Below are positions 1-64,000 of a DNA stretch of 64,000 bases, piece after piece. A model generated the notes under the pieces. That model worked only from the letters and a program-made list of their open reading frames with translations, did no database searches and had not been told where the DNA came from. Within the stretch, counting starts at the first letter, position 1. Each line of letters starts with the position of its first letter. Made by a program: the position numbers and the translations under genes. The stretch covers positions 62,001-126,000 of the forward strand of contig NQMI01000103.1 in assembly GCA_002270565.1 (NCBI GenBank), given 5' to 3'. This DNA is from Stenocarpella maydis. Its lineage: Eukaryota > Ascomycota > Sordariomycetes > Diaporthales > Diaporthaceae.

Positions 1-2315
1 CTTGAGGCCACCCAGAACGACCTACTCATGTTGCAACAGGAGCGGGACGACCTTCTCCAGGAGAACTCCGGGCTGGACCATGAGTTCAACGCCTTGCGGG
101 AGGAAGCACAGGACGAAATCGACCACCTGGAAGGCGAGGCCGAACAGCGAGAGCAAGAGATTGCACGACTCAACCAGGAACTGGCGGAGCGCAATGAGAA
201 CCAAGAGGCTCTGCAGGAAGAGATGCGCAGGCTGAGTGAGGACATGATACGCTTCGAGGACACGCAGGAAACGCAGCTGCACCGCATCCAGGCGCTGGAG
301 ACGGAGCTGGCGGAGGCAAACAAGGAGCTCGAGGACCTGGAGGCGAAGCTTCTCGAAGCCAACGACAAGGCGCAGAGGACCGGCATTCAGCTCGAATCAA
401 CCCAAAGCGAGATCGCCTTCCTCCGTGAAGAACAGGAGGGCGACAAGCTGCGCATCGGTGACCTCGTCGGCCAGGTCGCAAACACCGAGCTTGCCCTGCG
501 GGAGGAGAAGGAAAGAGTTAAGGAGCTCGAGAACCAACTCCAGTCGGAGCGTCACCAGCGCGAGATCGTGGCGAACCAGGAGAAGGAGGACGTGCAGCAG
601 GTGGTCAACAACCTGAACAGAGAAATGTCCACGGCCAAGGACGAAGCCAGGAAGCTGCGCAAGAGCCTTTCTCGACAGGAGGCCGAGGCAGCGGAGTGGA
701 AGGCGCGCCTGTTGGAGCTTGAGAACAATCTGAGGGAGGCTCTAGGCGATCTCAACGGCACGAGATCCAGCTTCCTCAGGGTGAGTCTCCTTTTTTTATT
801 CCCCTTGTACTGCGTCCGCAAGGCCCACATGAGCCATCTGTTCTAACTGCACCCTTACAGGACATCACCAAGCTCCAGAATGATCTCGACAACACGTGCC
901 GGGAGCTGGACGCCACCCGGGCCTCTCTCAACGAGAAGGATCACCTTATCAAGCAGCGCGACGAGCTCCTCGAGAGCCACGCGCTGGAATCGCGGCGACT
1001 TGGTGATACCCTCGCCAAGGAGCAGCAGGCTCACCGCAACACGAAACACCAGTTCGAGACGTACCAAAAGACACAGCAACACGTGCACGGCACAATGTCT
1101 TCTGCAGAGGTCCGCATCAAGGAGCTGGAAGCCGCCAAGAGCCAGGACAAGCAGCGGCTCATCAAGCTCGAGACGTCGCTCAAGGAACAGCTGAACGAGC
1201 GGAATAGTCTTCTCCTCGTCCTCTGGACGCGCCTCTCGAGTCTCTGCGGCACGGACTGGGCCCACGACAATAGCCTCATCAGCGGCCGCGCCCTCCCGTC
1301 TCTTGAGTCGGTCGCCACGATGCTGCCCGGCTTCAGCAAGAACCTCCTGGCGGCGGTCAGGACGATTGAGTCCATCGTGAGCAAGTTCCAAGACCGGGTG
1401 AAGTCTGTCGAGCGCGAGCTCTGGCGGGAATACCAACACCTCGAGGACAGCCTCGACAGGCGCATCAAGAAGCTGGATAAGATCGAGTCGATTGTGCGCA
1501 ACGGAGTGGCCACTGGGTCGATTGGCATCGCCGGGCAGATGAGCCAGGCGCTGCTCGAGGAGCAGAAACAACGCATGGCGAAGCTTGAGGATGCGTATCG
1601 CCAGCTCAAGGTGGAGAACGCGACGCTGCGCACGGCAAACGAGGTCCGACACGCCATGCTTGATCCCCGGGCAGAGAGGGGCTCCGACGACGACGGCAGC
1701 CCCAGCCCCAGCATCCCGACGGGGCCGACGGGGCGGGCCAGGTCGGGCGAGCGGGGTAGCAAGCGCAGTGAGGCCAGCCGGCAGGGCTCGCGGCACGTCA
1801 GCGGCGGCGCGCCAACGACATCGAGCGGGTCTTCGACGCACCGGGCAACGAGCCGAGCGTCCACCATGACCAGAGAGACCATAACGAGGGAAAGGTCGCA
1901 CCGCTCAGAGACTGAGGTCACGGGCGGGCAGGAGGTGATGAACGAGTACAGCCCACGGCACAGCAGCCTGAGCAACTACAACAGCAAGAGCAGCAGTTAC
2001 AACACGCGCGACGTGACATCGGCGGCGGGGTCGCACGGGCCGATGTCGCCCGGGGCGCCGCTGGACGCGGAGATCAAGTGGATGCACCGCCTCAAGGACA
2101 TGGAGAACAAGCTCAAGGCGGAGAGGGAGGGCCGGCTGCTCGACCGTAACGAGGCGAGCCGCAAGATCATCAGCCTCGAGGAGGTCGCGCTGCAGGCGCA
2201 GGCGCGGGAGGCCAAGATGGAGAGGAGGCGGCGGATGGAGGCTGCGCTGTCGATAGCGGGCAGCGGGGACAGGGGAGGAGGCGGGAAGAGGAGTCCTAGT
2301 GCGGGCGGGGTCTAG
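1..2315 (+). CDS. Coiled-coil protein, probably ApsB/Mto1-type microtubule-organising-centre protein (C-terminal part)
   Basis: Partial at the left edge; the reading frame is open from base 1. Exons 1-780 and 861-2315 flank an 80-bp intron (donor GTGAGT, branch CTAAC near 843, acceptor ACAG) in phase 0, with the stop at 2313-2315. The first ~390 residues are a near-continuous heptad coiled coil rich in E, L, Q and R. A compact segment follows (LWTRLSSLCG, about residues 380-470), then a low-complexity Ser/Gly/Arg linker and a final basic helix (IKWMHRLKDMENKLKAEREG). That architecture and the tail resemble fungal ApsB/Mto1 proteins, which tether gamma-tubulin complexes at septal and spindle-pole organising centres. 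The family call is from memory of the pattern; another long coiled-coil spindle-pole protein is possible. The 5' half lies outside the window. Confidence 0.6.
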
Positions 2316-2926
2316 GAGATGAGAAGCGGTGGTGATGGGGTCGAAGGCGGGGTCTTTGCGGCTGGGGACTTCACGCTGGTTCCCGAGTGGGATGGGGCCG
2401 GGTTCCTCTTGTGACTTGTTCTTGTTGTCATGTCTTGCTTTCCCGGGCGTATATATGGCAGGGGCGTGGCAGGGACTGGCGTTGAACGGACGGATCATAA
2501 TGCATTGAGGGCGAGGCCAGCAAGGAAGGGAACTGGAAACAGGAGGGAGGGGGTGTATGATACCTGAGTTGAGGGGCACACTGAGGAGTCTCGTGGGTTT
2601 TTTTGGTGTTTTTTTTTTTTTTTTTTTTTTTTTTTNNNNNNNNNCTTCAGGGTCGGTGCTCTGTGCATACGCTCAGGTTACCTCTGACATAGTTTTCCTT
2701 GGGGGTGGTTGCATAGGCACCGTTGGCCGACGCAGTTTTCGTCCAGATGTATACCTTAAGTAGCGTGCTTGTACATGACGGACCTGAATTGATGACGGGG
2801 GGGCTGATGAGTTTGAACGTCGACTGCGTGCCTCAGACACATGATTGATTACACGGGTCTGATGCATCTTGTCGTGGGCGTGGGACATGCCCATGCTGAC
2901 GACCGAGTGGTCAGCTCCTCGGGCCT
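2316..2926. other. 3' UTR/intergenic with poly-T run and assembly gap
   Basis: Downstream of the coiled-coil gene. A T run of about 27 bases ends at 2635 and is followed directly by nine Ns (2636-2644), so the true length here is unknown. No gene is seen. Confidence 0.8.
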
Positions 2927-2958
2927 CTATATATATATATTATATATATATATATATA
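2927..2958. repeat. (TA)n microsatellite
   Basis: About 32 bp of almost pure TA dinucleotides, with one TT slip near 2940, close to the 3' end of the amidohydrolase gene. Probably part of its 3' UTR or terminator region. Confidence 0.85.
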
Positions 2959-3003
2959 CTTCTTTCTCTTTTATCTTTCAATCCGCCGCCCATCCCGCCC
3001 CGC

Positions 3004-4524
3004 CTACTCCAGCAACGCCCTCGTCGGCTCGACGTCAACAGGCAGCTTCGACCACCTGCTCGCATACACCCTCCCCTCCTTGATGACGCCCAACAGGTGC
3101 TGCTCGGGCCTCTCGAAAACCGTCACGTCGTCCAGCGGGCTCGCGTTGAGCACCAGCAGGTCGGCGACAAAGCCCTCGGCGACCTGCCCCAGCCTGCCCT
3201 CCTGGCCCAGCATCCGCGCCGGGTTGACGGTGGCGTGGCGCAGCACCTCGCCCGGCGGCAGGACGCGCGCGCGCAGGCCAAACTCGCGGAGCTGCTCGGC
3301 GCCCAGGAACGAGAGCAGGTCGGAGCCGAGGCACATGGCGACGCCCGCGTCGGCGGCGAGGCGCACCGACTCGAGCCCGCGCGCCAGCACCTCGGCGTTC
3401 TTGGCGGCGTTGGCGGCCGGCAGGAAGCCCGCGTACCTGGGGTCCGCCATGGCGGCGTAGGTGACGAGGGTGGGCGTGAGGTAGACGCCGCGCTCGGCGA
3501 GCAGGCGCGCCGTGGGGGCGTCGAGCAGGTTGCCGTGCTCGATGCCCCCGGCGCCGGCGTCGACGGCGCGGCGGATCGCGGGCGGCGTGTAGGCGTGGGC
3601 GGTGGCCAAGGTGCCCGCGTCCGAGGCGGCGGCGCAGATGGCGGACATCTCGTGGGCGGTGAACTGGATGCCGTGGAGGGGGTCGGTCGGCGACGCCACG
3701 CCACCGCCGGCCATGAACTTGACAAAGTCTGCCCCGCCTGGATATTGCCGTGGGTTGGGCGGCTGGTCAGCCGTGGTGCGAATGGCCTCGGGCGGCAACG
3801 GGGAAGCCGGGCTTCGCTCTCACTTACGACGGAGTTGTGTCCGCGCCGCAGCAAGCACGCCCGGCACGCCGTCGACGACCACGCTCAGCCCGCCGTCCAG
3901 CTCACAACCGCAGCCCCCCTCGTGCGCGCCCCGCCGGTCCCCGTGCCCGCCCGTCTGGCTCAGCGCGTGCCCCGCCGTGAAGAGCCGCGGCCCCGGGAAC
4001 ACGCCCTCCTCGATGGCCTCCTTGAGCGCGAGGCCCGCCCCGCCGCAGTCCCGCGCCGACGTGAAGCCCCTCTCCAGCATCGCCCTGCACTGGTACGGCT
4101 GTCGGAGCGCCGACACGGCCGCCGGCGTGGCCATGGCGGACCGCAGGTCGGGGGTCCCCGGCACCGACGTGAGGTGGACGTGGGCGTCTATCAGGCCTGG
4201 GCTGAGGTACTTGCCCGCCGAGTCTATGTAGGTTGCGTCGTCGTCGTCGCCGCCTGCTGGGCCGGTGGGGGCGTCGGCTGAGTGGGGCGCTATGGATTTG
4301 ATCCTGCCGTCCTCGATGCGGACGGTGCGGCCGGGCTGGATCTTGCTGGCCAGGGCGTCGACGACGTTGATGTTTACGAAGACATAGGCCCGCTGTGGGG
4401 GGGGCTTCCAGGGCTTGTAGACTTCTTCCGGGATGGGCGAGGCATGCCGGCGCGAGGAGCAGTCCTGGATGGGGACCGCCTGCCGCCGCTGTGTGCAATC
4501 GTCCTGTTCGGGTCTCGTCCTCAT
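3004..4524 (-). CDS. Amidohydrolase (imidazolonepropionase/prolidase-like)
   Basis: Two exons, 4524-3828 and 3737-3004, around a 90-bp intron (donor GTAAGT at 3827, acceptor CCAG at 3738) that splits an Arg codon and restores LRRGADFVKFMAGGG. The protein is 476 aa. Metal-binding signatures of the amidohydrolase superfamily are present: HxH in DAHVHL (H115, H117), Lys in ADFVKF (K239), H280 in ATAHAYT, H300 in GIEHGN and D372 in LGSDLL. The C-terminus has the usual NPARMLG and GFVADLLVLN blocks. The start at 4524 was chosen because it gives a normal-length N-terminus; an upstream in-frame ATG at 4560 is possible. No signal peptide is seen, so a cytosolic hydrolase of cyclic amides, dipeptides or xenobiotics is expected. 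The substrate cannot be told. Confidence 0.88.
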
Positions 4525-5439
4525 GGCTCCTGATCTCCCTCGGCGGTTCAGTATAATCATGAGGATAGGTTGTGATATCCCACAGGTCACAGATTACAGC
4601 CGAGAACACGCCGTGCAAGCCCAGCGGACAGCCATGGAGAATACAGCTACCGGTGCCACATGTTTCAGCATCAAGCCGAGGCTGGCCCATGTATTGTTAT
4701 CTCCAGGATGCACCCCCCGCTCCGGCAGTGACGAAACCAGGTGCCCCCTTGGCCGGCGCTGGATGCCCGTTGTTGATAAGCGGCCCGCCCGTGCCGGACA
4801 TTGTGCGTCTGGAGCCGGTGCGGACGCGGCTGGCTTTTGACTGGTGACAGGCCCATGGATCCGGACATCAGAGGTGATGCCTTGTTCGCCCCCTCAATTT
4901 CACTGTCTCTTGCCGAACCGTCTCCCTCGGAATCATCATGATATCCTTGTTCTCACCCCAGGAGGCTATCTGCAACACGCCCGGACCAAGACAGCTGTCA
5001 AAACTTCAAGCACACATCTGCTGAAGGGTATATAATGCCGTCTTGGTTCGTTCAGCTTCCTTGATCAAGGTGAGCCTGCTCCCTACAGAGCACGAGGCCA
5101 AGTCATTTGAGTACATGTCCTCCCAGCTTTGCCACCTGAGTTGGTCGTGCCAGGGGTCGGTCATATTAACTAGTTATTGCTTGTCAAGTCGCATATCCAT
5201 TGCATGGCTCCCCCCCGCCTCCCCAGGGGCAATCCTCCCATGGGCAACCTGCATACGCCGTCGCAGCCATCTAGCCATGCTGGAGGAAGTGGTATCATTC
5301 TCGGGGTTTGGGGGGGGGGGGTTGTCTATAATTAGTGCAGCCAAGGCTGCATCTCTCCTGGCTATGCGCCGTACACGTTGTGCCATTTCCCACCTCCGAC
5401 GGACGCTTGTGGCTTTGGCGCTCATCAAATCACTTTCCA
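4525..5439. other. Intergenic region, no gene recognised
   Basis: Between the amidohydrolase start and the 3' end of the crystallin-like membrane protein. Only short ORFs without recognisable composition. It should hold the amidohydrolase promoter, read leftward. Confidence 0.6.
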
Positions 5440-6368
5440 TCAGCTGCTACTAAAAAAGCACGCCACGGAATTGAACTCGTCATTGAACTGTCCAGGGATG
5501 AGGTAATTTGCCCCTCTCGCAGACCAGGACTGGCCTGAGCAGGTGCTGCCGCTAAACCGCCATGTAATGTTAGCTGTAGCTGCAGCATAGAATCCCGAGC
5601 CATACAAGATTGGGAAGCGGTGTGGGTGGGTCAGCGTACGTGTAGAAATCACATTCGGGCCCTCCTGTATCGACCGAACTGACGCTGTTGTTGTACCCTG
5701 ATGGAAAGTCGACTGATGCGTCCAGCGACCATGTGTCAGTTATCAAGAACGCCCTGGCAGCCCGCAACTCGGACTGGCCCCGTGGGCAGTGGAGACATAC
5801 CGCACGTGTTCACCGGCACCGTAAGATTTGTGCAATCGGCAGCCAGAGAAGCTTGGTTGCAAATCTCCACGTTCCTTGCCGTCGCAACTGCAGATGTAGC
5901 AGACGAGGTGCTCGACGTCGCCGTACCACTGCTAGCCCCCGAGCTCGTAGGCGTTGGTGATGGCGACGCACTTGCCACAGGATCCGCGCTCGCACTGCCG
6001 GTCGCCGCCGTCGTCGTGGCAGCGCCTCCTCCGCTGCTGTCGCGCTGGCCGAGTCCCACGCCGAGCCCCACGCCCAGTCCTATCGCCAGGATGAGCACCA
6101 GCCCTATGACGACGCCCCAAAACACCACGACGGGCAGCCCGAGGACTCTCCTCTTCCGCGCCGCGCCGTCCGTCCCCGCGGGGTATGTCTGGGGGCTATA
6201 CTGGTTGTTCTTGGCGTGCTGCTCGCCGTAGGGCGGTGCCAGCGCGTGCTGCTGGCCGGCACCGTGGGCCGCCTCGAGGCCGTCACTTACCGCCACCGCC
6301 TGGGGGAGATCGTGGCCGTTTGGGGCAATCTCGGGCCCATAGCTGTTCTGCAGGTCCGCGGTCGCCAT
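5440..6368 (-). CDS. Single-pass membrane protein with beta-gamma-crystallin-like ectodomain
   Basis: Three exons, 6368-5801, 5712-5640 and 5551-5440, with two 88-bp introns (donors GTATGT and GTACGC, acceptors CATCAG and TTTAG, the second with a CTAAC branch). All phases join to give 250 aa. Residues 1-75 are a cytoplasmic Pro/Gln/Gly-rich tail, 76-107 one transmembrane helix ending in GLGVGLGVGLG, about 110-165 a Ser/Thr/Ala-rich, probably O-glycosylated stalk, and the rest a Cys domain. Splicing creates CDFYTGSTCSGQSW and then PGQFNDEFNSVACFF, the spacing of fungal crystallin-fold domains. This architecture is common in Pezizomycotina but of unknown role; surface display or sensing is inferred. 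The exon model rests on phase and domain continuity. Confidence 0.72.
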
Positions 6369-6817
6369 CGCGTGTGTCGGGCGCGCGTCTGCCGTGTCTG
6401 GTGTGCTCCTGGCGTGGGCCCGGAGATACGAGCAGCAGCTCGGCCGGGCGGCTGCCTGATAACCACACAAGTGCCCTGCGCACCGGATGCAGGCCGAACA
6501 GAGACTCTCTCAAGACCCGGCCAGGACTGGGTCAGGTGGCCAGACAGCTATGCGGAATCCACCAGCCTGCTCTTGTGTCGTACAAAATGCCTTGGGCCGT
6601 ATCAAGGTCGGGAGCGGTCCACCTCAGGCTGTATGTGAGAAGTAAAAGGGAAAAAGCGCAGAGGCTGAGAGATTGGCGTCAGCTGAAACCGCCCTGAACC
6701 CCCTAATAAGAGCTGAGCTGACGATGGATCCGAATCCTTACCTGGCGCTTGTTCTAGGCAGATCCTATCCCTGATGAGGAGCACACTTGTTCCTTGTCGG
6801 ACAGGGGCGGTGGAATA
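6369..6817. other. Intergenic region upstream of the crystallin-like gene
   Basis: Holds the promoter of the leftward membrane-protein gene and ends at the TA target site (6816-6817) of the pogo element. No gene seen. Confidence 0.6.
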
Positions 6818-6857
6818 CCGTACCCCACCTACCTTCGGACTCACCCACCTTCGGACC
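6818..6857 (+). repeat. Left TIR of the pogo element
   Basis: A 40-nt terminal inverted repeat beginning CCGTACCCCACCTACC, identical to the reverse complement of 8965-9004. Confidence 0.93.
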
Positions 6858-6957
6858 ACATATCACACACAGATAGAGATTATTCAAATAGCCACAACGC
6901 AATCAATTCTTCTCGTATACACTAAATAGTAGTATTAAAATGATCGTGAGAAGTCGC

Positions 6958-8716
6958 TTAATCGTTCAGTCTAGCTGGTCGTCGAATTGCACGCCTGCTG
7001 CGTACTACAATCTGCTCCTGAACCTCCGGCTCGGATGCATCTTGGTGATCTTCCTCCTCCTCTTCTTTAACTTCAACTGCAGCCACTTTCCGGCGTTTCT
7101 GAGGCCTTGGGAGTTCATTTAGGGCTTTGATCGTGAGATTCTTGTCCCCTATTTCAAACATAGTTATGAACTCCGCGTTTGGGTTGGGTATACCCCTCCG
7201 GCGTTTCGTCTTCTCTCGGACCTCTTTTTCGACCTTGAGGCCAGTATTCTCTCTTTCTAATAGGGCAACTTGTGCCCTTAGTAAGTTGATCTCGTTGGCA
7301 ACCCTCTTGGCCTTATATCTGGCCGTTCTGTCGTCTCGTGGGGCCAGACTCAAAACGTAGTCCCTGGTCATGTAGTTCTTATCGACCTTAATAGAGGATT
7401 CACTGCTAGTATCGTTGGAATCGGAATCCTCGTCCGAAACTTTGATTTGCGGCTTAGGGGCGTTGTCTGGTTGTATCTCTGGATGCTGCAATGCCTTCTC
7501 GCGAGATATAGGGTAGATTCCCGTGTGCCTGAACGTATTCTTGATAGTCCGCTTGGTGACGGCCTCACGAGCTTTAATAAGATAATGAATGAAGTTGATC
7601 TTGCCAAGAGGACTTGAATCTGTTTGGCTGTTGATATCCTCCATTGCCTTGTCGAATGCCCCTTTAAATACACTGAAGACTCCGTTGTTGAGGGGCTGCA
7701 GACCGTGAGAAGTATGTGCTGGAAGCTAGCAAGGGTTAATGTTGTGCCTATAGCATATCGTTATGAAATCGATATTCCGGTGACTATCGTGACCGTTGAG
7801 GACTAAAAGAACAGCTTGAGACTCGTTGTTTTGGTGTATCTTGTTGATTATAGGGACAAAGATATCTTGTAGCTACTTTACCGCGATCTTGTTGCTCGTC
7901 CACCCATTGTCTGAGACCTCGAAACCCCAATCAGGGGGTATAATTGCCTTGAATTGCTCGGTAAACCACTGCTACTGGAGATTCTGGCCTTTGAATATAA
8001 TACCCGGGGGCAAATGAATACCCTTTGCGGTAACTGAATCTATTACTGTAACTAGGGCTTGAGCAGCGTTGGCTTTGACTGCTGTGGATTGATTCTCAGA
8101 GCTTCTGAGTACGAATTTGTTGTAACCTACAGATTCATTAGTTATTAGAGTATATGGCATTTGATCTGGAGAGACTATATGGACTATTTCCCTCTATAAC
8201 ACCTCCTTCATCCATGTTGACTATTAGGTCTGGTTCTACCCATTCGAAGTCCTTAAGATGGTTGAAGAACTAGTTGACTGCCTTGGGAGTAAATGTAGAA
8301 AACCTCTCTGCTTCTTGTTTACGGCCTAATTTGGCTGAGATCGTCGGATTCCTCTTGTTGAAGGAAGCAACCTAATTCTTACCAAGGGGCTTTATATTAC
8401 TGTTCTTCTTGAGGATGGCTGTTGCAAGAGAACGGACTAAGGAGGCTGTTGGAGCATAGCCTAACTTCTCTTGATGTAAAATCCAAGTGGTAATACTTTC
8501 TTCCTGCAACTTAGATAGTCGTTGGGCAGGCTGGGACTGCTCATTAGAGGCTTTGGAGCCACCTAGTTGCTTCAGAAGTGAGGTCTTCGGAACACTATGT
8601 TGCTTGGCTGCTGTATGGGCCGTAGTCTCGTTGTTTTGTACGGCACTTAGTGCATTGCCCATCTGGGACTTTGAATAACGCTTCGATCTACCCTTTGGCT
8701 TCATTTTGGGTGCCAT
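6958..8716 (-). pseudogene. Degenerate pogo/Fot1 transposase
   Basis: Read leftward from 8716. The N-terminal Psq/CENP-B helix-turn-helix part (8716-8372) is open and Lys/Ser-rich. It is followed by a fragment with the first catalytic Asp (IVNMDEGGVIEGNSPY), a frameshift, then FKGQNLQ-stop-QWF, VK-stop-LQDIF, LVLNGHDSH and NPC-stop-LPAHTSHGLQPLNNGVF. The C-terminal part (7644-6958) is open, with a coiled coil and basic tail. At least three in-frame TAG codons and one frameshift interrupt it. The second DDE position reads Asn (LNGH) where family members have Asp (DGH). TAG in place of CAG or TGG is the change expected from CpA-to-TpA mutation. Confidence 0.88.
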
Positions 8717-8964
8717 GGTGGGTAATTCGGTTGGTGGTATAGGAGAGAAGATTTATGATATATGATTTACCCGTCTCGGAAGGAGATAATTAGTGGGGGG
8801 TTTCTGCCAAACTATACCGCCAGCCCGATTCGCAAAATACTAAATGATACCTGATATGTAGAGAACGTTTAAATCGCTATCGATTGACTATAAAAACATC
8901 ACGATACGAGCAGAATTGACTAAATTGGTATAAGTGGAATGTCCTCACTTTGTGTGCAAAACGC

Positions 8965-9004
8965 GGTCCGAAGGTGGGTGAGTCCGAAGGTAGGTGGGGT
9001 ACGG
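8965..9004 (-). repeat. Right TIR of the pogo element
   Basis: Partner of 6818-6857, followed by the duplicated TA at 9005-9006. Confidence 0.93.
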
Positions 9005-10426
9005 TAAAGGCCTAGGACAGCCCGAACCTTTCAACTCACAGGCAGCCAATTAATTCTAATTAGCTGAACCACGCGTCGGCCTGCGAACATCCAAGACGGC
9101 AGCCGTCCAAGAAGTCGTCCCCTCGAGGGACGCGACAAAGAGGAAAAGTGCAATGTTGCTCATAGTTACCCATGAGCATGCTTACGCTCCACCGATACAC
9201 ATCGTTTCTGTATTTACTCGGTCTCGTGCGTGCATTGTCCTTGCCAGTCGGGCCCGTACAGTATTTTCCCGGCTCATTCCCTTATAACGTGACCCACTTT
9301 TCCAATCATAGATCGACCCCTTGCATATAGGACGACGTGACCAAGGTCCTTTCTTTTTTTTTGGGGGGGGGGTCCGCGTTATATACGAAGGACATTTTAA
9401 AGAATACTAGAAAGTTTCATTTTTGATCTGTGATAGCACCTTAAATTAATACACTTGAATATAACTACTTCATTACTAATTTATTTTATAATATATAAAC
9501 TATTTATATTCTTTTCAGACCTCTACTAAGTCGGTCTTAGAAATTAGAAACCATATAGTACGAAGGTCACAGGTTCAAGCCTAATAGCAGTTAGTTGATT
9601 TTTAATAATTAGGCATTTGTGCGCTAATTTTTCAAACAGCATCTTTAAGGGAAAACACTGCTAGCCGCTATTATTTAAGTAAACATAGGAAAACCCTTAT
9701 AGTAAATAAAGTAATAAGAATTTAGTAGGAGGGGGGGGGGGCAATTAGAGCTCTAAATTAGAGGTAGCACAGTCAGGGTAGGATAGGTCAGTCCTCTGAA
9801 GAAGCTTGCTTTAGAAATCCTCAGCTTAGTTCTTTAGCACTAGCAGGAATTAAACCCACGCCCCTACGCTTGGCTACTGCATATGGGTAACCTAAGCGCT
9901 AAACTACCTATTGCGCTATAGTGCCCTATAAAGTTTTATAATTCTTTTTAACAATTATTAAATTATTTAAAAAAAGTATTATTATTAATATTATTGTTTT
10001 AAAAAAATATTTTTACGTATTTATAATTATATAAAGTGATTTATTATTGTCTTTTTTAAAGGGGTGCTATAAGTAGATTAATAGTGAAACCTACTATGCT
10101 GGAACTATAGGGGCATATATAGCAATCTACTGAACTAGTAGGCTTTGTTTTTAATCTGATTATAGTACCCTTTATAGAGCTGTAAACTCTTAAAAGGCCC
10201 AGCGTTTTTTTCTTTTAAAAAGTACTTCACTGAACGAGCTCCAGTTTACGTGAAGCTAGCAGATGATCGAGCACATTATGTCAGTGGCAGCATCTATGGA
10301 AGTTACGGACGTATTTTGGCTGCCCTATTGAAACATATGCATGGTTGCTAATGAGGACACACTGGCAATGTGGGCATTGCAACAAATGTCATTAAAATGG
10401 GGCAAATCTGAAATACTTGTACGACT
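9005..10426. other. AT-rich, RIP-like relic region without coding sequence
   Basis: From about 9360 to 10240 the sequence is strongly AT-rich with many TA steps and almost no ORF, in contrast to the GC-rich flanks. It looks like mutated repeat DNA. It contains G homopolymers near 9362 and 9730 and a tRNA-like sequence on the minus strand. No element ends could be fixed. Confidence 0.55.
9837..9924 (-). pseudogene. tRNA-like relic or tRNA-derived repeat head
   Basis: On the minus strand the ends pair as GCACTA/TAGTGC. An A-box-like stretch (AGCGCAATAGGTAGTTTAGC) and a B-box-like GGTTTAATTCC follow at tRNA-like spacing, with a possible T stem GTGGG/CCTGC. The anticodon arm (GGTTA/TAGCC) has an 11-nt loop, so it does not fold as a normal tRNA. 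A C-to-T decayed tRNA or the head of a tRNA-derived SINE fits best. Confidence 0.4.
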
Positions 10427-12020
10427 TTACAAAAAAGGTTTCAAAAGTCTAAGCAAAGGACAAGACAGCACCAATCTTATGGATAGGTTAATTTCATTCG
10501 GTAAAAGCAAGCAGCGAGAAGACCCAACTGATGACTTGGAACAGAGAAAGCCAGGAGCCCACAACTGCAGCAATATCCTATTAGACCTTTGATCAGTACT
10601 AGTAGTGGCGACTGGAAGGATCATCGAGTGACTTACTAACCAACCCGTCTCGCGTTGGACCGAGAGAATTTCTATTTCAAAAGTGGGAAATTGGATCAAT
10701 AGAGTCACATGGCATGGACCATAGTCCGGCTTGGACTCAGCGAGGTCACACGTCAGAGTGTTCGACGGTACTGAGAATATGCTGGAGAGCTGGTACTCGT
10801 ACGCCGCCTCTCTGCCGCTCATCTCCATTCGTCGAAGGCCCAGGCTAATAGACAACATGGAAAAGGCGTCGATGAGTTGGAGGCGGGTGTAGCCGTACTC
10901 GAGGCTTTGCTCCAAAGAGATTGCTGGGTCCCAAATGGCTAATCAGAGACTGGGCGAAAGGTCTTGGAAAGAGTCCCCAAGGGCCCTTGTCGTGTTGTCT
11001 ATTTGGTGGGCATAACAATGGGTTAGTATCTTTGGGCTCTATACTGCTCTCTGCAGGTGCTTCGGCCGAAAGGGCTCTGGTTTGAAGAGCCTACATTTGA
11101 AGAACGCCTGTGCCAGCACCTGTGTCGTCGGGTTGACGTTTACCATGCTTTTTGTAGTGTACCAGGCCAGCTTATTGTACGTTGTGTTCCTCCATTGCAG
11201 CAGCGTGATATCCTTGTCCCAGTTGGCGCTGCAATTGCACCTGTCTCCAACCTCGGCCTCATCGCAGGTGTCGAGGCCATCTCTCATCCAACCAACGAAA
11301 CACTTTGGTCGACTTTCAACTGTGAGCTGCGCTTGCGATGTCCAATCCACGTCGTGTAACACCGCAAATGAAGGATAATACGTAGACGTCTGTTTAGCAA
11401 GTTAGAGGGAGAACATTTGAATGCGTGGGCAAACACAGCATTCTAGATTGGTATTGATACTCACAACTTGGTCTCTTGTCAATACCAGCACATCTTTCAG
11501 CAGGGACGGTCTCCATATTTTCCAAAATAGAACCGGTAGAACCACTCCGGTGAGAGTCGCTGTCAATATGGTGTTCATCAGATTTGGTGTCAGTCGGTGC
11601 TGAGGAGCTCTTCCTATCCAGACAGTTCTGCTGCTCTTGTACATCTTAGCAACCTCTCGCCGCGCCAGGATCCACGCAACAAGTATCACCAAGTCCACGA
11701 CCGCATAGAACGTCCAGAACAAGGGTGCGTCTGGCCTTCTGGACCAACCAAATATCGCAACAAGACAGGATGCCAGAAGGCAGCCGACTGTTAGCACTAG
11801 TACTACTGGAACAAGCACATTATTCGATACCCCCAAATACGAGGGTATTTTGTTGAACACAGCTCTGAAAGCATCTTTGTTAGAAGGCTAAAGACTGACC
11901 CAATGGCTTGATAGGATGGGTGTAGCTTGTAAAGGGAGTCTGAGTGACCAACATTCGTGCAAAAAGTATTTTCCACCACCGGACTAGAGTTGGTGGAAAG
12001 AAGGCCCTGGGAGCAACCAT
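10427..12020 (-). CDS. Hypothetical multi-exon membrane protein, possibly decaying
   Basis: Unrecognised family. Exon B (about 11865-11465) encodes three transmembrane helices (around LVPVVLVLTVGCLLASC, FYAVVDLVILVAWILA and LTATLTGVVLPVLFW). It joins in phase 0 through a 75-bp intron (donor GTGAGT at 11464, acceptor AACAG) to exon C (11389-11045), which has a Cys/Trp-rich region and ends FKPEPFRPKHLQRA. A further in-family-looking segment (EQSLEYGYTRLQLIDAF to VQRETGWLV, 10915-10640) follows. The same frame reads TAG and TGA between them and no splice pair repairs both. A candidate first exon starts at ATG 12020 (MVAPRAFFPPTL). Ends and integrity are uncertain. Confidence 0.4.
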
Positions 12021-12730
12021 AGTTCGAAATGGAAGCTCAGTCGAACACCTGAGTATGAAGAGTGCTTAGTTGGGAAAGATCCGGGACGAAGTGCACCATG
12101 GAGTGCTCTACCTTCTTCAAACGCCGGAAACCGCGGTGTAATATAAAATGACACGCCCGATTCCTGCCCAAGTTGGAATCATTTTCCATCTTAAGATCTC
12201 GATTAATTGCTCGCTTAGAAGCTTGCCACCCTGTTCCACAAAGCCACTACAGTGCAGACAATCAAATTACCTAGTTAGGTCAACTGGTCAACCACGGGCT
12301 TTCCGTCTTCAAGCACTTCGGCATGACGCAAAATTTTCGAGTTTCATATATTTGCTGCACATTTACGTGATCGGCAGCTTTAAGGAGGATTTGCCACGCC
12401 GCCCTGGTTCTTTTGCAATGGTTTCCAAGGCCCCCAATACTTCTGTAGGATGGAACCGAGATGATCAATTGCAGGTAGACTTGACCCCGGCAGCCTGCCG
12501 ATTTGTTCAAACACCAGAGGCAGGCTGTGCTCGTGGTTGCGAGCCCCTTGCGAATCCATTTTCGCCTGTTGCAACTCCTTAGGGTGTGCCGACCAGATCA
12601 GGCCCTATTACGGAAGGCTCGCTGGCTTATATAGTGGCAGATTTCTCCAGGGAGGTGAGGCAAACCTGCACTGCCATCATTTCAGTTATTTCCCACCAAC
12701 CTTGAGAACCGCTATCGAGCCGAGCACAAG
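12021..12730. other. Intergenic, divergent promoter region
   Basis: Lies between the leftward membrane protein and the rightward CFEM-like gene. No gene recognised; a plus-strand ORF here has no protein-like features. Confidence 0.5.
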
Positions 12731-13376
12731 ATGGTCTACCCCGATATCTTCCACCTCCTTCTCGTATTCAATGCGGTGGCGTCTGCGCAACGAATATTTA
12801 TCGACACCATCCCGGCGTACTCCGAACTTCCAGTCTGCGCGGAAGATCAGCTACGAAGTATTGTCAGATATATGGTCTTGGGGTGCGGAGATGATAGCAA
12901 GACAACGTCCTATAGCTGCTTCTGCACCAAAAGCTCCAGGCACTTCTCTCGGGTCATCAGCACCAAGGTGGCCTCGGCGTGCCTGCCCGAGACCACAACC
13001 GCGGTGGATGCTGCTGCAGATGTCTTCTCGAGCTATTGCGCAATTGGATCCAACGAAACTGCCGGTACGCAACAACTCCCTTGATGTCACTTCTCATTTT
13101 AGTGGGTCTTTTGCAAGGCCTATTTAGGCCATCCCTCATGCTGATTCCAAACGGCCAGTGGCCGCTGGCTCGACAACGGCGTCAGCCACAAGCACTCAAG
13201 CAACTGCAAGCCACAGCAGCATCACAGCCGTTAGGACAAGTGCAAGCCATGAAAGTTTGCCAGCCCTACCAACAAACACAGCCACCAGTGGAAGTCAGAA
13301 GTTTCACAATGACCCTGGAACGTACGGCGCTATGACGGCTTGGCAACTCGCAGTCTTGGTACTGCTGATACTGTAA
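12731..13376 (+). CDS. CFEM-like, GPI-anchored Cys-rich surface protein
   Basis: Two exons, 12731-13064 and 13159-13376, join across a 94-bp intron (donor GTACGC, acceptor GGCCAG) in phase 1, giving 183 aa. Residues 1-19 are a signal peptide ending near VASAQ. The Cys block (VCAEDQ, LGCGDD, YSCFCTK, ACLPET, SSYC) resembles a CFEM domain but shows six to seven cysteines rather than eight, so it is a degenerate or related fold. A Ser/Thr-rich spacer follows, and the C-terminus (TAWQLAVLVLLIL) is a hydrophobic tail typical of GPI-anchor signals. CFEM proteins of fungi act at the cell wall in haem/iron uptake or host interaction; the role here is inferred only. Confidence 0.75.
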
Positions 13377-13829
13377 TTTGACAGTCTCAATAGACAGGGG
13401 CTTGCAATTTATGGACTGCGTTTGCAAAGGTTCTAGGAAGAAACATGAAAGGGAAATTGATGTTGACATAATTGAGCGATTGGCGGATAATTTGGGGAAT
13501 TTTGTGTAGCTCCCGTATCAGGAGTCAGTTTAAATGCTAGTATCAATCTGGCGAAGCGCCTGTCAAATGTGCCTCACGCGGCAAATTTCAGGTGCCCCGA
13601 AACCTGCCCTGCAGAGAATTGTGCCCAAAACTGTAGGATTCCACGCTTGTAGTAGAATTCAGCCTGAGCTGAAAGCAGATGAAATAACTGAGACCAATAA
13701 TGCGTAGTGGTTGCAACCCCAACATCCAATCTATCAATAGTTTTCAGCTCTGCCTAGATACAAATGATGGATGCCTATGTATCCGCACGACGCCTCGTGT
13801 CGTCATCACAAAAAGACCAACTTGGTGTA
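13377..13829. other. Intergenic region
   Basis: Between the CFEM-like gene and the MITE. No gene or repeat recognised. Confidence 0.5.
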
Positions 13830-13995
13830 ACGTCCCGATTCTGCACCCCACCCCTTTCCAACTGCCCTCCTCAGGAAATATAGTATACAGCATATAGTAT
13901 ACAGTTACAAAGTTTTAAGCAGTATACAGTATACATTCAGGCAGTATACAGTCACAACTCTGGGGAGGGGGGTGCGGAATCGGGACTGGGGACGT
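13830..13995. mobile_element. Small MITE with TA duplication
   Basis: A 166-bp element flanked by TA (13828-13829 and 13996-13997). The ends form an imperfect inverted repeat: left ACGTCCCGATTCTGCACC, right (reverse-complemented) ACGTCC, a 7-base insertion, then CCGATTCCGCACC. The interior is a run of GTATAC-containing units (about 13879-13951). TA target and size fit a Tc1/mariner-derived MITE. It sits about 160 bp upstream of the GH5 start codon. Confidence 0.7.
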
Positions 13996-14780
13996 TATCA
14001 TGACGCTGGGAATTGTGGGTCAAGAGAAGGCAAAGGCCAAGGCTAGCTCTTTGCGCAAAAATTGGATACATATAAAGATTGGCGTAGTCTGGTTGGCTCG
14101 AGAAAATTGTTCGTCCACGAGCCCGCAACTTCAACCACCAAATTCGTCAGCATCAAAATGAAGACTACCCTCGCATTCGCCCTCTTGACCGCTATCGCGC
14201 GGTCATCCCCGTCTCCTATCATCCGACGGGCCAACTCCACGTCATGGATGGGAACTAATCTTTACTATCTGCAGGGCCTCTCTGGGTCAGACCAAGATGC
14301 CTATGTTAGCCAAAATGGCTGATGATGGAGCAAAAGTGGTGAGAGTCTGGGTCAATGCACAAACCGCAGGGTCGTGTCAAAAGGGTAGTCGGATCGCCGT
14401 CACGTTGCCTCCTCTCGAATCAACTATTGGAACGTACAATGACGCGACCTTGGACGCACTCGACAAGGTGATAGTGAAGCTGAGCGATCACGGAATAAAG
14501 GCCTTGATCTCGCCGCACGACGCCAACTCCCTCCTTGGTGACTACCGGGCGTATTTACTCCATTTCCTTTCAACGACTAGACTCCTGGAGGGGCAATAAT
14601 GGCTAATTTCAACACTTTAGGGACGTTTACTATGATACTTGGGGCCCGGGATACTTCTACGAGTTAAAGGAAGCATTTGACGCATATGATGCACGTCTGA
14701 CCCATATACTCAACTACAAGGGCGCGACATCGGGCAGGGTATGGAAAGAATGGAGCGAGGCCATTATGGGCTTTAACCTA

Positions 14781-17700
14781 GAAAACGGATATTCGCACCG
14801 GCAAAAAGGGATAGTACACCGGTACATGCAGGGGCCCAACGCACAGATAATTTATACCACTAAAAACACTATGTGCACTGTTATTTTGACGTTTTTGCTA
14901 ATATAGCCGTATGTCCCCATTACCGCTACAGCAAATATCACCATCACGATGCCTGCTATAGCGCCAATCGCTCAAATTAATAGTATTTTGCTACATATCT
15001 AGTCCATACAGATTATAATCTCATTTAGTATCTCCTCCTCATCATTACTATTACTACTATCGCCATTATTATTACCGATGATATCCCCAACCATCAGATC
15101 TACCCGTAGTAACTAGTTAATGCTTCTAATAGCCATTATATGCTGCCGCTTAGCCCCTAACTTCATGCTTGAGGGTATGCTGGCTTCTAAAGTCTTCATA
15201 ATATCTACTAGCGCCCTCTGCTTCTAAGGCTGCTATATTAACTTCTTTATAACCCTTCTTACCGGCTGCTACTTTAGAGGGATGCTAGTATGCTGTATAT
15301 TATTACTACGGGCATCCTCTTCATCCAGGGACTGGAGGGTTATATCGCTCCACTCAAAGGCTGAATTCATGCACTATACTAAAGCTGTTATCACCCTTAT
15401 CTTATCCCCGGCTCTGCTACCCAGACTTATAGTGTTGGAGGTTGTCTTTTTGCCCATTATGGCTTTCCCATGCTTCTTAAGGATGCCCTCCTTATTGTTA
15501 GCGAATATAGCGATATCCTGAGGCCTGCCCTTTGTGGCGGTAACCTTCTTTAGCAATAATACACCAAGGAGCGGGTTATCAATATAGAGGTTATAATTGA
15601 GGTACCAAGCTTCATAAAGGTTGCTCTTCTTAAGGGGAAGGGAAGCCTCCTCCTTATTAGTAATATGATTCATATAGATAATGCTGTACTAACTATAGAT
15701 AGTGTAGCAGCAGTTAGAAGGGCTGTAGTGCCCCCATAGGGCTTCTTTTTAAAGCATCTTTAATGCCTTCTGGTGCTCTATTATGAGAAGGTCTAATGCC
15801 GCTCTAGCAACTTGCTATATAAGCTTCCCAAGCTACTTCTGCCCATTATACTTTATAAGTGCTGCTATCTTCTGCTTTCCCTCCTTATTACAGAAGGCAT
15901 AAGCTGCCTTATTAAGAGTAGCTTTATCAGCCTCCATTAGATAAAGAAGATTGCCCATCTTATAGCCCAGATAGGTCTTCATATAGCGGTGCTATCACTC
16001 CATAGAGGAGGTTATATGCAAGCTGAAGTTAAGGATTCTGCAGATCGAGTGGGCAGCCCATTTAGTAATAATGACCTCTACCTTATCAACATACTAGGTC
16101 TTAAGGTACTAGAGGATTGCCGTCTGGTTTAAGAAGACCTCTTAAAGTCATCACCAAGCCATATTATAAACCTCACGATCTATAGAGTACTCCATAAACT
16201 TAATAAGGTCTAAAAGGGCTATTGAAGTATATGGGATCTCATTAAGCACTCAGAAGGGTACTATAGCCTTCCCTCTTGCTAGCGCCATTAAGGAAGCAAG
16301 GTCCTCATTATCCTCTTTAAGATCTTTAGCTTCTGCACCCTTCATGGTATTTTCCTCTAGAGCTCCCGGTACTATTGCCTCCAGGCCTTCCGGTATCGCC
16401 CTCATTATCGCCAGCTTATACTACTTCTTCTTAATATTAAGGATAAGGTTTATATTCATATAGAAGATATATAGCTAATGGTATGCCTTAGGGAATTGGT
16501 GCTTAAGGGCATTAATTAGAGCAGTATTATAGTTAGTAATAAAGAGGCTTAGAGGGTTGTTTTCGCACTAGTAGAGAAGCTTATTAACCTACTTAAGAAG
16601 CTATTAGAAGCTAGATTCTCGCTTATTATTAATAACGCCTTAAAATAGCAGTAGTATCTTCTTCATATAGGTTACCGCTATTGCCTAAAGGAAGGGCATC
16701 TTTTTATTATTTGTTAAATAGATATAATTAAGTGAGATAGCCTATAAGAATTATTACTCTTGCAACCACTTGATCTACTGCTTTATACACCAGAAGATGC
16801 CCGTAATATTACTCTCATTATCAACGGTCTAATGATACCAGCAGCCCTCCTTCTTAAGCCAGTCTAGCAAAGCTTAAGTAAGTGTATAGATGCCCTGCTT
16901 CGCCCTTTAAAAGTCTGCAAGCTAATTCTTCATAGTATTAAGCCCCAGTAGCACCTCTGGGTATTCTCGGCGGAGGGCTGCTTCAAGTTTCTTTAGCTTA
17001 GCAAGGGATAGGTTTGCAGCCATATAGGCGAGAAGATCATAATATTATTATAATAACTTCACCTAGCCTCACTTAGCTTCAGGGACCTCCTAAGGGCCAT
17101 ATAAAGTATATACGCCCTCCTAGATCACAAGCTTCTATTTGCCAGATATTACCTTCATTATATGGGTAAGGGCTTGCTAGCTACAGCCCGCCTTAATTAT
17201 GGAGGCGTTAGTAGTGGTTGTAGTTGAGGGCCGCTGAGCACCTCAGCTACACTCTAATATCACCCACTTATCCTCTAACCTTCTGGTCACCATCATAAAG
17301 CCAGCAGCCTTCATGGCTTCATCTAAATTAGCCTTAAGGTCCTTATAGGTATTATATCTATCATGAAAAAGTTTCAAGTAGCTAGGAGGGTTAGAAAGTG
17401 CTGGTTAATAATAGTTTGCTGTAATAATATTATTATTCCAGTTAATATAATCAACCTGCTATTATGCCTCAAGACCTAAATAATCAGGTTACTGCACCAT
17501 TACCGTAATGCTAAAAAATTAATATCTAAGCAACTAGGGGGTCTTTTTAATGCAAAAACGATTAATCCTAATAAAAATTCAATTAATGCATTAAAGCATT
17601 GACAAAGGGTGGTCGTTGAGAAGTTGGTAACAATAGAGGCGTTGCAAAGCAGTAGGTAGTACAGCTATAAAAAGCACTATTCGGGTGGTGAAGTGTAATT

Positions 17701-17787
17701 GAAGGTGGGTCAAATAAATGCTTCTGATTGGCTGCAGCAGACCCACCGGTGCGCCATCCCTTTTTGCCGGTGCGAATATCCGTTTTC
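14781..17787 (-). mobile_element. Mutator-like element (MULE) with 32-nt perfect TIRs and 8-bp target duplication
   Basis: The ends 14781-14812 and 17756-17787 are perfect 32-nt inverted repeats starting GAAAACGGATATTCGCACC, with weaker similarity further in. The target TTAACCTA is duplicated at 14773-14780 and 17788-17795. The interior on the minus strand carries a dead MULE transposase. The 8-bp duplication also fits hAT elements, but the transposase remains decide for MULE. Confidence 0.9.
15374..17370 (-). pseudogene. RIP-decayed MULE transposase
   Basis: Reading leftward from about 17370 gives blocks such as NLDEAMKAAGFMMVTRRLED, LAKLKKLEAALRREYPEVLL, DNESNITGIFWCIK and FITNYNTALINALKHQFP. 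The last corresponds to the third catalytic region of MULE transposases (usually VTDRE.AL..AI...FP). In-frame stops are frequent and nearly all TAG, at places where Gln or Trp would be expected. The more distal ORF at 15673-15374 is Lys-rich and may be its C-terminal part. No functional protein is possible. Confidence 0.75.
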
Positions 17788-18419
17788 TTAACCTACAGGT
17801 ATGAAATTCTAATATTGTCTCATACGTACAGGGTTCTACAACAACCTACTAAAATGTGTCCTTTCTGCAGAACGAACCAATGTCGCCCAAGCTATCTGAG
17901 TGCACCGGCGGCGACACCCATGGCTGGATCTGCGGCAGAGCGAAGCACATTCGCAGCGAGCTCGGCGCGGAAAACCCCATCATCGTTACCTCGGGCGGTA
18001 TCGGCGGCGACTTCAGCCACGGGTGCACCTTCATCGAGGCCGCGACGGACTGCTCGGCCCTGGACGCCATCGCCGTGCACCGGTATGCGTCAGTGCCCGG
18101 CAACTGGGCTGCCAGCGCCGGCGGCTGGGTCGCGCAGGCCGGTGGCAAGCTGGTTTACCTCGAAGAGTGGGGCATCAACGCAGCCAGCTACGACCAGCGC
18201 CAGGCCTTTCCCAGCGAGACGGCTGACATGAACTCGGCTGGCCTTCCGAGCCTGTACTGGCAGATCATCCTGCCTGATGTTGAGGGGTGCGAGTACGACC
18301 CGGCTAAGGATAGTGGTGATCATTTTGGGATTGCGTATGATGCTGGTGTTGATCTAGCCGGGTCAATGCATATGGCCACTGAGAGTGAGGCCCTTCAGAA
18401 CTGGGAAGGGATCATCTAA

Positions 18420-18852
18420 GCATCATTACAAACATGTTAAATATACAAGCCTTCGAACTAGTGTTCCGGGGTGTAGGGTAGTACGCTCTCTAAGCCCTTG
18501 GCCCGGCTATAAAAAGAGCCCCATTGCGCTGTTTTTAACTTTCGAGCTTAGAATAACAATCCACTCTTTTCGTCTTGAATCTTTCTGTCTGACCAGCCTT
18601 GAAATATATCAATTCTTCTTCTCGTTTTCTCTTCCGTCTCCTCGTTCTTGATCCTCTATTCCTCTCGATACCCTCTTCCGCGTTGGAGGCTCCTCTTTCT
18701 TTTCTAGAGGGCTCTGGCAGAACTTGTCCCCTAGGGCTCTCGGTGGCTCGTTTTCGCTAGTTTGCATTTCACAGCACGTGAGCATTCTCGATTGTCTGCT
18801 CTTCCTTGATTACCATTGAGCCGTTACTCCTTGAAGGAGACACCAAAAAACA
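18420..18852. other. Intergenic, pyrimidine-rich promoter-like region
   Basis: Contains a CT-rich stretch (about 18580-18720) of the kind found upstream of fungal transcription starts, ahead of the small ORF at 18853. Confidence 0.5.
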
Positions 18853-19221
18853 ATGGGGATCCGAACATGCTCGTGCCATCTGCTTGTTTCCCTCATCTTA
18901 GCCATTTCTGCTGGCTGCCGGCCAGCGACCCTTTCACCCGAGCTCGGATTGGCAGCGCAAATTCTGAGTAGCTCCAGCAGCCTTTCACCACAAACCAAGG
19001 AGCTCAGCAAGATTGTCGATCTATCTCTTGGAGTTGCCGTATTGATGTTGACGGTAGCGACATACTGGATTTTGATGAGATATACGCCTGGTTTATCACA
19101 CGAAATCGTCATTCCGCCGAGCTTTCTGGAGCATAAAATCGCGGTCACAGTACAAATACCCAGCTTTATCCATATACATACCCAGATTTATCCTATAAGC
19201 GCACCCAGTATAAGAAATTAA
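18853..19221 (+). CDS. Small signal-peptide membrane protein, 3' end replaced by transposon
   Basis: A 122-aa ORF of unknown family. It has an N-terminal signal sequence (MGIRTCSCHLLVSLILAISAG), a Ser-rich loop and one transmembrane helix (LGVAVLMLTVATYWILM). From about residue 98 (19143) the frame is transposon terminal repeat, ending in APSIRN. Two other unrelated reading frames in this neighbourhood end in the same APSIRN because they read the same repeat. The native C-terminus is therefore missing, or the gene was always short and its stop was supplied by the element. Confidence 0.45.
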   Translation: MGIRTCSCHLLVSLILAISAGCRPATLSPELGLAAQILSSSSSLSPQTKELSKIVDLSLGVAVLMLTVATYWILMRYTPGLSHEIVIPPSFLEHKIAVTVQIPSFIHIHTQIYPISAPSIRN

Positions 19222-19559
19222 GCATATAGCACACTTAGTTCCCTTATACCACTAGCTCCTTAACCCTACATTTAGGCCCTACCTTGCCCTTAGCTAGATA
19301 TTTAAGTACATAAAAAGTCGACAAGGTATATAAAAAATTATATTTAATAATATATAATTTGCCTAGTTATATAAATTTATTATATACTTTAAGTAATAGG
19401 CTTAGGTAGTAGAATCCTAACCCTAACTCTTTAGGCTTAGGCTTTAACATCGTCGCTCCGGCTTCCGGCCGGGCCCCCCTTCCGGCCGCCCTACCCACCC
19501 ACCATGCCACTATTCCTAACATTAATTTCCCGCTATAACTATTACTGAGCCCTCTTCTA

Positions 19560-21180
19560 TTAGTGTTAAGGAATCGTTTGAATTATCGTTATTAGGTTAT
19601 ATAGCCCCGGCCTTGATTTAAGCCCTCCGAATAGCCTTAATATCAGCAAAAGTCTCATTTGGGTCAATTTAAACCTTCTTTCTTCAGATCTTTATATAAG
19701 CCTTAATTTTACCCTATAGCTCCTTATTTTCTTTAAGGATATTACTAAGTTAAACCTTTTCTTATTATATCTCTTAAGAATTTTTCTAAAGAGTGCTTAT
19801 TATATAGGGCTTAAGTGTTTCTAGCAGGTATAATTAGCTATTATAAACCTTAACTATTATAATTACTTAGGTATCTTAAAAATAATATTTAAAAGCTAAG
19901 ATTTAGACCTGTATACTCCACTTTTATTAATAAAGCTATTCCTAATAGTAGATTCTTTAAAATTAATCTCTACCTAGTAGTTTTTAAGGATATAGTTGCC
20001 TAATAATGCTCTCACTTAATTAACTAGCTATAACCTTATTTTTCTCCACCCAGAATGAATATTTGCCTTTATAAATACCTCTTCTTAAGCCTTATAGTAG
20101 TAATGGAGGAATCTCTATTTGGGTATAATTGTTAATATATTATAGGCTTTAAGAAGGTATAGATATTTCCAGAATGCCCGCTTAAGTAGATCAAATATAG
20201 CTACATCTAGAGGCTATAAAACATATATTATATATACTAGTGAGAAGACTATATGGATTTTATATAAGAAGCATTCCTATATAAAATCTATAGTAGTATG
20301 GGTATAGTGGCCGTCTATTACTAATAAATGCTACTCATTTGGGTTAATTAGGGCTGTCTAAGGGATAAAGACCTTCCTTAGCCACGTAATAGCTATTTAT
20401 TTCTCTATCTACCCCTTCTTTATAACTATAAATTACCAGCCCTTAAGATCTTTAAGATCTATAGGAAACTACTATTGCTATATACTTTTCCCTTTTAAAA
20501 TAATCAATGGGACCAGTACCCTCCCTTAGGTATTAATATACTCCAAGAAGGAGGTCCACACTCAGAGATTATAGTCTAATTGAGTAATTGGGCTTCCCTT
20601 CGCATAGCCAAAGATAAAGGCTTGCTCTAAGTAAGCCTCTATAATTCCACCCTTATTAGCATTCTAACGGTTAGCTAGTTTAATAAACTTAATGATAGGT
20701 AGCTAGAGGAGGTTAAATTAAGACTTAATATTCCTATTAGCTACTTAAATCCTTAAGGCTTTAATACGCTAATTCTTTCTTAATTAGAGCTCCAGGTAAT
20801 AAGAAAGGAAGCCCTTAAGCTAAATCCTTTTAAGGGGAGGGTAGTCTTCAGTTAGGAAGGCTAAATGGGCTACTAGACCCTATAGATTATATCAGGTAAG
20901 GGTAAGCCCTAGATAACTCTAATTTATTACAAATAGAGCTAATGAATCCTCTTGATAGTTAGAAAGAAGCCTCTGAAGTAGGGTAGCCTCTTACTAACTT
21001 AATTTACCGTTAAGCCAATCAAATAGTATAGCGTAAGGGATATACTAGGTTTTAAAGGCCCACCTAATAGATATACTATCTTTAATTATAATAATAGCGT
21101 TATAAACTTCTGCTTCTAAGTATTACTTCATAATTATCTAACTAACATACGTACAAAGCTTGGTAAGAAGAAAAAAATCC
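19560..21180 (-). pseudogene. Decayed pogo transposase
   Basis: Reading leftward around 20420-20200 gives AITWLRKVFIP, INPNE, HLLVIDGHYTHTTIDFI and PLDVAIFDLLKRAFWKYL. These correspond to the pogo DDE block (LLVIDGHGSHTT..F and LQPLDVAVF.PLK). Stops interrupt every frame and the strand is very AT-rich. The catalytic DGH is still readable. Confidence 0.75.
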
Positions 21181-21244
21181 CTCATTAAGATATTTAAGTT
21201 TTCCTAGAGGGTGAGTACAGACGCGTTTATACGCGTATGCGGTT

Positions 21245-21726
21245 GTGTGTTATGAGCCAACACGATGGCACCTTGAGGACCCATTTTGAGGACCCAGGCA
21301 CCCAGGGCAAGTGCCACAACACGACCCCGCAGGACCCAACTGCTAAAACAGCACTGCCTACCGAGGACCCAGGGTTAGGGTCAGGGACCCACCAACCAGG
21401 ATGGACTGACGGGACCGATAAGCGGTCCAGGCGACTATAAGGCTGGACTATATAAGTTGATGAACGGTCCATACGGTCTATCACTAAGGACGGTTGAAGA
21501 GTCAGAATATATAAGGATATAGTTATTACTATAGTAGATAGCTTTTATAGAACAGACTCTTTAGTTGTTAATTTAAGTATTTAATCCTAGTATTGGATAG
21601 CCTTATAGCTAGTGATCATTATTAAGTTAATAATATTGCCTAACAACCGCCTAACAACATATTCCGAACATAAACCCTTAATCTTCTAGGTTTAATGTAC
21701 TCAGAAACCTTCTGATCATTACATTA
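21245..21726. mobile_element. Possible solo LTR inside the second pogo element
   Basis: A block of distinct composition starting around TGTTATGAGCCAACAC and ending CTGATCATTACA, with TATA-like segments and short GAGGACCCA repeats. TG...CA-type ends and length fit a retrotransposon LTR. No matching target duplication was found, so this is tentative. Confidence 0.35.
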
Positions 21727-21990
21727 TGGGGCGGCCGGAAGGGGGGCCTAGCCGGAAGCCGGGGCGACGATGTTATATAATTAGAGGAAGGCCTTTTACT
21801 TACTTAAAGGAAGGCCTTTACTTACCTAAAGGAAGGCTATCTATACGCCCTCTTTATACTTCTTTAAAAAGCCCTCTATACACCTAGAGGAAGGGCTTTT
21901 AAAAGGAGCATATAGAGGGGTATATAGAGGGCCTTCATCTAGGTAGGCAGAGGGCAGGCAGAAGGGCACCATTTCGAGCGGTCTTTTAGA

Positions 21991-22600
21991 CAGTCATCAT
22001 ACACACACCCAGCTTTTTCCTTAGGCGGACCCAGTAGTACAAGAAATTAAGCATGCAGCACACCCAGTCTCCTTATACCTATAGTTCCTTAACCCCACTA
22101 ATAGCTCCTTAACCCCACACTTAAGCCCTACCTTACCTCTAGCTGGGTGTATAGTAAGCCCATTAGGTATATAGAAAGCCTATGGTAAAGGCCTACCTAC
22201 CCTAACCCTCTGGGCCTAGCACCTTCTAGGCCTAGCTCCACGCGCCCTCCACGCGCCCAAAGGAAGACCCTTTATACGCCCTCTGTACGCCTAAAGGAAG
22301 GCCCTCTACTTACACCTTCCTAAAGGAAGGCCCTCTATATGCCCCTTTATAAGTCTTTCCTCTAGGTATATAGAGGCCTTTCCATTAGGTATGTAGACGG
22401 CCTTCCTTTAGGCATGTAAAGGGCGTATAAAGGGTCTTCCTTTAGGTGTGTGGAGGGCATGTGGTGGGGTGCGGAGGGGCTTAAGAGGGGGGAGGTATAA
22501 GAATTTATGGTGTGCTGCACGCTTAATTCCTTATACTGGGTGCGCCCAAGGAAATAGCTGGGTGCGTGTACCGGAAAAGCTGGGTGCGTGTATGATGACC
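21991..22600. mobile_element. 610-bp non-autonomous MULE-like element with 10-bp target duplication
   Basis: Flanked by GTCTTTTAGA at 21981-21990 and 22601-22610, an exact 10-bp direct repeat. The ends are inverted repeats: left CAGTCATCATACACACACCC, right (reverse-complemented) GGTCATCATACACGCACCC, followed by further paired sequence. There is no coding capacity; the interior is repeats of CTTTAGGNNTNTAGAGGGCCTTCC type. A 10-bp duplication suggests the Mutator superfamily. It is inserted in a related copy. Confidence 0.85.
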
Positions 22601-22763
22601 GTCTTTTAGAGGGGCCTTTTGGAGGGGCCCTTTGGAGGGACCATTTAGAGGGGCGTGGAGGGGCTTGAGAGTGGGGGAGGTACAAGAATTTATAGTGTGC
22701 TGCATGCTTAATTTCTTATACTGGGTGCGCCCACGGAAGGAGCTGGGTGCTTGAACGATGACC

Positions 22764-23391
22764 GAGTGAAACGGTTGGCCAAATTATGGTCATTGTGCCA
22801 TGGCTGGGCCACCACCCAGGGTTCTGAACGGTGATGAGGAATGAAAGAGACAAAAAGAAAGATGACGAAATAAGGCTGGAAAGGTGAGGCCATAATATGA
22901 CAGTAACAATGCGGCTAATGTGCGGACTGAGGAAAGCTGTCTGTCTGCCCAAGATAATTCTCTCGAGAGGTTCTGCCAGTCCGTTGAGATGTAACTATAC
23001 TCCATTTACCAGCACGTGACTAGCTGGTAAGTATGTTAAAAATCTACCTAGTCAAATTCGCCATCTATTGCACTCTAATTTGAGAGCTAATACAAGTGTT
23101 GTCCAATGCCAGGACTTTTTTCCCCCAAGAGAGCTTCAATCAGCTGTCAACGCGAGAGTTTCACCAAGTTCCCCGCAACTCCTGCTCGCATTGGCTTGTT
23201 TCAAAGCATCCGAACTGCTGAAACTTCATCCTGGAGTCTCGATTGTGTGATTAATACTTCATAATGTCTTTCCCGATCTTTCATTTGAAGTCACTACCCA
23301 ACGTCTTGCCTTTTTGCTGTTGCTTGACCATCAAACCCATGTAATTCCTCATGCGGATCTCGATGACCTCCACCTATCGAGTTCAGCAAGA
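22764..23391. other. Intergenic, promoter of the SET gene
   Basis: No gene recognised. An ATG at 23263-23265 opens a short out-of-frame ORF; an unseen 5' exon of the SET gene could lie here. Confidence 0.45.
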
Positions 23392-25097
23392 ATGACACTA
23401 ACGGATTTTGTTTACCATCCTGTCGTCGGCAGCATCGGCGACATCTGCGGATCTGGTCTGGCTGGCCTTTTTGCACCAGGCCTATGCCTCTTCTCAGTCG
23501 ACAGCCTGGACTTTGAGCTGCGGCCCAATGAGCCTAGGTACTGGGGCCCGTGGACACACCGGCCGTACTATGAGGAGAACTGGGGTGTACACACCAATGC
23601 GCTGGTACCGCGAGGTCAGGGCATCAGCATAATCACGCACCGCTCAGGGGAGAAGGAGGCCGCCGAAATACTTGACATCGTGGGAATCGGGTACGATGAG
23701 GGCAAGCGTCATGAATCACAGGGCTTAAACACTTCTTCTCATTCCATGTCATCATCGTTTGACGATAATGATAGCTCCTATGAGGTCCGGGACACGAAAG
23801 GCAAGGGCAAGGGCGTTTTCGCGACGCGCAGAATACCGAGGGGGTCCATAATCATGACGGATCATCCTATTTTGCTTAAATTGGAGCCAGTAATAGGAGA
23901 TCTCATCAACGGCGACATATTCGGCGCCCAGCGAAGTCTCCTTTTCGACAAAGCAGCGACACAACTATCTGATCCAGACCGGGTTCTGGGTCTGGCACAG
24001 CACGATGGGTTCGCGGGCTCAATGGCGGAGAATGCTGCCAATTATAATAGTTTCCAAATTCCCTTCGGTAATGGAACTTACAGCGCCGTTTTCCCGCGAG
24101 TCTCTGTAAGTTACTTTGAGCGCCATCACCTTGTTTCTTTTTCTTTTCTTTTTCCTTTTCTTTTTTTTTTTCCTTCTTTTTCTTTTTCTTTTTCTTTCTT
24201 TTTCTTTTTTTTTCTTTTTTTTTCCTTTTTTTTTCCTTTTTTTTCTCTTTTTTTCTTTTTTTTCTTTTTTTCTTCTTTTTTTTTCTTTTTTTTTTTCTTT
24301 TTTTTTCTTTTTTTTCTTCCTTTTTCATTTCTTTTTTTTTTCTCCTTTTCTCTCTTCCCCCCCCCCTTTTTTTCCTTCTTTTATTCTTTAATTAAGCTGA
24401 CAGTATTCCGAATTTTAGAGGATCAATCATGGATGTGTTCCAAAGTGGGTTGTCTGATAACCCGAAATGGAGTCTGCTACTGACCAAGCTCTCCCCTAAG
24501 TTGCCGAGCGAAGTGGTCACCGAAAACAATGTCACAGACAATTTGGACCGTGAGAGACATCCAGCCAGGAGAGGAGCTGACAATAAGCTGTAAGTGCTGG
24601 GATATACCAGTAAATGCCCAACATGTGCCGTAGCAGATGATCACTGACGAATTGACGACACCCTAGACATCCCGATGGGCCCGGACCGGGATTGGCACCA
24701 CCGCCAGCGCGAGCTCAGCGACAATTGGAACTTCGTGTGCACCTGCTCTCTGTGTTCCGCCGGCGCTCGGCAGCGGCGGGCGTCAGACCAGCGGCGGCGC
24801 CAGTTCGCGGCCTTGGCTCAGGACTTTCATGCCCTTAACCACTATGACCCGGCGGGGTCGTTGCGTGCACTACGGGCGCTGGAAGAGGCGATGGCCATCA
24901 ACACGCAGGAGCCGATGATGACAAGTGCGGTGCCGCTGCTGCTTCAAGCGGCATGGACTGCGTACCGTGGAGGGCACACCAGCTCGGCCGAGGGGTATGT
25001 GAAAATGGTTGAGGAGGATTTGGAGGCTAGGGGCTTTGAAGATGTGGGCGACGTGGGATCGTTGATGGATATGAAATCCTTACTTTATCGAGCTTGA
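23392..25097 (+). CDS. SET-domain protein (SMYD/SET5-like fungal family)
   Basis: Four exons (23392-24105, 24419-24444, 24489-24589, 24667-25097), all phases consistent, 423 aa. The N-terminal region has the family's PWTH.PYY and RGQGISIITH blocks. The SET domain starts at YEVRDTKGKGKGVFATRRIPRG. The tiny 26-bp exon encodes RINHGCVP; splicing through a 44-bp intron completes Asn to give the NHxCxPN motif. The next exon ends RDIQPGEELTIS and a further splice makes SYIPMGPD. The post-SET part has CTCSLC. SET enzymes methylate lysines of histones or other proteins with S-adenosylmethionine. ATG 23392 is the first in-frame Met; a 5' exon may be missed. The first intron (24106-24418) is a homopyrimidine tract. 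Confidence 0.8.
24106..24418. repeat. Homopyrimidine (T/C) tract inside the first SET intron
   Basis: About 250 nt (roughly 24130-24385) of almost uninterrupted T and C on the plus strand, ending in a run of about ten Cs. The intron boundaries are GTAAGT at 24106 and TTTTAG at 24418. Confidence 0.9.
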
Positions 25098-25451
25098 ATT
25101 TGACCTGCTCTCAGTCATTCAATGTCACTGGATCATCGGGCTTTATGCGCAGCTTTAGGTGGAAGGACAAAACGAAATGCTATATTGTTGCACAGACGCC
25201 AGAGGAGTTAGCACTTGGTATCACGGGCAGTTATAAACGTTACTAATCCACACTGCGTCCAGTCTCTGCCAACTTGTGATTTTAATGTGAAACCACCGCG
25301 TATAATTGAAATTTCACAGTTGGTGTGTTGAAGCCCTGAAAAACTCATAGTGCCGCCTCAATCCGTTCAAGACTCCATCCAGTCTCCTTGGGCACATTCA
25401 TGAGAGGCTAATCTATTCCCAAACCAGTGTCCCAACCGCAACCAATGATCA

Positions 25452-25712
25452 TCATACTTGCCACGATTCATTTATGAGGAATGTCTGGAACTCATGTTCC
25501 TGGTTAACATACCCGAGCTTGTACTCTCCAAAGTGGCACACCCCAATCATTTCATAGGCTACTTCTTGTGTTTGTTGTCTTTTGCCGAGCTTCTTTATAA
25601 ACCTCGAGAAGGAAGGAGTCCTGCGCAGAACAAAAGCCATGCCGGCTCCAAGGGGTGCTGCCAGAATGTCCCACTTTGCTGGCTTTCCTATGAGCACGCC
25701 GAGCTTCCCCAT
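25452..25712 (-). pseudogene. C-terminal relic of a HET (heterokaryon incompatibility) protein
   Basis: An 86-residue leftward frame with the pattern of HET-protein C-termini: DILAAPLGAGMAFVLRRT followed by YEMIGVCHFGEYKLG, corresponding to the usual D.(I/V)....G...P.VLR and Y.LVGECYVHG blocks. No HET domain proper is visible upstream, where frames are closed, so this appears to be a remnant. The family call is from pattern memory. Confidence 0.45.
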
Positions 25713-26275
25713 ATCCTTGTAGACAGTGGTGGCCTTTCGACAGAACTAAAGTCTAAGGAATCTCATTTCATCCTATCCCAGACTATCCTCTCTTCCGTCC
25801 GCAACGTTGTGAACATTCCTGCACATGCTGGCAATCGCCTGAAGCAGTTTCAAAGTTATCTTCTCTTCAGAGCAGCACCACTTGATCACCATTCTAAGTT
25901 GCATGGCGTTCTGCGAGCATATTGTAACACGATTACCTGTCAGTGTTCTCCAAATCGCTGTCACGTAAATGCCTTTGTCATCATCCTAGTTCTCATATCT
26001 AAGGGACAAGGGTGAGTTGATGCATATTATTTCAAGTAACTAGGTACTCAACTAGGTACGTGCTGCGGCCGGGCCCTGGATGATGAGTTTCCAGACCCAT
26101 GACACAACTAGTAGGTACACTTCTAGGTTGACCTAATCTATCCTTAAGGTCGACTTCAGCTAAACCTCGGCAGTTCACTCTGAGCCACTTGCTCTCGCTT
26201 GGCACGCAATTTGCCTGCCAAGCGAGGTCTACTGTTCACTGTTGGCGAATATTGTTTCCAGTAATTGGAATTGCA
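25713..26275. other. Intergenic, mostly unassigned
   Basis: Short broken frames that may be further remains of the HET-like gene. No other gene seen. Confidence 0.4.
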
Positions 26276-27747
26276 TCAAGTGGTTTGTATAATATAAAGG
26301 CTAAAAAAGCGAGTGCGTACCGTTTCACGGTGCAGAAACAAGTCATAGACGGGGCTGCTTAGCTCGTAGATACTTTTCGGCCTGCACATGGTCCGGATCA
26401 GCGACTGCGCAATCGACTGGCTGAGCAATGAATGGCCGACCTCTTCAATAGCATCTATTCCCTGTGCCCATTTCAAGAAGGCCGCAGAGCCGAATCTAGC
26501 ATTCATGTTGGGCTTGGTGTCCTTCAAGGACCTGTATTGCCAGTATCCGGAGTCGGACGTTTTTATCTGGGGCGGTGGCCTCGAGAAGATTTCTAGGTTG
26601 TAGCTTGCCCAGGCTTTAATTCGCTCGCATCTTGCCTTTCTCAAGTTCTGCCAGTCCTCGCTGATTTCTTTTGTGTTGGCCTCGGGGTTCGGAAATTTTG
26701 ATGCAAGGTAGTCGAGGACTCCAATGTCTTCCACAATCAGTGAATACCCCTGTGCAGTGTTTGGGTACATGGCGTGCTGGGGCCGTCAGTCACTCCTCGT
26801 GCTTTGGATCCGCGATATGCCGCAGGATTTGTCCGACTTACCGCAGAATCGCCGAGCAAAAAGATTCGTCCGTTTTCGGTAGCCCACCGGGGGAGGTTCG
26901 GAAGCTCAGCCAGCTTCCATCTGTTACAGGTCTCGGCTATATCAAGTACTTTCACAAGCTCCCGGCAGGAACCCTGGAACATCTTCCGAACGTATTCGAT
27001 ATCGCCCTCTTCGTCCCACAGCCCCTTCTGGTCGGTGTCACCTTTGATGCTGAACAACGCTTGGAATGTGCCGAGCTTCTTGTTGTACCTGCTCGTTACG
27101 TGTACCAGGCTATTCTCACCCACATACACGTTGATGTATGAGTTATCAATAAGGGGACTCATCTCCGGTAAGCGGATCATTTTCTCCTTATTCAAAAGGA
27201 TGCCATACAGCGTCACATCGCTGACAATAGGGTCGATTGGCCCGGAGAGCCCTTGGGGAGCTTGTTTGCGGATCGTGGACCGTATACCGTCTGTCGCCAG
27301 AACCAGGTCTGCAAGCAAAACTGTTCCGTCCCCTAGCAATACTTGGGCTTCTTGATGGCTATCCGTGACACGGGCAACTGATGTATTAAACTCAAGCAAC
27401 GCACCAGCTTCGAGAGCACTCTTGCGTATGAGTGATATTAGTATATCTCGGTTCGTGCCCAGATCCGGAGAATGGGAGATATCAACTGCGATGGTGCGAG
27501 TAGCGACCTGTCCAGTCTTCAGACTTCGGAGGGCATTGGCAGTTGTGATATCGCAGATCTGCTCCAGCGCTCCAGCCAAACCCCACCCCTGGAGAAGCCG
27601 AGTGGCACCTGGACGGATTTTGATACCGCCGCCGACAGGTGCCGGGTCAGGGCGCTGCTCGAGGACTTTGACCTTGTGGCCACTGCGAGCAAAACATAGC
27701 GCGGAGCTAAGGCCACCAAGGCCTGCACCAACGATAATGATTCTCAT
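26276..27747 (-). CDS. FAD-dependent monooxygenase (salicylate hydroxylase-like)
   Basis: Two exons, 27747-26842 and 26776-26276, with a 65-bp intron (donor GTAAGT at 26841, acceptor CCCCAG) in phase 0, 468 aa. The Rossmann motif IIIVGAGLGGLSSALCFARSG lies at residues 3-23. The DG motif is LATDGIRSTIR, and splicing joins GDSA to HAMYPNTAQG, giving the GD motif of group A flavoprotein hydroxylases. These use NAD(P)H and O2 to hydroxylate small aromatics. The C-terminus after LFLHRET may carry one more short intron (GTACGC near 26320). Similar enzymes act on salicylate or 6-hydroxynicotinate; no direct neighbour tells the substrate, although a nicotinate-type cluster begins 25 kb away. Confidence 0.87.
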
Positions 27748-29078
27748 GGTGGGAAGAGGTGAAGAATTGAGGAGTCAAGTGAGCTTTCGGAGCAAGTTGC
27801 GATGCGCATCGGTTGGTGTCCTTTTTATGGATGAGCCGAGGCACCACAATGTAGTACTTCACCAAGCGCCACGTTGGTCTCGGTACACATATGACATGTT
27901 GGCAGTTGGGGTAGGGACTTTTAATTAAGTCTTGGCCATAACATGTCGACCTACACATTTACAAGCTGTGAAACGAATCCAAGGTGTTCAGTGTTTTCAG
28001 TGCACGTGTCTTTCCATAACATTTGGCTTTTTAGTGAATATGGTAGCCAGAACTCGACTCCAGGGAGCCGAGAATCTTCACGGAATTGGGCGGATCGTGT
28101 GTATCCTGAATACTCATAACTACACCAATGAAGAACATTGTTCATTAATGGATAACAATTGGCGCCATGAACGAGCCCAACATATAGGCTTGCCATACTG
28201 TGTATCATAGCATGAGATTACCAAGAACTGCGAAATGGAAATCCACTTCGGAATATCCATGCCTAAAATCTCTTAAAATCTACACCCCTGGGGTTTGCAG
28301 AGCTTGAAGCGAATGCTCGGCTTCAACTGTGACACTCTGATCCTTCTTAAGCCGCTTGCGCCTTGCAATGATTTTATGTGTCTTTTCTCGCGACTTAAGT
28401 AACCTTGACCGTACGTGTTAGGCTGCAGAGCGCTGTGACAACTGTGCGTCTGGTTCTGCCGCGCCTGACAAATTCCGTGATTTATTTGCTCAACGAATCC
28501 ATATAATCCCTCGTCCAGCCATGGTCAAGGATGTTACATATAGCCTGGCACCTGTCAAGCCTCCCTGTTCCGGTGCGCTGATGTTCTGGACCTTGCTCCT
28601 CCTTACCGGCCGCGTTCCATGCTTGGTGGATCGACGCAACGGCTTGCCAGGCCTGCTTCAGTTGCACACCGCGACCATCTCAAGGGGTGGCGCGATGCGA
28701 AGGTGTCTCAACATGCGACGTGTTGATGAGCTAAAATACAACTAAAATATCACCCCTATTGTGACCTTCTACGGCGCTGATTCTCAGGTAAATTAGGTCT
28801 TGCAGCTGGGGGACACCCGCGGACAGGCCAGGACACGACTCACTGGCTGCCTGGGCTGGAGCTATGCAGGAAGGCCCGAGACTGCTCACAGAAGATACTG
28901 GGCGCTCATACTGTGCACCAGGGGTTCGAGACAACTCACCAGGGTAGCCTTACCATGAAATTAATGTTCTCAGGCAGTATACTGACCTGCGGGCGTTGAA
29001 GCGTCGTGCAACACCACCACTACGACTTGCGCAGCCAGAGTTGCAGAATGAGTCCGTCGCACATCATCGTTCTCTGCT
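27748..29078. other. Intergenic, no gene recognised
   Basis: 1.3 kb with only short ORFs. It holds the promoter of the FAD monooxygenase (leftward) at its left end. Confidence 0.5.
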
Positions 29079-30640
29079 ATGTATAACCTAACCGAATCCT
29101 GGGTGCAATCCTGGGTGCCAGGCCCATCTATGGTACGCAAAGTACACGGACGTCGTCTTGAAACGGCTTTGGCTCGGCGGGGGACACGACGGGATGCGCA
29201 TGCCTTCCACAAGAGATATGGTGAGTCAATCCCCTATGTGCCTAAGCGGGCTCACCCGACACTCGATTAAACCCCTGCCGTCCGCATCAGCCCCAACGAG
29301 GTCGACGTGCTGGATGTCGCGGCAACCAAGGGCCTCGGGGGATACACTCCGCCGAGACGACGCACGCCAAGGTGGCCATGGTAAAGGACCTTTGCCACGC
29401 CCGGCGGCACGGAGAAGGTGTTCAGCACGACTGATGCGACGTCCACAGGTGCCACAGCCGGCTGCTCGCAGGGCCCCGCAGCCCGAGTTGGGCCTCGAGG
29501 TGCCCCATCTGGTCGTATAGGAGCGGTTCGAGCTGGCGATGCAGGGGATATCGGAGGAGACGGGGGCTCAGGGGGGCCACGGATGTGCTGAAGTGGTTCT
29601 TGTTCCTGGCTACGGATACGGTTATTTCGATTGCTTGAGCCGTGCAAGGTACGTCTTATCCATGGGGTCCTATGACATATTCGCATAACCTCTGATAACC
29701 CCTGGAAAGAAGAGCACACCGAGAACCCAGAGACTCACATCGGGACCGGCGCCAACCGAACGGCATCCCCCCTGATAGCCAAAATCGGTCTGCACAGACC
29801 GACCCCTGGGTTTCACGATACAACGGACGTCATCCGCGAGAACAGCCGGTTCATCGAGGACTCTCTGAAGCGCTGCCAGGAGCTCGTGGAGAAGACCCGG
29901 ATAATCCCCCGCCGATGCTCTCCACAAGCTCCTGAAGCGCGATGACGACGACGCCCCGGCCACCAAGCGGCCCCGCGACAGGGCCATGATCTAACATCAT
30001 CGCGGGGAGCGACATGACCGTTCTGGCGCTGACGTACCTCGCCTGGGCATTCCGCCGTGACTCCGCAATCCCGAGGGTGGCTCGTCGGCGAGCTGGCCAG
30101 CCTCCCCGCAAGCTTTGAGGAAGCGGACGTGAGGTTGCTCCCTTGCCTGAACCCGGTCATCGGCGAGGCCCTGAGGTTGTATGCCACGGCTGTGGCGGGC
30201 CTGCCTCGCGTCATGCCGCCTGGGAGGTGCCGACGCAAGCCTATAGCGTTCGCAGGATTGATGGGATCTCCACGGAGCCGGAAAGGTTCGACCCATCGCG
30301 GTGGGAGGTGGCAACCAAGGAGACGGCGCCACGGAGGGCCTGCTCACGAAGTAAGCGTCCCCTGCGTACTAGCCTTTTCCTTTTCCCCATGGCGGCATGC
30401 ACACTTGAATAGACGCCGGCGGAGGAAAAATGAGTTTTCTGGCGTTGTTTCCCACAGTATGCCTCGGGGCGCACCTGGCCAGGCTGGAGCTGAGGCTCGC
30501 CGCCACGCGCTTCTTCACGGAGTTCCCGGTGTCCGGCCTGGGGGGCATGGGGGACGAGGACAATGCGGCCCCAGGATCTTGTTCGCGATGGCGCGCCGGA
30601 AGGAGCAAACGTCGTCTGATCGAGTGCCGCTGAGCGTGTT
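29079..30640 (+). pseudogene. Cytochrome P450 pseudogene
   Basis: P450 landmarks occur in order but in different frames. HAFHKRYG is followed by a GTGAGT donor and then VRISPNEVDVLDVAATKG (29280-29330). GTEKVFSTTDATF lies near 29405. DVLKWFLFLATDT lies near 29590. The K-helix ExxR is VIGEALRLYATAVAGLPRV (30155-30215). PERFDPSRWE follows near 30285, and the haem-binding CLGAHLARLELRLAATRFF lies near 30460. Several frameshifts separate these blocks and no set of introns was found that joins all of them. The pattern resembles benzoate/pisatin-type fungal P450s. Confidence 0.75.
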
Positions 30641-33600
30641 GATGGCACCGAGCCACCGCCCCTGGGACCATGGGCCCAAAGGACGCTGCTGAGCGAGGGA
30701 ACGCGCGCGCGCGCGGCGCCTGCAGCAGAAGGATGATGCCATTGGCTGTGTTGAGGCACTGAGGAGTGTGCTTATACTCCGTAGATAGGCTCTGGCCGCA
30801 GCGCATTGTTCACGTTGCTTGGATCCAGACCCGCAGCTCATATTCGACGGCACATGCCCCCTCCCCTAAGCTCTGGCTCTAAATGCCCCTTGTCCTGCCC
30901 GAAAGCTTGTGCTTCGCTAAGCTTTCGTGACGGGCGGTCATGTCGGAAATACGATCCTTGGCCCGGATCAAAGTTGCTCGCGCACCAATGTGCTTCAAAG
31001 ATGGCGCGCGCGCGGGGCGGGGCGGGCGCTCTCGGGGGCCCAATGCTGTGCCCTCTTTCATTGAAGGACCACCTGCCGTCTGTCTGTCGCCCTGGCCATC
31101 TGCTGCATCATCACATGTCAGCTAAGGCCGCCTCATCCCTCATTGAGCAGAAGGGTTTCGCGGGTGGCCTGGCCGATTAGGGGTGGTAGAGCTGAGATCC
31201 TGACGAGATTGCGATGCGCACTGTTCGTCCCGTCGAGGCCAACGTCGGCTGGCCCGTCCGTCCCGTTTCACATCTCTTGGACTGCTACAGTGGTCGACCC
31301 GAGGTATCTTGTCAGGAGTTACACTGCAAGGCGCGCGTGGCGATCTTGGCCGCGATGCCCCCTTCCGTGTGGTGTTGCAACCACCATGCTGCAGGCCCGT
31401 TCCCGGCGTCTTGGTCCATGGCAGCTCGGTGCACTGGCAGACAGAGATGGTCAATTCTCAACACTGAAGGGTGGGTGCACGAGTGATCATAGACCAGCCA
31501 GGTAAGCACCGCCAGACGGTTGTTGGATCTGGGCCCGGTGGCGTGGGTTTGGCGCCCTTATCTGAGGTAGGGTGACAGTCGGTGACGGTGTGGAGGCTGC
31601 GGCCCCGAGGTGCATTGCACGGAGGCTTTCTTTTTGTTCCTTCGCGGGCCAACCCTGGATCCATCTTCGGACTTGCTGTGGAGGATGCGGTGTTAATCCG
31701 TGCAGGAGAACCTCATGCCCGGCCCACCAGTTCCGGCACATCAGCTTGAGCCTCTAAGGATGGGATGCTTGGTATCTGAGTTTCGTACTGCACGCGCACT
31801 GCGTCGGACACTCTGACGGGGCGGAAACATGCTCATGATGCCTGTCAAACCTGAAGCTTTGGGTTGGGTCGATAGGCCGTGGCGAGGGTGGCAGTCACGT
31901 TGCGTTGCCATCCGTGTGGATCCATCCTTGTATGTACACTATCCACTACTACCTGAGCTGGTGTTCCTGGGAGGTGAAGTATGCTATGATTAAGGCTTTA
32001 TCAGTACTGTAGCCAAGCTGGCAGCCGGGTGGACGGCCATGAGGCCTGTCAGGCGAGGTGGCGTGAGGTCGATGGCAAGGATGGGTGACAGGTTGGTTGG
32101 TTGGTGGGTTGCAGTGCATATAGCAGCAGCTGCGGACAGGACAGGCCTGAGCAGGGCCCTCGAAATCAGCAAGTACGGCACGGCAATTCAATTGATCTAC
32201 ACAGTAGTGTACACTATTGAACAGGCTGACAGGCTAACCAGCCATGCATGCAGCCGGGGTTGCAGTTCGGTCCCAATACCTCGGTTGCACCAGACGACCT
32301 GGTGCAACGATTACATATTAACAGAGTAGCCTACATACTATGTACGTAGGTGCAGTTAGGTTGATACCACCCGTGTGCATTTTATTCGCGTACATGTCTA
32401 CTTGGACGTGGGGAGACTGCGGGGGTGGCAACATGACCATGTGCTTAGTGTGGTATATATCCAATTGATGGAATTACTGGAATCACTAATCTTGAGACCA
32501 CGACACAAGGAGAGGCGGCAAAGCACACACCGAAGAGAGTCCAGGCTCCAGAGGTCAGAGAGGCCAGGCCAGAAGCGTCACGTCGAGTTTCTGGTTCGAC
32601 GCGAAGGTTTTCACGGTCCTTGTCCCTGATCAGCCCTATCACGTCTCACGCTTGTTTGGTGAGGGCTCCACCCTCGCCGAGCACACACCTCAATGTTGTG
32701 CGGCAGCTTGGATTGGTCTCCGATTGGGTCCCAAGTGTCCACACGCATTCGGACTGTCAGTCTGTCAGTCAGTGTGCAGGTCGGTGCTGAGGCGCCCCAG
32801 CATGGGTGCTGCGCCCCTGCGCCCTTCCAGCCTTTCTCTCTACCGCACCTGGGTGGGCCTCAGGCTGGAAGCTGTACTCTGTCAGCTGCTGCAGGTGGTG
32901 GGTGGATCGTGGGCGCTGGGCCACTTTACCGAAGGCCAATATTTCGCCCTTGCTCGTGTTCGAGTCTGCCCAGTCAGTTTATGCCAGTCAGTTTTTGCCA
33001 GCTTGTCAATTAGTCAGTCGGTCAGTCCCGCGCAGTCATTCTGCTCCCTTGTCGCTCAGCCAGCCAGTCTGGAACTCCTAATCGGTGGTGATGGTATCGC
33101 CAATGCCTTGGTTATATGCAGGTCTGCAACGGGACCTGCCCTCCAGAGCTGAGAATCTCGTCTGCTCGGATGAACATCCGACCCGAGTCCTGCCTTATAC
33201 AGCTCATACAATCACTCACAACTGACACGCTCACCTCCCGCTCACCTCCCACTCACCCACTCACTCATCCACTCACGGCGTACGCACACTTAAGCTTTTC
33301 TCCCTTTTATATACACTGTAACCTTCGGCCGGAAACCCCCCGCCCCCAAGCCAATCGCCCGGGCTTCTACTTACATGTGTCGTCGTGCCGATACTCTTTG
33401 CCGCTCCCCTGGTTCCCCGACCTGAACCTCGCAGGCAATCCCTGCCTTCTGGTCCCTTGGCCCTCAATCCCGCTGGCTGCCGACATCCCGGAGCTCCCTC
33501 GAGCCTGTCGACAGTCCAGCCCGGGCTGGGCTTTTGCGACGAGCAGAGCGCAGCGCTGGGGCCGAGGAGCAAGCTCGCAGCCAGCTCGCAGCCCCACCAC

Positions 33601-34146
33601 CACTGGCCAGGCGAGCGAGCAAGTGGGGTGAGTGGGCGACGCAGGAGAGAGGCCGTGAGAGATTAAGGTCCTTGTCGCCTTCGCGCCACGGCCGATCCTC
33701 CGCCTCACAAGCCAGACTAAACAGTAAACACCCCCAGGCGCATTCAGGATCCATTCACGAGCCACGCCGTACTGTCTGTTCCTTGTCCTGACATTCAGCT
33801 ATCCAAGCTAAGCCGGCCTGATCCCACCAATATCGATACCCCAGGTGCCTGCCATACCTCCCCTATACCCGTATCCATATCCATACCCATATCGATATCA
33901 GTATCAATATTCCATATTCACACCCACCTCCCAATACAACCGAGGCGCATCCCATCCATTCTCATCACGGCCCAGTTTCCATCCCAAGTCCCCCCCATTG
34001 CCGCCTTCAATCCCCGTGGGGCTAAACTCCAAACCCCTTATCCCCACCGGCGTCTGCTTCCTCCGACGACAACTCCACGACCATACGCCGAACGAATGCT
34101 CTCGGTCCATCCCAGCCCCGCCCACGACATCCACCACCGTGCCCGA
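30641..34146. other. Long gene-poor stretch and promoter of the Zn2Cys6 gene
   Basis: No protein family recognised in any frame over 3.5 kb. It contains CAGT-rich low-complexity sequence (about 32750-33060), a purine/pyrimidine-asymmetric CT-rich part (33200-33500) and a hexamer-like CCATAT/CCATAC repeat at 33860-33915, just upstream of the transcription-factor gene. The right 700 bp probably is its promoter and 5' UTR. Confidence 0.5.
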
Positions 34147-36756
34147 ATGGACATCGAGGACCCAGCAAATCCCGTCATGGCGGAGCATCCTCCTGCACCC
34201 GTCGCCGCAGCGCCGGCTTCCGCAACACCCGGTGGCGTGACCAAGAAGAAGTTCGCCGCGCCCCCGGTCAAGTCGGCCTGCCTGGCTTGGTACGCCACGC
34301 CGTCTCCTCTTCCCCCCCCCCTTCTTCCTCTCCTTCATTTGCCCATGCGGCCGCCTCCTCCACTCGCGATCCCGCCCACACCCGCTTCTCGCGTGCTCCA
34401 TACTCGGCGGATAGCCCCGCCGCTATGCACCTCTGACCTCGACGCCCTCGGCGGCGGCCCGGGGCGGTGCTGTCGTCCGGATTGTTCGGATCCGATCTCA
34501 TGCCTGCCTGCCTGCCTGCCTGCCTTCTCTGCTGTTGACTTTCTGATCTCTTTGGCTGGTGACGGGGGGTCCCTTGGCTGACCAAACATGACTGCAGTCG
34601 GGCTGCTCGGACTCGTTGTGACGGCGGCAGACCGTGCACAACTGTATGCCCCCCACCCTATCTCTTGAATCCTGATAGTCCCGCTCCCGTCCGTTTGTTA
34701 TCTGGACTTATCTGAGTGCCTCCTCGCTGTAGTGCCAGAGCAGGAGTCGAGACTGTGTGTACACTCCTAGCCGCCGTGGTGGCCCTCGTTGCCGCAAGAA
34801 GTCCCGGCCGGGCCGTGGCGATGAGCCCAAGCAGCTGCCCGACGATGTCTTTGCGCTGCTTGCCCAAGAGCCGGCCGACGTGCCCCGTGATTGTGAGTCT
34901 GACAGGCGACCGCCTCTTGTTGCCGGGGGTAATAAAATGCGGGCTAACGGTTGGGATTCGCGGTTGATGATGCACAGCCATATCGATCCAGAATTACATT
35001 GACCCTGGCGCCGGGCTGAAGCACCTCGAGGACTGGGTCCAGGACAGCGATCTCATCTTTGACAGCCTGTTCATGAACACCAACGGCCCCGCGCTGGGAA
35101 ATGGCTTCGGCTCTGATGTCTCGGGCCCGGGCGCAGGCACACCATCGCACGCCGTGCCAATGGTCAGGTCATACCAGAGCAATGCCGCCATGTAGGTCCC
35201 CCCCCCGGCTGACTGACGGGCTACATACATGTGCCCCAGGACGACACATCATGTCACTAACACATCATGACAAGACTGGATGCCTACTATGTCTTCATAC
35301 ACCCCTTCCTGCCTATACTCCCCGCACCAGATCACATCCCGGTCGACCAGCCGATCCCGCGCCTGCAGAACCAGATCGACGTCTTCGAGGACGGCTTCGA
35401 GCCCACGTCGCCCATCAGCCTGGCCATATCGGCCATCCTGGCCCTGATCCCCTGCCCGGAGGACGCCAACCACACGTCGCGGGACTCGCAGCTGTTCCGG
35501 CGCAAGTATGCGCAGTACTTCGCGCAGGCGGCCTTCGAGACCATGGAGAACGACGAGGAGATCCCGGACAGCGCCATCGACCCGTCGCGCCCGCTGAGCG
35601 AGGACCACAACCACGCCTTCCGCCAGCCCTTCCACCCGCGCGTGCCGGTGGAGCTCGAGAGCATCGTCGCGCTGGACATCCTGAGCGTGTACGAGTACGC
35701 CCAGCGGGGGAACCTCAAGAAGATGCAGAACCGAGCCGGCCAGGCGCTCATGGCTGCCATGGACATGTCGCTGCACTCGTGTACCACCGAGGATGGGTAC
35801 TCGGAAGCGAGGAGGAGGGTCTGGTGGATGACCGTATGCCCCCCCCCCCGCATCTGCCCGTGCCGAGCGCCTGTGTCCCTTTTTGCTGATCAACACACCC
35901 TCTCTGCAGTACATCTGTGTGGCACAAGGCGCCATTGTCAGCAACACGGTAAGGATGCCTTGGTCCGCGGTGCGTGCTCGGCTCTTGTCTCAGGACCTCT
36001 AACGTCGTGACCCAACCCAGAAGCCGAGTTTCGCGTCCTTCTCGCCGAGCTACACGGCCAAGTTCCCAACCTTCGCGGCGGACCCAGGGGTATGCATCTG
36101 CGCTCTCAAGACCATGACACCCGCCCAGCAGGCTGTCCGGGGGCTGACTCTGCTCGTTCGCACACTAGGCATTCGCGGCGTACGTCCAGGCCCAGCGGGC
36201 CATCATGGCGGCGACGCAGTTCGTGATCGAGCTCAACAAGGCGGTGCGCGACGGCGCGGACATGAGCGCCGTCTGCGAGCGCATGAGGGAGCTCGAGCTC
36301 CTCCTGGAGCCGATGCTGGCGCAGAGCGACGCGTGGGTGCTGCCGTCGACGACGGCGTCGCCGGTGGCGCCGGGCGAGGCGGTGGTGGCGCGGTCGCTGC
36401 GGTGCATGGCCAGCATCAAGCTCAACAGCGCGCGCATAAAGCTGCACCGCTACTGCGCCTTCTTCGACATCCCCGTCTTCTCGCGCAAGCACTGCGACCT
36501 CAAGTCCCTCCAGGACGCCGACGCCGGCAACCCGGGCGGCGGCGACGAGCCCCGCCGCTGGCCCACCTGCAGCTGCAGCTCCTTCGCGAACCCCTTCAGC
36601 ATCTCGGCCACGCCCGGGAGCAGCACCGTCGGCGGCGGCGGCGCCTCGTCGTCGATGAGGTCGCCCTCGTCGGACGGGAGCGGCCCCCTGCCCGCAGGCC
36701 TCCCAGCTGCTGCAGCTGCTGCAGCTGCGGCGGCGGCGGCCATGACCTCGGCGCAC

Positions 36757-36793
<37 letters not shown>

Positions 36794-37494
36794 TCGCCAG
36801 CTTCCCGTTCAGCAGCCACCAGAGCGCCAAGATCTGCCTCAAGTCGGCGCTCAACATCGCGCACAGCTTCGACGAGCTGCCGTACCCGAACCCGACGGGC
36901 GTGGCGCCCGACAGCCACCATCACCACCACCTCCCACAGCAGCAGCGGTCCTCCCTGGCCCGGTACCCACACCCCAGGGGAGGGAGGAGGGGCGCGGGGG
37001 TGCCGCCCGCCGCGCCGTGCTTCCTGTCGGCCACGAGCGCCATCGTGTGCCCGCGGACGATGCCGTCCTTTGCGTGCTGCGCGATGCAGTGCGCGTACGC
37101 GCTGCTCATGGTGCACCAGAAGACCAAGAGCATGTACCCGTACGGCGCCGAGGTGGCGTCCATCGCAGGCGCCGGCGCCGGCAGCAACGGGCACGGCATC
37201 ACCGATGGCGGCGGCGGCGCGGCGCGGCCGCTCGTGGTCAACAGCCTGCTGGTCAGGCTCCAGCAGGGCCTCACCAGCATCTACGCCACTCTGTCTAATT
37301 ACTCCACCGCCTTTGAGGCCCTGGGTGGTATGAGAGGTGGGGTCTATTGCCTGTCTTTGTTTCTTTCTAATTCTTTTTTTCGTCCCCCCCCCCTCCTCTC
37401 GCAAGGAAGCACCTGCGTTGCTGACTATTTCCCCCAAACAGACCAGATCCGGAGTGCCATCGAGGATTCGCAGGCATTTACCGTGGCCATGTAA
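34147..37494 (+). CDS. Zn2Cys6 binuclear-cluster transcription factor
   Basis: Nine exons with matching phases: 34147-34289, 34598-34643, 34733-34892, 34978-35191, 35275-35833, 35910-35948, 36021-36089, 36169-37336 and 37442-37494, 816 aa. The zinc cluster is assembled across three exons as C45-X2-C48-X6-C55-X5-C61-X2-C64-X6-C71, followed by the basic linker SRRGGPRCRKK. The middle region (LDAYYVFIHPFLPILP onward, VWWMTYICVAQG) is the alpha-helical regulatory part of fungal C6 factors. Late exon 8 has poly-Ala and a Gln tract (ten Q), and a His run. The start could instead be ATG 34096, 17 codons upstream. It is nuclear; target genes cannot be told. The intron after the first Cys pair contains a (TGCC)n repeat. 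Confidence 0.88.
36763..36792 (+). repeat. (CAG)n tract encoding polyglutamine
   Basis: Ten CAG triplets in exon 8 of the Zn2Cys6 gene, encoding Gln, preceded by a poly-Ala stretch from GCTGCA/GCG codons. Length polymorphism between strains is likely. Confidence 0.9.
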
Positions 37495-39017
37495 GATAGT
37501 ACCGACCAAAACGACTAGGACGAGAAACGGGACACCATTCCCGCCCCCTCCCCCCCTGCCTTGGAATTCCCGGGCTGGGCGGTGCTTGAATGGGCTGGGA
37601 CAGGACGTGGCTTTGGATATATATATACATGTGTTTGAACTGGGAGTTGGGACTTGAGGGGCGGGGGGGGGGCCCAGGTTTGGCTTGTGAGGTGGGTTGT
37701 GAGGTGGGTTGTGGGTGGGCAAAAGCAATATCTACCGGCCCTTGGAGGGTTCCCGACATTGGACTCAACGGGGCATCGTTTCTTTCGTTGATGCGCACAG
37801 ACCCATCATCTACGTTGTCGGAGGCGCATTTATTGGATTCTCTCTTTACAAATGGGATGGAATTGAGGGCTTTAATGAGATATATACCCGTAGCGCGCTG
37901 GTTGATTGGTGGTGATGGGTTACTGCAGCTCTTGAAGTAACGGGCCGGTGCCCTTCCGTTTTGGATGCGCGAACACTTACATAGCCTAGAATCGTGGTCG
38001 TCTAGGAAGGGGTCCGTAATGGGCTTGATGAATTGAATGCCCCATTGCGCATTCAGCATCTCGACTCCACAATACTGCTTACTTATCCGGCACATTGTGC
38101 ACGCCATATATCGTCTCTCTCTCTTTTGTTCCCCCCTTCTCCCCCCCCACCCCTCCTATCACCTGCCCGGGCATATACGGCTTCCCTCAGCAGCTGCAAC
38201 GCTTCGTCCTGGCCGTTGGTGGCTGTCGTCGTGCCCCGGCTTGTTCCCGATCAACCATGACGTCAACGGCTTGTGAATTTAAGGTTGGTGGGCCCCGCCG
38301 TATCCCAGGACCCCTGCGGGGGAGACCGTTCCATCATCGCCTCGGAACTTGACCTTGGACCGTCTCTGATCTTTTAATGTGTTTCTTCCCCCCCCCCCTC
38401 CACCCGAAGGTAATGGGTCTCTCTCAAACATAGGACGATAACATCATAGGCTGCTGCCTTGGATTCGGAAGCCTGGGATCTTGATCTGATGCAGCGCCGG
38501 GTGGTGTGGGGCTTCCCTCCCTCTCTCTCTCTCTCCTGTGCGACCAAGTTTAGAAACCGCAAGGGTAGCTTTGCAAGCAACTTTTCGGGCCCCAGCAAAC
38601 TGGTGCATGTGCTTTCCTGGAGCAATCCTAAGGCGGACCTGGGCCAGTGCAGTGATGTAATCGCCCACCATCAAGGCGTGGGGGAGCGGGGAGCGGGTAG
38701 GTTGACCTCATCTCGCCTCATCTCACACGCTTGGCCTTTGTCTATACTACCATCTCAGGCATATGATGCCATTCATGCCCCTTTCCCGGGCGCTCCTCCC
38801 CATTGTGACCAGCTAGCAACCAAGGCCGTAGACCCTGAGAGAACAGCTTGTATAAAGCATTGCCCCCCCTTCTTGGCCTGTTCACCTTGGTCCCCTTGGC
38901 TTTCCTTCCCTCATCATCGTCAAAACCCAATTCAACTTTATACCTACACGCCCTACACAGCAAGACCATCCATCCCATCCCCCTCACCTCTTAAAAATAT
39001 AAAACTTTCCCAACACC
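37495..39017. other. Intergenic, 3' UTR and promoter of the small conserved protein
   Basis: No gene recognised. CT-rich stretches near 38130, 38390 and 38520 and an A-rich leader just before 39018 fit a strong promoter and long 5' leader. Confidence 0.5.
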
Positions 39018-39349
39018 ATGGACGCCTTCACCAACAAGACCTCCCAACAGCAGCCCGCCGGCGGTGCTGCCCCAGCTGGCCAGAACCAGGACTATGTTGA
39101 CAAGGGTTGGTCCAGCCTCTCCCCATCCTTCCCCTCCACCCCTCTGCCGTTCTCTAGACCGGATATCAGAAGAAATGAATTGAGAAGGACGCACCCTGCT
39201 GACATGCCGCCCTTCCAGCCTTTGCCTTCGGCGCCAAGAAGTCGGGCCACGAGGTCAACCCCAGCACGGCCGAGAAGATCACCGACGCCGGCCGCGGCGC
39301 CTTCGAGAAGCTCACCGGCAAGAAGGTCGACCCCAAGATCTCCAACTAA
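39018..39349 (+). CDS. Small conserved fungal protein (72 aa)
   Basis: Two exons, 39018-39105 and 39219-39349, around a 113-bp intron (donor GTTGGT, acceptor TTCCAG), joined in phase 1 to give 72 aa. The sequence has a Gln/Gly/Ala-rich start (SQQQPAGGAAPAGQNQDYVD), then KAFAFGAKKSGH, and the repeated-type motif EKITDAGRGAFEKLTGKKV ending DPKISN. Proteins with this E-K-I-T-D...EK.TG.K...P..SN tail are widespread in filamentous ascomycetes and are often abundant in stress or conidiation; no enzyme activity is known to me. Composition is hydrophilic and probably disordered. Confidence 0.75.
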
Positions 39350-40058
39350 AATGGGCCAGGCAGGCCCTCCCTGCTGCCTCGCGGGGTGTGTGTCAGTCAG
39401 TCCGTCAAAGGGCTTTAATGTTATGACGTGTGGCGGGAGGGACCAAGGTACCCGGCGTTGGGTTGGGACAATGGAGGACGTCTTCCTGCGACGGAATTGA
39501 CGATATGAGGTATTTTAATTAGCATGCGGCATGAATGTCCATTGATGAAATTTCCAGTACCGGTATAAGCATGATGCATCAGATATCTTGAATGTGTTGC
39601 GTAATATGTCCCAGCCGTAATAAGAGAGATACATACTTGGTACGCTTGCCACACGCAGTTCTGATAACTCTGGTGGTATTTGTCTGCTTCTGCGCTGCGG
39701 GAGGAAAAAAAAAAAGAAGAGAAAAAAAAAACAAAAAAACATGCATGACATTATCAAACCATGCCCGATTCCGCTGCCCGTGGGCAGTCCCAACATATTT
39801 AGCATTCCAAACTCCAACAATGCGATCCCAGTTCCACCCGATATCAACGCGGTGTGCCCACCAAAGGGGGACACCCTCGCATGCGCTTGTTGCTGGACTG
39901 CCTTGTCCAGCCTGTCCCCACACCAGAATAGACTTGTATCGCAGATGACAGCTGTGCCCGAAGGGCAACGAGGGAGAGAGAGAAATCAAGAATCAAAACG
40001 TCGGACGCGTATATCCACATGACCATTACCACATGAACCTCATGGAAACATGCCCCGG
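39350..40058. other. Intergenic between convergent genes
   Basis: Carries the 3' ends of the small conserved gene and of the MARVEL gene. An A-rich run at 39705-39740. No gene seen. Confidence 0.5.
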
Positions 40059-40720
40059 CTAAACATTATCCGCAAACACCTGATAGGCCATGATCATGAT
40101 CCACAGCAAAAAGATGGCACCCACCAGCCCCAGCGAGAAGACGGCATGCCACCCTTGGCAGATGCTCCGCTGCTGCAGCCAGGCGAGGGTCTCGAGGGTC
40201 TGGCCCGTGGGGTTGCGGTTGAACACGGCGGCGTTGCAGTTCGACGAGACGCTGCCCGAGGGGCCCCAGAGCTGGACACTCGTGACAATGAGGCCGACGA
40301 GCCAGAGGATGAAGAGGATGAAGCCGCCTATCATGACGATGGAGGGGAGGAGCCGCCGCTGGAAGATGAGCCAGAGAAGGAGGAATATGAAAAAGATCAC
40401 GAGGACGGCAACGGTTATGTAGTAGGGGAAGTACCTGGCGCGCCGGACGTCGTGTGTCAGTTTGGCTTGTTTGGCAGGGGACCTTGGCCGAGAGGCAGGC
40501 AGGCATGGGGGGAGGAGGGCCAGACTCACCATGGCACGCCCAGGCCCAGCTGGCCCTGGATCTGGATAAAGTTGGCAAAGATGCCGAGGATGGCGCACGA
40601 GGCGACGAGCATGAAGAGCATCCACAGGTTGAGCTGGATGGCGGGCCAGTGGTACTTGTGCAGGCGCTCGATGCGCCGCTCGTACACGACGGCGGACGAG
40701 TCCGTCACCGAGGATGCCAT
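40059..40720 (-). CDS. MARVEL-domain membrane protein
   Basis: Two exons, 40720-40530 and 40434-40059, around a 95-bp intron (donor GTGAGT at 40529, acceptor CGCCAG). It splits a Trp codon (GVPW-YFPYY), giving 188 aa. Four hydrophobic segments are visible: about 30-55 (LNLWMLFMLVASCAILGIF), 68-88 (ITVAVLVIFFIFLLLWLIF), 93-115 (IVMIGGFILFILWLVGLIV) and 158-180 (AVFSLGLVGAIFLLWIMIM). The loop between helices 3 and 4 has the Cys pair (SNCNAAVF, SICQGW) usual in fungal MARVEL proteins. These sit in the plasma membrane or vesicles and organise membrane domains. A T-rich leader precedes the ATG. Confidence 0.85.
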
Positions 40721-42688
40721 TTTTTTTTCTTCTTTTTTTTTTGGCAGGCGACAGATCGTTTATAGTCGAGTGCGTGCCCGTGTCTGTGTGTCTGTGGGAT
40801 AGAGGTCGGGCTTGCGGCTTCGATCTCGTGTTTCTTGTTTCGCGTGGGTGGTGAGAGGTACGCCTCGTTGTTATGTGCTGTCGCCTACACGCGTCTTGCT
40901 ACAAAATCCTCTTCTCTTCCGCCAACTCCGTCTCTTGTCTGCGCACGTGTGTACGTCTTCCCACACAGGCCTGATGTCCGATGGGGTCGCCGTCCGTTAT
41001 ATACCCAACGCCAGCCTCGTCTGGCACAAACGGGCCCACCTGCTTGCTTGCTGGCCCAGGTCTCGCGCGCGCGTGCCAGGTCCAAGCGGAGGTCTGGTCG
41101 GGGATGCGCAGTCAGCCGTGGTGGTGCAGCGATTATATTTCAGGGCGGGAGCAACCCGTCTTCGGGAGATCGCAGGGCGCTGCTGGAATTGGGCCGTAAT
41201 GCGCGGTTGTTGTCGGCGGGCGCGTGTCCCCCCTATTGGACAGCAGAGGCGTGGGCGGGAGCTATGCAGCCTTGTGGCTTCTTGGGATCCAGTGGTTGAG
41301 AGGCAGGGCGTGTGACGCTGCTGGTCTGTTTTGCATGCTGCTGCTGGTTCACCGAGAAGGAGGGCGGAGCGGCATTATTAGTAGGTAGGGTGGCATTAGA
41401 GTTGTTGCCATTACAACATGCTTAGCGACGCGACGGTAGCAATGGCGGGAAATGGAAACCGAGCAGGACCTGGCCGGGGCCAGATGGATGATGGGCGCCG
41501 CAAGGATGCAGCTGCTATGCTGGTGCCCTAGGATTGGGGCCCTGGGCCCTGTGCTGTGGCTCCTGTGCTGGTTGGCTGTTCTGTCGTGCCGGATCCTCGG
41601 GCCAGGCAAGAGTCAGTCGTGGTGGCTGGGAGCCAGTTCGGGCTGCTCGCTCCCCCAGAACCAGCAGGGACATCATCGATCCCGTCTGCCAACACATCTT
41701 CCCATAAGCCCCTGACAGTAAGTACTCCCAATCTATCGCAGCCTTGGGATAGAAAAAGTCCTCTTCTAGAAGCCAGTTAGCTGCTGGCTCGGCACCTGCA
41801 GACTCCAGGGTCACCACCTGAAGTGCCTGCATACACCTCAGCTACAGCCCAGGACAGGACAATCACGACTGTGCTCCATGTACTAGTAGTGTGCATGGTA
41901 TCTCACCGCATAAACCAGGACCAAAGCGATCTGGTGTCGCCTCTTGGAGTGTTGGGTCTGCAGACAAATGTACGACAATCACGCCGGACCGGCCTATTCT
42001 CTCTTCCCTTGGCCCATCCGATCAGCTCTTCTGGTTCGTAATAAGCGCAGCGTGAGACGGACCACAGAGCAGGATATTCTTTCGGCTGCCAGTCCGAGGA
42101 CTTAATCGGTATGCGCCCAGCCTAGCACCCTTGTGTCTTATCAAGCTCTCTTGGCTGTCATGGAGGCTCAGATCGGAACATCAGACCGGCTACTCACTCT
42201 GCTCTGCCCTTCTGGCCCTAAAGTCTGACAGCAGCAGTCTCGGGCGCTGACTTTGTCTGCCCTGGCTTCGTTTGCCGAACCGTAAACCCAGGCCGGTCGG
42301 GGAGCCTTTAGACATATGTCGCCTGTCTCGCCTGTGGTTCCGGAGCAGAACTACTCCGGGCGTGGTGTGCCTGACTGACTCTCTCCTCGGCCCTTCTTTT
42401 CCATAACCTTGTGCATTTTTGCACCAGCCTCAACCAGTCCTTTCGTCCGCCAACACGCCCAGGCTCAGGCGCACCTGCAACGACAGCCTCAGCTGCCCAC
42501 CAACCAGCCAACTCGACAGCCAACCCGCCGGGCCAGACAGCCCCACAGCCCTCATACCCGGGCCTTGCGCTCGCTCTAGCCGGGGACCACCATATATATC
42601 CATATCCTACTTCTGATATAATAACCCGGCACGTCCGGGATAGTCTTGTTGAACAACAAAACACACCACCGGCCAAACCACCACCACC
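40721..42688. other. Intergenic, divergent promoter region
   Basis: Two kb between the leftward MARVEL gene and the rightward FSH gene. No recognisable coding sequence on either strand. Confidence 0.5.
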
Positions 42689-43480
42689 ATGGAACTCGGA
42701 GACCTCCCACCCCCGGACCCCTCCACCCTCCATCTCCCCCGCCTCCTCATGCTCCACGGCGGCGGCACAAACTCGCGCATCTTCCACATGCAGTGCCGCA
42801 GCCTCGAGTACCGCCTCAAGGCCCACTTCCGCGCCGTCTACGCCGAGGCCCCCATCCCCTCCACCGCCGGCCCGGACGTCCTCACCGTCTACGCCCAGTG
42901 CGGGCCCTTCAAGCGCTGGGTCCTCACCACCGAGCCCAACGCCGTCGAGCGCCAGCCGAGGGAGACGTGGGCCCTGGACGAGGCCGCCATCGCCGACGCC
43001 ATGGACGCCGACGACGCCCGCGGCGCCACGGGGCCCTGGGTCGGCATCCTGGGCTTCAGCCAGGGCGGCAAGATGGCCGCCAGCGTGCTGCTGCGCCACC
43101 AGCTGCGCGCGCCGCTGGGCCGCGTCGGCGGCCGGAGCCCCGCCGCCGACTTTCGGTTCGGCATCCTCATGGCCGCCAGGGGGCCCCTCATCCAGCCCGA
43201 CCCGGACGCGGCGGACTGGCTCGGCGAGGGGGAAGGCTTCGACTACGACAGCAACGCCGCCGCGGGGAGGGCCCTGCGCGTGCCGACAGTCCACGTGCAT
43301 GGCACGGACGACCCGGGGCTCGAGTACCACCGGAGGCTGCTGGAGGACTGGTGCGAGCCCGGGACGACGCGGCTGATAGAGTGGGACGGGAACCACAGGC
43401 TGCCGTTCAGGACGCAGGATGTCAGCAGGGTCGTGAGTGCCATCCTGGACGTCGCGAAGGAGCAGGGTCTTGCTGTTTGA
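42689..43480 (+). CDS. FSH-type serine hydrolase (alpha/beta hydrolase)
   Basis: An intronless 263-aa ORF. It opens with the FSH1 signature LPRLLMLHGGGTNSRIFHMQ (residues 17-36), with the HGGG oxyanion region. It carries the nucleophile elbow GILGFSQGGKMA, then VPTVHVHGTDDPG with the acid Asp, and IEWDGNHRLP with the catalytic His near the end. Family-3 serine hydrolases of fungi include yeast FSH1-3 and the LovG-type thioesterases of polyketide clusters. No polyketide synthase lies nearby, so a general cytosolic esterase/thioesterase is the safer reading. Very GC-rich third positions, like the neighbouring epoxide-hydrolase gene. Confidence 0.88.
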   Translation: MELGDLPPPDPSTLHLPRLLMLHGGGTNSRIFHMQCRSLEYRLKAHFRAVYAEAPIPSTAGPDVLTVYAQCGPFKRWVLTTEPNAVERQPRETWALDEAAIADAMDADDARGATGPWVGILGFSQGGKMAASVLLRHQLRAPLGRVGGRSPAADFRFGILMAARGPLIQPDPDAADWLGEGEGFDYDSNAAAGRALRVPTVHVHGTDDPGLEYHRRLLEDWCEPGTTRLIEWDGNHRLPFRTQDVSRVVSAILDVAKEQGLAV

Positions 43481-44346
43481 TGTTGCTGGCGCGGCTGGGC
43501 CCTTGGTTCGGGTTGGTCATGCCACCGTGCTGTGGGTCTTTACGCAGGAAGGTGTTCGTTCCGTTCGGCTTTATTGCACTAGCGTATAGAGGTCCCCAGG
43601 AGAGAGGAGGGACATAGATGGCAATAGATTTCCATGTCGGTTTCCGTTGACAATATTATGTGATTCCTCGGAGGTTTCCATCTGACCAGAGAGGGCAGTT
43701 TTCACACGTGAGGAGTCTCGTCTTATCCCTCTCAAGTGAGATGTGAATAATTCCAACGACTTCTATATACTCCCGCGAAATCCGTCATTTATATGAGAAC
43801 CGAGACTCCCGTTTATAAAACAGGCGCGGGCTGCGAACACCGATACTGTGTACGCACGCCTATCTCATAGTCGTCTGGGTTACCTCAAGTCTCGATGCTT
43901 CAAGTAATTGTCCCGTAGACAGAGTGCAATAAGACCCACCAGTGGAGAGACCGGCGTACAGCACTCAGCAGCACAGTCTCCACCAAAGCGTTGGTCCTAA
44001 GTTGTGCGGGTGCGTTCCAGTTGATCTCTGAGGGATATACAGCCTGATGTTTCCAACACTAGGTATCTACTTAACTAGTCTCTAAACTCTAGATCACATA
44101 CCTAGGTAGCTTGCCGCCCTTCTTGGCACCCTGCACTGCCTGATGCTTGTGACTGGCCAGATTCTCTCATAAACCGTGCCGAGAATGGGCACGTAAAATG
44201 GCGTTTCCCCTCACCACGTCAGGGTAAGCTATGTCCTGGGCATACCGTTATATTATCGCACCACCACAGTTCACCAAGGTTATCCACATGGTGACCTAGA
44301 CAGAGCCCCGAGGCTGTTAACGGGCTAGAACTGCTGCTTCGAAACC
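43481..44346. other. Intergenic region
   Basis: 3' UTR of the FSH gene and promoter of the epoxide-hydrolase-like gene. No gene seen. Confidence 0.5.
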
Positions 44347-45525
44347 ATGCCTGGCCTACCGCCACTCCCTGTGCAAAATGGCATCGCCCAACGCTGCGTC
44401 GACCTGAGCGGCGTGGGCACGTGCGGCCTGAAGATCTTCCTGCTCGAAGCGGGCGACCCGAAAGACCCCCTGATACTCCTCTTCCACGGCTACCCAGAGC
44501 TGGCATACACATGGCGCAAGGTGGTCCTCCCGCTGGCCTCGAGGGGCTACCACGTCGTCGCCCCAGACTCGCGCGGGTACGGGCGCACCACGGGGTGGGA
44601 CACAAGCAGCTATGCGCACACGAACCTCTCGCAGTTCACGCAGTCGCAGCTGGTGCTGGACAACATGGCGCTCCTGAGGGCGCTGGGCCACGAGTCGGCC
44701 GCGTGCGTCGTGGGCCACGACTTCGGGGCGAGCGCGGCAGCCGCGTGCGCGCTCGCCAGGCCGGACCTGTTCAGGGCGGCCGTGTTCATGAGCCACGCGC
44801 CCCCGGGGTCGCCGGCGCCGGCCCCGCTTCATGTAGGGACCAGGGGTGAGGCGCCCGGGGACGAGAACGCCGGGGTGTGCCTCGTGCTGGCGCAGCTTGC
44901 CCGGCGGGACCCCCCACTGAAGCATTACCGGTGGTACAACAGCACGGCGTCGGCCGCGCACGACTGGGAGAACCCGCCGCAGGGGCTCAGGGCGTTCCTC
45001 CGCGGCTACGTGCACATCAAGAGCAGCGCGTGGCGCGGCCACGGCCATGTCGGCCGCCTGGCCGGCTTCTCGGCCGACCAGCTCGCGCGCATGCCGGCGT
45101 ACTACATCATGCCCGCCGACTCCACGATGCCCAGCATGGTCCAGGACAAGATGCGCACCGAGGACGACGGCCTGACCAAGCCGTTCGTCTCGGACGAGGA
45201 GCTGGACGTCTACGTCTCCGAGTTTGAGCGCACGGGCTTCCAGGGCATGCTGAACTGGTACCGGAGCTCGACCGACACGCGGAGCCTCGACTCCGCGGCG
45301 GCCATCCTTGCCGGTCGCAAGTTCGACGTGCCCACGACTTATATCGGCGGTGCCGCGGACTGGGGTAATTACCAGCGGCCGGGGGCGCTCGAGGGGTTTG
45401 AGACAGGGGCCACGGCGAGCGATTACAGAGGCACAAGGATATTTGAGGGTGCTGGACACTGGCCGCAGACCGAGATCCCAGGGATTGTCTGTGAGGAGAT
45501 ATCAAAGTTTCTTGACGGTCATTGA
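44347..45525 (+). CDS. Epoxide hydrolase-like alpha/beta hydrolase
   Basis: An intronless 392-aa ORF. It has the oxyanion motif LLFHGYPELAYTW (about residues 38-50), DSRGYGRT, the nucleophile elbow VVGHDFGASAA with Asp as in soluble epoxide hydrolases, a long cap domain with Tyr-containing MPAYYIMP, and the catalytic His in FEGAGHWPQTE near the C-terminus. This Asp-His arrangement fits enzymes that open epoxides with water to diols; haloalkane dehalogenases share the fold. The C-terminus is full length. No signal peptide. Role likely detoxification. Confidence 0.87.
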   Translation: MPGLPPLPVQNGIAQRCVDLSGVGTCGLKIFLLEAGDPKDPLILLFHGYPELAYTWRKVVLPLASRGYHVVAPDSRGYGRTTGWDTSSYAHTNLSQFTQSQLVLDNMALLRALGHESAACVVGHDFGASAAAACALARPDLFRAAVFMSHAPPGSPAPAPLHVGTRGEAPGDENAGVCLVLAQLARRDPPLKHYRWYNSTASAAHDWENPPQGLRAFLRGYVHIKSSAWRGHGHVGRLAGFSADQLARMPAYYIMPADSTMPSMVQDKMRTEDDGLTKPFVSDEELDVYVSEFERTGFQGMLNWYRSSTDTRSLDSAAAILAGRKFDVPTTYIGGAADWGNYQRPGALEGFETGATASDYRGTRIFEGAGHWPQTEIPGIVCEEISKFLDGH

Positions 45526-45708
45526 GCGGCCTGTTGCGATCAAAATGGCGGATGACCCAGCGATTTCTGTTTATTGATTCTTATGAGATGGCCGGACCTC
45601 AGGAAGGTTGCCGGTAGCCTTCAAACGAGAGGATGGCTCCAAGGAGGAGGTTTTCGTGTGAATAACCATCAAGATATATTCAGAGCGTGCTTACCACATG
45701 GGTGATGG

Positions 45709-46258
45709 TCAAACACCGCCCATTTTGAACCCCTCTTCGAGGCCGTCAACCCCGAAATCTTTGTGAATGGGGCGGATGGGCTGGCCCCGGTGCTCTTCAC
45801 TTCGGCCCCATGGCTTTTTGCCATTCAGTGTCCCGACGTGTTTCTCATCATCCAGCACGTATTCCAGGCCACCTATGATAAACTTTGTGACCTCTTCCTC
45901 TTGCTCTGCTGTGATGAGAAGGTATCCGTGGGCCGGGATTGCGAGATTCTCCCGATGTCCTTGCGCGAGCCGGCTGTAGGCCCGACACTCGCAGTTGAAT
46001 GGATCGTAGTAGTCTACGTATGCCTATGATGACGAGAGGGGCCGTGTGAGTCCCTTGGCTAATAGGTTCTTCAAATACCTTAGGCTGCAAAAGTCTAACT
46101 TGACTTCGGAAGTTCTGTGTCAGCCCTAAGTGTTGCCAACTTCGAGGACGAAATTTTCAACTCACCATCTTGAGGGCGTAGGTTGAGCCGTTGATCTCCG
46201 CTTTCCAGACATGACCATCTAGGTCATCAGAGCTACCCAGCGCGTTTATGAACTGATG
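45709..46258 (-). pseudogene. Protein-kinase-like gene fragment with frameshift
   Basis: Leftward: WKAEINGSTYALKM, a GTGAGT donor, then YVDYYDPFNCECRAYSRL after an ATAG acceptor, NLAIPAHGY, a one-base shift (extra C near 45926), and LLITAEQEEEVTKFIIGG on to the stop at 45709-45711. The blocks match a fungal family of short kinase-like proteins (ALK...DYYDPF..ECRA.GRL...H.G). The N-terminal exon is incomplete. Confidence 0.5.
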
Positions 46259-47379
46259 TCTGCACGCGCATCGGGGGGGAAAGGGCCGAGTTTTAAACCT
46301 GGCACCTGGGGAAGAGGTACAGGAGGCAGCATAGAGTCCTGGGAAGACGTGATTAACTATCCAAGCCTCGGCCCAATGATTGAAAAGTTAACCAGCAACA
46401 AAGAAGGAGAAGTTCAGCTGAAGCTACGGCACGCAGATTTCGAGAGATTTCGAGTCAGAAGCGCCCATACCACGCCTAGAAAGGTGATGTTGGGCACAAA
46501 GGCACAGCTGACAATGGTTGCAGACTCAGTGGTGACTACTTAAGCAAGCAACTGCAGTGCGTGGGGGTGCCACTCAAAATTACTCGCGTCTTGGTCGTGC
46601 CGCATAAGCACAGAAAACAAGCGGCTGAGCCAGTGCCATGTTCCATTTTTAAATATTTGTTGGTTGATAAAATGGCGAGACTCACGTGGTGGAGGCATGA
46701 CACCAGGGCCAATTACTACGAGAACGTCATCTCTAAGCGGAAGATCCCGGGCAAGAAATTGAATTCTTCGAATTCCACTTCAAGTCAGCGCCAGCAGTAC
46801 AGAAGGCATCGTGATATGAGACATATTGGAGCCACTCATACGTCTCTCGTTGCATATTTGAAGATATGATGCTGTGAAATGTCGAATCAAATCATATTCT
46901 CTACAACTGGCATTGTCAAGGCACGCATGTACATGTAGTCCCTTCTATCCAACGCCCAATTCCCCCCGCAATGAGCAGCACGCGAGCAGTGTTTACTCGT
47001 AGATTTTAAATCGATGGTGTAAGAGAATAATCTGCACCGAGTTATTGAATTCCGCTCTGGTATATTTGCGTACAATATGTCACTTACCTGCTGCGAATGC
47101 CCGCATTGGAAATATTCTTAGGGTTCACCTTGCAGAACAGATCTCACTCCTTTTCGCCCCTGGCAAGGAGGAGTGCCGGTGTTTATATGCCAAGCGCTAT
47201 GATTCGTCCATCTGCTGTAGCACCCCCTGCGTATTAATAAATAGCTGCAGCCAAAGGTTCAGCTGACAGGAATGCCATCTGCGGCTGACGACCCCTCATG
47301 AGACTGTTCCAAGTTCCAAGTTCAACCATCTGCACCACTTGCAACCATCCAGGACAACGTATGCCTCTGTTTACATACA
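46259..47379. other. Intergenic, unassigned
   Basis: Two plus-strand ORFs (46256-46543 and 46561-46869) have no recognisable features and different frames. The right 400 bp is probably the STAND gene promoter. Confidence 0.45.
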
Positions 47380-50300
47380 ATGGAAGCAATCGGCTTGGCT
47401 TCCTCCATCATAACCTTTATTGACGTTGCGTACAAGATTGTACACGGGGCGCATGAGGTGTACACTTCCCAGGATGGGGCAACCAAGAGTAATGACCACA
47501 CTGGCGTGGTAGTGAGTGATCTGCAGCGTGTTACGGAAGACCTGCGATCTCACCAACTTAGTTCCCATGACCAGGAGCTCATCGCCTTGTCAAAAAAGTG
47601 CCATCATCTCTCTGGTGAGCTCTTGCAATTGTTGCACAAGTTCCTCCCGAAGACTCCGGGGAAATGGCAGAGCTTTGCTGCAGCATGCCGGATTCTGAGG
47701 AAGCAGAAAGAGGCCGCCTCGATGGAAGCAAGCCTACACAGATATCGCCAGCAGATTGCCGAACGCTTACTCTGGCTCCTGTTGTGAGTGCCCCGACCCC
47801 ATGTCGTGAAGAATGGCACAAGCTTGCTAATATCGGGGAAACAGCAAGCAGCAGTCCCCGATCAAGAAGTCTTTAGACGACATGCTGCACCATGCAAATT
47901 CTCTTCACAATTCTAATGCACGAAAGATGGAAGACGTGCAATGTCAACTATCACAGACCATTGAATATCTTGGCCAGCTGGCCCAGGCCAGTCACCGCGG
48001 CAATGAACTAATGCAAGATCTTCTCTTTCAGACCAACAATAAACTTGATCAGCTGCAAGTACCGATGGCGACTCCGGCCGCTACAACGATGACCCAGGCC
48101 CAAGTCCTGAATGATCTTGTTATTCAAACTCAAGAATTGAGCTCTCTCGTTCACTCTATGCCGTCTCAGAATCGAGTACTGCGGCGTCTCTTCTACCGTT
48201 CAATTTTCCGCAGAGAAGACGAAGTCATCAACGCGGAAGCGAGAACTTTTAGGTGGATATTTGATATCGCTTCAGAACAGCGTGAAACTGATACCTTTCT
48301 TACGTCGCAACAGGGTGGCATCACCCGCAATGGGCGTCTTGAAGAAACAGAGCACCGCTTGAGAGTCCAGACGTCGAGAGTCTTCATCAAATTCCTTCGA
48401 GATTCGAGCTGCACACTTTTTGTGCAAGGGAAGGCAGGCTGCGGGAAATCAACATTCATGAAATATGTTGCCCACCATGAAATTACGGATTCAATCCTCA
48501 AAGCCTGGGCCGGGAGCAAGAAGCTAGTCACTATCAAAGTCTTCTTTTGGAGATCCGACGATCTACTCCAGGAGTCAATCGAAGGCTTCCTACGCTCAAT
48601 ACTGTTTCAAGTCCTGAGCCAATGCCCGGAGCTCATCAACGCCATCTTTCCTCATACTCCGTCAGGCCAATTCGACGCTGTCGAGTACCGACTCTCAGAG
48701 CTGGAGAGCGCCTTTTCCAGTCTCCTGAACCTCACGACAGAGGACGAATATTGCTTCTTCTGCTTCATAGATGGCCTGGATGAACACCAGGGGGATAATT
48801 TGAGCCATCAGAACCTCGCTTCTCAGCTTGTCTCGTGGGCATCACTGAGCAACGTCAAGATAATGTGTTCTGCCCGACCTTCTACTGTCTTCATCGAAAC
48901 CTTCCAGGAGTCAGGAGACGTCATCGAGTTTCACAAACTTACTCGTAGCGACATTTCAAACTTTGCTGAGTCAAAGTTCGTAGAGTCGCTAGCTAAGCCG
49001 AAGCTACAGGAAGCGCAAAGAAACTGCCTTGAACTCGTGCAAGATATCACTGAAAACGCTCAAGGGATATTTCTATGGGCTTTTATGGTCGTCCGCACAC
49101 TCATCAACCAGGCTCTCGACCAAGATAGTAGCGACAAGGCCCTTCGACAAAGACTCCAGCAATGCATCGAACGCGACAACCTGGACAGCTTGTTCGAGGT
49201 GATATTACAGCGAGTCGACAAAGCGCCGTATGTACAGATGAGATCGAATATAGTGCTGTACATCGCTGCAAATAATCCTTTCGAGTCACCTCTCAACGCA
49301 CTTGTATTTTCTTGGCTAGATGAGTTGGAGTGGTTTGAAGGCTCCTTCGATGGAAACCCGGCGCCCAGTGACGGCGAACACGACTACAGCAGCGAATCGA
49401 TTTCTCCCAGGATATACCGGGTCACCAGCATGCTTCATCAGCTCACTCAAGGCCTTCTCGAAGTGGTCGACACTCGCGACCCGGCCCCTTACTTCCGTCA
49501 TCGCGTTGACTTCTACCATCGTTCTGTTCGAGACTATCTAAGAAACCAATGGAAAACGGGCGCAAGACAGAGCCCGTTCCCAAACCTGCACGAAGAAGTG
49601 CAGGCCTACTGTCGACTACGGAGCCTCGAGGCGCTGCGCAGAACACGTCGACGTTTCATACGAGAAGACCAACTCAGTGGAACAGGAGAGGAAGCAGATA
49701 CAAGCGTCTTAATCAACCTGAGATCCCTGTTCGAGTACACATTTATCTGGCTTAGTTCTTGCTCCCGGGAGAACAAACAGCCTTCCAATGTGAGCCTGCG
49801 AGAATTTGAGAAGGCCCTCCTCCAATCGGAACAGTCCTTCCCGCCGTTTCTGCTTGGAAGATTGCTTATCAACGAAAAGGTATCCTGGAGGTATCACTCC
49901 CGCAATGCCATTGGCAAGACGTCATTTCTCCACTGGGCAGCGTACTGGGCACAAGGAGAGTTTGTCAAGTCCAGGGTTTCAGCTGGCTCATGGGAAGAGT
50001 GCAAGAACATGTCCGCTCCACATGAACTCAACTTGCTCCTGTCATCATCGGCCGCTGCTGACGTGGACACGACGCGATACCTGCTCAAGAATAGCCACCG
50101 CCCAGAAGAGCCAATGAAAATATTTGATCTGAAAATAGGGTCTGACTAAAGCTGGCAGACCAGCTTCTCAGAATTCAACTCTGGTAGCTCACCTCCAACT
50201 TGGAAATCTATCCATCACTACATGGAAACTCAGCCCAGTGGGGTTGAAACAACCACGACAGTTTGGATGGTTCTTCTCAGGGATTTCGTTAGTAATGTGA

Positions 50301-50701
50301 AATTGTACTGCTGGAAGAGAAAGCTGGCGTCATTATGGCCACTTTACCTCGACATGGACTGGCTAGAGCGGCTCTCTAAGATAATTGAGGAGTATCTAGC
50401 TGCTGGAGCCAACCCCTACGTCTATTTTCTCTTGTTTCGAAAGGACCCACAGGTCAAATATAAAGCGACCCTTTACCAACTGCTCGATGTCTTCAAGCCA
50501 GCAAATCTCTCATCCTTGTGCGGCCTGCTGAAGAAGCCATGGTGGAGAGACATCCTTTCTGGGACAGGGTTCGTCTCAAAGCCCATGAAATATCAACCTG
50601 TCACTCTGGATCTGCTATTGGAAGGCGACTGGGAGGTATTGGGCGTGGGGCTGGAGAATGGTCTCAATCTTCTTGGATCATTCAAAGTACGGGTATTTTG
50701 A
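47380..50701 (+). CDS. STAND/NACHT protein (NLR-like) with fungal N-terminal death-type domain
   Basis: Exon 1 is 47380-47783; a 61-bp intron (GTGAGT, AACAG) joins in phase 2 to an exon from 47845. The N-terminus (MEAIGLASSIITFIDVAYKI, then HEVYTSQDGA) is of the kind found at the head of fungal STAND proteins. NACHT motifs are Walker A GKAGCGKST at about 330-338, Walker B FFCFIDGLDEH near 443 and sensor IMCSARPS. An in-frame TAA at 50147 ends the long frame, but the same frame continues to 50701 with family-like sequence (TVWMVLLRDFV, DMDWLERLSKIIEEYL). Either the TAA is a nonsense change or a 48-bp intron 50140-50187 with a weak donor (GTCTGA) removes it, giving 1,070 aa. Such proteins act in non-self recognition. 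Confidence 0.82.
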
Positions 50702-51848
50702 GCTTCCTAGTTACTATTATATCAAGCAGCTTGAGATCCTATCCCGAAATGCAAATCTCGGGCAGCAGGTTGCATAGTACCGCCACAATATACATGGTAC
50801 CTCTCGGAGACTTAATGGATGAGTCGATACACGTTTTCCCATAGGCCCAACCGGCCGCAATATTCGAATTTTATGTCACACACGAGGGCGCATCTAGACT
50901 CATAGCAGGATCAATTGATTCTTTCTCTGTTTCATAGCGGAATCCCTCTTCCTCGTGAAGCTTGCCCGCCTTCGCCTCGCCAAGAAGCAGTGGTACCGCC
51001 CGCCAGATCTCACTCTCAACCCGCTCTTCTTTCTTTTTTCAATGGCTAATTATGTCTTTGCGAATCGTGACTTGAGAAAGAAGCTGGCCCTTTGAGTGAG
51101 AAGATCAGAACTGTAACGCTGAATCACAACCCGAAATGATCCGCTTCCATTCTCCTTTCAGGGCGATACTCCCCATTTACATACATACCAGCGTTGATAC
51201 TCGCTGCGAGCCGTTGCAGTTATCCTTGTTGTTACGATATAAGGCTAGGGGTACTATCCAGGGTATGCAGCACACTTTTGTCCTAATAGTACAGTGGTCT
51301 TTTTCGTGTGACACTTGTTCTCCCCAGCACTTGATAATAGAACTCTTAATTGTGTCGAGTTCTTCATGCATGCCTAGGTAGCGTTCTTGTGTCGGCAGGT
51401 TTCGTTCTCCTACTTATCATTGCTGTTACATGTATCATGTGCTGTATGTAGAACAGATTTTCGCTGCACTTCAATGTTGGTGAACTTGCGAGATGCTCAG
51501 TGAGGCCTCGGTGGTTGGCAATATACGTGATTTTGACGGATGTACTCGAGTAAATGTACGTTGTCAGCATTGAAACTGCTTGGCCTGCTAGTCCTTGTTA
51601 ATAATTTGGTCTACAAGCGGCCGAGAATACCATCCCTCTGGGGCTCGACCTGATATTTGGGCACATCCGAAACTCCAGCAATCAACGGATGCGACGTGGG
51701 GCAGTGATAGCACTCGGAGTTCTCGATGAGTCCAGTTCAGATAGCGTCGACGTCCAATTCCTACTCGTTATCATCAAATTCGTCGAAGTCGAACTTGTTC
51801 ATTCTTTTATTTTCCTCGACACCATTGAGCCGTCTTTCCCATGTTATC
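50702..51848. other. Intergenic, no gene recognised
   Basis: Downstream of the STAND gene; short frames only. Confidence 0.5.
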
Positions 51849-52242
51849 CTAGGCTTTCCTTCGGGGCCAGTGGCCTCCAGATTGACCCACACAAGCCTCA
51901 ATTTTACCGACTTGCATATGAAAGGTAGTAGACCATGTCGGCTTCCTCCCGAATTCTTCGACTGTGTCGAAACGAGAAACTTTTGCCAGGTTCCCTTTCA
52001 GCGCATAAGACCAACGGTGGTATTCGCAATTCAGAATGCTGGCAGTACCACATGTCTTTGCGATGCGAGGGAGCGTGGTGTTGGCAGGTGTTGTGAAAGC
52101 CGTTAATAGTGCCGCCTCGGCGACGAATAAGAAAGAAATAATTGGCGCGTGTGTTTGAGGAAAACAAACTTCCCAGGTTCGTCCAGGCGGAACGACTGCG
52201 TGACGAGAATCCATATTTCGGAACATATCGCACGGCGCTCAA
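51849..52242 (-). pseudogene. Rieske [2Fe-2S] oxygenase fragment
   Basis: Leftward and in two frames: RYVPKYGFSS, then FFLIRRRGGTINGFHNTCQH in one frame and SILNCEYHRWSYALKGNLAK in the other. These are the CxH and CxxH halves of a Rieske cluster and the usual W/YALKG..A tail. The frames must shift between them and the catalytic iron domain is absent, so this is a truncated relic. Rieske oxygenases hydroxylate aromatics or demethylate quaternary amines; its position beside the catabolic cluster is suggestive only. Confidence 0.65.
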
Positions 52243-53056
52243 GCTGGTACATCGCTGGTGATCGGTACCATGATGATGGCAACCCTCTTTTTGGCTCGAA
52301 GGGCCCTAGCTGCCTAACTTTTCTGGGAGATTCCTAACAGCCGCCACGTGATGAAGCAAAGGCAAGAGCCTGATTGGGTGACCAAGGCTGGAATGATGGC
52401 CTCCAGTATAAGTCTCTAAGCACGATTCCTTCCGCGGTCCTGTGACACTTTTTTCCGCTTACATGCATGCAGGCTTGAGGCTTTAGCTACAATATGGCAG
52501 ACATGAACGTCACGCCAGCGGTGGTTGCCAAGCGCGGGAAGCCCGGACCTGGTTCGACAGAGCTGCCGGAGTGATAGAGGTGGGATAAAGAGTGGGGAAA
52601 CTGTTGGCATGCTGGGGTATTTAGATAAGGAACCGGGAAGAATAATCTTGGGTGTTCCCCTAGATGAGAGTTAGCCGGACACCTCCGCGCCGGATGACGG
52701 CCTAACCTGAGTAGCCTCGGAACCCAGAGAGTGCCCAGCAGCGGAGAGGCCATATACCAAGAAGGCCTTGCCTGAGACCATACCCGATCCAATGCTTTTC
52801 CCCATCTTGAGCAGGTCTGGTGACATTCTACAGATCACAGTGTACCGGGTGCCAGCACTTGTTTACCTTAGCAGTATACTTAGGTACACTTGAGGACTCC
52901 CATAACATCCGTCTACATCTGAGAAGCGTCGACCGTCTATAACACTCTGACCATTCAGTGTCAAGGCGTCTAATTTGATATTAACAACCTCAACCTTTAG
53001 AAAGAACTCCCTCGGTCATCACATTTTTCTGAGTCTTGAAACCCTGACGGCCACAA
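52243..53056. other. Intergenic, promoter of the 2OG oxygenase gene
   Basis: No gene recognised; the left border of the catabolic cluster lies here. Confidence 0.5.
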
Positions 53057-54224
53057 ATGTCTAATGAAATTCCCCTCATTGATTTCTCTGGTAGGAAACT
53101 CCGAGTTCCCAGTCAAAGATCCCTTGAACAGCGTGTCTGACAGAGTTACTCTGGGCAGATTTCTATTCTCCCGATCCCATAATCAAGGCCAAAGTCGTCG
53201 ATCAAATCCGACGGAGCTGCTTGTACAATGGGTTTTTCCAGATCAAGAATCACTCTGTGCCTCTAGGCCAGCAGAGCGCGGTGATGAACAGCGCCAAGAA
53301 GTTCTTCTCTCTGGACCTGGAAGAAAAGCAGAAGGTGTCTAAGAATAACAACACCTGGAATCGCGGGTACGAGATGCTACGATCGCAGATTTTGGAGGAG
53401 GGCACCCAGCCTGAGCTCAAGGAGGGATTCTACATTGGAGATGACATCTCTCCTGACCACCCCTATTTCGTGAACAAGAAGCTCAACAGCGGCCCAAATC
53501 AGTGGCCAGAGCCACTGGGCCATACGTTCCAGGAAACGACCATGGCATACTACAAGTCAACAGTTGACTTGGCAGCTGATTTACTAAAGGCCCTAGCACT
53601 ATCTTTGGATCTCGATGAAGACTACTTCTCCAAATTCATGGACGGTGCTGTGGCAACAATGCGTTTGCTTCACTACCCGAGTCAACCAGCGGATGCGGAC
53701 GATAAACTGTCACGCGGTATCGGAGCTCACACAGACTTCGGGGCCATCACTCTGCTCCTGCAAGATGAGGTAGATGGTCTGCAGGTCTGGGACGAGCGTT
53801 CGGAAATTTGGATTGATGTAAGTTCGCTCTCTTTGAATGGTGGAAATTGCTAACTCATTACCAGGTCGAACCAACTAAGGGAGCTTTTGTTGTCAACCTA
53901 GGAAACCTGATGTCGCGATGGACGAATGAGAAGTACAAGAGTAATGTACATCGCGTCATTAACAAGTCAGGAAAGGAGCGCTACTCTATTCCTTTATTCG
54001 TATCTGGTAACCCCGATTATCTAGTCGAGTGTATTCCGACCTGTAAGGCACCGGGTGAGCCAGCGAAGTTCCCCTCTGTCACGGTCCAGGAAGCCGTATC
54101 TGCAGCCTACGCTGAGTCCTATGGCAGGGCTCAGCTTTACAAACATGGCCTGGAGAAGGTTGTTGGAAGTACCCAGGCAAAAGCCCCATCTCCAGCAGCT
54201 AGCAACCCGATGGCTGCAGCTTGA
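53057..54224 (+). CDS. hxnY: 2-oxoglutarate/Fe(II)-dependent oxygenase (HxnY-type)
   Basis: Exons 53057-53090, 53159-53817 and 53865-54224 (introns of 68 and 47 bp), 350 aa. Splicing builds the opening IPLIDFSDFYSPDP. The N-terminal DIOX_N part contains NGFFQIKNHSVP. The iron ligands are H202 and D204 in GAHTDFGAITLLLQD and H260 in SNVHRVINK; R270 and S272 in RYSIPLF bind 2-oxoglutarate. Members oxidise small molecules with O2 and 2-oxoglutarate. It is the first gene of a six-gene run that matches the hxn nicotinate-catabolism set of Aspergillus nidulans, where HxnY is the 2OG oxygenase. The symbol rests on that set, not on a sequence comparison. Confidence 0.82.
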
Positions 54225-54864
54225 AACCAGTTTGGACAAGAAGTTAGCCAAGCGGTGTTGTATTGCGGGCAATTCTGTACCATACGGAAAAGTTAGATGA
54301 GCATGAAGCAATATCAAATCAGTCTGTCTGGATCATTAGTGCATCGGATAAATGTCTAGGTGTGAGTGGAGTGTGAAATGGAGCCCATCTTGTGCCGTGA
54401 TTCAATGATCATACACGCTTACTCGGTATTGCAGAAGGTGTTGGAAAGAGCTTCATGTTCACAACCACACTCGAGTTGGGCAAATCGGTTGCTTCCAAAT
54501 GCCGAATATATGCTCCACCATAAACGTTGGTATGGACATCTCCAATGGTACCCTCAGGGCAGTGCATCCATCGGCCTATCAGCGACAGCCTCCCACTTTT
54601 GATTCCGGTCATGCAGCTTAATGTTGCTACATGCAGTGACAGGGTGCCTATCAGTAAGTGACGCACTTGTCCTACTTTGGTCTCACAACTAGCCAGTTAT
54701 CATCTCAGATAAGACAGGCGTTGACACGGATGAATCCCTTCTGGTTAAGGGGGAGAAACACATATTAATAAATAGGAGCAGATGTTACACCCAAACACTT
54801 TCGGAACGAGCCAAGCATAGTAAATCGTACGTACAACAGAAGCAAGCATTTCACAATAATCAAA
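54225..54864. promoter_or_regulatory. Promoter of the MFS gene with GATA site
   Basis: Contains AGATAAG at 54707-54713, an AreA-type GATA element, about 150 bp before the MFS start codon, plus a further GATAA near 54346. Nitrogen control is inferred. Confidence 0.45.
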
Positions 54865-56631
54865 ATGATAGAGTCTACTGACCTTGAGAAGAAGGGTGTA
54901 GCCGTGGACGGGTTGGCGGATGATCACACGACGGCAGAAGGCCAAGCGCACCGAGCGGAGCAACTTCATACCGACCTAAGCAGCGAGAGGAAATATGGTG
55001 AGTCTCATGAAGTGTGTCCGAATGGCGAGATCCAAGTTAGAAGTTGTGCTCACATCTGCTTTAGTTCGAAAGCTAGACTGTTGGCTGTTGCCATTCCTCA
55101 GCATGATGTACTTCTTCAACGCTATCGATCGAGTAAGTCATGCCGAAGCTCGCATGTGAAATGGAGACCCCAATATTGACAAAAGAGTTCTGCAGAGTAA
55201 CCTGGGAAATGCCGAAACTGACGGGATGGGTGACGATATGCACTTCATGGGGCAGGAGTACTCATTGCTCATCCTTCTGTTCTACATACCGAATGGCCTG
55301 TGTGATCTTCCTCTCAACATGTTGACGAAGCGTTTCTCGGGCAAGGTCATGCTTCCTCTACTCATGACAGGCTGGGGCGCAATGTCCATGCTCCAGGCAG
55401 CTTGTACAGGTTTTGCCGGCATCTTGTTTGTTCGTTTGATTTTAGCGTAAGTATTCATTCGAGATCTGATAAGTGATCTGAAAAATGGTAGCTAATTGAG
55501 AACACAGGTCTCTGGAAGCTGGTTTTTTTGCTGGGGCAGTGTTCTACCTCACACTCTTTTATACTCGAGGCGAGCTGGGTTTCCGCATAGCCCTGTTCTT
55601 CGGCAGCGCACTGCTTGCTGGAGCATTCTCTGGTCTGCTCGCATTTGGTGTGTTCCAGATTAGAGAATCACACGTTAAAGGATGGTGAGTTTTGCTACGC
55701 TTATCTCAAAGTGACAGAAGCTCAAAATCTAATTGCTTTTCTGGTTCAAAGGATGTGGCTCTTTATCACTGAAGGTGGAATGACGGTCATCATGGGCATC
55801 GTGGCTTTCTTCTGGCTCCCGTCAACACCCGCCACTGCTTGGTTTCTTACCGAGGAAGAAAAGGCTTTGGCAAAGATGAGGCAGCTGCGCGATGGCTCCG
55901 GCCAAGTTGGGGAGACCTTCACACTCAAAGACTGTTTTCGCAGCTGGAATGACCGCAAGTTTGCTGTGTGGTGTGTTATCAGCTTCACTTATCCCGTGGC
56001 GTTTGCGACAACGGCGAACTTTTTACCTTTGATCCTCAAACGGCTCGGGTACAATACCGTGATCACAAACCTCCTCACTGTCCCGCCGAATATCGTCGGA
56101 TTCTTGGTCCTCCTAGCCGTGACTCGCAGCTCGGACAAGAACCGCGAACGTTCATTTCACATTATTGGCTCATTGCTCCTCAGTCTAGCAGGGCTTATCA
56201 TACTGGCAGCGGTTCCATCAGACACAGGCACCACAAACATTGCAGTCGCATATTTCGCATGCTTTCTTTTGTGCAGTGGCGCATACATTCCAAGCTGTCT
56301 TGTCCACAGCTGGCACAACAACAATAATCTCAACGAGACATCTCGTGCTGCGACGACAGGCCTGTTGGTTGGTCTCGGCAACCTGGGGGGCATATTATCA
56401 GGGGCGACCTTCCGGACTAATTACGCCCCACGTTATATCCCGACGCTTGGCGCAACCGCCGCGTGTAATGTGGTATGTGTTTGCTTCACCCTGTGTTTGG
56501 GTCTTTGGATGCGTAGGGAAAACTCAAAGAAGAACCAAGAATGCGGAGCTATCTTGAATGCGGGAGACGTCGACACAAGGGACGTGGGTGGTTTAGGAAC
56601 CAAGGACTCCAGGTGGAGATATTTTGTGTAG
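54865..56631 (+). CDS. MFS transporter, Dal5-like anion:cation symporter (HxnP/HxnZ-type)
   Basis: Five exons with consistent phases: 54865-54997, 55065-55132, 55196-55446, 55508-55684 and 55752-56631, 502 aa. A hydrophilic N-terminus precedes RKLDCWLLPFLSMMYFFNAIDRSNLGNA, the diagnostic start of the allantoate/nicotinate permease (ACS) family. It is followed by about twelve membrane helices and the central loop with FLTEEEKALA. The family imports organic anions such as allantoate, nicotinate, pantothenate or phthalate by proton symport. In the hxn clusters two MFS proteins (HxnP, HxnZ) occur; which of them this is cannot be told. Located at the plasma membrane and encoded next to the catabolic enzymes, it is the likely uptake step. 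Confidence 0.87.
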
Positions 56632-56875
56632 TGTTTGAATGTAATGATCACTGTCCAACTTCATCACTCGATGGCTTGCTTGGCTGGGCCATTCATTGGG
56701 CCACGCGCATATGTTAGGGTATCATCGCATCAGACGCTAATCACCGAATCTTCACAACTCAAACTGCCTAGATTTCGCCTAGTTACTTGCGAGGATATTC
56801 AAGACGAGGGACTGGGATTTCGTTAACACTAAGGTATTTCAAGACTTCAATTGAGAAGGATAGAGGTTCTAGGGA

Positions 56876-58110
56876 TTAGGCTCCCTTCGCCTTGTTTTCC
56901 CGATACTTCCGCATCACCTCCTGGGCATCTGCGGGCATCAGGGCGCCAGGTGCTGGCGTGTTCTTGCTCTTGAAATGGTCACTCATCTTGACGTAAGAAT
57001 TAGCAACTCAAGCACAGTTACCGAATTGATGACGAGTCCAACATACCTCAGCCATCGTGACCCATCTAACACCCTCGTGTCTGTTGATGTGCTCGATGAT
57101 GCGCTCATGCATGAGCAAGACATGTGGACGACCCGACACGTCCGGGTGGATGGTCATTGGGAAGATGAACTCATCTGCCAGGCTGTTAGTTGATGCCAAA
57201 AGGGGGAAATAAACGTAAAGACCTGCCATATTCCCGGTAGAAGTAATCAAAATGGTCTTTCCAGATATCCTCGACATCTCTGCCATAAGTTAGCGTTACA
57301 TCCGCCCTACAGCACATTTTGGCGGTCCCAAAAGCTACCTTGGGTTGACCCATCCGTGTGAGTTGGCGCTGTTCTTGATGAACATCATAGGAGGCAAGTC
57401 ATCAATGTACCAGGAACCTGGAATCTCAACGAGCCCAGTCTCTTGGCCTTTCTCCAAAGGCTTCATCCACTCTTCCGCTTTCTTTGTGTAGTCAATTTTC
57501 GTCCAGGAATCCCCTGTACGGAGCCAGTATGCCTGGCAATCGTGGTGCGACATCGAGTGATCATACTCAATGCCGTAACTGAGCATGAGTTCGGTCCCCT
57601 CCTTGCTGGTTTCCCACCATGGGGCAACAGAGCCACGAGGCGGCTTGCCACAGAAATCCGTAAGCATCTTCCAGGTCTTATCCAGCACATCTCTTTGCTG
57701 TTCAATAGTCATGTCGCTGGGGTTTTCATGGCTGTAGCCGTGTAGGCCAATCTCATGTCCCGCATCGCGAACCATAGCGCACTCCTCTGGAAAGGTTTCC
57801 AGGGAATGGCCCGGGATGAACCAGGACGCTTTGATGTTGTACTTCTCGAACAGCTTCAGAAGCCTACGGGTCCCAATCGTACCGGCCCAGATCCCTGCAC
57901 CGAGTCAGAATCGTGATGGAGTTTGTCATTGCCATCAAACTTACCTCGGCTGATGTCGCTGGAGCTGTCTTCGCCCCCATAGGATCCGAGCCAACCTGCA
58001 ACTGCGTCGATGTCGACGCCATAGCTGTCACGAAATCAACATCTACAGTCTGACTCAAGAAATGTCCATTTCGCCTGAGCTCACCAGACCAAAACTTCTT
58101 TCTTGCCCAT
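56876..58110 (-). CDS. hxnM: Polysaccharide deacetylase/PuuE-like hydrolase (HxnM-type cyclic imidase)
   Basis: Six exons read leftward: 58110-58085, 58024-57945, 57894-57339, 57279-57227, 57174-57047 and 56986-56876, 317 aa. The fold is that of NodB-type deacetylases as in PuuE allantoinases. It opens with [20 protein letters not shown] (D13/D15). Metal-binding HGYSH lies at H87/H91 in [12 protein letters not shown], then [28 protein letters not shown], and late [19 protein letters not shown]. Intron 4 appears to use a GC donor (TATG|GCAGGT) with an AG acceptor after an ACTAAC branch. Cyclic imide hydrolases of this type open hydroxylated imide rings in nicotinate breakdown. Divergent from the neighbouring dehydrogenase. 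Confidence 0.83.
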
Positions 58111-58758
58111 GTTGACGTTGATTGTACAGCAATGGTGAATCTGGCTAGCCGATGTTCTCGTCCAGCGTTGCTTTGGTGATCGGCACACAAGCTGAACCAG
58201 CGCAAGGGGTGGTGTTTAGGGCGGGGTTTGCTTTCCAACTGCAACTGAACGAATTTGGCCACTTTCGCCAACACAGCCTATCACACATCAGGGCCCCCGA
58301 GACACGGCGTGATATGCACGTCGCCGGTACCAACCAACCGGCACCAGTAGCTGAGGCCTTCTGTAAAGGGTTTAATGGCAGATACTGGAGCTTCCCCTCC
58401 TTTCCCCACTCTTGACATCTTGGGCCAAGGGTTGATCCTCAACCGACAAACACCACTTATGGAAATACATTTCGAGCTACCTGTTATCTCAACCTTCAAT
58501 TCTGGCAGACCCCTAACGTGGAAGATGCAGAATTTCATGAGGCCATGGCCTCAATGCAAGTAGTTTGAAATGGGTCTTACTCGCGACCGCTGTAGGCATC
58601 CCCGGAGAGCCAAACGCCTGTACCAGAGCTTTATCTGTCTACAGGAAAGGTTTCAGTGAATTCTGCAAATCTATTGCACCCTTGCGTCACATCACTACTC
58701 GCACAAGACTATCGCCAAAATCAGAGACGTCGTAAAGACGAGACCACGAGCGAGAACC
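58111..58758. promoter_or_regulatory. Divergent promoter between the imidase and dehydrogenase genes
   Basis: 648 bp shared by two divergent start codons. GATA-type sites (TTATCT) lie at 58484-58489 and 58631-58636. It is expected to drive both genes together under nitrogen and pathway control. Confidence 0.5.
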
Positions 58759-59596
58759 ATGTCCAAGGTAGGCACAAGAACCACAATATAAAATAACTTG
58801 TGGGGATAGATCATGGCGTGAGTGTTAACCTTGTTGCGTACAGTTTTCATTAAACGGAAGGGTCGCTCTAATCACCGGAGGAGCTAGAGGCTGCGGCCTT
58901 GCATTCGCTCAAGGTCTGGCCGAAGCAGGCGCAGATGTGGCCATCTTCGATATCATCCCGCCCTCACCATCTCTGGCCCAGCTCACCACAGACCATGGCG
59001 TTCGAACAAAAGCATACACGGTCGATGTGACGTCTGTCTCGGGCCTGAAGACCGCATTTGGAGCATTCAAGGCTGACTTTGGTGGGCGGCTTGATATTGT
59101 GGTTGCGTGTGCGGGCGTGAACAAGAACGTTGAGCTCCTCGACACCACGGAGGAAGACTTCGACAGGTTATTCGGAGTAAACTGCAAGGGTGTCTACTTC
59201 ACCGCCCAGCTGGCAGCCAAACAGATGATCGAGAACGGCACCAAGTGCGGCAGCATCATCCTTGTTGCCAGCATGGCTTCATATATCGCCATCCGCTCCC
59301 AGCGCTCCAGTGCCTACTGTGGGACAAAAGGGGCGGTGAAGGCCATGGTAGCACCAATGGCTGCAGAAATGAACAAGTATGGAATTCGAGTGAACTCAGT
59401 GAGCCCGGGCTTTGTCAGGACTGAGATGACGAGCCCGTTTCCCCATTTGTTGGAGAGTTGGAAAGATGAGGTTATGCTTGGTCGGGTTGCAGAGCCGGAT
59501 GATATCAAGGGGGCATGTGTATTCTTAGCTAGCGATGCAAGCAAGTACTGTACTGGGACAGACATCGTGGTGGATGGAGGTGTGACTAAGTGGTAA
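58759..59596 (+). CDS. hxnW: Short-chain dehydrogenase/reductase (HxnW-type)
   Basis: A 9-bp first exon (MSK, 58759-58767), a 76-bp intron (GTAGGC, TACAG) and exon 58844-59596, 253 aa, the usual size of a classical SDR. Cofactor motif TGGARGCG begins at residue 14. NNAG equivalent is CAGVNKN, catalytic Ser in LVASMAS, YCGTK gives Tyr and Lys, and SPGFVRTEM and GTDIVVDGGVTKW close the protein. It oxidises or reduces a hydroxyl/keto group with NAD(P)(H). The tiny first exon was chosen because only it supplies an ATG in frame with a normal N-terminus. In the hxn set the SDR is HxnW. Confidence 0.87.
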
Positions 59597-59763
59597 ATAT
59601 CGGCATTTGCTGCAGGGGAGCAATAACGAAGTAGTCAGTCAGTAAACCCTCAGAGACGTCGCAACTGTTGACCGGTTCAACAAAATTTACATGTTCCACT
59701 ACCTGTCCATCACTTGCTAGCCATTCAATTGTATATGCTATCTTAGAAATGATATTCTATTTC

Positions 59764-61714
59764 CTAGACGTACCCCGAATAAAATGGGTGCCGAGCATAG
59801 GTACCATTGCTAGCTTTTATGACACCTTCTACCACTCTTCCAATTCCGAGGACCTTTTCTTCCTCCAGTTTACGTCCGATGATTTGCAATCCGACAGGCA
59901 ACTTAAGCCTGGCCATCTCCTCCCGATTTTCTTCCCACAAGCCCAAGCTCCACTCGTCTGTCTCGCCTCGTGGTTTGAAGTCCCACGGCGTTTGCACGTC
60001 TTCCTCACGTACCGCACCGCCTGGTATCACAAGTGCGGTATAGTCCAGGACATTCCAGATTTTCGTATATCCTACCCACCTGCAGCTCTTATGGGGCACA
60101 GCAGTGTGAGGCATAGGAGGCATGAGGACTGCATCGACTATCCTCCCATCGCTGGTACGTATGGAGTTCCACTTCTCCAGATACGCCTGCTGCAAAGACC
60201 ACTTGTGCCGGTTAAGCTGCCAGTACTCAAAGACCGAGATTGCCTGGCCTCTGTTAACCAGCTTTTCCACGTGCGGAATGAATGGTTCGCCCCCGGCTGC
60301 GGTTGCGGCACGAATATCCTCGCCGCCGTCTGCCGTGTAGAAGTCATCCAACACCTGGATGCACTCCGGGTGTAGACCAGCGTTCCATTCTACAATTTTA
60401 TGTCCTGCGGACCGGAGAGATTCGACAGCTTCCTCTAGAACGCGAGAAATCGGTGGATGTGGTCGAGCCACACCATCGTCTCGAAGCACGCCAATGACCA
60501 GGGGCCGCGAGGTGACATCGTGATACATATTTTCTCTCCATGGTATTGGGACGCATTTAGAATCAAGCTCCCAAGGTCTTGAATTAATCAGTGACTTCAT
60601 GGTCAGCTCGATTATGTCCAGGCTGCGTGCCATAGGTCCGACCGAGGATGGCACGTGCTCTTGGCCTTCGGTTGACACCGGCACGCCATTATAAGGTAGT
60701 CTTGCACTCTGAAGTGGATGTGATTAGCTAAAGGAACTGTGGTTTGCTCCCTGGAGAGGCGCATTCAGAGTGAACTTACACTTGGCTTGAGACCGTATAT
60801 GCCCATCATGTGCGAAGGTATACGAATACTTCCTCCTATATCGGTTCCCATACCGAGCATACTCGCGCCACTGGCAATCAGGACAGCCTCGCCTCCGGTG
60901 GAGCCCCCGGGCGTATAATCGCGGCTGTAGGGGTTCGTGGTCAATCCCCAAAGCGGATTCTCCGTTTCACACCACATAATGCTCTGGGGCAGGTTGGTTT
61001 TCGCCAAGACGACTGCCCCCAGTGACTTCAACATTTTGACAACGGTGGCATCCTGGCCGGCGGGGTTGAATGCTCTCCCGACATATCCCAGAGTCGTGTC
61101 ATAGCCTTTCATATTAAACTGATCTTTCAGGCTTACCGCCAGACCATGCAGTGGCCCAATAGGCTCATGAAATTGGGCGAGGTGCTTGTCGAGGCTTTGA
61201 GCGGTCTCTAAGGCGTCTTCAAAACAGACCTCTGTCAAGCTGAAATGGACGATTAATGAGTGAGCAGGCAAAAATCAGAGTCAATAATAATTATGCATAC
61301 CAGTTTGTCTGTAGGAAGTACAAACGGATTGACTTAGCTTTTACAATCTCTTTGTCCATTGTTGGACTCGGGATTACGAGTCACCTGAACTTTCCATAGC
61401 GTTGAGAGTGAGCTTACCGATTTGTGAACCGTACAAGTCCTAGGACAGGATCTCAGTTTTCTATGCAATTTCGCAACTAAGCTTTGATACTGACATGGGT
61501 TAACTCACTTTTTGATTCGGGACACCACGACGGTTTCGCAGGACATCCTCGCACTCGCAATATCATGAAGAACTTGCCCATCGTTGACCAAGTCTTGCAC
61601 GTTGATGCTACAGCCTAATGATTCGGACTTAGTATTCTCATTAAAAGCAGCAAACCGTTTGACTGCTTCTGCCTGGTCGCGTTTCTTCTCAGCGACGACA
61701 TCCTGCCAAGTCAT
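59764..61714 (-). CDS. hxnN: Amidase signature enzyme (HxnN-type)
   Basis: Leftward. Firm exons are 61714-61509, one ending at 61301 (...FLQTN, with split Cys), 61239-60780 and 60708-59764. The joins give QTNCLTEVCFEDALE and GLKPSSARLPYNGVPVSTEG. The exon or exons between 61509 and about 61360 could not be resolved, and the 5' part may need checking for damage. Ser-Ser-Lys triad: Lys in LAVSLKDQFN, cis-Ser in PGGSTGGE, nucleophile Ser in GTDIGGSIRIPS. The total is near 550 aa, normal for fungal acetamidase/fatty-acid-amide-hydrolase-like enzymes. It would release ammonia from an amide made by the imidase. The symbol comes from cluster content. Confidence 0.8.
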
Positions 61715-62480
61715 CTCGCTGCTTTCGTCGCGTATCGCAGATATTGGTTGTTCTTTGTGCTAGAGAAAAATCTGTAACTTGTACAATGAATGACACTACA
61801 AATCGAGTGGCAGCGCCGCTCCCGACTATCCGGCCCGGTCGCGGAAGTCCGTGACTACAGTTAAGTTAGAGATATCCTGTACCCTTGCTCTATCAAGCCT
61901 ACATAGTCCGCCAATGAGAACACAGAGGACCCCCACTTAGTTATGTAGCGTCATGACCAAAACATTCAAGAATGCCATTGGGCAATCATCTGCCCGTATC
62001 CCTGGCCGCATACGGAGTAGGGTTAGATCAAGCTTATCTACCGCTTACTGGAGGCGGTCACAACGTCACTGGTTAGCGTCAACATCCGAAATGCACAACG
62101 GCGCTCATGTGGCAGGGATAGTCGCGTCGCTCAAGAGTGGGGGCACTTCCGAGTCTGAGTGTTTTCCGCCATGTACCAAATGCAGACAGACAGCCTGAGG
62201 TGTTTGCAGAGCACTAGGCTGCCCTTCAAGGATAAGGCAGGCATGGCCAGGAGACTCACGTCATGCCGTGAGCTGATGAGCAACTTGAGGGGCCGATCAG
62301 GTACAAGCCTGGTCAAGCAACACAAAACCGTAGCTCTCTTATGAAGTCTAGGTTCTGGGTGACTTATTGTCGGCTTACTTGTGCTTTGTTGGGTTTCAGG
62401 CAGAAGTCATTTCGCCACGCAGAAGCATCTGGCTCAACACGATTCTCAACAAGGCAAACGGGGAAGTGGCGCGAGGAGAC
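61715..62480. promoter_or_regulatory. Divergent promoter between the amidase and FAD monooxygenase genes
   Basis: 766 bp between divergent starts, with GATA-type sites CTTATCT at 62033-62039 and GATAAG at 62231-62236. Short ORFs here have no coding features. Confidence 0.5.
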
Positions 62481-64000
62481 ATGGCTGAATCGACAAAATG
62501 CGGTGTTTGTGTGGTCGGTGCTGGGCCTGCCGGCATCATGTTGGCGTAAGCCATGTTAGACCCGAACAATAGACCATCTACTGACTGAGTGCATCAGAGC
62601 TCTCTTGGCGAGGTTCGGCATCAAGGTCGAAATACTAGACGAGAGGGCGGACCAGACGACAGTGGGAAGAGCCGACGGTCTTCAGCCCAAGACAATAGAG
62701 ACCTTTCAGATGATGCGTCTCGGTGGTGAACTTCTTGACACTGGAGTCAAGGTCTTTGATATCTGCATGTGGCGCTCTCAGGTAGATGACAACGGGAACA
62801 CCGGCCTGCTCCGTGTCGGGCGCGAGGTTCATTACCCTCCTGACGCTGTTGATGTTCTTCACCCCTTCATCCTGCTATGTCATCAAGGCATGGTGGAGGG
62901 AATGTTTGTCGATGACCTGCGGCAGAGCGGCTTTGAAGTCCGGCGTGGGTGCAGGTTCGAAACTTTTGGCTACGGACAAGGGGACGGGGGTTCTCCAATC
63001 CAAGTCACATACACCCATGACGGCTCGGAAAGGAGTATTCAATCTGACTACCTCGTGGGCTGTGATGGGGCTCGCTCACGGGTCCGCCAGGGTATTCCCG
63101 GAACATATGCAGAGGGAAACTCTCATGATTCTTACTGGGGCGTGCTGGATGGAGAACTCAAAACCGACTTCCCTGATATCTGGAGCAAGACCGTTGTTTA
63201 CTCAGAGCAGCACGGGTCAGTTCTGATTATTCCCCGTGAGCGCAACTTGACACGCTTCTACATCGAAGTCAAGAATCAGCAGAACTCCGTCGATGAGACC
63301 TTCGTCATGGACCAAGCCAGGAAGATCATGTCCCCATACAAGCTGGAGTGGCTCTCGGTCGAGTGGTTCGGCAACTACCGCGTCACACAACGAGTGGCAG
63401 CCTGCTTCTCCGACTCTACGGGCCAACCTCCGCGAGTATTCATCGCCGGTGATGCCAGCCATACGCACAGCCCCAAGGCCGCCCAGGGTATGAACACCAG
63501 CATGCACGATTCATGGAACCTCGGCTGGAAGTTGAATCTCGCCCTCCGTGGGCTCGCCCAAAAGGACATCCTGCTCGGGACCTACGAAGAGGAGAGGAAG
63601 AAGATCGCCCACGACCTGATCGATTTTGATTACGAGCATGCCAACAGCATCGCTGGTGGAGACGCCAAGGCTTTGGCCAAGAACTTTCGCACCAACATCG
63701 GCTTCATATCTGGTGCTGGAGTTGAGTACGGCCGCAACGTCCTCAATGATTTGGGAATGCCCGCCAAGAGCCTTCAAAACGACCATGCGCTGCAAGGTGC
63801 GGCTCGCCCTGGCCGGAACCTGCCCCCGGCCAAAGTAACCCGTTACATTGACGACAATCCTGTGGATATCCAGCTGGATATACCAGTCCTGGGCCAGTTC
63901 CGTGTCTTTGCCATTGTACCAGACCTCATTGCAGCATCTAGATTTCTGAGCAGGTTTAGTGAGTCCGTCCTGGCGGAGAACTCGCTCGTCTCGCAGCTGT
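62481..64000 (+). CDS. hxnV: FAD monooxygenase of the phenol 2-monooxygenase family (HxnV-type), partial
   Basis: Exon 1 62481-62545, a 52-bp intron (donor GTAAGC, acceptor ATCAG), exon 2 from 62598 open to the window end (about 490 residues). Motifs are VVGAGPAGIMLA for FAD (residues 12-23), GRADGLQPKTIE, LVGCDGARSRVR (DG motif) and FIAGDASHTHSPKAAQGMN (GD motif), then NLGWKLNLALRG. This layout is that of phenol/resorcinol hydroxylases and of HxnV. The C-terminal thioredoxin-like part continues beyond the edge. Group A flavoprotein using NADPH and O2 to hydroxylate an aromatic ring. Confidence 0.87.

What the first reader, a model, noticed from the sequence alone, without database searches (positions are those of the whole stretch)
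53057..64000. Nicotinate-type (hxn-like) catabolic gene cluster
Seen: six adjacent genes encoding a 2OG/Fe(II) oxygenase, a Dal5-type MFS, a PuuE/NodB-fold hydrolase, an SDR, an amidase and a phenol-hydroxylase-type flavoprotein. Known: the eukaryotic nicotinate-inducible hxn cluster of Aspergillus nidulans contains exactly these classes (HxnY, HxnP/Z, HxnM, HxnW, HxnN, HxnV). Inference: this is a contiguous Sordariomycete-type version. The genes characteristic of the first steps (hydroxylase HxnS, HxnT, HxnX, regulator HxnR) are not in the window, so it may lie to the right or be a variant for another N-heterocycle.
Basis: partly seen in the sequence, partly recalled or inferred. Interest (0 to 1): 0.78.

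Follow-up and report, generated by a model that had tools for sequence, protein, structure and literature searches.

The report
Fungal nicotinate-degradation (hxn) gene cluster
This is the left part of an ordinary fungal gene cluster for using nicotinic acid (vitamin B3) as a nitrogen source, in what looks like a Diaporthe fungus; the rest of the cluster lies just past the end of the window and the gene for the first enzyme is elsewhere in the genome.

Summary
Six intron-containing genes of the stated classes, without internal stops, lie at 53057-64000, the last cut by the window end. The same contig beyond the window adds an HxnZ-type transporter, an old-yellow-enzyme (HxnT), an NicC-related monooxygenase (HxnX) and a C2H2 plus Fungal_trans regulator (HxnR): order Y-P-M-W-N-V-Z-T-X-R. 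An intact hxnS lies on another contig and shows the published HxnS-specific differences from the genome's xanthine dehydrogenase. So all 11 hxn gene classes are present. Six of 120 listed HxnR hits are named nicotinate-cluster regulator; two of 120 listed HxnY hits are named hxnY. In Diaporthe australafricana the HxnR and HxnY homologues, on contigs of the same printed length, are nine locus tags apart, as here. Divergent couples hxnM-hxnW and hxnN-hxnV are kept; hxnY-hxnP is tandem. A second, truncated hxnZ copy beyond the window is probably an assembly artefact. Predicted regulator sites are not enriched; induction was not testable. New member of a known kind, low surprise.

The parts
53057..54224 (+). 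hxnY: Fe(II)/2-oxoglutarate oxygenase, 355 aa, exons 53057-53090, 53144-53817, 53865-54224
   Evidence: model; Pfam; homologues named hxnY 77% and 73% identical (P0244, P0261), D. australafricana 89%
54865..56631 (+). hxnP: MFS transporter, 502 aa, five exons
   Evidence: model; MFS_1; position between Y and M; no database search of its own
56876..58110 (-). hxnM: NodB-fold hydrolase (cyclic imide hydrolase by analogy), 321 aa, six exons
   Evidence: model; Polysacc_deac_1; best solved relative 3qbu, 434 bits
58111..58758 (.). region between the divergent genes hxnM and hxnW (bidirectional promoter by inference)
   Evidence: geometry; 4 HGATAR and 3 GHGGGG sites, not enriched
58759..59596 (+). 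hxnW: short-chain dehydrogenase, 253 aa, two exons
   Evidence: model; adh_short_C2; Ser-Tyr-Lys spacing kept
59764..61714 (-). hxnN: amidase-signature hydrolase, 546 aa, five exons incl. an 8-bp exon
   Evidence: model (a shorter first model was replaced); Amidase 350 bits; two named Diaporthe hits 73% and 83%
61715..62480 (.). region between the divergent genes hxnN and hxnV
   Evidence: geometry; sites not enriched
62481..64000 (+). hxnV: phenol-hydroxylase-type flavoprotein monooxygenase, 625 aa, three exons, cut by the window end (ends at 64460 = C5:126460)
   Evidence: model; FAD_binding_3 + Phe_hydrox_dim; relatives 1pn0 and 2dkh; active-site spacing

Best explanation
It is the hxn nicotinate-utilisation gene cluster of an ascomycete that by protein similarity is a Diaporthe or close relative. 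Ten genes lie together as hxnY-P-M-W-N-V-Z-T-X-R (C5:115057-142531; six of them in the window), and hxnS sits on contig C257. [quoted passage not shown] HxnS makes 6-hydroxynicotinate; HxnX (peroxisomal) replaces the carboxyl by a hydroxyl to give 2,5-dihydroxypyridine; HxnV hydroxylates it to 2,3,6-trihydroxypyridine; HxnT, with an unknown reductase, reduces the ring; HxnW oxidises the product to 3-hydroxypiperidine-2,6-dione; HxnM opens this ring; HxnN releases ammonium, leaving alpha-hydroxyglutarate; HxnY has no fixed step. HxnR, answering a pathway metabolite, would switch them on. Shown here: gene content, order, open frames, a set of residues, homology for R, N and Y. Inferred: every reaction, and the regulation.
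For: All 11 hxn classes present without internal stops. HxnR: 6 of 120 listed hits named as the nicotinate-cluster regulator. HxnY: 2 of 120 listed hits named hxnY. D. australafricana HxnR and HxnY homologues are tags 010224 and 010233 with the same printed contig length, a ten-gene span as here. Contig lengths shared between hit lists: 35 for R and N, 15 for R and Y, 13 for N and Y, 5 in all three. Divergent couples hxnM-hxnW and hxnN-hxnV (reported as conserved in PMC8478523 section 2.3) are both present. HxnS differs from the genome's HxA at the points given in PMC5746545: FATAL for FTAL, the His after it, Ser-Gly for Ala-Ser, Pro for His, Ile for Phe. Residues named in PMC9304392 for HxnX, HxnV, HxnT and HxnW mostly have counterparts by motif and spacing.
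Against: hxnY and hxnP are tandem, not divergent. hxnS is unlinked. Predicted AreA and HxnR sites are not enriched in any of seven intergenic regions. The zinc fingers of HxnR reach Pfam's zf-C2H2 only below its curated cut-off, 20.5 against 25.2 bits, though two C2H2 motifs are there. HxnX's best solved relatives are decarboxylating 4-hydroxybenzoate/vanillate hydroxylases (8gsm, 319.5 bits), above NicC (157.5 bits). 0 of 120 listed HxnN hits carry an hxnN name. HxnP, M, W, V, Z, T and X rest on class, position and residues, not on homologue searches of their own. In D. batatas the HxnR and best HxnN hits are 237 locus tags apart.
Confidence: 0.95

Rival explanations
1. A cluster derived from hxn but now serving another N-heterocycle or cyclic imide.
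For: hxnS is unlinked, hxnY-hxnP orientation differs, a carbon-nitrogen hydrolase gene lies about 3.5 kb right of hxnR, and HxnX scores best against benzoate-type decarboxylating hydroxylases.
Against: The regulator HxnR and an intact hxnS with the checked diagnostic residues are present; the reported 6-hydroxynicotinate-binding His/Tyr pair of HxnX is kept by spacing.
Confidence: 0.04
2. Chance neighbourhood of unrelated catabolic enzymes of common families.
For: FAD_binding_3 and amidase matches are frequent in this genome (22 and 41 exon-wise matches).
Against: All ten genes modelled in a row are hxn classes, with the specific regulator, the conserved divergent couples and linkage in other genomes; five further open frames scanned in the gaps matched no Pfam family.
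Confidence: 0.005

Closest known systems
hxn regulon of Aspergillus nidulans (PMC5746545, PMC8478523, PMC9304392)
   Same: All 11 gene classes; regulator of the C2H2 + PF04082 type; HxnS with FATAL motif; most reported active-site residues checked.
   Different: A. nidulans has three clusters; here ten genes are together and only hxnS is away. hxnY and hxnP are tandem here.
Single-cluster hxn arrangement of Cyphellophora europaea and Hymenoscyphus repandus (PMC8478523)
   Same: hxnM and hxnN are inside the cluster; divergent couple hxnM-hxnW kept (hxnN-hxnV also, as in C. europaea).
   Different: Those have all 11 genes in one cluster including an hxnS-hxnT couple; here hxnS is unlinked.
Homologous genes in Diaporthe australafricana (locus tags 010224 and 010233, seen only as protein hits)
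   Same: HxnR and HxnY homologues, 76% and 89% identical, at the same nine-gene distance.
   Different: Only the two end genes were seen; the genes between were not read.
Bacterial nic pathway (Pseudomonas putida NicC)
   Same: NicC-related monooxygenase for 6-hydroxynicotinate.
   Different: Later steps use different enzymes and intermediates (PMC9304392 abstract and passages).

Membership tests
hxn cluster | Pathway-specific regulator HxnR (two C2H2 fingers + PF04082) linked to the enzymes | tested here: met
   C5:139496-142531; PF04082 166 bits, zf-C2H2 below its cut-off; two C2H2 motifs; 48-50% to Colletotrichum proteins named as this regulator
hxn cluster | hxnV, W, X, M, N enzyme classes present and intact | tested here: met
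hxn cluster | hxnZ, Y, P, T present and intact | tested here: met
hxn cluster | hxnS in the genome with the FATAL insertion and other HxnS-specific residues | tested here: met
   C257:168647-173295, compared with PMC5746545 passages
hxn cluster | hxnS linked to the cluster (variable between species) | tested here: not met
   hxnS on C257, cluster on C5; unlinked hxnS is reported in other species (PMC8478523), so not a defining feature
hxn cluster | Divergent couples hxnM-hxnW and hxnN-hxnV | tested here: met
   gene models
hxn cluster | Divergent couple hxnP-hxnY (mostly conserved in Pezizomycotina) | tested here: not met
   both on + strand, 640 bp apart
hxn cluster | AreA (HGATAR) and putative HxnR (GHGGGG) sites in promoters | tested here: inconclusive
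   HGATAR in 7 of 7 regions and GHGGGG in 5 of 7, none enriched over the window's first 50 kb
hxn cluster | Co-induction by 6-hydroxynicotinate, ammonium repression | not testable with these tools
   needs expression data
hxn cluster | Each protein inside its A. nidulans Hxn clade | tested here: inconclusive
   3 of 11 proteins searched (R, N, Y); no A. nidulans name seen in the listed rows; no trees made

The most novel reading that the evidence does not exclude
The Diaporthe-like lineage has widened the hxn regulon: the unlinked hxnS is followed by its own transporter as a separate import-and-hydroxylation unit, and dispersed paralogues of hxnM (about 74% identical), hxnN (about 47-68% by exon) and hxnV (50-68% and 46-65%) serve related N-heterocycles or imides, with a nitrilase-superfamily gene near hxnR feeding in nitriles.
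Probability: 0.06. Interest if true: 0.4.

Novelty: new member of a known kind. Interest (0 to 1): 0.2.

Why it matters
It places a complete hxn gene set in a Diaporthe-like genome with hxnS detached from a ten-gene block, one more data point on how catabolic clusters assemble and break up. It gives ready predictions (growth on nicotinate and 6-hydroxynicotinate) but does not change the known pathway.

Tried and rejected
Real second copy of hxnZ: judged unlikely, not excluded. A 2222-bp stretch carrying hxnZ (65608-67829) recurs at 70615-72835 at 99.87%. For: the second copy starts inside hxnZ directly after a single N (an assembly join), and the differences (two mismatches, one gap) all lie in a repeat element that begins at 67619. 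That element has 39 other listed places (capped: 40 of 1280 first-look candidates scored). The tail after the first copy matches C218 over 1990 bp (printed as 100%; 99.9%, two mismatches), and its last 600 bp matches another repeat at 39 other listed places. Against a simple wrong extension into the C218 copy: one of the two mismatches to C218 lies at 68819, outside the shared end piece. An unmerged contig overlap next to repeats remains the likelier reading.

A second hxn-like cluster at the paralogues: in 20-kb stretches around the HxnM, HxnV and HxnN paralogues on C12, C296, C7 and C111, no other Hxn protein matched at E 1e-5 except a 26% match to HxnX near the C111 amidase. Ten neighbouring open frames on C111, C12 and C296 were scanned: six matched families other than hxn classes, plus the MOSC/Fer2 one, and three matched none. 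C7 neighbours were not scanned.

Regulatory sites: no enrichment found.

Papers: 'Diaporthe' with 'nicotinate catabolism' gave 0 papers; a one-of-two-terms search with 'hxnR' showed ten Diaporthe papers without hxnR. PMC8478523's main text does not name Diaporthe; its supplements were not available to me, so the genus may be in them.

Full report
Check. The six genes reported at 53057-64000 are real. I modelled them by hand: hxnY 53057-54224 (+), hxnP 54865-56631 (+), hxnM 58110-56876 (-), hxnW 58759-59596 (+), hxnN 61714-59764 (-), hxnV from 62481 (+). Each has introns and none an internal stop.

To the right. The window is C5:62001-126000 of a 53.5-Mb, 312-contig genome. Reading on, hxnV ends at C5:126460; then come an MFS/sugar-type transporter (hxnZ, C5:127547-129361), an old-yellow-enzyme (hxnT, C5:135399-136762), a flavoprotein monooxygenase on the other strand ending in ARL (hxnX, C5:138800-137301) and a regulator (hxnR, to C5:142531). 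The regulator has PF04082 at 166 bits; a C2H2 finger is found below Pfam's cut-off and two C2H2 motifs by pattern. I first started it at C5:139382; the D. australafricana protein aligns from residue 39, so C5:139496 is likelier. ARL as a peroxisomal signal is recalled; that HxnX acts in peroxisomes is from PMC9304392. Five open frames of 100-140 aa in the gaps V-Z, Z-T and T-X match no Pfam family; the gaps were not annotated further.

hxnS. PF02738 gives three matches at two loci. C1 carries FTAL and is taken as the xanthine dehydrogenase HxA. C257:168647-173295 encodes 1495 residues in my model, or 1492 with a more usual donor site, with the expected XDH-type domains. It has FATAL followed by His, Ser-Gly for Ala-Ser, Pro for His and Ile for Phe where PMC5746545 puts HxnS-specific residues (passages; alignment). 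The Ile position was judged by eye. This HxA has Trp, not Phe, where HxnS has the His. An MFS gene lies just downstream.

Homologues. HxnR: the 18 best hits are 74-82% identical, the five named ones all Diaporthe; 6 of 120 listed hits (170 in all) are named nicotinate catabolism cluster-specific transcription factor, all Colletotrichum, 48-50%. HxnN: two named Diaporthe hits at 73% and 83%; 0 of 120 listed carry an hxnN name. HxnY: D. australafricana 89%; 2 of 120 listed (2462 in all) are named hxnY, both Colletotrichum, 77% and 73%; others bear names such as isp7 or encD. The genus is inferred from protein similarity only.

Linkage elsewhere. Read against the tables, both rows name the same species wherever both are named; one R-N and one R-Y pair are unnamed. 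Some contigs are chromosome-sized, so this shows one contig, not closeness. Locus tags: D. australafricana R 010224 and Y 010233, nine apart as here; Fusarium lateritium R 011529 and N 011524, five apart as here. Against: D. batatas R and N are 237 tags apart, and other species show other distances, so order varies.

Order and couples. PMC8478523 (sections 2.1-2.9 read) reports divergent couples hxnM-hxnW and hxnN-hxnV as conserved; both are here. The couple hxnP-hxnY is mostly conserved there; here the genes are tandem. It also reports hxnV duplication in Sordariomycetes. This genome has hxnV-like genes on C296 (50-68% by exon) and C7 (46-65%), an hxnM-like gene on C12 (74% over the main exon) and an hxnN-like gene on C111 (47-68%).

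Mechanism. The route given is that of PMC9304392 (abstract, section 5 part 1 of 4, and passages). Reported residues with counterparts here by motif and spacing: HxnX His252/Tyr256; HxnV Lys219, Leu231, Ile233, Tyr243; HxnT His192/Asn195; HxnW Ser146/Tyr161/Lys165; HxnN amidase motifs (recalled). The HxnW Asn is two residues off the reported spacing, the HxnV Asp (48) five off, and the HxnT Tyr was not located; none was aligned to the A. nidulans proteins. HxnX scores higher against decarboxylating benzoate-type hydroxylases than against NicC, which fits the reaction type but does not fix the substrate.

Regulation. HGATAR and GHGGGG counts in seven intergenic regions do not exceed the background of the window's first 50 kb (lowest fraction 0.058).

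Assembly. The second hxnZ copy beyond the window is probably an artefact (see tried and rejected).

Verdict.

Noticed in passing
C5:127608-134835 (window coordinates 65608-72835, beyond the window): hxnZ appears twice, the second copy truncated at a single-N join; differences confined to a high-copy repeat element. Probable unmerged contig overlap.
   Followed up: yes
C5:146015-147067 (L011:1515-2567, minus strand): Carbon-nitrogen hydrolase (nitrilase-superfamily) gene about 3.5 kb right of hxnR; might make nicotinate from a nitrile, untested.
   Followed up: partly
L017:6668-8665 (C257): MFS gene directly downstream of the unlinked hxnS, same strand, 32-38% identical to HxnP piece by piece.
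   Followed up: partly
window 26737-27774: A second FAD_binding_3 monooxygenase on the minus strand, about 30% identical to HxnX.
   Followed up: no
window 47831-50149: NACHT/nephrocystin-type NTPase gene left of the cluster.
   Followed up: no
L030/L031 (C111:522557-524108): HxnN-like amidase with a weakly HxnX-like monooxygenase about 2 kb away, near MOSC, AMP-binding and carboxylesterase genes.
   Followed up: partly
C5:129619-131313 and 39 other listed places: A 1.7-kb repeat element, 86-91% identical to most listed copies (one, on C218, 99.9%), whose first 210 bp also occur directly in front of some full copies.
   Followed up: partly
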